Of a DNA stretch of 64,000 nucleotides, positions 1 to 64,000 are shown in pieces. The position numbers and the translations under genes are program-made. Numbering within the stretch: position 1 is the stretch's first letter; each line of letters begins with the position of its first letter. Origin of the DNA: Salminus brasiliensis (taxonomy: Eukaryota; Chordata; Actinopteri; Characiformes; Bryconidae). The DNA lies in the NCBI RefSeq assembly GCF_030463535.1, contig NC_132878.1, positions 35,652,261 to 35,716,260 on the forward strand, written 5' to 3'. The notes under the pieces were generated by a model. The model saw only the letters and a program-made list of their open reading frames with translations, did not search any database and was not told the DNA's origin.

Positions 1-219
1 ATAATGCAACCTCACATAGACTTGAATGCTGTGACATTTGAGGACTGAGAGCGTACACTTTACAATCTGAAAAGATGAATGGATCCTACAGTGCGGAATG
101 AACTTTCTCAGAGGGCTCAGATGAGCTTTGCAGAGGTCAATCTGGCGCTAAGACTTCAGTGTGTATGATATGATTGGAAACAGCCTGCTAATGTGTCTTT
201 GTCTCTGTTGCACATGTAG

Positions 220-1936
220 GTGACTCACCCAGGTCTGCTGAAGCTGAGTGGACTCAGAGAGGGCGTCTACACTTTCCAGATGACCGTCACTGACACAGTC
301 GGACAGAGGAGCTCGGACAATGTCTCAGTCACTGTGCTGGCGCCAGAACACCACGCGGAAGGTTAAGAGCCACCTCAACTTCCTTTCCTTCAGTCCTTCA
401 GCTCTCTCAGACTCTTTAGATGCCACTGCTATCAGAAACACTTACCTTATATGTGCACGTTTTAGGTTAACATTTGACTGCTGTATATTTTGGAGCAGCA
501 TTGCTGTGAGGATTTGGTTGCAATCAGCGACAAAAACTTTAGTGATGTTAGGAAGTTGGATGATTACCACCTCACCTCGTCCCCAACTCATCCCAAAAGT
601 CCTGGATGGCGCACCTTTATTTCAGAGAACACAGTTCCACTGCCCTACAATACCCCTCAATACCCCTCTAGCCCACTCCTGGCATTAGACATGGGACCAA
701 AAAGTTCATGTTTATCTGCTCCAGAAAGTCCTATTCTATTGGCAGTACTTTTATACAAGGACTAGGTAAGCTGTGTATGTGTACAGGTGCACATCTGTGT
801 CAGCGGACATATACTTTACTGGTCAGTGGGTCATTTTTCAGTACTACTTTAAAGGCTCCCATATAATGTAGTTAAGATATTATTCATATGGGACATGTAG
901 GGAAATCCTGTGTCAAATTCACCCTAATTTATTATAGGAATATGAACCTAGCATACATGAACATATTTACAGGCCTTCACACCTAACCACTTCTCCCACA
1001 TTCAACATGTGAAATAAGGAGAAATGACTATTGAGTTACTGATTGACATGCATGTCACACCATCATATGCGTCATTGTTAAAGGATAATCAATGTTATTG
1101 ACTTCATCTATTAGCGTTGATGCACCTAGAGCGCATATCCACCTATTCAGCTTACAGCAGTTTAGGCCACCCTTATGCTAAAGCTATAAGGTGGGATTCA
1201 GACTGCACTGACTTTTTAAACATAGGTCATTTAAATATATCTTAAACTTAAAGACACATAAACAAAAACGTCTGTTCATATGAATTACATAAAATTTAAA
1301 AACGGACACAAGCATAGTCTGAGTTAAAAGCATACTTCAAGATATATCTGTCGTCCTATGTACTGCCTATCTTGGCATATTGTTAGTCATATGTGTTTAT
1401 TCAAATCTCAAATGTGTTTTGTTCCAGTGTGTACTCGTCATTGCTCACGATATCAGTTCATGTGTGACGACGGTTGCTGCATCGACATCAGCTACGCGTG
1501 TGATGGCAAGCAGCAGTGCCCCGATCGCTCAGATGAAGACTTCTGCCGGAACTGTGAGTGAAGCAGAGTCGCTGACCGTGTTTCTGTCTTCCATTTAATA
1601 GCCACTTACTTTATATGTAGTGTACAGTAAATGTTTAAGACCTTAGTCTTAAAACTAAGCTCACTTTGTCTAAGTGCTGTCATTTGGAGCTTTGGCTAAG
1701 ACCTAATGTTTAGTGTTTAATTAAGATGGAATGATAAAGATTGAGAAGGTTTGAAAGTTTCCATGCTGAATATGGTCTTTGTTGTCTGTGGGTTTTTCCG
1801 CATGGAAGTCGATGGTGGACGCAAGGCTGTGACACACACGTCCAGCGCTCCCTCTCAGATCGGAGAAGCACGAGAATCAGAGGGCCGAGCTATGATTCCC
1901 TCAGAACCGCTCAATACGGAGGCCCCGGTCCAGGTC

Positions 1937-1969
<33 letters not shown>

Positions 1970-4900
1970 CCTTCAGCCAGTCAAGGTAACAACTCCAGCC
2001 TCCTTAGAGGCTCAGTAGCAACACTAAGCTTGTAGTAGATCTGTAACAAAGCTTTAAACAGGTCTGAAAGTTTAGTCTAAAAAATGAAAAGAATGATTAG
2101 ATTCTTCCTGATGATATATGGTATAGGTGGGAGGAACCTTTAAAAAAAAACGACATCTACTTTTGGGCTTCTTTAAAGCTTTAAAGCTTAAAGCTAGTTT
2201 AGCCTCAGGTGTACTAAATCCATGTTTTCATTCCAGTTAGGTTTATGTTCCTCTTGTGGCCACACAATATACATGTACAGAGTAAGCAGAGTATGTGGAT
2301 AGTTTACCAGTGACCAGAAAATGACCAATATAATTACACTGAATGTTTGCCCTTTCATTGTGACCTGGGAGGCCCTAATCTTGGGTAACGCTTGGGTGTA
2401 AGAGGGACCCTCACTAGCTTAGCTTAGTTAGTTAACCTCTTAAAACTCCAGCCCTTTTTTCCATTTTCCGCCTGAATTTACACACCCAAATCTTGAGGCT
2501 TTCTGCTCAAGCATTTTTTGCTTTTGAATCTCGTGTCATCATGGGTCTACTTTCACCAGGCACAATTTGGAGTTGATTCCTCTTACTGCTTTAAATTATT
2601 CTAGCCGGAGTAGACAGTGAAAAGACAGCTTCTCCAAGTGTCATTTTGGAGTTTCCAGAGTCCCCCAACCTCTCAAACAAAGAAATAGCTCATTGTACTG
2701 CAGAAAAGTGATTGTTTATTATCTGCACTTGATGGCAATATGTTGTACTGTATTTCTTTACCTTCTTTGACAAACTGATGTCATCCACCAGTTTTATTTT
2801 GATTTTATTTTTTTATTCTAGTGCCAAACCAAGAGCAATCACTAGTAAGTAAGAGCAAAGAGGCAGGAGGGTCTAGTTTCACCTTTGCTTGTTTTATTTA
2901 GTCAGGTTTTGTTATTCTAGCTTTTACAGCTCTCACTGCTGTCCCACTCCAGCAAAGCCTCAGTTTCACTTTCCTGTTCCAACTCTGCCAAAACCTCTTC
3001 AACCCCATAAAATGTTTTCTTCTTTGATTCTTTGAGTTTCCACAATCGCTGCAGCAGAATTTGTATTCCTGAGGAAAGCTTCCTGTTTATCTCCCGCCTA
3101 CTCGGTTGCACATCATCATAACTTGGCACCTGATTGGTCTACAGACTCGATTGGCATGTTGTTGGAAAGCTGAAAGTATAAGCTTTGCAGTGATGTTGAA
3201 GGCAGTGATCCAAGGGGGTCATATTTTTATTCTTTTTTAAATCCTTGGTACTTCGTTTTGAACTGTTGTTTTTTCCAAGCACTCTTTACACAACCATGAG
3301 GATTAATAGCGAAAGGATTGAAGGAAAGATACAAATTTGGTGTCGTTTTGAAGGGGACAGCCAAAGGTATGCAGCGGTATCAAGTGTTTGTGTGTGAGAA
3401 GGGTGTCTGTGAGTGGTAGCGGCCATTGCGCAGGAGTGATGGATTCTGCAAGGAAAATATCTCGCGTTTCTAAAACCTTTTTCTTTTGATTGTAATTCAG
3501 TAGCCGTACAATGGCTGACATGATCCTAATCCTGAGAGTCTGCCCGTTCGATCAGTATATAATTATAGGTATTACAGGTATTTTGTGACTGAAATATATA
3601 TATTGTGAAATAAACTAAAGATAAGGTTGCTTATATTGGACCTGTAATACAGCGTTTAATAAGTCACTCCAATAAGACTGGAGATTAAGTGCAGAGTGAG
3701 GATCTATTGATGCTCAGTGGACTTTTTCTTCCAGCTTATGTAAGCAAGCCTGAATCCTCCATGCGTGTATCACTTGTCCTACCACATAAATGAGCAATAT
3801 AACTACAGCTGTTAGAATTCTATATCAAATACACTTTCAGTGCAGCTCTGGCATGTCTACACCAAACTAAACGTGGTCAATCTATTAGCGCTTCTGTTCT
3901 GAATGTACATAATACCCTCCCAAACCATACCACCTCTAAAGTTGACTTTTTTATACTTTGTTTTTGGCTAGCCATATAATTAGGTAGGTAATTAGCCTTA
4001 ATCCCTTCAGTCCAAGGGACGTATTCCCTGGGACTTTATAGTAATAAAAGCACACAGGAAGAATAAAATAAGCTAAAAACCTGAATAACTGAGAACTGTC
4101 GGTTAAGGTCTAGCCTATGGTCAACCAAGGAAACAACACTAGCCTTAAAAGCATGCATGTGGTAACCTAAGATAACAATGCTAGCCCTATAGCAGGCATA
4201 CATTCAGCCAAGATAACAATGCTGCCCTTATAGACTAAGAGTCTACCAAGCTGACAGTTTACACCAATCCTGCAATCTAAAGAGCCTTGAAAGCCTGGGA
4301 ACACCTACTCAAACACATAAACCCGTACAATATGGCCAGGGCAGTATAACCCCAGAGACCCAAATGGTCTACAAATGCTTACTTAAAAGCAGTATCAACT
4401 TCTAGCAATGGGAGCAGACATCATATGGCCTTAAATATGAAGATCCTGCTGTTTCAGTTGCAACTACCATAACAGTCTTTAACAGTCGGCTTTGAAAAAG
4501 TAGCACAGTGACTACATAACGCACAGAGGACGCTGCGCAACGCTGCCAGCTAATACGTGGGATGGGAGAATTCTGTGGAGAGAGACAGAATGCTGTAATT
4601 AGATGGGGGTTTACCTCAGAGGAGAATTTCCTCCTCTCCTTCTCTTTCTCTCTGCGGAAAACAAAGCTCTTCTGTGTTCTGTTACCTGATCCTGCGCAGA
4701 GCTTAGAGACGCCACACATTAGAAAAGCATCTGGGCTCTTAGATTGATGTTTCTCTTTGTAACATATTTTTTAACGTATATTAAAAGTCAGTCCTACAGG
4801 GGACAGCAGATTAGCGTTGTTACGTGAAGATGCAGCAGATATGTATGTAATGTATAAGTCCTTCTTGGCCAGAGTCCATTTTCTGTCCCTGCTTAGGCTT

Positions 4901-7152
4901 TTAAAACAGAGACAAGCTAACTAATGTAAGTAAGACGTGCAGCAAACAGAGCCAAGACCCACTTTTTTAGCTCTCTAACATTCACACACTTTACCTTTTC
5001 ACCCTCTCTCTGTGCCCATTCTTCTTTCCACTAAGATCCCTGCACGGAGCCCCCAGTGGTTGGTCCATGTAGAGGCACTTTCCCACGCTGGTATTATGAC
5101 TCGGCAGCTGGAGAGTGCAAGCACTTCTTGTACGGGGGCTGCAAAGGGAACCGCAACAACTTCCTGCAACAGGCGGATTGCGTGAACAAGTGCATTCAGA
5201 AACCTGGTGAGGAACTGCATGGTGTTCATTACGTTGGTCAGACCTACCTGCCTTTTTTAAAACAGCAACAGATATGAAAAATATAACACTTAAAGTTAAG
5301 CTATATTATATTTAGAATTTTTTTTAACCGGCCCACAAAAAAGTGTTTTAGTGAGAGAGAAGGTGGGAAACACGTAGGTACATGTTGGCCAACGCTCATG
5401 GATATCTCAACTAGGGATGCAGCAATCCGGCTTTTTCAGTTCCAATTCTGATACAAATACATCTGACACAAACTTTGCATTTCGATCAATACCCAATACC
5501 GATCTGATACCATTGTTGAATTAATAAACCATATACCTCACCATGTGGGTGAGACTTAAGGCATCAGGATTTGACTTTCAATCTTAATAAATCTTATTTT
5601 TAAATATTTAGCGTAATTCAAAATAAAATCTAGAAGCTGAACCTGAGAATAAATAAGTAACTTGGTCAAACTTACATGCAGCAATCAAAAATTGCAAACA
5701 TATAAACATTTAGTGCAGTCTCACACCAACAAATGAAAGTGAAAGGATCGGTTCCATGCATTGGCCAAATTATCCAATACCCGATCCAGCTAATTTTGTT
5801 AATATCGGGACCGATATCCGATCCTAATATCGGATCGGTACATCTCTAATCTTAACAAAATCACGACAGTGGTGGCAGCTTAGCTTAGAAATCAGACACT
5901 CTGAGTGTAAGTGTGGGCATATGTATCTTATAATACTGGTTTTGGATGCAGTTTATATCTTCCTGACATATAGCTGCTCACTTAACTGTGAAAGTGATTC
6001 CCAGATTAACATATTTAGTGCGTAAATAATGCAGTAACTAGATCAAATTGTGAGAATTATTAAATACTGTGAATACCGAAATTAAGTGAATTATCAAAAT
6101 ATCCATTTTGCATGTTCCTAGAGTTAATAGTTGGTATTTATTGCTGTTTCTATGATAAAAACTTTAGCTCAAACTACAACATTTTCGCAGCAGAATACTT
6201 GAAAGTATGACAGTGTTTGCCAAAGAGGCGTAAGAGCCGAAAAACATGTGCATCCAGGTTGTGGAAGAGTGGCCTAAAATGCACAGACAATTGTATCCAA
6301 GGTTTATAAAAGTAATCATGCAGTTATATGGAAAAGGTTTTAATAAATAATTAAAAATTATAGCTGGTTCAATGCAAATTCATGCCAGGCAAGCACATTG
6401 CCTCACCTAAGGCCGCAACAAACCGCAGCTCACTAAGTTAATGGTTGGTATTTATTGCTGTTTCTAGGATAAACACTTTAACCCAAACTACAACATTTTC
6501 GTAGCAGAACACTTGAAAATATGACAGTTTTGTCAAAGTGGTGTAAAAGCCGAAAAACATGTGGAATACATGTGGCAGGTTGTGGCCTTAAATGAACAGA
6601 CAATTATATCCAAGACTTTCTTTAGTGAGCCACTGTAGCTCACTAAAGAAAAGATACATAAGAATCTGCTCGAAAGAAATGTTGCAGTGAGAGATTGGTA
6701 CAACAGGGAGGCACAACAAGTTTGCCGGATCTTAAATAAAGTTAAAGTTATCCTTATCCTTATCCTTATTCAAGAACTGCTGGGCTGGCTACATTCCATT
6801 TCAGTGCCGGAATACACTATTAATACAACTGCAGTACTGTTGTGCAGTAACCAACATAGTTCAAATCAAGGTTAAACAGATTTAATTGAAATGTCTTACA
6901 GCTCCAGTGGATCAGCAAGCCACGGCAGCGCCCCCACCCACCACACAGGCAAACACAGGTACTACACTTCTGTTACGGTCATTTCCATTTTACAAGCACT
7001 GTATATGTTCATAGGGGTGTATTGATTCACAAAATTAATGTTTCAGTACTCGGTTTGGTAAAAAAATGAGTACCTACAAAATATTCCATATGTTAATATG
7101 CACTTTTTATGTGCAATATAAACATTATGAATCTAAAAATGTATGTGTGTAT

Positions 7153-7209
<57 letters not shown>

Positions 7210-10200
7210 TATAAACTGTCATATGAGAAACGTTTTAGCAGCATGTCAACTACACTGTTAAATGTGTATGATTCTTGAGGAACTTTTAGAGGTTTGAAAT
7301 TTTGGAGGAACCGCTTAAGATGCTTAGAGGAAACTTCAAGAAAATAAATAAAGTTCCTTGAAAGGTCCTCAAAGCACCTTAAGAGGTTCCTCCAGAATTT
7401 CAGAACCTCCAAAAAGGATTGTACATTTTAACAGTGTATAGACCAAAGGTGTGTGTGTGTAAACATATTAGAACATAGCTTGTGTACATTAGTGTATTTT
7501 TTTTTCATGCTTTTAGTGACATGGCCAAAAACATGCCCTTGTCTGGAGGCTTCCTTAAATGCAGTCAGAGCATTAGAACTACTAATATTACTGTAAATGT
7601 CCTGTTCCACTGTGAAGTACAGCAGACCCGAATCTGCTCTTTTACCTTCTGAGAATGCTCCTTACTTATGTGGGATGTAAATAATGTGCTTCTATGGGGC
7701 TTAGAAGACACCAGAGTATGCCGTCCTGGTACAGTAACAAAAAGGACTAAAAGGACTGTCACTGGGTAGAGCTTAAAATAGCTGATCGAATGTCGATAAA
7801 TTAGATTAGGATGTGAGAGGCATGACGGGGCTAAGTGTAAATAGGCTCAACTAGAATTTCTTCTGTCGTTTCTGACATGAATGATGCAGTGTTATCTATT
7901 CAAACAGACAAATGATCCATCATGTAGCTAAAACCAGTGGTAGCACCTATTTTAGAAACTATGTCTGTGTCTTGTTTGCTTGTGCTGTGTAATTCTGTAA
8001 CACTGGCCATGTCTTGCTGCACTGAGGCCCTGGAGGAACATTGTTCTGCTGTATTCCATATGATTAGGACTTGAGCTTGAATTTTGTCCATTCTTCTGCT
8101 GAACTTTCGCATCAAATGTAACATTCGACCTAATCTGACCTGCTGTTAGGATTTGCATGACCCTGACCATGTGTTAAGTAATTAATGAAGTGGGAAGTAG
8201 CTACCAGTGAACATAAGCCTGGATGTTTGTGTGTCTGTAGCTACCAGGTCTCCCAGCTCGGAAGCCAAACCCCAGAATTCTGCATCAGCAGCCCAGGACG
8301 CTCAACCAGTAGCTAAAGCCCACACGGTGCTGGGGGGACAGCCGCCCCCCGAGTCAGGTTTGTGCAATTATGACATTTGTAACGGCCAAGGATATACATT
8401 ACAACATTAATTAAAAGTCAAGAAAATGGTTTAAAAAGACCTGTGTGTTTTTGGTCAGTACTAGTGTTGTAGTAGAGGTTTTTGCTCTCGTCTCAGTCTC
8501 GACCTCATTTGGAATTGGCCTTGTCTTGGCCTCAGGGTGAGGTAGACCAGCCAAGTTAAAATGCGTTTGTCTGAGATAACGGTACTGAATAATAGTAACA
8601 TTTAAGAGTGTAGAAATCAACATGCCAAGCAGCTTAACTCTCTTCTGTCTCCATTAAAGCCACTGTACATCATACGGGTACATGCACTATATCGTATGGA
8701 CTGAACTATATTGTTTAGCATCACATAGCTTAACATAGCCGATATAGAACAAAGCGCTCCTGTACTACATAGGATACGTTGCCATAAGAGTGTCGATAAG
8801 CGCCAGGTTCAAGCTGACTTGCACCAGATCAACTCCAACCATATCTGCCTTCCAAAGAAAGAGGGTACAGGTATATGGTTGAAGTTACTAAATTTAAAAA
8901 ACATAGACCCAAACATTGCAGTGTCTACTTTTACCATTTTAAAGAGGGGACACCGACACCAGAACATGCTTACCAAGAAAAATGGCTCACAAGCACCCGA
9001 CGCATCTGCTTTACTGAAGCTCAATAAGGTTTTGCCTCCGCAAAATGGTAAGAGCAGACGTGCGGACCTTCACCTATAAGCTTTTATAGGTGAAGGTCCG
9101 CACGTCTGCTCTTACCATTAGGTCCTCTATTTTGGAAGGTACACCATCAGACTGATCTTTTTGTGTTGTGTTGAAAAGCTAGTATGCTCTGCTCCAGAAC
9201 AGAATAGAATAGAATTTTTGTTGGAATGTTGAGCTAGCATTGGTAGCTGCTTTATGATCAGTGCTCACAACAGTAGTCAGTAATGCCTTACATGTGTCCC
9301 GGTTGGCTTGGAGGCGGATGCGGACATATGTGCAGGTAATTTTAATGATTAACACATGAAACAAGGTACGACAGGATACAAAATGGAAACATGAAGTAGA
9401 GAGTAACCGAAGCACTCAAAGGCTTAACTTAAGACTCTGGACAGCACAGGCAAGAACTGGACAAACTATCCAACCGCAAACCGCCATGAACACGTACAAC
9501 CAAGGACATGTATACGAGCATGATATGCAAGACCAGCCAACAGCAGACTGAGACAAAAGGATCTCAATACACTGAAAGACAAGGAACACCTGGAGTTAAC
9601 AAGGGGGCGTGACATGAAAGGACTTTGAGGGCTTGACAGAATCAAAGACAGGCACAAAGGCAGAAGAAACAAACTCTGGAAAGTGGGTGTGGCAAAATAA
9701 GGTGGATAGATATATTTTATGTGTAAATAAGCAACTGTTTTGATCACAGTGAGTATGTATTTATTCTTTATTAATGGAATCACACAATTCAACATGTAAT
9801 AGTACTGCTATTAATAATAATGATAATCATAATAACAATAATAATATGAGTCATAACTGAGTAACACGACTACTCAGTGATTAATAATAGTAATAAGTAG
9901 AGCCATTTGTTTACATGCATTCATAACTACAGTTAGGGGAGCACCTTAAAAATGTATTCCTGTACAGATACAGGCTACCTGTTGAAAATGATAATTTGGC
10001 TGTTCTTAAACGCTGAGGAAAAAATGAATAATAGAAGAATGTCTTGAAGTCCCAAAATAAATGCAAAGCCCCTTATCAGGCAGGCAAGCAGCATGGGAAC
10101 CTTTAGTCTCTCTATCTCGTGCTTTTTCAACTTGGATGTCCGTAGCCCAATGTGAGCTGCTTTTGCTAGCTGGGACCTGACCAACATTCTGGTCAGCCAG

Positions 10201-10493
10201 GCTCAACAGGGCTCAAAAACTCAACAGTGGATGTAATCCACTGAGCGTAAAGGTGGAATTAAATGGGTTATCTTGCTCCTAGCATTGATGGTAGTTGCTT
10301 AGTAACCGTGTATCTATATTTACTGTGTTTGTGATTAGGTGCCATCCTACCCCTGGTTCTGGGGGTGATAATCAGTGCTCTGCTGTTGCTGATGGTGGCC
10401 TGCAGACTGCGCCTGGTGCGCCATAGGATGAAGAAAGCTCGGCCACTCACCACAGAGGAGTCCGATTACCTCATAAACGGCATGTACTTGTAG
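220..10493 (+). CDS. lrp11: LRP11-like type I membrane protein, 3' part of gene (7 coding exons, 5' end outside window)
   Basis: Coding exons are 220-361, 1428-1553, 1809-1985, 5036-5206, 6902-6958, 8241-8357 and 10339-10493 (stop TAG at 10491). Every junction is AG/GT and in phase 1, so the modules are symmetrical and shuffle-friendly. In order they encode the end of a PKD-type beta-sandwich (VYTFQMTVTDTVGQ), one LDL-receptor class A module (six Cys, CDGKQQCPDRSDEDFC), a linker with ten Gln, a Kunitz module, two Ser/Pro/Ala-rich linkers, and a last exon with a hydrophobic membrane span followed by RLRLVRHRMKKA and the tail EESDYLINGMYL. The membrane span and tail agree closely with what I know of mammalian LRP11. 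The expected MANSC domain and signal peptide should lie upstream of the window. LRP11 is a poorly understood single-pass surface protein. Its neighbour pcmt1 is convergent, as in human 6q25.1. Identity is firm; binding partners are unknown. Confidence 0.93.
362..1427. mobile_element. lrp11 intron holding a degraded non-autonomous DNA transposon copy (about 483-800)
   Basis: From about 483 to 800 the intron matches other copies in this window at 21140-21512 and 34712-35090. Shared words include TGCTGTGAGGAT, CCTATTCTATTGG and CAGTACTT. It is a decayed member of a Tc1-type MITE family. The ORFs within it are not genes. The rest of the intron shows nothing recognisable. Confidence 0.6.
1428..1553 (+). 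CDS. lrp11: lrp11 exon: LDL-receptor class A module
   Basis: A phase 1-1 exon of 126 bp that encodes one complete LDLa repeat. Six cysteines and the acidic calcium-binding tail (CPDRSDEDFC) are visible. LDLa modules fold around one calcium ion and often bind ligands. The acceptor is TTCCAG and the donor is GTGAGT. Confidence 0.93.
1809..1985 (+). CDS. lrp11: lrp11 exon: disordered linker with polyglutamine tract
   Basis: This 177-bp phase 1-1 exon links the LDLa and Kunitz modules. It is rich in Ser, Glu, Pro and Gln and ends with ten consecutive CAA codons (about 1940-1969). The pure CAA run behaves like a microsatellite and is likely to vary in length between individuals. The acceptor (GGAAG) is weaker than its neighbours, but reading frame and phase fit and DGGRKAVTHT agrees with the start of the equivalent mammalian linker. 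Confidence 0.85.
1986..5035. other. lrp11 intron of 3 kb
   Basis: No gene supported. It is AT-rich, with short antisense open frames lacking domains. Frequent short A/T runs but no clear repeat family were recognised by eye. Confidence 0.6.
5036..5206 (+). CDS. lrp11: lrp11 exon: Kunitz/BPTI serine-protease inhibitor module
   Basis: A phase 1-1 exon of 171 bp that encodes 57 residues with six cysteines in Kunitz spacing. Diagnostic blocks are GPCRGTFPRWYYD, FLYGGCKGNRNNF and CVNKC. The reactive-site P1 residue after the second Cys is Arg, which predicts inhibition of trypsin-like proteases. The block is strikingly like the first Kunitz domain of HAI-1/SPINT1. As I recall, mammalian LRP11 is annotated with MANSC, PKD and LDLa domains but no Kunitz domain, so this exon is either lost in mammals or fish-specific. 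Confidence 0.92.
5412..5848. mobile_element. hAT-like MITE in lrp11 intron
   Basis: The left end reads TAGGGATGCAGCAATCC. The right end, in reverse complement, reads TAGAGATGTACCGATCC. These match the TAGRGATGCACCGATCC ends typical of fish hAT-type MITEs. Internal pieces (ACCGATATCCGATCC, ATCGGTTCC) repeat the same sub-motif. No transposase is encoded. A clean target-site duplication is not obvious. Confidence 0.6.
6121..6619. repeat. Direct duplication of a segment of about 185 bp (6121-6305 and 6437-6619)
   Basis: Both copies carry TTGGTATTTATTGCTGTTTC, CAAACTACAACATTTTCG and AGCCGAAAAACATGTG in the same order and orientation, with scattered mismatches and indels. They are separated by about 130 bp. 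This is a local tandem-type duplication inside an lrp11 intron. Confidence 0.8.
7153..7203. repeat. (CT)n(TA)n microsatellite
   Basis: A compound simple repeat in an lrp11 intron: a run of CT units followed directly by a run of TA units. Confidence 0.95.
7251..7438. mobile_element. Fold-back MITE (188 bp, nearly palindromic)
   Basis: The ends are TACACTGTTAAATGTG and, in reverse complement, TACACTGTTAAAATG. Further inside, GGAGGAACCGCTTAAG on the left pairs with GGAGGAACCTCTTAAG of the reversed right arm. The arms span most of the element, so the RNA or single strand would fold into one long imperfect hairpin. It has no coding capacity. Confidence 0.75.
9044..9119. repeat. Perfect 76-bp palindrome (36-bp arms, 4-bp loop)
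   Basis: The left arm 9044-9079 starts AATGGTAAGAGCAGACGTGC. The right arm 9084-9119 is its exact reverse complement, with GCTT between. Complementarity stops sharply at both outer ends. It lies in an lrp11 intron. Confidence 0.95.
10339..10493 (+). CDS. lrp11: lrp11 last coding exon: transmembrane segment and cytoplasmic tail
   Basis: The exon opens with a hydrophobic stretch of about 22 residues (ILPLVLGVIISALLLLMVAC). A basic stop-transfer sequence (RLRLVRHRMKKAR) and a short tail ending DYLINGMYL follow. Topology is therefore type I, with the modules outside the cell. The acidic-Tyr tail could be a sorting signal; that is inference. Confidence 0.92.
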
Positions 10494-11676
10494 CAGAACA
10501 CACACCTGTCTGTTAAGACACACACAAACACACCCTCACACTGTGAGGACCATCGAACAGTTGTATTTGAAAACATAATATACCATTCATGCCCAAATCT
10601 TACATCTTACATTTTGAGAATCATAAGCTTGCACTTCATACAGAAGGCAAAAATCGCAAAGAAAAAAAAAATGTCTTTTTCATGCCTGTGTTGTTGTTTT
10701 TTGTTTGTTTGTTTGTTTTGATTTCACCTTCTACAAATTGCCATTAATTAAAATGTGTTTAGTTCAATAGCACATAAGCCACCCACATCAGTTACATTCT
10801 GGAAGACTCTATAAATCTTCAGGCAGATGATATTTTTGATGATTAGTTGTATATGCGGAGGTGGGGGATGTAATTATTACCAGTAATCATTTTTCTCAGT
10901 GATTTTAGTCCAGTCTGAATGTGCCATGTCAGTCAATTTTTCAGACTGCGGGATCCTGCAAAATGAAAGTCTGTAAAAATGTATAGAGGTGCCTATGGAG
11001 GTCTGTAGCAAATCCTGAAGGTGAGCCTCAGAGGAATGCCCTTTCCATGTAGCGTAGCCTGTAGGCTATATAAGGCTATATTACGTACATGTAGCTGCTC
11101 ATTTTCAAACGAACATTTCATTATTACTATAATGGGGTAATCGGATTATGAGGTTATCATTTTCTAATACTTGGTGGTCATAGGAAGCTTTTTGGAGGTG
11201 GTGGCAGTGCGTAAATCGAGTAGCCACTCCAACCTCAGTCATTTATGCCGAGATTTCTCCAGTGTGAATCGGTCAGACGTTTTACAGGCATAGTAAAATT
11301 CCATTACTCCACCTCCCCATGTAAGACTAATCCCGTCCGAATAGGGCTAAAGACATATTTCCGTTTCTCACATATTTGGGAAACAGTAGATAAGAGGTGT
11401 ATGTTTGAAAAGTTGCCCTAAACAGTGACTTACAGGGTGGTGGATTCAAAAACTGAGCTGCAGACAGCGTCATTCTGAGTGATTGGATGTGAAATGCTCC
11501 ATTCTAAAGAAACTTGCAGAGTCAGAATTGTCCACGGCGCTGGTGAATGGAATCAGACATCTGAAAAGTGTTGGACAGCAAAGTAGATTGTTTTTTATTA
11601 GCACTTTTTACCATCATCAACATTACATCTTAAGCTCAGGAGGCGTGTGTTGGTTCACTGGTGGTTTTGAATAGTT

Positions 11677-11682
11677 AATAAA
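11677..11682 (+). promoter_or_regulatory. Candidate lrp11 poly(A) signal
   Basis: AATAAA about 1.2 kb after the lrp11 stop. Another AATAAA lies near 12953. No transcript evidence is available, so which one is used is unknown. Confidence 0.3.
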
Positions 11683-13734
11683 ATGGCTGCATTTATTGCG
11701 GACATCACGACCCATGACATCACCACTGTAAAGAAATTTGGACTCACACTAAAACTTACCCAGGTTTGAAGACAAGCAGAAGATTGTATCTTTTTGGAGC
11801 TGTTGCTTTCTCTGAGGGTCTCTTATTATTCGTACAATTTCTTTAAGTGTTGGTGATGCTGTTTGGATTTTCTAGGTACTTCAGTTAGTTTTCTTCTGTT
11901 CTATCAGGGTTCATCTCCAAAATCAAACACACGTATGAAATTATTTTGCTTTCAGAAGACCACCGATATTGTACTGACCCATATCCTCTGCTACATGAAG
12001 TTTCTTGCCAACCAGGGAATGTGCCTGACTTTGAATTCCTGGGCCTGCAACACATTGTTTTTGTCCGAGCAGTGACACCAGAGACTCTTTACTTACTAGT
12101 TTCACTCCTGACAGACTGTGGAGTTTAGTTGTGTTCTGATCTAGGATCAGATCTCCTGCAGTTCATACAGGTCAGTGGCACGTTCTGCTGACTAACGGAC
12201 ACGAACTGGCCAAAAGCAGCATTCCCGACGGATCATTGCATGTGTGAGCAGTGAGGTTTTTCAATTGAAACCTGAAAGATTGTTGACCGCCCAGGTCTAC
12301 CGCTTTCCCTGCTTAATATCAGCCAGGAAAACAGAGCCACTGGAGATTCTGGAATTGGGAAGCTATCTCAGTATGTGCTGCAGGAAGTCTGATCATAGGA
12401 TTTTTCCATTTCTTTGTGAATGTCGAAGCCCAGTCTGTTTTCTCTGGCCAGTGCTACTTGTGTGATCTGCTCTCTATAGCTACTCAGTGTACTGTAAATG
12501 TGTTGCTTTACTTCCGAACTGTAAACTATGTATGCATATCTGTGGAAATGTCAGATTATATTTGAAACAAATATATGATTTTATTAATGCTCCAATGATG
12601 CTGAGAGTGTGTCTTTTTCCTTCCAACGAGAAGCTCCAGTTTGCTCTTTTTTAATAGAGTCTGTCACATATATGACTCATATTATGCTTAGCCTATATGT
12701 GGTTCATTGACCAAGACAGGTTTGGTGCCCTGAGTTTGCTTCTGTAGTTTTGCGCAGGGGCTACAAGGCCATTGTAGCTGAGTAATGGTAGAGGGTCACC
12801 CAAGATCTTGTTTGGTTGCCCGGACTTCTGTGAATGCCCTCATAGCAAAGCAAACATAGACACTGAACATCTTGGCTGGTTGACAAAATGTATGTTAGAG
12901 GAAAACATTTCGTTATCGTGATCCTCGAATATGGAGGATACTGTTAGTGCTTTAATAAACACTGATCAGCTGCAGGGTTCATTACAGACAGCGTAATTAG
13001 ACTGGTGTAATTAGATGAAGAGCAGCAGATGCTGAATAATAAAAATCACTGTGTTCAATACAGGAGAGGATCTGAACAGTAGTTTATAAGAATCTGTCAC
13101 TACTGATGTTTTTAGTCTGTGACGACATGTATCATGATAAATATCGTGTATCAAGAGAAATGTCTCTAAATATCTTGTAGTATTTTAACCATATTGCCCA
13201 GCCCTAGGCCAAAGCATTGTATCTTGGTGGGTTACAGAGTTCTATCAGCAGCCTTGTTTCAAAGCTTCAAAGCAAAACTCAGGACAACAAACATGTCTTG
13301 GCTAATATTTGGTTTTTTTTTGTGGAAGCAGCTGAATTAAAGGGGAATTCCTCAATTCTTCCCAATTTTGTCATAATTAAACCATCAGTGTGAACAGAGT
13401 CATTCCAAGTGGTGTGGTGCGATGCTGCATTTCTAAGAAACTTGCTAAGATAGACTTATACAGAGTGGTGATAATAGATACCACACGTTTGAGGTCTCTA
13501 AATGTTAAATCATAGAAATGAATTACATGAAATATTACATGATATAATACCTGAGATATTGTGTAACAATAGTTTTGCAATTAAGCAAAGCTAAATCGTA
13601 CCCAAAGAAAGGGTTTTTAAAAGGTTCCGCTCTAGTTTACCTTTATCAGCATTACAAATAAACTTCAGAAGACATGTAGGTTGGCTTGTGGATGGATAGC
13701 AAATAATATACCTATAAATTGGTGGTTGATGTTT

Positions 13735-13869
13735 GGGTGACTATGCTGCACTATGGCAATAAGAGTCCTTGGGCAAGACTCCTAACACTACATTGGCCCT
13801 CCTCTGTAATACGCATAACCTTGTAAGTCACTCTGGATAAGAGCATCAGCTAAATGTCATAAATGTAAA
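13735..13869 (+). mobile_element. 5'-truncated SINE
   Basis: It shares the body and tail of the SINE at 53986-54214 (AAGACTCCTAACACTACATT, ACCTTGTAAGTC, CTCTGGATAAGAGCATCAGC). The tRNA-like head is missing or very decayed. Confidence 0.75.
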
Positions 13870-14024
13870 GATATTGTATAGATCATGATCCCGGATCACT
13901 GTATAGAAATCTGAGTCAGTAGTTTGTCTACAAGCACTGTATAAGCCTTGCATTAGATCAATGTAACTCTGTTTAAAGACTTTTATGTAATGGACGAGAC
14001 GCACAGTTTTGCACTGCGTTGAGT

Positions 14025-14030
14025 TTTATT
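14025..14030 (-). promoter_or_regulatory. Candidate pcmt1 distal poly(A) signal
   Basis: AATAAA on the - strand, about 1.85 kb beyond the RDEL stop. The stretch between (14031-15881) is AT-rich, holds no other gene and includes a GT microsatellite near 15825-15850, as expected for a long 3' UTR. Confidence 0.55.
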
Positions 14031-15818
14031 TGTACAAAGCCAAGTTTGTGCGAATGCAGGCAACACACCACCTGCGCAGAGAATCAGCTTGTTGACCGGT
14101 GACAGAGAGCACTTCCAAAGTGAGGGGCGGGGGGGGCGCAAGCACAGCCCTGCATGTGTATATGGGTTTCAGTGAAAGTGTGTGTGCACGCGTGCACATG
14201 TGTGTGTGTGTTTGAGCAAAAGCTGGCTTTTGTGAACCTCCAGCAGTAGCATGTCGGCCTGTGTAAATTAGCATGAGCTGCTTGTTGTTCGGCTGGAGTG
14301 AGCAGGGTTAAAATACTGTCATAACCAGAATGAGCAAATCTACACTACACTCAGCTGTAGCTCTAGCAGTTCGATGGAGTTGGAGAATGGAGATCTAGGG
14401 ATTCAGAGATTCGCAAACTGTATGGGGGACCCCCCAGGGTTTTGAAGCAGTCTGGGACTGAATCACGAAATCAGACTACATGACGTGCGCTTCTGCTGTA
14501 CAATAGAGATTTAACCACGTTACTGCACCTTTGAATCGTCAGGCTGTTTACTTGTTTTGAAGCTCGCCAGCTAGTCTGACTGTTAGCAAACTAATTCTGA
14601 AACAGAAGAGCTTAAAAAACTGCAATGTAGATGATTCACTTTCTCTCTAATGCCCATCAGGGTGCTACTCTCCCAAAGAATCATTAATACCTCCAATTTA
14701 ATCTTGTATTTACTACTAGTTTTGATACTCTATAGATTAGCCAGCTAGCTAGGGTGACTGTTCGCACACTCATCTGGAAAAATATGTACTGAAGAACCTG
14801 TAAGATATGGCATGACTGGCATAAATCACTGAAGCACAGAACAGTATTAAACTCCAACTGAATCATCTATCTCTATTAGCAAACTCTTTCTGCACCATCA
14901 CAGAACCTCTAGCCTCTCTGTCCACTAGAGCTCAGCTAGAGCATCACACTGTCATTGACCCTGATTACACATCATTTATCAATCTTTTTATTTGTGTAAT
15001 TTCGGAAAGCAACTCCAATTACTGCAAAGTAGATGCATGTGCCATGCAGACAACTGCGTTCTGGTTAGCAAAAAAATAAAATAGAATAATAATAATAATA
15101 ATAACAACTTTGGTGGGGTGGGAGTCCTCAGTCAAGAAGTGAGCTCTACAAGAACATTTGGGAAGCCCTGATCAGAAGCACTCCGTAGCCTCTAGTCTTA
15201 AGGCATGGCCTTAGGACTCCCAACTGGGATTTTCAAATGTTACCATGTGGCTAGAATTGAGCCTAGATGCGTTCAGCGTGGTTGCAGCTTTCATACTAGG
15301 CACAGAGAGTGCCGTTAATGTTAGCATGAAGCACTGACATATCCTCTAAGAACACTCTGTCCAATTCCTATAGTCTGGAAGAGAAACAGCACCCACTTAG
15401 ACTCAGCTCCAAACAAGCTGAAATGCACATAAACAAAAATGAAATAATTGCAATACTGTAGTCATCACAAAAAACAAACGAAAAAAAAAATGTGCACCTG
15501 CAAGTCAACAATCAAAAAGAAAAAAAGAAAAAAGTTCACAACCCCAAAGCAAACTGCAGGCATGAAAATGTCAAGACAAAGCCCCACTCTTCATTTTCTA
15601 TTAGTTTTTTTTTTTAGTTTTTTTTCCCTTTTTAAGAGCAATCAGTCTTTTCCATCCATCCTGAGGGCTCTTTGGCCACACAGCAGTCGGACTGTTCCGA
15701 GAGCGCGAGTGCAATCAGTGGATTTTCCTTCACCGTGGGTTTACCATCTCGTCGTTAGTTGTTAAGTCCTGATGGATGGTGTGTATGTCATGAGTGTGTC
15801 GATGTGTGGTGTTTTTTT

Positions 15819-15850
<32 letters not shown>

Positions 15851-15881
15851 GTGTGGTGGTGAATATTGCCAGACTGTCGTT

Positions 15882-15894
15882 TCAAAGTTCATCC
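15882..15894 (-). CDS. pcmt1: pcmt1 alternative last exon giving an RDEL C-terminus
   Basis: On the - strand, a donor inside the usual last exon (CCAG/GTGGAA, exon end 17540) would join to 15894. The acceptor is strong: a CTAAC branch-point-like word, a long pyrimidine tract and CATAG. Joining AG + G GAT GAA CTT TGA replaces the final Trp-Lys with Asp-Glu-Leu and gives the ending WSRDEL. Mammalian PCMT1 is known to make RWK and RDEL isoforms by this same choice, and RDEL resembles an ER-retention signal. The 3' UTR of this form would run down to about 14025. Confidence 0.85.
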
Positions 15895-18800
15895 CTATGA
15901 GACAAAGACAAAAAAGGTTTTTAAGGTTAGTCTGTAAGCTTCACTTATGTACACATGCAGTCACACCATTCCTCATGATGGTCACCAATCATGCAACACG
16001 CACACGTTTATATAAGATAAACAAACAAACAAACAAAAAAACATCCTGCCGAACGAGCGAGGTCACTACGGAGCATGCTAGGCCTTTACACTCGTTTCAT
16101 CCCATATCCGACACAAAAAAAAACACAACCCCATTCCCGAACTCAGTCAGTTTAAACATATCAGTACAAGGCATGATTTGTGACCAGCCTATGAGCAAAA
16201 CTAACTCTATTCATAGTGCATAAACTCTACTGGGGGAGCCATGCTCATCTTGCTAAGCATTCAATGAGTCTCAAACACCATTACCCAAACTCAAAACCAT
16301 TACTTTTAAAAATGCAACCAAGAACAGGGGCCTGTTTACGAAGAATGTTAAACCAAGTCAAGGTTCCTGACCAATTTCAGATTTTTACGAAACCCAACAA
16401 AAGCAACCTTAAACTTAAAGTCAGAATGGTTCATAGCTGCGAGGATAGAAGCCAGACCCCCAAAGTGAAGGGGAATAATTCCACTAGTTAAAAATAATAA
16501 TTCTGTAGAAATCAATGGGTATTGAAATCATGCAATGCAGTTTGGTGTAAAATGTTCAGTGTCTGGATCACTAAATGCGATTACACAAATGTTGCCAGAT
16601 ACATTCTAAGACATTACTAAAGTAAGGTAAAGATTTGACCCAAAATTTTCAAATATACCATGATTTTACAATAGCCACCATTAGACATAACATTAGATAT
16701 AGAGAGGAACATAAAATAGAATACATAAAAAAAAGCTATATTTGTGGTTGTAGACATCACCAGCCTGGGTTCCGTTCGCCACCACTGTGAGGAAATGTGA
16801 ATGAATACACTGCACTATAAAACACCATGTCACATCAAATCGCTCTGAATGATCTTAAATCATTTCAATTATTAATTCATTCAGGAAAATATATAAATAA
16901 AATGTCGAAAGATTACATAAACATGTAGAACATGAGGCGGTTATGACACTCTTGCTGCGTTCACTCGGTGTGTTCAAATGGCTTCATATTTTCATATTTA
17001 TGTGACATTTAGGCTGAAGAACCAAAGTGGACATTTATCTTTTAGTGCCTTTATTGCAAGTGTTCTATACAATTACTAAATAGCTCATGTATAACTGCTA
17101 CATCAGCCCAGAAAAATCTGAGCTGTGTAAGATTCCTAATTCCAAACTGGAACTGGCATTAGTTGCCATGGCCTGTTTAAAAGCAAACTGCAGCAAAGAA
17201 CTGAACTAAGCTAAAACCTGGCTGGCTCAACAAACCAAATCCTCCTTCTTGACACAGGCCCCTGGTTGTGGCATCAAAAATAAATAAACTTAAAAAAAAA
17301 AAAAAATAATAATAATAATAATAATAACTCTTAATTTAATTAAGAGTGCACACTCGGAGGGGTGGGGTTAAAGTTTAAAAAACAAACAAACAAAAAAAAC
17401 GTGCAGGTTATCATGGTATGGAGAAGCAAAAAAAAGACGACAAGCAGCAAAAGGCAGCCTCGTCTGCTCCGGACCACACCATTTCACCTGTGCCCTGGGG
17501 GAGGGAGAGGGGGAAGAGGGGACAGGAAGTCACTTCCACCTGGACCACTGCTTGTCTTTGTCTGTTAAAGGCACGTAAATCACCCCCATCAGGGGCTTCA
17601 TTTTGGTGCTGCCGTCCTCCATCTTGTCATGCTGCTCCAGCATCTGGTTCCCTCCTGCAGGCCCCACCGGCAGGATCAGACGCCCACCCGGCTTCAGCTG
17701 GTCCAACAGCTACAGAGACAACACACATACACACAATTACAGACACACGGTTTTCAAAACACGACATAACATCACAGGGGTTGCATAACTTAACTTCTAT
17801 TAGTTGACTTTTTTGTGACAAGTGGTTGTCATTTACCAAGGAGAAAAAAATATGCCAGGTAGAGTTACCTACCAAAGCTAGTGTGCATGTTGCTAATAGC
17901 AGCTAATGCTTTATTTTGGGCTGGTATTTTTCTTTATAATTATGATCTTACACATCTTGCAAGTGACCAATAGAAAGGCTCCAAAAATGACTTTTTCGGA
18001 ATTCAATCTTTTTACATTGGCGTCCACTGAAAGTTAAGAAGATCTTTTGCAACTATAAAGAATGTACGTGTGGATAAATACACATCTATATTATTATTAT
18101 TATTATTAACTAACTTGTATGTGGTGCATGGAAACAATAAACATACAATTATTATTAGGGTTGAGCAATATCTTGTAAAGACTGATACCTACTATGCAGG
18201 TTACCATCTCTTTGCAATTTAATTAATAATAATTAAAAAATGTACATGGGTTGTTTGTGTGGAAATGGTTTGTTTTCCAGAGAAATGACACTAAACGGAG
18301 TATGGCCTTGTGCAAATTATGTCGATATGCAGTTAAAGGAGCAGACGACTCAAACAACATATTCCACTGCAGTTTAATGAAATGCCATGATCTATTACTT
18401 AAGATACAAGATATATACACCATTTTAAATATCCTATTGAAATATCCAGTTTATTATGTTTTTGGTGTTATAAATACTGATACTTTGTTACCATTATAAC
18501 TAACAAGTTTGTATAAGTTCATCGTATATAATACCTGTATTAGTATTTCTCTTAAGCATATCCTGTTTTAGTCGTATAGTCCAGCCTTAATCAGGGGTAT
18601 ATAAAATGCAACTGAAGTGACGCCTGTGTTTCAGAGATAAACTTACAGCCTGTGGCACAGAGGGAGCTGCAGCTCCTACGTGAATAGCATCATAGGGCGC
18701 CTCCTCCAAATAGCCCAACCTTCCATCTCCAACTGCAAACAGAGAGCGAGAGAGAGAGAGCGCCCGAGAGAGAGAAGGAGAGGGAAAGCGCTTTAGTGTG

Positions 18801-21800
18801 CGCCATCCTGACCGCGGAAGCCGCTGTGCCAACTTCATTGCTGAACAGAAGGGCAGGTTGCCTTAGCAATGCCAGTCCTGTGGCGATGGAATGATTTACC
18901 TACACAGACAAACACAGCTCAACACATAATCGCTTAGCTTCAGTACGTATACTGAGCCAGTCCCCAAGCAAATCCACTAGCTTCATTAAAAATAAATAAA
19001 TAAATAAATAATAATAATTTAATTAAAAAAAAATCATCAACTGTTAATTTTTTAGGTTTGTTTGTCTTTTACTTACTGTGGCACAAAAAACGACTCACTT
19101 TTCATTACAATAGTTTAACTGATTCCCTCTGTACAGAAATAGCTATTCTATAAGTCTTATATATAATATAAGTCTTTTTACTTTTTTCGAGTAATCAATA
19201 ATGTCTGTGACCAAGCAACTGGCAACAGCTGAGCTACACATAAATACCTGTTCAAAATAATAAAGCTACTGCTTTCACAAACAAAACAAACCCAAAGCTT
19301 GATGATCAACCCGCCCTCATACAACAGCTGAAGAGGTTGTGTTCTCATAAAAGCTCTGCAGCTTTATGCATACCTTTGCTCACTGCAGCCAAAAAGTGTT
19401 TAGGTTGTTTAAATCAAGTTTCTTTAAATAATTTCTGAGGCTAAATTGCTTCTGTGATATTCTTTAGTTAGGAAAAGATTAAGCAAATGTAATTCTGCAA
19501 TAGCGACTGTCCAAACAGAAGTTATAATGGTGAATTATTATATGATTTTGGTGTGTTTGAGTATTTCAGTAACAGACCCTGAAGTCAAAGCACGCAACTG
19601 AAACTTACCAATAAGTTTGATGCGTCCCGATGATATCAAAGCAGGGTCGTCTTTCTTAACATTATTAACAGAGTCATCCACCAGTTCCTTTATGTGATCA
19701 ATCCCAATGACTTTTCCCTTTGGCCCAACCTGCAAAAAACACACCATAACTTTAGGGGTTCTTAAAGTCAGTCCTGGGGAGTCTATTCTTGGCACATGTG
19801 TGGATTTTTCTATTCTCCAATACATCTGACTGAGTACAAAAGAGCCAGTTAACTATTCAAAGCATGTATTTTATGTATTATGTTTAAGGACTGTTACTGT
19901 CCACTTATTTTTATCAACAAAACAGCAAACATTACTAAAATGCTGTTTCAGTTTACTGTGCATTTGGGTGGTGGCAATAGTGCAACACAAGGTTTTTTAA
20001 ATAAAGTTAGCTGTTTAATTATCTGCAAGCAAGAAATTGTTTTACTGTTATAAATAAGACTTTATGTAACATTGGTTACAATGCAGGTTACAATTTGTTC
20101 TGTACCTGTAACATGTTGTGCTATAATAAGTTGTATATGCTACTAGCTTGTCAGGCTTTAGTTTAAAATATTATTGCTGTAGCTGTTGTAAAACAGTCAT
20201 GCATAATTTGAAAAAAAAAAATAATAATAATACAAACTTTAACTTTAAAAATTACATAATACAATGTAAGATTTTAAATGCCTATAGACGCGTCCTTCGA
20301 TAGCCAAATGATTAAGCAAATACTGAGAGGTGTTCAGATATGTATTTCAGTGGTTATTCAAATAACCACACCCATCCCCATCAGCAGCACGACCAAAAAA
20401 AAAAAAAAAAAAAAAAAACCCAAAACAACAGGCTGACTGACTCACCATTCTGGCAAAACAGACGGACAGGATGCCACTGCCTGAGCCCACATCCAGGGCT
20501 TTGGCACCCTCGTACAGCTGATCATGTAGGAGCTCCAGTGCATATGCGTGCTGAACACACACACACAGACACACACAGTTTAATCAGCACCTGTTTTCAT
20601 TGCAGTGCTCGGACAGCAACTGGATGCCATTCGGACTCAAATGAGGAGCTTTGTTTAAGACTGAAAGACTTGGAACATACCATGTGTGGTGCACTGATGG
20701 TTGCCTGGTAGCCTGAGGGGGTTCAAAAGAACTACATTCACAAAAATGCAGAGCATCAGAGCAGCCGATTTAGGTGCACTACACTTACACATCAAAATAT
20801 TTTTGGGTTTCTACAACATGTAGTAATAGTATTGGGCACCAAATTGATCCTTACATGTCTTTACAACTGTTAGGGGTTCCGTTTGAGACAAAGAGCCTTA
20901 GAGTAACATACATACCTATAGACTGTGGAGAGTCCATATAGGGATTACATCTGGAGAAATGGGCTCGATCTGTTGCCAGCATAACTTCATAAACGCGGTC
21001 CGACTTAATGATGCCATTCTCTGGATAGACAGTAAACACAGACATGAGTGCAGTGTAAGGTAATCCCCTCATGCAGACTGCCTGACAGCTGGTAACAGAA
21101 GCTGGAGGTGTCTAAAGCAGCTGCTCTTCAACACAAATATACACTGTATGGGCAAAAGTATTGGGACACTTTTTTCATTGTTTCTCAAGAGTATTGAAAA
21201 AGAGTTTATTCTGGTTTTGTTGGAGTAACTGTCTCTGCTGTCCAGTGAAGGCACTGTATAGATTATGGATCATTGCTGTGAGGATCTGACTGTTTTCTGA
21301 AACTAAATGTTGGATGATCACCACCTCACCTCACCTCATCCTAACAGTACTGGATGGAGCACCATCATTCCACAGAACACAGTTCCAGTGCGCCACAGCT
21401 CAAGGCAATCAAGGCATGGGGCCAATAGGTTTCTGGTTATCTGCTCCAGAGAGTCCTATTCTATTGGGAGTACTTGTCTACAGGGCCTAGACAAGCTGTG
21501 CGTGTACATCTGCAACCTTAAAGTAGGCTTAAAGTAGCCTTCTCAACAAGCTGAACTTCAGCTGATACTTGTTAAGCCATGAAATTGGCTAAATCGACAG
21601 CACTGGCTAAAATTAGGCCATCAAGTCAACAACATTCTTGTCAGTAACCACAGCGATGTAGAAATTCAAAAACAATGCAGGTAAATAACTCAGTAAAGAG
21701 TCATTTTACCTTGAGTATCCTCACACACGTCATATGCCCAGCCATATAATTGTTGTTCTCGTTTGCACAGCCACATTGAGTCTGCTTGGAGATTGAGCTA

Positions 21801-24800
21801 TATCCAGCAGCTATGCAGGAGCCCTAACGCAGCAGAGTAGAACAGGGAAAAGGCCAACAGGCTAAAGACTACTGCGAAGATTTACATTTCGATTTACGTT
21901 AGCTTTATCTGCATCGCATCAGGGGGAAGAAGCTTCTGAATAAGCATATACATGCTCTCCAAGCATTTCTTTGCAACACTGTACTAATACTGGGGAGAAC
22001 CTCCTTTTGTTCTCCAAACAACCTTAATTCTTCACGGCATGGACTCCACATGATTGTGGTCAATACGGTCAAGCTGCATCTCAATTCCCAAAGATTTTTG
22101 GGAAGCACCTTCATCCTGTTCTACCACATCCAAAAGATGTTCTACTGGATTTAGATCTGGTGACTGGGAAGGCCACTAAGGACTACTGAACTCATGGCCA
22201 TGTTCCTGAAACCAGTTTGAGACTTTCAAGGGATGCACATGGTCAGCAACAATACTCAAATAGACTTGAATAGCATTTAAGCAATGACTGATTGCTGTTA
22301 ACGCAACGAAACATCTGTGTACCTCAGCAGAAATCGAGATTCAATAGGTCACAGGCTACATTTTTTCCAGTCTTCAACTGTCCAGTGTTGGTGAGCCTGT
22401 GCTCACTGCAGCCTCAGCTTTCTGCTCTTGGCTGACAGAAGTGAAAGCCGTCATGGCCTTCAGTTGTTGTAGTCCACCCACTTTAAGGTTGGATGTGTTA
22501 TGCATTCTGAGAAGCTTTTATGATCACCACAATTGTACAAAGTGGTAATCTGCGTTACTGTAGCCTTTGTATCAGCTCCAACCATTCTGGCCATTCTTCG
22601 TTGACCTCTCTCATTAACGGAAGAGAAAGAGTTATTTATTTGCAGAATTACTTAACACTGAGAAGCCCAGTGCTGAAACACCCAGTAGATCAGGGATCAT
22701 ATTTTCAGTAGGCAAATACCCACTTGTGGACCAGTTTATGGGTAACAGGACAATAGGACAAATCAAAATCATATTGGCAGAGAAAATAAATTAGAATTGG
22801 CAAATAATTGTTGTTTACGGGGTCTCTATAATTCCAGCAGCCACTGATATTTTAAAATATGCAGCTACACTTCACATGGCTGGGCAACAAAACAGTCAGA
22901 TGTGACACAGAAGGAGTTCAAATCCAGCTTAAGACAACTTAAGCACTGCTGTCAGGAACTGAAAAGCGGGTCAGGCATGTGTGTGTGAGTGTGCGTACAG
23001 TGAAGAGAAGAAACAGGGTCACTAAAATCTACTCTGAACTTTTGTACATGAAATATTCAGTCAGCTCCCCATTAGACTGTGCAGACCGCTGAGTGACAGA
23101 TGTTATTCCTATGCATATCCAAACACCCAGCCTGAATCCATTTGACCACTTTGCATCCAAACATCCTCTAGAACACCATAACGGCATAACACAGGCTTAT
23201 CTTCCACCTGGCCACTGAAAAATAAAACAGCTTCAGCACAACCGAAGGTGCATTCAGCAAAGCATAAGCACTGCATGCTGGCCTTATCTTCCTGATAAAA
23301 ACTGCACGTTCAGAAGCAGCTGGAGAGGTAATGAAGAAGTCATGAAGAGGTCAGCGATGGAGCCGTAAGGCAATATTTTCAGTACTGAGAGCACAATTGC
23401 TGGATTTGTGTACGACAGAAATGAGTGTGCGATGCCTTTTTGCCCCACATATGCTGGTTAACTTTTGCTAGGCAGTTGTACAGTGCATGTTGCTGGTTTT
23501 ATATAACAGAGGTGTGAGAAGTTTAGTAGTTGGCCTTTTCACACGGCAAACGGCAATAACGCATCCTCCCTTTTATTTTCAATGAGAGATGGCAGGAGCA
23601 GCAGGCAGCATGAGACATGCCTCGACCCCAAGAAACTGCTGTGCATGTCCCAATTCAAGCACAGTTCAGCTTTCAGCTCGAGTTCACAATGTGACAATCG
23701 CATTTTTACTGAAGGAATAATAAAGGGACTACCTGGACTACCTCTTACCTGGTGGCTTTACCTTTATTTTTGTTCCCATTTAATCTTTTTCGCAATTCCT
23801 ATTTTGTGCAAGAGAACTTTGGCAGAGATATGAAGCATATTAAAAAGGATGTGGCAACATTTGCATTTTGCCTCATTATGGACTTTATAATGCACTCGTG
23901 GTAATAGCGCATGGTTTGGAACATTTCTAATGATAAAATGCTATTCACTTCTGTCATAGAGAAATCCAGCTTAGACCCCCAATATAGACAGGACACCAAC
24001 AATAGAATGACACACAGCTATTGGCTTTTCTAAATAAGGCAACTGACAACCAGAGTGTGGTTCTACTTCCTTTTTGCTGGAAGCATAAACAACATGTTTA
24101 CAGAAGTGACACTGGGAAATGCTGCTACAGAACCCATGAAATGCATGAAATTTCTCCCCCCAAAAAACCTCCGATAGCCTGAGCTGCGTTCTGGCTTCCT
24201 TCTACATTCAACACCTAGCATAGTAGCCTTTCTTCGGACCCAAGTATCCGACCCAAAGTGCTTGTAGCTTTTCCAAAGTTCCTTCCATCTTCCAGATCAG
24301 GGATGAGCCGATCCATTTTTGTGTTTGCCTGATCTGCCAATCTGACCCAATTACCTTAATGCTGAGTAGTGGTCAATTCCAGTTCAGTTCAGTCCAGTCT
24401 TAGTCAAACAATTTAGTACTGCGATGAAATTTGCATTTAGTAAACCATTAATCTGACATTCTGGACTGATTTGTTTTAGTTTAGTAGCCAACATTTTTAC
24501 AAATGACTGTTTTATACTATTAAAGTCCAGTCTGACTCACCTCCCTGACCATACAGCTTCCAGTTACTTTAAAACACTGCATTGAAATGACTTCAGGTGT
24601 GATGTGTGTGCATGAGTGCCTGCGTAGTGATATAAACGCTAGAACGATTTTTTTGGTTGACTACTGATGTGAAATAACGATTTCATAGAATTGTGACCAG
24701 CTTCATTTCTAACCAGCATTAATTCAAGAGTAAAGACATGGTGGGAGTGTTTTCCTCATGTGATTTTGGCATCACGGGGGAAAAACATCAGAAAAGACAA

Positions 24801-27412
24801 ACGTCTGGAGGACAGAGTTAGATTTTCATGTTCCACTGTAAAAATAGTACTGCATTGCAGACCGTAAACTGCTCTGTTGCCATCACAGATGACTTCTCTC
24901 AGCTGCGGGCTGGGGATAATGTCTGTTAATGGTGTTTAGAGGACTCTAGAAAACTCTAGAGTTAAACAGCCAATACCCGATCCATTAATGCACCTGGATA
25001 AGATCTGATCCCAGTCCAGTGGATTGGATTGGGGTATTCCTATTTGAGACGCGCCATCAGAAGGGAGTTTTTGCCTGCCATTTAAAGCGGAAAATTGTGC
25101 TTGAGACTGCTTGTAAGTAGGCATATTGGGACATTTAGCAATTAATGCAGTGATTTTACATTTTACATTGAGTTCCCTTTTAACAGAGTGCAATTTATCA
25201 TGTTGTATTTACGTATGAATTATTCATGCAGCTTTTAGCCATGTTGCATTAATCTGTGTCGTATAAAAGGCCAGCCTGCATTTTATTTAGTGCCGAAATG
25301 GTGTCACAGCTTTGAGTAAAGATGTATGACACAGCTTACGCTCATGCATTATAAATGCTTTACAATGCCCAGTATGCCCTGCTTCACCTCACCATACACA
25401 CACACAAACACAGCTGCCATAACCTAGCCAAAAATCCTCTCTAACCTTTGCGTCGTCACCACACCAAGTCCTTTCAAAGACAGGCTCCTCATGTCCTGCA
25501 CTCATCTCTGGATGGCCATTCATCCTAAATATAGTGCACTGGACACTGTCCCACAAAGCAGAAGCTGAGCAGTATGGGTTTCATGCTAGACTCAGTAGAA
25601 ATATTATTAGGCACCAGCCATTAGAGATAATCTCAGGCCGAAGGAGCGCAAACGCAAGCTTGTAAATGAGCCTTCTCCTGTAGGAAAAAGAAGTGATCAG
25701 ATATTATAAATGTCACCCTTTGACTTTTAATAGTGGCATTTTAGACATGCGGTTTCCAAACCAGGTGCGACCCCGACCTGCAGGTCAAAATGTCAACCTT
25801 GACACACGACCGCTGATCCGAACGTGTCCCTGAGCTGCAGTGCTGAGTCACACATGGATCCTAAAGCAATAGAAGAAATCTACCAAAAGTACTGCCACAC
25901 CCCACCATGGCATAAGTGCACAGCCTTCGGTTTGTGAGGACTCGCAGTGAGCTTTCAGCAGGAGCCAGCCTATGAATATTCAAGGCACTGATTTGAAGCT
26001 ACAGTAGTATAAACATTCACTTGGTTTAATTCCCTTGCATATTATTTTCATTTCTACTAACAGAATAAAAAGAACATTGCAAGTCAAATAAATAAAGAAT
26101 TCTTATGCAATGTCACAATTATTTTTTTTATTATTATTATTATTATCTAGAAATAATTGCTTATTTTCTCAGAATTCTGGCTTAGATTGTATTAAATTAT
26201 ATTAAAATAGTAATTATTTTCCTAAACTTTTAACCGGAGTTGGCTATATGAACGCCATGGCGTATTTTCGAGATTGCAGTGCTAGCCAGCTACACCCATT
26301 TAGCTACTATTAAGGCATAATTCCGAACATGTCGATATAATACGCTATTAAATAAAAAAACTACAGTATTTTTAATGATAATAGTTCATTGTTTAGACAC
26401 AGTGAACGTAAACTATGCGATAAAATAGCTCATAATTTGGCCGTAAGTCATTCTGTCAGAGAGCGCCGCTAGCTATAGCTAGCTAACCTGTCAGCAGCAG
26501 GGGCGGGTTCGCCAAGTTAGAGGAGTTGTCTGTGGGCTGGCTAACGTTAGCTGGCTAGCTAGCTAACTTGGCAATTTCTTTTTTTTAATGCCATCGTGAC
26601 TCTTATTTGTAATTATTTATTTAGCTATATTATCTAGCCACCCTTTCTTTGACATTAGCTACTACTCTAGAGCTGCGAGCCTCGCGTAGCCAAGCAACGT
26701 TTTCAAAAACAACAGCGCTAGGCTAGCTAGCTAGCTAACGTCCATCTGGCCACTGGCAAACACACCCACCTCAGACGCGCAGGATCCTAACTAGCTAGAT
26801 TTTCACCATTATGTCATGGTCTTAACCTCGTGGTGCCACATATCTGCAGGTGGTCGGCCTGAAGCATGCCATGCCCACTGGGACACAGTAAATGAGCAGA
26901 TAACGCAGCTGGCCAGACAAAAATAAATGACGCAGGCGTAGCGAGAGTGTAACCAGCGTCCACCTCCAACGGCGCAGAGATCGCCCAAATACGCCAACGT
27001 TAGCTAGCTAGCTAACCTAGTGCAGCAGCAGAGCATTAGAGACTATGTGCAGTCATTCAGCTGTCGTTGTGCACGCCGTTGCTAGCAGGTCGTGGCGTTT
27101 TTGCCTCACGAACACAGAAGTAACTCAATCTCCTCGGAGCCTCTAAGCGCTGAGCGGGGGGTGGGTGCTGGCTAGCTGCTCCTAATCCTCTCCGTTAAAC
27201 AGGGGGTGAGAAACGGGTGAAAGAGAAGGCCACTCACTGCGGAGGTTGTTGACGAGCTCTGCTTGGCTGGTTCCTCCTGATTTCCAGGCCATTATTAAAC
27301 AGACTCTGCGGATCAGGTAGAGAGCGGCCGTCAGCGCCGCGCCTGCGCACACCGCCTTCCCCACAACACCCGCCGCTTCCAGCGCGGACGCAGGCGGCGC
27401 GTCACCGGACAT
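15882..27412 (-). CDS. pcmt1: Protein-L-isoaspartate (D-aspartate) O-methyltransferase
   Basis: Coding exons in transcript order are 27412-27238, 21020-20916, 20712-20681, 20550-20446, 19729-19609, 18732-18647 and 17709-17530 (stop TGA). All have AG/GT borders and compatible phases. The alternative last exon is 15894-15882. The enzyme uses S-adenosylmethionine to methylate isoaspartyl residues in aged proteins and so starts their repair. Landmarks are [21 protein letters not shown], the SAM-binding loop [44 protein letters not shown] and the C-terminal GVIYVPLTD. Starting at MAWKSGG the protein has 227 aa, the usual cytosolic length. The upstream ATG at 27412 gives 267 aa with a hydrophobic N-terminal extension. 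The gene is head-to-head with nup43 and tail-to-tail with lrp11. Confidence 0.96.
15895..17529. other. pcmt1 3' UTR of the RWK form / last intron of the RDEL form
   Basis: No independent gene. It is AT-rich with poly(A) runs near 17285-17310. Short + strand ORFs have no domain content. Confidence 0.6.
17710..20445. other. pcmt1 introns 4-6
   Basis: Apart from exons 18647-18732 and 19609-19729 nothing coding is seen. There are (ATT)n and (AATA)n runs near 18090-18110 and 18990-19020, and a poly(A) run at about 20395-20418 just beside the exon at 20446. No transposon was recognised with confidence. Confidence 0.55.
21140..21512 (+). mobile_element. Degraded Tc1-type MITE in pcmt1 intron 1
   Basis: The left end TACACTGTATGGGCAAAAGT followed by ATTGGGACAC is the typical Tc1-like fish terminus. 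The body matches the copies at 483-800 and 34712-35090 (GTTGGATGATCACCACC, CTGCTCCAGAGAGTCC, CCTATTCTATTGG). The right terminus is decayed. Confidence 0.75.
21905..22710 (-). pseudogene. Decayed Tc1-like transposase relic
   Basis: Read on the - strand, fragments of a Tc1/IS630-type transposase appear in several frames: a piece equivalent to the [12 protein letters not shown] region near 22140-22170, and a piece like VESMPRRIKAV near 22035-22060. Upstream pieces match the N-terminal part near 22560-22620. Stops and frameshifts are frequent, so it is inactive. It lies in pcmt1 intron 1, antisense to the 21140-21512 MITE. Confidence 0.65.
22711..27237. other. Remainder of pcmt1 intron 1
   Basis: No gene supported. 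A possible diverged hAT-like fragment starts near 24297 (GGGATGAGCCGATCC). The 26460-27030 stretch near the promoter is rich in GCTA tetranucleotides (see findings). Confidence 0.55.
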
Positions 27413-27660
27413 GTCCGCGCCCCCCACCCCTCCTCCGCTGATGATTCCTAAAGCCCCCCCGAGCTGCTGTGCGAGCTAGCACCCATGCATGGGGTTGTGA
27501 TTTTCTTTTTCTTTTCTTTCTTTCTTGCTGTTTCGCTAGTTGGGTTTAAATCTGCAGTAAGTCTGTCTATCTCTTTCTCGCCCCCTCTCTCTATAAGGCG
27601 CGCGTTCGCGTCCAGCAGGAGGAGAGCGAGAGCGTGGACTAATCCGAGCACGTGATCTTG
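27413..27660 (-). promoter_or_regulatory. pcmt1 promoter and 5' UTR region (CpG-rich)
   Basis: This stretch just upstream of the pcmt1 ATG is dense in CpG and GC runs (GGCGCGCGTTCGCG near 27597). A CACGTG E-box lies near 27649. No convincing TATA box is seen on the gene's strand. It is typical of a housekeeping CpG-island promoter. The exact start site is not visible. Confidence 0.6.
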
Positions 27661-27949
27661 AGACTTTTGAGGGGAGACAGATTGGGAAGGTTTTGGCGCA
27701 TTTTGCTTAATGCATTAATTATTATGCATGTCAAAATAGACATTACTGGTCTATCCTGGCCTATTGCTTATTGCACATCTGCAGATTACATGTAGTTAGC
27801 TTTCATTGGCGTGTCATAAACTTTCATTAAAGGGGCATTTCATCTATTTTTATTTCTGCATAGTTCATTAATATTAATATTCCTACCTTTTCTCTGTAAT
27901 ATTAACACCAACTGAATGGATTTGTAATGAAGCGATCAGCATGTGATTA

Positions 27950-28980
27950 AACTGTAGACTTTCAGCTTTAATTCAACAGGTGGAACCAAAATATCGCCTT
28001 CTCTGCACAGTATCTCAGTATTCACAGGCTCAAAAGTATGTGGGCAAACTAGCATAAATATAAATCTAACGATCATGCTTTGTTAATGACTGCAAGACGT
28101 GTGGAACACACGGGCATCGCTAAAGGCCTTTAGAGTTTTTTCCCTTTGCCAGGCCTTTACTACTGCCACCTTCAGTTGTTACTTGTTTGTGGGACTTTCT
28201 GCCTTCAGTTTTGTCTTTCATTGTCTTTGTCTCTCATCAATAAACAGCAGTGACCCAATTCCATGACCAGCCATACATGAACATCCCATAACAGTGCCTC
28301 CACCATGTTTGACAGGTGATGTGATAAGCTTCTGATGATGAATCCTTTCGTTCTCTCTTCATACTCTAGTTTATTTTGATTTTATCAGTCCAAAGCACTT
28401 TTTTTCAGATCTTCATGAGATGTTTTCTATAAGTCTAATCTGGCTTATCTTGTCTTGAGTGTTTCCAGTGCTTTGTATTTCAAACGGAACCCTCTGTAGC
28501 TGAATTCATGAGGGTGTGTATTGATTGTAGACTTTGACAAAGATAGGCCTTTGACCTGGCAATGATCTTATAAAGGTGTTTTCTACAACAAGGAAAGATC
28601 TTCTGTGGTCTTTTTAGGTGTTTTCGTGTTGCCGAGCTAGTCAGTGTATTCCTTCTTATTAAGAATGCACCACATTTTTGATTTTGCCACTTCTAATCAT
28701 CAACACCTCTTTGGACCTCATGTTAGTAGTTCCTGTGAACAGCTATCAAATGCAAATGCAACTCTTGGAAGAAGCTCCAGACCTTTGTCATTTGTCATTA
28801 AGAATAATGGGAAAACAAAAACCTAACTGATCATTGTCCAATTACTTTTGAGCTTGTGAAAACTGAAGGACTATATTAAAAAAAAATCGTAAACAGTTAA
28901 TGCTGAAAGTCCACACTTGATCCCTTCATTTCAAATTCATGGAGGTGGTGTAGAGGCAAAATGTAAACAGTAAAAAGTAA
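27950..28980. mobile_element. Degraded DNA transposon between the pcmt1 and nup43 promoters
   Basis: The ends carry related inverted words: GACTTTCAGCTTTAATTC at left and, in reverse complement at right, GGACTTTCAGCATTAAC. The interior has the look of an antisense transposase remnant (ACCATGTTTGACAGGTGATG, CTCCAGACCTTTGTC, CCAATTACTTTTGAGC), which I recognise from a common fish repeat. No intact frame remains. The superfamily is not certain. Confidence 0.55.
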
Positions 28981-29160
28981 ACAGACCCACCGAGTTTTGT
29001 TTATATCAGTGTGCACCTAAAAAAGTATATCACTTTTTGTATGATTACATATTTAGGCATTATTGGGGTTTTTTTCTATATTTTTATTATTATTTGTATT
29101 ATTAATTATTACTAATTCCACTGCAAATCAAGCATTTATCAGGGTTTGAGATCTCAGGAA

Positions 29161-29424
29161 CTGAGATCAGATGCACCAAAGATGAACAGCACTGTCAGTG
29201 GGAGCTGCGCAGGCTCTCTGCTGCCTGTCAGATTAGGGCGTACGCAACGTTGATGAATAAGGGACCGCCTGTTGGCTTCGCCTGAGCACACGCTCGGTTT
29301 GTCTCCGCGGAGCCGCCGTAGTTTAGCGGAAAGGAGGACCTGGCGGGACACGGGAAACTTGGAGCTCGGTTTAAGTAGCTAGCTAGCTAGCAGAAGACCT
29401 ATAAGGTGGCGTCTACAGTCAGCA
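29161..29424 (+). promoter_or_regulatory. nup43 promoter and 5' UTR region
   Basis: The stretch is CpG-rich (CTCCGCGGAGCCGCCG near 29302) and contains a GCTAGCTAGCTAGC run at about 29378-29391. The coding start at 29425 follows at once. No TATA box is evident. Confidence 0.5.
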
Positions 29425-32400
29425 ATGGAGAGCATCAACGCGAAATACGTGTCTCAGAAGATCAGTAAAACGCGCTGGAGGCCTGTACAGGCGGCGTCCC
29501 TACACCAGCCACACTGCTTCGCCACCGGCTCCTGGGACAACGAGGTACCACCACCACCACCAACACAGACACACACACACATACACTGAACCCCGAGCTA
29601 CTGAACTCTTACTAACTCCCACAGTTACAGTGAGGACCTGACTGCACTGATCGATGCTATTTCGCCGTTAGGTAGCTACTAGCGTTTATACAGTTAACGG
29701 CTGTGTTCTTCCTGTGTGCTGCTAACGTTAACAGCCGCACTAGCTGTACCCTAGATTAACACACTGTCTTTAAAACAGCATGGGGGGTGATTTACCTGGA
29801 CTGTGGTGTTCAGCTGAGCTTCACGTTAAGAGCAGTACCACCGATTGGTCAGAAGCTCTTTATCATTCATTCATTGAGATGTAGCTAAATGAAGTGTCTA
29901 CAGTCTGCACTTATAGCCATTTCATCTACACACTATACACACCCACAGCCTCCAAGTGTCTCTACTAAATCCTTAAAAAAATACCATTTCTGAAAGTAGC
30001 TCTCATTCATGAATGGTGTTTAAAAGGATGTTTAGGTGTAAATGTCATCATAGAGCTCTCGCTAATATATCAGGCAAGTTATTCAGATTTTTATGCAACA
30101 ACTTTCTTGTGATGAGCCGTTAAAGGACCACTATGTAAAGTTTTTACCTTAAGATAACAGCTTGGTCGTGATGCTTCATTGACTTGTAATCTGAGGAATA
30201 GCATCTATATTATTCCCCATTCGGGGCTCAGCACGCTGCTAACTGCACTATGTAACTCTGGAGAAGCGAGCACTTCATTTAATTTATTTTTTATTTACTC
30301 TCATGGCCTATCGATGGCATAGTTTTTATCAGTAGAGACTATGATAGTGTTCTTTAACCTCTAAGACACTTTGGAAACATTGGTTTCTTTGTAGTTGTGC
30401 ACACTTGATTACTGTAGCAGCTTTGTATCTGTTTAGTTCCTAGATCAGGACAGATGGACAATGGACAATGTCCTGACAATGTCCTGCTCCAGCATCATCC
30501 ACAGGAGCCGTGACCATCTATAAACTTCAAGCTAATCGGAGGAAGAGCATCTATATTGTTCCCTATTCAGGGCTCAGCCCGCTGCTAACTGCACTATGTA
30601 ACTCTGGAGAAGCGAGCACTTTATTTTCTGTGTAAAAACCTGTAATATTACTCTACCGCATATGATTATTTCTCTTTTAGTGATGGTTCTGTATGCGTGT
30701 ACATAATGAGTTATATTTCCTGACTGTGGGGGGAGCTCATGAGCAAGAAGTACCAATTGTCTGTACTGCTGCTTTAAGCCAATAAACGCTTTGGGATGTT
30801 TTACATTTACCCTCCCTGAATTAAGGAAACCTAACTTTTAACAGTTCTTTAAAAAAAAAAAAAAAGATCCCAGAAAACTACATACATTGGACTTAACTAC
30901 ACCTTTAAATCCTGTTGCTAAACCTTGAAATCAACAGTGTTGTACAGCATCAGCACCAATGTACGGGCAAAGACAATAGTCCAGCCAGTCATCCAACTGT
31001 AGCATAACTAGCTTCCTAGTTACTCTCCTGGCAAGCGCTCAACCTCTGTTCCAGCTCGTCTTGGGTCGTGTTAAAATGCAGACAACCAAAGGGTGATGAC
31101 AGGGTTGTGGGTTCGATACCTGGGTTTGGCAAGCTGCCACTGTTTGGCCCTTTAGTAAGAGCGCCACAGGAGTGGCTGCCCGCCGCTTCGGGCATGTGTG
31201 CTCACTGTCGCCGCGTGTGTTTGCTCACTAGTACGTATGTGTGTGTTCACTGCATGGATTGGTTAAAGGCAGAGACCAAATTCCAGCTGGTGAATATGGT
31301 CTTGTCTTACTTTGTGTAACATGCTGCATTACTGTTGTGCTTACAGACTAATCATGTTTGCATCTGGAGCGTGGGAGAGACTGGAATGATTTGTGAAGAT
31401 GATGCGCTGGAGGGAGATCCACAATTACTGTGTGATTGTAAACATGGAGGAGATGTGCTGGACTTGCAGGTGAGTCTCATGAAAATTTGAGACTGGGAGT
31501 TATTCATGCCATCTTTTAGCTAGAGATGAAATAATGCGTATACTGTCAGGTTTGATAATATCCTTCATTTTAGGGGGTCTTCAGCGTTTTACGTGGGTAG
31601 GTTGGGTTTCCCAAAAGCATCTTAGCACAAAAAGGATTCCTAAACTGTTGAGCAGCTTTACACTAAGCCCCCTCTCTACCAGTTAAGATACATTTTAAAG
31701 CTAAGATGCTTTTGAGAAAAATGGAGCCAGATTGGTTCGGATCAGAACATTTTACAAGTACTTCTGCAAAATAGAAAGCTTTATATATATATATACAGTG
31801 GGGAGAACAAGTATTTGATACACTGCTGATTTTTCAGGTTTTCCCACTTGCAAAGCATGTAGAAGACTGTAATTTTTATCATAGGTACTCTTCAACTGTG
31901 AGTGATGGAATCTAAAACAAAAATCCAGAAAAATACATTGTATGATTTTTAAATAATTAATTTCCATTTTATTGTGGGAAATAAGTATTTGATCATCTAT
32001 CAACCAGTAAGAATTTTGGCTCTCACAGACATGTTACTTCTTCTTTAAGAAGCCCTCCTGTTCTCCACTCATTACCTGTATTAACTGCACCTGTTTGAAC
32101 TCGTTACCTGTATAAAAGACACCTGTCCACACACTTAATCAGTCAGACCCCAGCATCTCCACAATGCCCAAGACCAGAGAGCTTTGTAAGGACATCAGGG
32201 ATAAAATTGTAGACCTGCACAAGGCTGGGATGGGCTACAGGACAATAGGCAAGCAGCTTGGTGAGAAGGCAACAACTGTTGGTGCAATTATTAGAAAATG
32301 GAAGAAATGCAAAATAACGGATAATCTCCCTCGGTCTGGGGCGCCATGCAAGATCTCACCTCGTGAAGCATCAATGATCTTGAGGAAGGTGAGGAATGAG

Positions 32401-33398
32401 CCCAGAATTACACGGCAGGACCTGGTCAATGACCTGAATAGAGCTGGGACCACAGTCTCAAAGAAAACAATCAGTAACACTCTACGCCGTCAAGGATTAA
32501 AATCCTGCAGTGCACGCAAGGTGCCCTTCCTCAAGCCAACGCATGTCAAAGCCCGTCTGAAGTTTGCAAATGACCATCTGAATGATCCAGAGGAGGAATG
32601 GGAGAAGGTCATGTGGTCTGATGAGACAAAAATAGAACTTTTTGGTTTAAACTCCACTCGTCATGTTTGGAGGAAGAAGAATGATGAGTACAACCCCAAG
32701 AACACCATCCCAACCGTGAAGCATGGCGGTGGAAACATCATTCTTTGGGGATGCTTTTCTGCAAAGGGGACAGGACGACTGCACCGTATTGTGGGAAGGA
32801 TGGATGGGGCCATGTATCGTGAGATTTTGGCCAACAACCTCCTTCCCTCAGTAAGAGCACTGAAGATGGGTCGTGGCTGGGTCTTCCAGCATGATATCGA
32901 CCCAAAACACACAGCCAGGGCAACTAAAGAGTGGCTCCGTAGGAAACATCTTAAGGTCCTGGAGTGGCCTAGCCAGTCTCCAGACCTGAATCCAATAGAA
33001 AATCTTTGGAGGGAGCTTAAAGTCCGTGTGGCCCAGCGACAGCCACGAAACCTGAAGGCTCTGGAGGAGATCTGTATGGAGGAGTGGGCCAAAATCCCTG
33101 CTGCAGTGTGTGCAAACCTTGTCAAGAACTACAGGAAATGTCTCATCTCTGTAATTGCAAACAAAGGTTTCTGTACCAAATATTAAGTTTCTTTTTCTGG
33201 TGTATCAAATACTTATTTCCCACAATAAAATGGAAATTAATTATTTAAAAATCATACAATGTATTTTTCTGGATTTTTGTTTTAGATTCCATCACTCACA
33301 GTTGAAGAGTACCTATGATAAAAATTACAGTCTTCTACATGCTTTGCAAGTGGGAAAACCTGAAAAATCAGCAGTGTATCAAATACTTGTTCTCCCCA

Positions 33399-33487
<89 letters not shown>

Positions 33488-36400
33488 TAAACAGTGCAAC
33501 AGTTCTGTAAACAGTGAACAAATATACAACGTCTCTGGTTACATTTCCAACATCCCAAATGGAAAGATGATTGCCAGTATGTCCCAAATGAACATATGCA
33601 CAAGTTGTGTACAAGTTGACTCTGAAGCACAAGCTCTTAAAAAAAAAAGTTGTTATTTAAAATGTAAAGGTTTAACCTAGGACTTAATTGAGCAGTGCTG
33701 CAAAAAACGGTGAATTAATGACCCTCTGAAGAAATAACATTTTAAAATTTCATCATACTTGAATCCTGTCATGTATTTGCAACAAGTATCATATTTATGG
33801 CATGATGTTATCAGTAGGGACTATGATAAAGTGTTCTTTAACCTCTAAGACACTTTGGAAACATTTTTTTCATGAACAGCCATAATCCTAGTCTTCAAAA
33901 GGCGAAGTGTACACTTGATTACTGTAGCAGTTTCGTCTCTCTTTCAGTTCCTGGATCAGGACAGACTAATTACAGCATCATCCACAGGAGCCGTGACCAT
34001 CTATAAACTTCATGCTAACAGCCAGGTATGAAAGATTCCCACTGTCTGTTCATGAGCATGCACTCAGTTCAACTTTATTATGCTGTTTATGTGCTGATGT
34101 ACTATTTATTCGCATATCATTCACTGTATGGGTGATCAGTTTTGTGATAGTGACACAAGCGAGTGTATTGACATGGATATATATCATATAGATATGGTCA
34201 GCATTCAGCACCACTGACCAACTGCACTTTTTAGTACAGAGAGTGTAGTTAGTGCTGTTTTACTTGGATGAAGTGCAGCAGCTTCTGAAGTTTTTAGGAA
34301 CCTGTCGCTGCATTTTGTCTGCATTTTAGAATATTTTATTAACTATCATGTGTTGTGAAATTGTATTTAAATATCAGGAGGTATTATTTTTATCATGTGG
34401 CCCACCCCTACTTCACTACCCAGTCGGTTTATGAAGCTAATATGCTAAAAACAGCCAATTACAAGGACAATGAATTATGGTTGTTAAAATGGCACTTTTT
34501 TTTACAAATGTGAAAAATAAACTTTTGGATATAGGGCCTTTTAGATAGCCTACAGTTTGGCATTTAAACAAGTTTCAACCCCACGTGCCTAAAATGCAAA
34601 GATTTGTTTTACTTTGCTAAGATATCACCACAATTGTGGGAATTAAATCATTACATTGCTGTCAGTGTTTGGTTAAATTCCTTTGTCTGTTTTAAGCACT
34701 TGTATTCTACATACACTATATGGACTAAAGTATTGGGACACCTGATCCTGTCTTTGAAAATCAAGGGTAGGAAAAAAGGGCGTATTCTTTTGTTTGGAGT
34801 CTCTACTGTCCAGCAAAGGCATTGCTGTGAGGACTCCCCAACGCATTCCAAAAATATTAGCCCCTTCAGTCCAGAGAACAAAGTTCCACTGCTCCACAGC
34901 TCAGTGCCCACACCTGGCATGGTGCCAATATGTTCATTTGCTCCAAAGAGTCCTTCTGTATTGACAGTACTTTTGTACAGGGACTAGACAAGCTGTTTGT
35001 GTGTGCATTTGCACATCTTTGTCAGCAATAGGTGCAATGTAGAGTAGGTGAGTGTATTCACTGTCCACAAACATTTGGACATGTAGTGTATCTGTTATTT
35101 AATGCCGTATGTGGTTTAGGTTAAATGTGGCTATATAGTGTATTTTAAGCATGTGCATGCTTAATATTCTCTACCAATGAGCCAAAACATTAGGACCCTG
35201 CTTAATATATAATACTACTAAAGGTGTCCTGTGGTATCTGTCAGTCTCTCAGATCTTTAAACGTGTCCATTTCTCCCACATCCAACACATTAACTACAGG
35301 AACCTCACACACCCCAGAACTTAAGATAATTAACATTACTACGTTAGGCTGTAATGTTTTGGCTTATCTGTGTCTAGACTGAAGATTCCACAACCTGCAG
35401 GCTGATATCTATGTTTTTGGTGGTTTGTTTCATGGCCCATAGACTCTGTCTGTGGCTCACGTGTGGGAGAGAGCGCATCATTACCAGCGTGCCAGCGCCC
35501 CATGCACTGGCGTGGTGTGCAGTAGTCCAGATGTGGTGTCTGTAGGAGAGGACGGGAGAGTGATTCTCTACAAAGCTGACCAAAGAGGGATTGCGCGTGT
35601 CATCGGTCAGTACTGCATGGCCTACCACTTTAAGAATTTTGTAGAAAGCAATACAGTGCATCATGATATCTCAGATTTTACCAAGATGCAGATTGGTTTC
35701 TTTATGTTTTGGGGGAATTGGCTTATTGCTCCAAATATGCAGTTGATTGTTTGCCAGGTTACTATTTCGAACATAAAGATGTTTTACTTTTCATGTCTGC
35801 TTTATTAGATCTCCTATTGATTGGTCATATTCAAATCTAAAATACCCATTTGGCCCCTTAGCAAATAATTTTATTTATTTTTATCATTTATGTAATTGTA
35901 CCTCATAGGAAGTACCACAAATGTGCTTATGTGTTGTATGTGTTCATTTAGCCCACACAATGGACCTTTTTCGTCAAAGTACATTCAAATCTCATAATAA
36001 AATGGGCACATGCAAATTCCACGGTTTTGTTATTAACCAATTTTCATCATTTCATCTTATTGTTTCTGTACCATTTGGTTAGACTTGCAAACTTGAGCAA
36101 ACAGGTTTTGACAACCTCAAGTTCTTAAGTTCAAAGTTGCATTTCAATCAATATAAGCAATAATATCAACAAGAACAATAATAGTACTTGTGTACTTTGT
36201 TTCCAGGCTAATTTAAACAAACACTTAAACAGTAAATTACTCCAGTATATTATAATTGCACTGCACAGTGACATCTTTTCACTCTTAATTCTTTTCACTG
36301 ATTGTAATTGTAAGACTGTAAAGTTATGTAAGCTCTGGGCAGCAAGGGGTGCTGTGCACTCACTGCTCAACCCCAAACTTCACTTGCAAAAACCTCCATT

Positions 36401-38694
36401 GGCTCAGGAACTGCTGAATGCTTTCTTTGCTGTATGAAAACATCTGCATTAAACTTTACAGACCTTATGTGAATTATAAGAGTGTGATTTGGGGCAAGCA
36501 GTTTGCATCAGTTTCTCATTCCACACCCGAAGATTGATCAATTTGAAGAGCTATTGTTAATATAAATCAGCCCATGTACAGAAATCCTCTGTATTGGAAA
36601 CGTAAACTGTGATTGGTGCATCCCTACCTATTGTGGTATAAATTGGTGTTAAAATCACACTGAATGCAGTAATGTAACTTATGAAACTATATGTATAGTA
36701 GTGGAATAAAGACAACAAAAACACTCCAAATCAAAGTGTGTTTCATTAGCTATTTTTCAGCCCCAAAACGCAACTGTGGCTGTCCAGCACTGGAAGTTGT
36801 CTTAAGTTTTGGAATTGCTGACTTGGTCGGCTGAACTGCCATATAAAGTATAAGCCTGAGTTGGATACAAATAGTTGTGAGATCAGCAGAACAGAAGTAG
36901 AGCCCAGCAGGGAATATATAGTTTTCTCCATACCCTGATACAGTGGGAAAGGATTTTTTTTTTTTGTATTATTTGTTTGTTTTAAGCGTTTGCACAATGA
37001 CATTTTTCTCCACAGAAAATGCAGACAGCAGCACAATCCACGCAGTGACATTTCTTCGGACGACTGAAGTGCTGACAGTAAACTCCATTGGGCAACTGAA
37101 GCTCTGGGACTTCAGGCAGCAGGGCAGTGAGCCTGCACAGATCCTCTCTCTGTAAGACTCATTCACACGACATAAAGCCACACACCAGTAGTACACTGTT
37201 TTCTCCTGTAGCACCTTAATGAAAACTGCTGCTTCTTTATGTAAGACAGTGTCATATAAAGTTATGCCAGACTGTGATTTTATTTATTTTGTTACCCCCA
37301 GTTCTATCATAAATGTACAAAGGACATTTCTTTCCTCCTCTTAATTACCAGCGTTCTAGTTGAGGCTTCATTTAGTTGGTTCACACAGTTGGTTGGTACA
37401 TAGCAGTAACACTAGCTGGTTTTTGTCTCTGCAGCACTGGGGACAGAGTGCCGCTGCACTGCGTGGACAGACACCCAAACCAGCAGCATATAGTGGCCAC
37501 TGGAGGCCAGGATGGTATGCTATGCATCTGGGACGTCAGGCAGGGCAACATGCCCTTCTCTCTTATGGAAGCCCACTCTGCTGAAAGTGAGTGCCTGGTC
37601 TGTCAGTGTGGAAATCTGGGTTTCACTCCTGATATGTCTCAAACTATGTTGTTTGCTTGTTTGTTTTTCTTATTCCTTAGCACTGATTTTTTTTCTTTCA
37701 TTTCTTTTTTAGTGTGGGAGGTCCATTTCCACCCGTCAAACCCAGACCACTTGTTCACCTGTTCAGAAGATGGCTCTCTGCTGCATTGGGAGACCTCCTC
37801 TAGCTCAGACACTCCCTCATTCCTACAGAGTAAGCATATTCCTCAGCAACCTCCAGGGTCTGACTTAAACAAAACGAATGGCATCACAGTCCAATTAGAC
37901 CCCTATTTTGATAATGTTGCTAGAATTCCATGTAGCAATGTCATGTACACACTCATGTCCACCAATTTAAGAAAAATAACATCATGCAAAAATCTTATTA
38001 GCGAAAAACAAAAGGTTTTCTAATATAACTAAGCCATATTTTCAAACCCTCATGTTATGTTATTAAATATAAATTGTGTTTCTTGGTATAAAGAGCCTAA
38101 AGCCTAAAGGTTTTGCCTAAATGATGATTTCCCACATTTCTGATGAAGCTCACAGTCCTTGTGATAAATTATCGTCAGTACACCAAAAGCATTTAAGTGA
38201 GCATAATTAGTCCCTTTTATAAATCTGTGTGGAATCTGGCTTTATGCCCAATATAGGATTGTCGTCCATTCACCTTTAGGTTTTCGGTCTTTGCCTTATT
38301 TTCCTAGGAAAATTAGACAGTCACTGCTTCTTTAACTTTTGACAAGCAGTATATGGTAATGCATACAATATTTTCATGAGAATGTGGGCTGTAGTGTGGA
38401 TGCTGTAGTTCTGGGGGATTTGAGGGATCTGATTAATTTTTTACATTGTTGTCTTTCTGTCTGTCAGGCCGCAACACCAGCTTGATATCCCGCAGCGCTG
38501 CAGCTCCAGCGGGGGGAAACCAGTCCCTCATCAGTGCCTGGCTCAATGGAGACTCCAGCAAAGGCAGACTGGAGACCACTCACATGCTTCCCAGCCAGAC
38601 TTTGTCCGTCAACAGTCTGGATGTGCTCGGACAGTGCTTAGTGTGCGGCACTGATGGGGAGGCGGTTTACATACACAGACGGGTCCCTGTGTGA
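29425..38694 (+). CDS. nup43: Nucleoporin Nup43, WD40 protein of the Nup107-160 complex
   Basis: Eight coding exons: 29425-29544, 31347-31469, 33948-34025, 35443-35605, 37016-37151, 37435-37586, 37713-37829 and 38468-38694 (stop TGA at 38692). The sum is 1116 bp, 371 aa; human NUP43 has 380. Nup43 is a seven-bladed WD40 beta-propeller on the Y-complex of the nuclear pore, which also acts at kinetochores in mitosis. Visible blocks are [12 protein letters not shown] and FATGSWDNE at the N-terminus, [84 protein letters not shown] and [18 protein letters not shown]. All exon phases join without a stop. Intron 1 holds a dead copy of exon 3, and intron 2 carries a Tc1 transposon on the same strand. 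Confidence 0.96.
30121..30785. repeat. Interspersed repeat split by a duplicated segment
   Basis: The outer parts (about 30121-30290 and 30541-30785) resemble the element at 39190-39545: GACTTGTAAT, CTATGTAACTYTGG, TGTAATATTACT and CTGACTGTRGGGGGAGCTCA occur in the same order. A block of about 80 bp (GCATCTATATTRTTCC to GAAGCGAGCACTT) occurs twice here, at about 30203-30273 and 30546-30621, bracketing the exon-3 copy. Confidence 0.7.
30325..30541 (+). pseudogene. Broken duplicate of nup43 exon 3 with its upstream intron flank
   Basis: Positions 30325-30541 match 33806-34020 in pieces: TTCTTTAACCTCTAAGACAC, TGATTACTGTAGCAG, then TTCCTRGATCAGGACAGA and GCATCATCCACAGGAGCCGT. An insertion of about 30 bp after GGACAGA shifts the frame and brings a TAA. 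The donor site is lost (AAGCTAATCGG in place of GCCAGGTATG). The copy cannot serve as an in-frame exon. Confidence 0.85.
31085..31312 (+). mobile_element. tRNA-derived SINE in nup43 intron 1
   Basis: A B-box-like GGTTCGATACC is at about 31111. A GC-rich body (GCTGCCCGCCGCTTCGGGC) and TGTGTGTTCACTGCATGG follow, a layout I associate with otophysan fish SINEs. The A box is weak. Confidence 0.55.
31796..33401 (+). mobile_element. Intact Tc1-like transposon (1606 bp) in nup43 intron 2
   Basis: The terminal inverted repeats 31796-31993 and 33204-33401 are identical over 198 bp as read. They begin CAGTGGGGAGAACAAGTATT and are flanked by TA on both sides (target-site duplication at 31794-31795 and 33402-33403). 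The single gene inside is open from start to stop. Fish Tc1 elements move by cut and paste and insert at TA; this one landed in a TA-repeat tract. It lies in the sense direction of nup43. Confidence 0.96.
32164..33186 (+). CDS. Tc1/mariner transposase, 340 aa, uninterrupted
   Basis: The full-length frame begins [19 protein letters not shown]. An N-terminal paired-like pair of helix-turn-helix domains (about residues 1-120) contains [20 protein letters not shown]. The DDE catalytic core shows WSDE (first Asp, near residue 152), [11 protein letters not shown] (second Asp) and [11 protein letters not shown] (Glu about 34 residues later), i.e. a DD34E signature. [12 protein letters not shown] is the usual glycine-rich box. 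The length of about 340 residues is normal for active Tc1 transposases. The usual QHDND is QHDID here, one conservative-site change next to the catalytic Asp that may or may not matter. This is a transposon gene, not a host gene. Confidence 0.96.
33402..33486. repeat. (TA)n(GATA)n microsatellite
   Basis: About 45 bp of TA repeats followed by about ten GATA units, right at the 3' edge of the Tc1 insertion. TA repeats also precede the element (31782-31795), so the insertion split an existing TA tract. Confidence 0.95.
34190..34405. repeat. Diverged interspersed repeat in nup43 intron 3
   Basis: It resembles 12960-13205: GATGAAGWGCAGCAG, AATCTGTCACT/AACCTGTCGCT, a TATTTAAATATC-like word and CCCACCCCTA/CCCAGCCCTA occur in the same order. 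Divergence is high. Confidence 0.45.
34712..35090 (+). mobile_element. Tc1-type MITE with both ends, nup43 intron 3
   Basis: The left end TACACTATATGGACTAAAGT matches the reverse complement of the right end, TACACTACATGTCC. The interior is shared with 483-800 and 21140-21512. It is non-coding, although a 127-aa frame runs through it. Confidence 0.8.
35178..35366. mobile_element. Small MITE in nup43 intron 3
   Basis: The inverted ends ATGAGCCAAAACATTAG and (reverse complement) ATAAGCCAAAACATTAC enclose about 190 bp without coding potential. Confidence 0.65.
35606..37015. other. nup43 intron 4
   Basis: AT-rich, no gene, no repeat family recognised by eye. Confidence 0.6.
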
Positions 38695-38796
38695 TGTGCA
38701 GCGTTACAGGTTTTGATAATAGTCAGTAAATGCTCTTTTGACAAACAGTTTTGTTGCTTGTTTTGTTATGCTTTCTTTGGTTAATGCAATGCTATT

Positions 38797-38802
38797 AATA
38801 AA
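38797..38802 (+). promoter_or_regulatory. nup43 poly(A) signal
   Basis: AATAAA 103 bp after the stop codon, followed by a TG/T-rich stretch (TTTTTACATGTGTGAATGTGTG). This predicts a short 3' UTR. Confidence 0.75.
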
Positions 38803-39189
38803 AGAGGGATCTTTTTACATGTGTGAATGTGTGCACTGCATATGAACTGCGTCAAATGTAAAACAGCGTCTTCTGTGTTTACGAAACGTCTACTACTACT
38901 ACCACCACCACCAAGACTTTACTGCTGCAGTTAAATCAGTTAAATCAGGAATATAGACCTGATGTTCTAGGCTATATCAGGTTAACACGATTTCTTATTA
39001 CGCTAAATGTTGAGTCACCGTTTGCTGTTACATGCAATGTTGAGTCGAATACATCTACAGCATTTGGCTGACAGTCTTATTCAGAGTGACTTGTATTTGG
39101 ATCATGTTGCACATCATGTTGTAACACCAATGTTAATGGCACTGTTGATGGCCTCTAAATTAACCCCCCTTAAATGTAACTCTTCTAAA

Positions 39190-39545
39190 TTCAATATAAA
39201 GCAATACTGTGTAGGATTTAGCTTAAAATAACAGCTTCAGTCTCACTGTTATTATCCACTGACTTGTAATAAGGTGAACAATGCCTTTATTGTTGCTGTT
39301 TCAGGCTTGAAACACTGTTATCTGCTCTATGTAACTTTGGTGAGGCGGGACAATGCTTGTGCAAATTGTGTAAGTCATATTTGTGTCAAATCTTGTAATA
39401 TTACTTCCACTGTGACGGTGTACACGATTCTTCCACTTCCAGTGACTGTATGTCTCAGTTTGTTTAGAAAACTGTCTTTAGTAGTGGCTCAAATGACAAA
39501 TTTCACCTCCTGACTGTAGGGGGAGCTCATAATGCTGGTTTAACC
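39190..39545. repeat. Interspersed repeat, second copy of the 30121-30785 family
   Basis: It shares TTAAAATAACAGCTTC-type words, CTATGTAACTTTGG, CTTGTAATATTACT and CTGACTGTAGGGGGAGCTCA with the nup43 intron 1 copy. Here it is unbroken. Confidence 0.65.
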
Positions 39546-39840
39546 AACTAACCTGAGTAGACTACATTTTTATTCCAGTAAAGTATAAGTAAAATTGGGA
39601 ATCCCTTCAGTGCTTAAGCAATCCTGACTGTAGCCTAGCATACAATATGCAGGACATTACATGGACAAAAGTTTTGGGACACACCTCTTACATTATTTTG
39701 GCTGAGTGTCAGTATAAGTGTTAAGAAATGTGCTGCTGCAGAACTTCAGCATACAATCTGAAGGACACTACATGGACGAAAATATTGGGACACACCCTTT
39801 AATTTTATTTTATTGTATCACTAAGTTATAAGTAACTTAA

Positions 39841-40115
39841 TATTCAATTCAATTCAAATGTATTTCTATAGCGCTTTTCACAATGAATGTTGTCACAAAG
39901 CAGCTTTACAGAGATATGGGTCCGAGGCTCTTTTGGGCAAGCTAGTGGCAACAGTGACAAGGAAAAACTCCCTCGGATCAAGAGGAAGAAACCTTGAGAG
40001 ACACAAAGACTGAAATGGGGAACCCATCCTCCTCAGATCGACACCGGATAATAACAATAAAAAGCCAAACAGGAATAAAAGCAATAAAACAAAACTGAAA
40101 TAAGAAAAAAAAAAA
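39841..40115. mobile_element. Common fish interspersed repeat inserted in the satellite region
   Basis: It contains AATTCAATTCAAATGTATTT, CTATAGCGCTTTTCACAA, GTCACAAAGCAGCTTTACAG and AAGGAAAAACTCCCTC, words I recognise from a repeat very frequent in fish genomes (probably a retroposon tail). It interrupts older satellite units on its left from the younger array on its right. Confidence 0.65.
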
Positions 40116-40149
40116 ATTTAAATGTGTTGTCAAGCCATACAAGATGAAC

Positions 40150-41895
40150 AGCAGGTACTGCTGCGGGCCTTCAGCATAATGTCTGAAGTACACTACATGG
40201 ACAAAAGTATTGAGACACACCTCTTAGTTTATTTTGGCTTGAGTGTCACCATAATTAAAGGAAACTTAGTGCTGCTGCAGAACGTCAGCATACAATCTGA
40301 AGGATACTATATGGACAAAAGTATTGGGACTCACCTCTTAATTGATTTTGGCTTGATTGTCACTATATTTATCAAAAAGCGTGGTGCTGCTGCAGACCAG
40401 CATACAATCTGAAGGATACTATATGGACAAAAGTATTGGGACTCACCTCTTAATTGATTTTGGCTTGATTGTCACTATAATTATCAAAAAGCGTGGTGCT
40501 GCTGCAGACCAGCATACAATCTGAAGGATACTATATGGACAAAAGTATTGGGACTCACCTCTTAATTGATTTTGGCTTGATTGTCACTATATTTATCAAA
40601 AAGCGTGGTGCTGCTGCAGACCAGCATACAATCTGAAGGATACTATATGGACAAAAGTATTGGGACTCACCTCTTAATTGATTTTGGCTTGATTGTCACT
40701 ATAATTATCAAAAAGCGTGGTGCTGCTGCAGACCAGCATACAATCTGAAGGATACTATATGGACAAAAGTATTGGGACTCACCTCTTAATTGATTTTGGC
40801 TTGATTGTCACTATAATTATCAAAAAGCGTGGTGCTGCTGCAGACCAGCATACAATCTGAAGGATACTATATGGACAAAAGTATTGGGACTCACCTCTTA
40901 ATTGATTTTGGCTTGATTGTCACTATATTTATCAAAAAGCGTGGTGCTGCTGCAGACCAGCATACAATCTGAAGGATACTATATGGACAAAAGTATTGGG
41001 ACTCACCTCTTAATTGATTTTGGCTTGATTGTCACTATAATTATCAAAAAGCGTGGTGCTGCTGCAGACCAGCATACAATCTGAAGGATACTATATGGAC
41101 AAAAGTATTGGGACTCACCTCTTAATTGATTTTGGCTTGATTGTCACTATATTTATCAAAAAGCGTGGTGCTGCTGCAGACCAGCATACAATCTGAAGGA
41201 TACTATATGGACAAAAGTATTGGGACTCACCTCTTAATTGATTTTGGCTTGATTGTCACTATAATTATCAAAAAGCGTGGTGCTGCTGCAGACCAGCATA
41301 CAATCTGAAGGATACTATATGGACAAAAGTATTGGGACTCACCTCTTAATTGATTTTGGCTTGATTGTCACTATAATTATCAAAAAGCGTGGTGCTGCTG
41401 CAGACCAGCATACAATCTGAAGGACACTATATGGACAAAAGATTGGGACTCACCTCTTAATTGATTTTGGCTTGATAGTCACTATAATTATCAAAAAGCG
41501 TGGTGCTGCTGCAGACCAGCATACAATCTGAAGGATACTACATGGACAAAAGTATTGGGACTCACCTCTTAATTGATTTTGGCTTGATTGTCACTATAAT
41601 TATCAAAAAGCGTGGTGCTGCTGCAGACCAGCATACAATCTGAAGGATACTATATGGACAAAAGTATTGGGACTCACCTCTTAATTGATTTTGGCTTGAT
41701 TGTCACTATAATTATCAAAAAGCGTGGTGCTGCTGCAGACCAGCATACAATCTGAAGGATACTATATGGACAAAAGTATTGGGACTCACCTCTTAATTGA
41801 TTTTGGCTTGATTGTCACTATAATTATCAAAAAGCGTGGTGCTGCTGCAGACCAGCATACAATCTGAAGGATACTATATGGACAAAAGTTTTGTT
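40150..41895 (+). repeat. Tandem satellite, 112-bp unit
   Basis: Units start (CATACAATCTGAAGG) at 40289, 40401, 40513, 40625, 40737, 40849, 40961, 41073, 41185, 41297, 41409, 41520, 41632 and 41744, with a truncated one at 41856. One unit is 1 bp short. Units from 40289 on are almost identical. A diverged unit precedes at about 40165, and older ones lie at 39626-39840. Each unit contains ATATGGACAAAAGTATTGGG and ACTCACCTCTTAATTG, the outer end of a Tc1-like transposon. The spacer is GTGGTGCTGCTGCAGACCAG. It has no coding role. Confidence 0.97.
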
Positions 41896-42290
41896 TCAGA
41901 CAGAATGGCTCAGAATGGTTCTGTAATAGGATGCCACTTAGTCAGTTGGTGAAATTTCATTCCTCCTAGATATTCCACCATCAACTGTGAGAGGTATGAC
42001 TGAAAAGTGGAAGCGTTTAGGAGCCACAGCTACTCAGCCATGAAGTGGTGGACCACGTAAGGTTACAGAGCGGGGTCAACTAGTGCTGCTGCCTCCTCTG
42101 AAATGACCATCAGCACAAAAACTGCTCCCGGAGCTTCATGGCATACAGAGTGCTGTATGGAGTGGTGTAAAAGAAAGCACTCCCAGAAAAATGGAAGCTG
42201 TTAGAGCTGCAAGCGGGGGACCAACTCCTTATTAATGCCTATGGATTAATAATGGGAAGTCATAAAGCTCCTGTAGGTGCAGTGTGTTTT
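41880..42290 (+). pseudogene. Internally deleted Tc1-like transposon joined to the satellite
   Basis: Right after the last satellite unit come words from the transposase region of a fish Tc1-like element: GTAATAGGATGCCACTTAGT, CTAGATATTCCACCATCAAC, AAAGTGGAAGCGTTTAGGAG, GGAGTGGTGTAAA and, at the 3' side, ATGGAAGCTGTTAGAGCTGC and AAGCTCCTGTAGGTGCAGTG. The middle of the gene is missing and stops are present. Confidence 0.7.
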
Positions 42291-42599
42291 TTTGGGGGTA
42301 GAAATATAATAATGATGAACACTACAGACAGTCCAGTACTAAAACTTAACTTCAAAAATTATTAGTAATTTTTCACAAATATAATGGCAAGTAAAATGAT
42401 TAGATTGTGAAATTACTCAGGAAAGCACTCATTCATCTAAATGCCTGCATTAGTGGGCTATCTAGAAGTGAATGGACCTGTAGGCCCCAGCACTACACAC
42501 ATCACACCAGCATGTTTGCAGCACACATCCTTCTCTATAGTGTTGAAATGATTTTTTATATCCTGTAATTATTCCGTTCATGTCTCCAACCCCTAGGCA

Positions 42600-42885
42600 G
42601 AGGGTGATTCGGTGTGAATTCAGTGAAGGTTTAGGGGGTGTGTGGTGCTGAGTGATCGCTCTTGGAGAGCAGAGCAGAGTGGAGCGCTCACACATCCGGG
42701 CATCTCTGCTCTGACAGACTCGGAGTGCCAAGGCGACGGTGTCAATACAAAAGCCCGAGTCGTTAGCCGAGCTAGCTGTGCTTTTAGGACACTTTCACTC
42801 ACTCTTAGTCCCTCTTTCAGCTCCTCCGGCCGACAGTGCTCGATAAAGGTTCGGTGTGTTCACGATGGATATTCTTTAGTCGAGG
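42600..42885 (+). promoter_or_regulatory. lats1: Probable lats1 promoter and non-coding first exon
   Basis: CpG-rich DNA about 1.3 kb before the lats1 ATG ends in a good donor (GAG/GTGAGT at 42885/42886). The next acceptor candidates before the ATG are at 44080 (AATGCAG) and 44115 (CTCACAG). A poly-G run (about 42916-42929) and GCTA repeats follow in the putative intron. The exon is predicted from splice signals and base composition only. Confidence 0.5.
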
Positions 42886-44179
42886 GTGAGTAACTTTAAG
42901 GCTCCGCTGGCTGTCGGGGGGGGGGGGGGGCTAACGGCTATGCTAGCTAGCTAGTTAGCTAGCGTCAGCTCACCAGTTTGAATAGTTAGCTAACTTTTAG
43001 GCCGCGTCGCTCTGCTATCAACAGGTCTTCACTTTTTCCGACATAACAGAAGTTTTCTATGCAGTATATTCTCAGAAGCGGTGTATTTAACATAATACTC
43101 TTCGAAAGTACGAGAATAAAGTGAGTCTTGGAGTGCTAGCTAGCTAGCAAAGCTGTGTAACTCGGTAACTTTAGCATTAGCTAGTGCTAGCTGGCTAACC
43201 CAGACTAGCCAGGCTAGCGAGCGTCTGTCTGTGTTCAACATGAAGTCCTGTAAGAGGAGTCGGTACTAAATGATGATCTTATTTAGATAGTGCTAGTTAT
43301 ACATGCAGCGAAGTCGCAGTTTTCCTTTATCACGTATTTAAGGGGTTTGGTAACTAACTGTAGGGATAGTTAGATCATTTAGCCTGTTAACTTGATCTGG
43401 AATTTGAAGAAATTAAAGGACTCCAATGTTAAGTGGTGCATTCAGATGTATGACGGCAAGTATATTAAAACAAATGCTTGCTGGACATTCCTAGAGTAAA
43501 TTAAGAAAAGTGTTGAAACAGCCTTCTGTTTTTATATCCCCAACATTAAGGAGCTGTTTTCTGTCTAGTTTTCAGTATTCTTTGCTCTTCTTTTTATATA
43601 GATTTCATTTCTGCCTGTTGTTTTTGTAGCTGTGAATCGCATTTATGTGCCTTTGTATGTCTGAAAGTTGATGTACAATTAGTTATTCATGTTGTTGGTG
43701 GTGGTGGTGAGTAGACTGTGCTAAAGAATTCTTGTTAATCTGGAAAGATGGCTTCACAGTAAACCTACTAGCTTCTGACAGCAAGGCAGAGCTTGCATAT
43801 CGTGTCCTCCTGCACAAATGCTTTCCACTAAAGTTTACATTGCAAACCATGTAGAAGATGAGATAACCTGCAAGTTTTGTATGGATGGCTTGTCGAAACT
43901 AGCGTGTCAGCTTGGAATGACATAACTTTGGAAGTTGGTTGTGGAATCATGTTTGAGTTTACTATCTGAGCTTTATGTCCAACCCGTTTTAATACTCTGT
44001 TGTTCTGTCTTCTCCTTTCTGTTGTTTGTCTGTAACCTTTGCATGTAACTTTGACACATCGGCATCGCTCTGGAATGCAGGTGAAACCCACTGCTGGTTG
44101 TTAACGTTCTCACAGTGTCGCTGTGCTCCCTGCAACTCATCTCATTCACATCAGGGATTGGCGAGATACATGGTTTTTC

Positions 44180-51363
<7,184 letters not shown>

Positions 51364-52036
51364 TCAGCCACACCCTACTACATTCTGCTACGAAAAAAAA
51401 AAAAAAGAGGAGGCAGACACTACACATTGTCTACTTGTGGAATGAACAAGTGTGTGTGTGTGTGTTCAGCCTCTCGCTCCTTTTGTTGGTACGGTTTTTG
51501 AGTCTGCTTTTACACTACATAAGGTTGTGTATAATTTATTCAGTGTTTAGCTCGTCGTCAGTGCGGTCTGAACGAATGAGAATGTACAAACACTCTGTAC
51601 GTTTCTGAACACCCCAGTTTAAGCCTTAATTTATTTAAAACTGCTATAAAATGAGGACACTAGTGGCAAAGAATAGTTCTATCATGCCTTCTTCACAAAT
51701 GACGTGTTAATTTATGATTGAGTAGGTCTCTTTCTCGCTCTGATCTGGCCTCGAATGGGCTGTGCAGGGATTGGTCGATTTATTAACTTTCTATTGCTGT
51801 GCCTTTCCTTTTACACTCTTTACACCAAAAAAACATGAGGGGAAGTAGCGTTTTAGCCGGTCGATTGAACTGACAGCTAGTTTTGAGCAAAGTTAATTGT
51901 GTGAAATGTATTATTAGCCTTCTGTGTATTTTCTAATTTATACACTCAAATGTATTTATAAATTATGCAGTGTACATTTTTGTGCATTCTACCCCCCCTC
52001 CCTCTTCTCTTCATTGTCAATTCTGTTGGTGTAGGT

Positions 52037-52042
52037 AATAAA
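52037..52042 (+). promoter_or_regulatory. lats1 poly(A) signal candidate
   Basis: AATAAA about 675 bp after the lats1 stop. The sequence between is AT-rich, as in a 3' UTR. Confidence 0.6.
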
Positions 52043-53326
52043 CCTAAGGGCAAGCTCCCTTCCTCTCTCGCTCGCGCTCTCTCTCTCTTCACCAGATATT
52101 TTTGTATTCTATTTTTGCCACTACACTTTTTTTGCCAGAATTTCTGGAAGTAATATCATCTTAGACATGACTTTCTAATGAACCTTGTTTGTGTACATAC
52201 CAATTTGGGTGAGTACGTTCTCGTGTTGAGTGGAACAGTAACATCTTTTGGGGGAAGTGTGTGTGCGTGTGCGCCCCTCAAGGACAAAGTTCAGATTATT
52301 CTTCTGGGTGCTTCCAATTCAATAGGGCTATTTTAGTTAGAAGGTTGCAAGAAAAAAGACAATGGTGCTTTCCAGGGGGAATTGGCTACCTCATATCCCT
52401 TAACTTGGGCAATATCTGCTACACCTTTTTTTAGTGCTGAAATACAGAATAATCAAAAGTGCAGATTATTGTTTGTTTATTTATTTATTTTTTTATTTAA
52501 ACTATGATCCCAGAAACCTGGTCTTAAAAACTGCTGTATCAGACTGTGTCTGCAGCCCCTTTTCCTGCTCTAGTACATCTCGTTTAGCTCCCAGTAGAGT
52601 TCAGTGTTGGCTAATAATGGCAGAGGTTATGGCTGCAGCCAAACAAACACATACTGTACTGCACACTGCTCCACTCTATGTCCACTCTATGTTTGTGGAC
52701 AGCGCTTCTAATGAATACATTCAACTCTTTTAAGCATCCATTGCTGATACAGATGTGCAGAGTATTGCCAAAAGAAAAAGCCTCAAGACTCTCTGGTGCA
52801 GACAAACATGAACCTACTGACAGTCCTAATGCCAGGTGGGGGCTAGAGGGGTATAAAGCCCCCTCCTAGCATCAACTATTCTACAACCACCTTTGATGTG
52901 TGCTTGGGGTCATCGTCCTGTGAGAACACCCAACTATGTCCAGGTTTAAAACCTCTAGCTGGTGGTTTAGGTGACCCTCCTTTATCACTATTCACTACAT
53001 CCACAGTCCCAGAGCAGGCTGCTACCACCACCATGCTTACCAGTTAGAGAGGCCTCTATGAGCCAAAAGCCATTATGAAACTATTATGGAATTATCAGCA
53101 CTACTTAATTAGTGATCTGAGTGGGTTTATGTGCCACATAAAACACAGAATGACTGAGTGAGTGTTTCATACTGAGCCTCTTTGGTAGTATGCTTTTTAC
53201 GTGCTTCCACTCCGGGACAACAGGGGGCGACACGGGATCTCCTAATGTGGCAAGCACACACACACACACAGACAGACAGAGAAGTGAAGAACAACAGCAT
53301 GTTTTGACGAACATAATGCTCTTAAA
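52043..53326. other. Intergenic DNA between lats1 and lyrm2 (junction of two synteny blocks)
   Basis: No gene. A decayed transposon piece in reverse orientation lies at about 52825-53000 (GCCAGGTGGGGGCTAGAGGG, GGGGTCATCGTCCTGTGAG). It belongs with the MITE or transposon debris common in this window. A CA-rich run lies near 53255-53270. Confidence 0.55.
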
Positions 53327-55742
53327 ATGACTGTGTCGAAACTACCCCGCACTGCACTGACCCTTAAACAGGTACGGTAACAGCACCCTGGTGTTCAGGC
53401 CGCTTGGTCACTAGCCGCGCATGTGTGTGTTCTCACGTCCAGACCCCGTGCCGGGCTTTCTGGCCAGTGTGTAGTTCGCAGCCGTGAGTAGGGGAACCCT
53501 GTTTGTGTTGACTGTTTACTCCACACCGGGCAGTTTTATCATTCTAGTGTGAAACGGTGAATTAGCAGGTGTCCCAATACTTTTGTCCACACCTACTTTT
53601 AGCCTCGTGGAGCTAGCTAGGTCATTTGCTGTTGTCCTTGCAGTCGCTGCGGTCCAGCACTTACTGTGCAGCGACCTCTTCAGTTTCTACAGAGGCAGAG
53701 AGTGCTGGGGCTGTACCGCAGTATGCTGAGGACCATTCGCGAGGTCCCAGATGAGGCAGATCGCAAATACCTGAAGGACTGGGCCAGAGAGGAGTTCAAA
53801 CGGAACAAGGAGGCCACTAACCAGGTATGAGCATCAGTCATGAAGTGCCACAGTGCAGCAGCTCCATCTGCTGGTCCCCCACCCCCCCGCTCTGTCTGGG
53901 GAACTGTTCATCCTTACCCTCAAAGGACCATCACATCATTTACTGTTACCACATTCAGATACTTCACCCCAGAGATAGGGGTTGGTGTGGCGCAGCAGAT
54001 AAAACCACTACCTGCCAGTGAGCTATTACATGTGGGAGACCAGGGTTCGATTCCCAGTCTGGGTGACCGTATGTTGCGCTACACCAATAAGAGTCCCTGG
54101 GCAAGACTCCTAACACTACATTGGCCCACCTCTGTAGTACAATAACCTTGTAAGTCGCTCTGGAAAAGAGCGTCAGCTAAATGCCATAAATGAAAATGAA
54201 ATGAAATGAAATGAAGATAGGCTCCCTCTGCCTCTGTGAATTTTATTTAATTCAGTTTCATTTGATGGAATAAATAAATAAATAAATAGCCCTGTTGATT
54301 TGCTGCAGCTCTTGGGCGGCCGTGCTGTGACTAGCATTTCACTCTAGAACAAAAGAACCCAAACAGAGACCCCAGAAAGTCCCCCCTTCTCGGGTCTCTG
54401 TTTAGTTGAAATAACAGTACCTAAGAATAGGTCTAGGCTATTGGGCTATAGGCTATTGCTCTACCCACTCGTACTGTAATATGTGCTTAATATTTTATTC
54501 ATACCAGTAATTCATATGAATGGGAATTCTGATGCCTATATTCAGTATTTTTCAGGTATGTGCAGTCTCATGCAAAAATATAGACACCCCTGGTTTACAT
54601 TTCTGTTGCTGTGAATAGTCAAGTGAGAGATGAACTGATCTACCAAAAGCCATGACATTAAGGTCAAAATATTGTAGTCTATTATTTATTTTTTTTCTTT
54701 ATTGCATAAACAGAAACAGGGCCACCATGAAAATGTTTGAGGTTGTTAACCAAGATCTCAGACCTTTATTCGCTTGTTCGGACTAAAGGCCAGGTGATCC
54801 GTATTATGGGTCGGTTTCCCAGACAGGAATTTATCCTAGTTTTAGACTACAGAACATTCTGAATGGTGGTTTATTTTTCAATTGAAAGTAAAATTTAGTC
54901 TAGGACTAGGCTTAGTCCCTTTCTGTGAAGCCATCCCTTTAAGGGGGTAAAATGAATCGAATGCAGAATGCAGGTATTTTATTGTATCAGTCCAGATTCA
55001 CCCAAACATTCAATTCAGTAGGAAACACATTTCAGCAACACTAATCTATCACACCTAATCCATCTAATCCAGAACGTCTGAAAGTGTGTGGGCTAAAAAT
55101 GAGCTCCACATGGCATTAGATGTCCAGGAGCCTTGTACATGCCAGGGGTATTCAGTCTTTCAGGGGTTTTAGTCTTTAGTGGTCTATCTCCAGCACAGTT
55201 TGAAGACTGGACCAGCCCCTCCATACTTGATGGCAGTTGTCAAAAGCGGATCTGCACCAAGAGCCCTTCCAGCTTTGAGTACGGCTCGTCTTGACCCGCC
55301 ATCCCTCAAGATCCACGGAAGACAAGCATCCAGGCTTTTTTCTGCACCAAAGTGGTGGAATGAACTTCCCCTGGGTGTCCAAACAGCTCGCTGTCTTCAA
55401 AAGCAGACTGAAGACCCACCTCTAACAAGACTATTTAGGCAAAGTGTAGTGCAGAGTGCCAACTTGGTTTAGTTTAGTAGGTTCTAAGCTTAGAGGTATC
55501 TTTTGAATCCTAGCTAAGGTTCTCTTCTGAGTAAAGAGTGAAGCACTTTTGTAAGCCGCTCTGGAGAAGAGTGTCTGCTATAAGCCTTCAAAGTAAATGT
55601 AATGTTCGAAATATTCCACCTTCGTTTATCTAAACTGCTTTCTTCTCCATGTTCCATATAGGACGCTATTCGCATGATGATCACACAAGCCAACAATCAT
55701 CTCCAAGAGCTGAAGAAATCACTTGCCCTGGCCAAAAGTTAA
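53327..55742 (+). CDS. lyrm2: LYR motif-containing protein 2 (mitochondrial)
   Basis: Three exons: 53327-53371, 53684-53824 and 55662-55742; 267 bp, 88 aa, the same length as human LYRM2. The LYR-type block is LGLYRSMLRTIREVP. It is followed by DRKYLKDWAREEFKRNK and ends IRMMITQANNHLQELKKSLALAKS in pieces. LYR proteins are small helical mitochondrial proteins that bind acyl carrier protein and help assemble Fe-S or respiratory complexes; LYRM2 has been linked to complex I. The ATG at 53327 begins MTVSKLPRTALTLKQ, equivalent to the mammalian start. Intron 2 is packed with retroposons. The downstream neighbour ankrd6 is convergent, as in human 6q15. Confidence 0.95.
53571..53596. mobile_element. 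Tc1-type terminus in lyrm2 intron 1
   Basis: GTGTCCCAATACTTTTGTCC is the reverse complement of the Tc1-like end seen at 21140, 34712 and in the satellite. Only the end is recognisable. Confidence 0.6.
53986..54214 (+). mobile_element. tRNA-derived SINE in lyrm2 intron 2
   Basis: Its A box is GGTGTGGCGCAGCAGATAA and its B box GGTTCGATTCC, spaced as in a tRNA gene. The body (CAAGACTCCTAACACTACAT) and tail (GTCGCTCTGGAAAAGAGCGT) follow, then an ATGAA-type repeat. The tail resembles that of the LINE fragment 1 kb downstream. Confidence 0.88.
55175..55600 (+). pseudogene. 3' end of a non-LTR retrotransposon (reverse-transcriptase C-terminus and tail)
   Basis: The + frame from 55179 reads PPSLKIHGRQASRLFSAPKW, then WNELPLGVQTA, typical of the C-terminal region after the RT domain in L2/Rex-like fish LINEs. 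The tail GTAAGCCGCTCTGGAGAAGA ends at about 55580. It is 5'-truncated and dead. Confidence 0.75.
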
Positions 55743-56181
55743 CAGGTCACCTGCTTCAGTGACTTTAAAACTTTAGCAAAACCTGGACTAGTTTTGGACA
55801 CTTAAAGGTCATGTCTCGCATCCCACCTCTTTTGGGACCCTTTGTTGTCTGATGTTTGACTGTAAGTATTAAGACTCTGACTGGAGTGACCCCTTTCTCA
55901 CTTGACAAGGTCATCAAATCTACTGTCTGCTGGAGTCTGGGTTTGCTCATTTGCATCATGTTAAATGTGTACTAACCCTAACCCTAGTTCAAGCCTTGTA
56001 AATGCACTTTGTTTAAGCTGTGGTTGAGCGAGTAAAATGGAAAAAAAAGCAACACATGCGTTTTTGATTTCTTTATAAAATATGTATTTCGATGTATTTT
56101 ACAGAGAGTTACCTTTTGATATTCAACAGATGTCCATACAACATTGACCTTCCACAGACGAGTGTCACAAAAATGTCTCTA

Positions 56182-56187
56182 AATAAA
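56182..56187 (+). promoter_or_regulatory. lyrm2 poly(A) signal candidate
   Basis: AATAAA 440 bp after the stop, the first good match downstream. Confidence 0.6.
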
Positions 56188-57321
56188 CCATTTTTAACAC
56201 TAATGCCACATCGTAGCGGTTATTTGCATTACCATATACATGCAGATATGCCCTGTTACAGCTTCTTTTTTGTGTTTTATAGAATAAAAGGGAATCAAAT
56301 TGGTCTTGCTTTTCGGCTGCTTTGTCCCCAATGAAACCTTCAGAGGTTTATTTGTAATATTTGTAAATCTATTCCCTTCGTATAACAAGCTCAAGCTCAA
56401 AACCTCTACAGAGCATCTTGCTCTGTACAGCTGTACTGTCTCGAAGTCCCATGTGCAGACACATACGTACAGTGGTGTTATGTTTATTAAATAACACTGC
56501 ACGTTAAAGTGATGGGTATTTCACAATAATTCACAATTCACAATATTTTTGCCTTTTCTTAATTGTAGAAATGTGGTCAATCAGCACAACATTTGCTTTT
56601 ATAGTTTTGCACTGGAGCTACAAGACTAATGTAGCCAATGAATTTGGATTCTGATCCCTATATTTGTAAAAATAGATGTTTTGCATGTTTGTATAGATAG
56701 TTTGTTTCATACAGTAATAGGTGGAGTGTTTTGCAAACATATTTTTTATTTTTATATATATATATATATCATTTAAATAGAGACCTGGGAGGGTGAGGAC
56801 TGACATGCTCTTTCCAACACATGCACAACCAGCCACCACTTCTTTTAAACTGCCACAGATGCAACGGCACAGGATAACCAACGCTCCGAGGAAAGAGCTG
56901 AGTACCCAGTTCTAATGCATCGGCAAGCAGGCGCCCGTGCCGGCCATCACACTGAAGTGATGAAGGGAGATTGAGAAAGCCATCTACACATTTGGAGATA
57001 GCAGGCAGATTGGGCAAATTTCACATAAAGCATATTTAGCTTGATCAATTAGAGAAAATTATGTTTTCTTTTTACAATGTAGCAACGGTGTGCTTGATGC
57101 CAGACGTGGCGGTATGGCCAGTATTGGCATGTCGCCTGCTTTAAAGTCTCCTCTCATTCAATTCTGACCAAGTATTCCCTCAGTTAAGATGAAAGTCAGT
57201 TACACTGTCCCAGACCTCAGGGGAGATTGACCATGTATTAGGGATCTCATTTAATTGATATGATTAAATGAATGGGCAGTGATTACTTGTCAGTATTTTA
57301 AAAGGCAAATACAGTCAGGAC

Positions 57322-57673
57322 TACACTGATCAGCCATAACATTAAAACCACTGAACTGAAGAGAACAACATTATGAGTGTGGTTAATGGGTGGGATACAC
57401 AGATTAGGCAGTGAGTGAACAGTCAGTTCTTGAAGAAGAAACAAAGGGCAACTTTAAGGATTTGAGACTCGGTCAGAGCATCCCCAAATCTCCAGGTCTG
57501 TGAGGTGTTCCTAAAGGGCTCCAAGGAAGGACAACCGGTGAACCGACGACAGGGTCACAGGTGCCCAAGCCTGACTGATGAGATCCATGGAGCTCCCTGC
57601 TCCCTAGCTCTGAGACCCTCAGAGGGTCAGAGCTACTAGTGAGGTGGTATTGATGTTAAGGCTGATCAGTGTA
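57322..57673. mobile_element. MITE with 23-bp inverted ends
   Basis: Left TACACTGATCAGCCATAACA and reversed right TACACTGATCAGCCTTAACA differ at one base over 20 bp. The interior of about 300 bp is non-coding. The GATCAGCCATAACATTAAAA words are common in fish genomes. Confidence 0.85.
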
Positions 57674-58639
57674 CATCTCATTTCCTCAGACTTTTGCAGA
57701 GTACTATATTTACTGTATTTAAGTATTTTAATATTATCTTGGTTTTGTTCTTTTTACTGGGCTTTTTTACTCTGATTACTTAATTCCTCACTAAATCAAT
57801 GAATTGCTAGATTATAGGATGAGCCCTTCATCACAGTAACAGAGCAGACGGGGGGGAGAGACTGAGTGGGATGATTAAAGGCTGTAAGGCATAAATGTGT
57901 TGCAGTTTCAGCTCCCAGTCTTTAAATGGTTCTTTAGGAGATGTGGAACAGTTTATCTTGTAACAGGTTTAATATGGTTGAAGGATGAAGCCTTTGAACA
58001 CTAGAAAAAATGAAATCCATATGTTAAGACTTTGTAGCTGCTTATATCTAATCCCAAAAATGCTTGTGACCACAGTGAAATATTGCTCAGTTCAGGTGAA
58101 GGACTGTACAGGATGTATTGATGCTGTATGCATATTCGTCTGGACAGTCGTTAGCGTCATATTTGGTTTGTGCACAGTGGAGACAGTCGAATCTGAAGTA
58201 AGTGGGTTGTTTCCGGTGCCTAAATCACTACTCTGTCTTTCAAATTGGCACCAAAAGACAGTAAACGAGAAATATTAAGAAGCATATCCAGCAAAACAGG
58301 CAGCAGGAAGACACCTACCTATGACATCTCCCTTAACAGCTTATACACAACGGTAGCTTTTTTTTCCCCTTAAACGTGACTCTGTAAGTCAAACCTGTGC
58401 ACCTACATAGAAGTAGAGCGACAACCAGTGTAAGACTTCCAATAAAACAAACAAAACAACAACAACATGTAAACACTCATATTTCCAACAGCATGCATGC
58501 TCTTTAAAGCTGACCAACTGAATCCGTCCAAGCCATGGACACCCAAGGGAGGAGAGCGATCAATGAATATCAGTGGCAAAAGAAAGTGAGCATAGCAGCA
58601 GCCCACTCTACTTCTTCCACATGTGATCACCCAAACCAG

Positions 58640-59304
58640 GGCTACGTTCACATTACAGGGTTCGAGTGCCGCAAATCAAGTAGTGGTAATTTAACTGTCA
58701 GTCAAGATGGTTACCAAAAGGTTTGTCATTTTTAGAAGAGATGTCTGAGGAGCTATTAGATAATACACTCACACAAGGAAGGGGCAAACAGGAGTTCCCA
58801 CAACAACAAGTGGTAGACCACCAACGCTGCCCCCATTTAGATGAACAGCCTTCAACAGTCCTCATTTTTGAGAGAGAGGAGGAAATCAAGCTTTTCTCCA
58901 GTTTCAGAGCTGCAAAAACTCCACAGGTGTATCTGTTCATCCATTCCACTGTGACAAGCCGACTCGACACGGTGGGCCTTACTGAAAAAAAGCAAACAGT
59001 CACAGAAGACTGAACAATGAACTGAGCACCCCAGAGTCCAGACCTCAAAATCTCTGAATTTCAGTAGATTCAGTTGTTGAGGCAGTTCTCTTTCCCTGAC
59101 GCTGACAAATAACTAGCTTTCCTAATGGATATTTGGGCTAGAAAGGATATAAAAAGGGCTTAGACTTTTGCATAGGCACTGAGCATGGGCCTACTGCAGG
59201 TACTGAACAATGTGTGCGTGTGCATCTTTTCAGGGTACAGTTCCACACCACTGACTGATAAATAGGGGCAGTTGAGCATTGAGACCTGTAATGTGAATGT
59301 AGCC
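58640..59304. mobile_element. Non-autonomous DNA transposon of about 665 bp
   Basis: The left end GGCTACGTTCACATTACAGG matches the reverse complement of the right end (GGCTACATTCACATTACAGG) with one mismatch in 20 bp. Short frames inside lack any domain. It may lie within the ankrd6 3' UTR. Confidence 0.75.
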
Positions 59305-59841
59305 ATGGATGTTTCTGGAAAAACAATGTCCTACTCTGGTATTAGCTCCATGTGTTAGCTTGTCCTGCATCTTCTAGTTCAGTGTTAGCAGCATGTGTTA
59401 GCCTAGCTCTCTTAGAGTAGCTACTCCAGCATGTCTACAGTCTATAGGCCTTTTTCCATTTTTTTTACAGACGGAAAAAAACATGGTTCTTAACGCATTC
59501 AGATCTTCACATTTAATCTGATCTTTTAATTGAACAATCTTGAGAACAAAATTTGATTTCTGTTGGTCAATGTGATTCAAAGAGGCAGAAACTGAGTATT
59601 CCGCAAAAAAAAAGAACGCAACCGAAGTGCAAAAACTTCCGAAGTTGTTCCGAAGGCCTTTTAGGATGCAAGTAAGACATGAAGTCACTATAATACAGGT
59701 CAAGGCCCAGTGTCCCAAAACCATCATAACTTCACTTCAGCTTGGCAGAGAGAGTGTTCAGTGTGATGCTCACTCGACCATTTCATAAAAAACAGACTCT
59801 GTGTAAAATAGCTGTGCAGCAGTGTGCTCCTGCACTGGGTG

Positions 59842-63439
<3,598 letters not shown>

Positions 63440-63694
63440 TCACTCTTTTAGAGGGTTACACAATAGTCATGATGTCAGATGCAGCTTTTAAAAGATTGTG
63501 TAAGCAGTAAGCAAAACGCAATGTTGTATATGCAGAAATGCCAGACGTATGAAGTGTAACCTCTATGCTGAGAACTGGTCAACATCAGTCTCATTCAATT
63601 TTAGCATGTGGAAAACAGGCTCCTACTTAATACTACAGTTTTCATAAACTTCATACGGCCTTAAGCAAATGTTTGGACACCCATTTTCTAAATC

Positions 63695-63895
63695 TCTCTT
63701 AAGCGACGTTGGCCGGCACAGGCGCCCGTTAGCTGGTGGGGTGGAGCTGGGGATTTGGCGCTCTCCTCTGAGTGTGTACGCTGCCCGGAGGAGACATGTG
63801 TTAAGTCCTTACCCTCCTAGTGTCGGGAGCATTGCTAGTGCTATGGGGAGCTACGAACGGGTGGGTTAACTGGCAGTACCAAATTGGTGGAAAAG
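63695..63895. repeat. Interspersed GC-rich repeat (SINE-like)
   Basis: TTGGCCGGCACAGGCGCCCG, GGGATTTGGCGCTCTCCTC and AGCTACGAACGGGTGGG are unlike the AT-rich intron around them and match the style of a fish SINE I recognise. The A/B boxes are not clear. Confidence 0.5.
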
Positions 63896-64000
63896 GGAAA
63901 AATTTGATAAACAAAAAGTTTCTGTAGGAAACTGGTCATGATTTTTGCTTTAGAATATGAAAAGGATGTAAACTTGTTTTTTAGAAAATCAAAAGCATGT

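Follow-up and report, generated by a model that had tools for sequence, protein, structure and literature searches.

According to the available part of PMC12940448, the first Kunitz domain (KD1, or Kunitz 1) of HAI-1 (SPINT1) carries the inhibition of matriptase, hepsin and HGFA, and the binding of matriptase is governed by P1, P3, P1' and the P3' Phe. The second domain (KD2, or Kunitz 2) shows little activity towards matriptase and HGFA, and still inhibits trypsin (PMC12940448).

LRP11 has been described with a MANEC domain (PMC9935665), and MANEC and PKD are given among the domains of the LRP family (PMC11772764, PMC8469001), as far as the available text of these papers extends; the word Kunitz is absent from the main text of all three. 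A conditioned-medium proteomics study (PMC2793532), in the portion available, places human LRP11 among the type I proteins. Among the literature matches listed, LRP11 is mainly a cancer, plasma or proteomic marker. No link between LRP11 and a Kunitz domain was found among these matches, subscription papers lying mostly outside their scope, and where the available texts mention both, they are never about one protein. To our knowledge, LRP11 has no agreed function, and the linker of the human protein contains no Kunitz domain. The absence of this domain from mammalian LRP11 is here taken from literature descriptions, available in part; automatic protein-database annotation may well already show a Kunitz domain in fish LRP11. 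The LRP11 literature is muddled by the name being given to another protein, SorLA (LR11), in the available text of PMC5331069 and PMC7406569.

Here we consider the lrp11 gene of Salminus brasiliensis, part of which lies in a stretch of 64,000 nucleotides (NC_132878.1, positions 35,652,261 to 35,716,260, forward strand; the window). The Kunitz exon of this gene is real. Taken as a whole, it seems to us probable that LRP11 and HAI-1 come from one Kunitz-bearing MANEC-PKD-LDLa membrane protein, and that the fish protein, a putative surface inhibitor, has kept one of the Kunitz exons.

The Kunitz exon of lrp11

The exon occupies positions 5036–5206 of the window on the forward strand (171 nt, 57 codons, phase 1 at both ends), with the acceptor AG at 5034–5035 and the donor GTGAGG from 5207, and its translation is PCTEPPVVGPCRGTFPRWYYDSAAGECKHFLYGGCKGNRNNFLQQADCVNKCIQKP. 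The Pfam search assigns it to PF00014 (Kunitz_BPTI) with 76.2 bits (cut-off 21; E 2.3e-21). It covers positions 2–52 of the 53 in the profile, and the six cysteines stand in Kunitz spacing. The P1 residue, next after the second cysteine, is Arg, one of the two residues (Arg or Lys) looked for there. Thus the complete phase 1-1 Kunitz exon with an Arg P1, proposed in the sequence-only reading, is confirmed by the splice sites, the profile score and the loop GPCRGTFPRWYYD. The acceptor reads AAG, and A at position -3 is an uncommon choice.

When the window and 30 kb upstream were scanned in six frames, this exon was the sole clear Kunitz stretch (E 1.2e-22, the runner-up having E 0.17); the scan profile was built from 46 domains, that of lrp11 among them. 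NCBIfam gave no match for the exon. Viral contigs gave one partial match to it, of 16 residues, and none to the lrp11 tail.

Identity and structure of the host gene

The exon order of the gene is MANEC, two PKD halves, LDLa, a linker, Kunitz, two further linkers, and the transmembrane helix with the tail. Upstream of the window are the first exon, which opens signal-like and encodes MANEC (87.1 bits), and the exon of the first PKD half (37.9 bits). Within the window, all on the forward strand, follow the C-terminal half of PKD at 220–361 (phase 0 to phase 1; K319L-like_PKD, 38.2 bits, cut-off 27) and the LDL-receptor class A domain at 1428–1553 (phase 1-1, with splice sites; PF00057, 36.7 bits). 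The linker exons at 1809–1985 (with a glutamine tract), 6902–6958 (Pro/Thr/Ala-rich) and 8241–8357 (donor GTTTGT), all of phase 1-1, were recognised solely by their open frame, their phase and their splice sites. The exon 1809–1985 is the least certain in the gene, since its acceptor AAG has a poor pyrimidine tract. It contains a perfect (AAC)11 at 1938–1970, read as the glutamine tract and possibly length-variable. The last exon, 10339–10493, encodes the transmembrane helix and the cytoplasmic tail ending EESDYLINGMYL, followed by the stop; no Pfam family was above cut-off for it. Hence the earlier placement of the Kunitz exon between the LDLa and transmembrane exons is right as to order, but not as to direct adjacency, as one linker precedes the exon and two follow it.

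MANEC, PKD and one LDLa occur in the LRP11 order by their coordinates, and are followed by a transmembrane helix recognised by eye. Compared with a provisional human LRP11 sequence, the identity is 46% for MANEC, 56% and 76% for the first and second PKD halves, 76% for LDLa and 78% for the tail. The last value refers to 51 aa of transmembrane helix and tail aligned with this human sequence, which we take to end in SDYLINGMYL. The same window contains pcmt1 (62.4 bits to 1i1n), nup43 (137.8 bits to 4i79) and a kinase domain (141.9 bits) called lats1 by eye, and the human neighbours of LRP11 are presumably PCMT1, NUP43 and LATS1. Since the domain pieces match the provisional human LRP11 and the neighbours agree, the host gene is lrp11, as the first reading had it. 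The segment 5036–5206 is a real coding exon in this orthologue. The listing of the human protein as type I, in the part available of PMC2793532, agrees with the topology proposed for the fish protein. Elsewhere in the window, at 32116–33186, there is an open frame of 356 aa resembling, by eye, a Tc1/mariner transposase.

The exon would be expected in the lrp11 mRNA. It may instead be a cassette whose Kunitz domain is present in certain tissues only, like the KPI of APP and KD1 of mouse HAI-2, so that the main LRP11 isoform would be no inhibitor; we regard this as unlikely, though a serious candidate. At 171 nt and phase 1-1, the exon could be skipped without a frame shift; the introns beside it are about 3.05 and 1.7 kb long, the acceptor is AAG, and KD1 is missing from the main isoform of mouse HAI-2 (PMC12940448, available part). 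However, the LDLa and linker exons are of phase 1-1 as well, so skippability is not specific to the Kunitz exon.

Common descent with HAI-1

A Kunitz search of the fish's own genome (1.066 Gb, 103 contigs) gave 43 matches. Two of them belong to a second gene on the same contig as lrp11, with the exons MANEC-PKD|PKD-Kunitz 1-LDLa-Kunitz 2; judged from this architecture, the gene is spint1 (HAI-1). The two genes have the same phase at every readable domain exon boundary. In both, the PKD domain is cut by a phase 0 intron, the positions being one codon apart in the alignment; the acceptor side was read in both genes, and for lrp11 alone the donor side as well. The agreement of domain order, exon phases and the PKD-splitting intron makes common descent of LRP11 and HAI-1 well supported, at the level of gene structure, and the earlier suggestion of a common ancestry is upheld.

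The footprint of the exon on the domain points the same way. In lrp11, 5 nt of the exon precede the first Cys codon and 13 nt follow the last. This exact 171-nt footprint was found for six of the seven Kunitz matches at MANEC loci (lrp11, spint1 and loci on contigs C10 and C11) and for 2/34 others (Fisher p 4e-5, post hoc), MANEC having been looked for at these loci only, and any GT or AG in the expected position being counted, true splice site or not. The count covers 41 of the 43 matches, two being dropped for want of the six-Cys pattern.

Two of these loci deserve mention in their own right. The locus at C10:29652–29660 kb is a further spint1-like one and carries MANEC, LDLa and a single Kunitz; PKD and Kunitz 1 were not found in stretches that include 5000 N. 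At C11:18529.9–18535.6 kb MANEC is followed by three Kunitz exons, unlike HAI-1, and this is possibly a fish HAI-2-type gene.

The single domains are less specific to HAI-1. Among PDB chains the lrp11 PKD half scores 58.9 bits with KIAA0319L and 25.8 bits with HAI-1 over the whole chain, and 30.2 against 25.1 bits for the best single domain. For LDLa, many chains of the LDL-receptor family outscore HAI-1 (24.7 bits). LRP11 is therefore only a candidate for the nearest sister of HAI-1 among MANEC proteins, on the strength of the shared exon structure. Nor is lrp11 itself HAI-1, defined by two Kunitz domains flanking LDLa: it has one, and there is a separate spint1 in the genome. A remnant of a second Kunitz exon was sought between PKD and LDLa of lrp11 by the six-frame scan, and none was seen.

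Affinity of the Kunitz domain

The loop CRG[ST]FPRW occurs in two of the 43 genome matches, namely lrp11 (CRGTFPRW) and Kunitz 1 of spint1 (CRGSFPRW). From P3 to P4' the lrp11 loop is that of the fish's own HAI-1 Kunitz 1, except for Thr instead of Ser at P2'. The whole domain gives a mixed picture. With human HAI-1 there are at least 27/51 identical residues for Kunitz 1 and at least 22/51 for Kunitz 2, whereas with spint1 of the same genome the corresponding lower bounds are 24/51 for Kunitz 1 and 26/51 for Kunitz 2, at scores of 172 and 164, respectively. Two traits are Kunitz 2-like: the place behind LDLa, and the opening CxxPPVxGPCR, which lrp11 has in common with spint1 Kunitz 2 and its relative on C10.

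Phylogenetic trees of 52–53 columns do not settle the matter. In the tree of 46 of the 48 rows (two matches without the six-Cys pattern dropped), placement with Kunitz 1 or Kunitz 2 is not separated, and the nearest row by path is HAI-1 Kunitz 1. In constrained trees of 18/48 rows, chosen by hand, with a long-branch warning, grouping of lrp11 with Kunitz 1 is at 0 lnL (p-AU 0.503), and grouping with Kunitz 2 is 5.4 lnL worse (p-AU 0.154). Thus the tree against SPINT1, proposed together with the sequence-only reading, does not decide between the two. The likeness to HAI-1 Kunitz 1 claimed there holds for the loop, but is not settled for the domain as a whole.

Moreover, the closest solved-structure match is domain 3 of SmCI, with 63.0 bits against 60.9 for HAI-1 (best domains). 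As it outscores HAI-1, overall identity alone proves little; and as it beats HAI-1 Kunitz 1 in the PDB search, a Kunitz 1-like loop is possible outside the HAI family.

An origin by lineage-specific gain has to be weighed here, in which shuffling would have brought a Kunitz exon into a fish lrp11 without one, instead of the exon being kept from the HAI-1/LRP11 ancestor. We consider this improbable. Phase 1-1 Kunitz exons move readily, the trees leave the placement undivided between Kunitz 1 and Kunitz 2, and LRP11 descriptions in the available text of PMC9935665, PMC11772764 and PMC8469001 name no Kunitz. On the other hand, lrp11 already has the HAI-1 architecture, with Kunitz after LDLa in both genes, its exon footprint agrees with the HAI family, and there is no close donor, as among the other 42 matches in the genome the nearest has 26/51 residues identical to the lrp11 domain, counted as a lower bound. 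Since the nearest other Kunitz of the genome is that distant, the exon is old; on the same comparison a recent copy from another Kunitz gene is rejected.

Proposed function

The preferred reading is retention. The common ancestor of LRP11 and HAI-1 would have been a MANEC-PKD-LDLa membrane protein with Kunitz exons, one of which fish lrp11 would have retained. The HAI-1-like exon build and the intact Kunitz domain suggest that lrp11 may have begun as a cell-surface protease inhibitor. The protein is predicted to be of type I, its transmembrane helix holding the Kunitz domain at the cell surface and flexible linkers spacing it. At P3, P1, P1' and P3' lrp11 has Pro, Arg, Gly and Phe, the residues also found in the fish's own HAI-1 Kunitz 1. 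We infer that the protein inhibits trypsin-like proteases while anchored at the cell surface. The Arg P1 loop would most likely enter the S1 pocket of trypsin-like serine proteases of the matriptase, hepsin and HGFA class, the domain acting as a tight, slowly cleaved substrate mimic. The likeliest role of lrp11 is to inhibit matriptase-like proteases from its anchor in the membrane, a role that would be ancestral to LRP11 and would have been lost in mammals.

Many Kunitz domains are non-inhibitory, and that of lrp11 could likewise fold and serve as a binding module or spacer, a reading to which we give little credence. Its positional equivalent, HAI-1 KD2, is weak on matriptase and HGFA, which counts against matriptase inhibition by lrp11, and at P3 human HAI-1 Kunitz 1 has Arg, contacting matriptase, where lrp11 has Pro (PMC12940448, available part). 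However, lrp11 shares Arg P1, Gly P1' and Phe P3' with Kunitz 1 of its own genome, and even KD2 retains trypsin inhibition (PMC12940448, available part).

If lrp11 is an inhibitor, a Kunitz domain within HAI-1-type exon architecture in a fish gives LRP11 a testable ancestral function, namely to keep matriptase-class proteases in check at the cell surface. This bears on redundancy where fish hai1 mutants model matriptase control. It also calls for caution in classing LRP11 with LDL receptors, which rests on one LDLa domain. A bolder view, which we put forward tentatively and hold slightly short of an even chance, is that LRP11 may functionally be no LDL-receptor relative. It would instead be a sister to HAI-1 in vertebrates and add a third type to the membrane-anchored Kunitz inhibitors that act on pericellular serine proteases, still armed in fishes, disarmed by loss of the Kunitz exon toward mammals, and there a leftover scaffold.

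Maintenance of the exon

In a simulation of neutral drift, the frame and all six cysteines were kept in three of 2000 runs at 47% divergence, the distance between lrp11 and human HAI-1 Kunitz 1, and in 14, 62 and 178 at 40%, 30% and 20%, respectively. The rows of lower divergence are the fairer ones, because the 47% distance is split over two branches. A disused exon of equal age would, under this model, most probably be broken; were the lrp11 branch to account for just a share of the divergence, survival by drift would not be negligible (178/2000 at 20%). A chance or relic exon at 5036–5206 is unlikely, given the Pfam score, the lone match at the locus and this simulation.

Comparison with known systems

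The KPI of APP and APLP2 resembles the lrp11 domain in that one Kunitz exon, which can be skipped, encodes it within a type I membrane protein. Three Kunitz matches of the fish genome, which we take to be APP-like, also have Arg at P1. The host protein is different, and the loop starts CRA in these three matches, as against CRGTFP in lrp11.

Domain 3 of SmCI (4bd9), presumably an annelid inhibitor, has at least 29/51 residues identical to the lrp11 domain, with the loop CKGSFPRYYYD. The solved chain consists of three Kunitz stretches in 165 residues, without the other lrp11 modules.

Mammalian LRP11, judged from the provisional human sequence, shares MANEC, PKD, LDLa, the transmembrane helix and the tail with the fish protein. 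Kunitz goes unnamed for it in the LRP family descriptions of PMC9935665, PMC11772764 and PMC8469001, in the text available.

HAI-1 agrees with lrp11 in having MANEC, LDLa and Kunitz, in the phase 0 intron that interrupts PKD, in the exon phases, and also in the transmembrane helix, which for HAI-1 is taken from the available part of PMC12940448. It differs in having two Kunitz domains, before and after LDLa, whereas lrp11 has one, after LDLa. Unlike HAI-1, lrp11 has the glutamine-tract linker before Kunitz and two linker exons after it, and its tail and synteny are those of LRP11.
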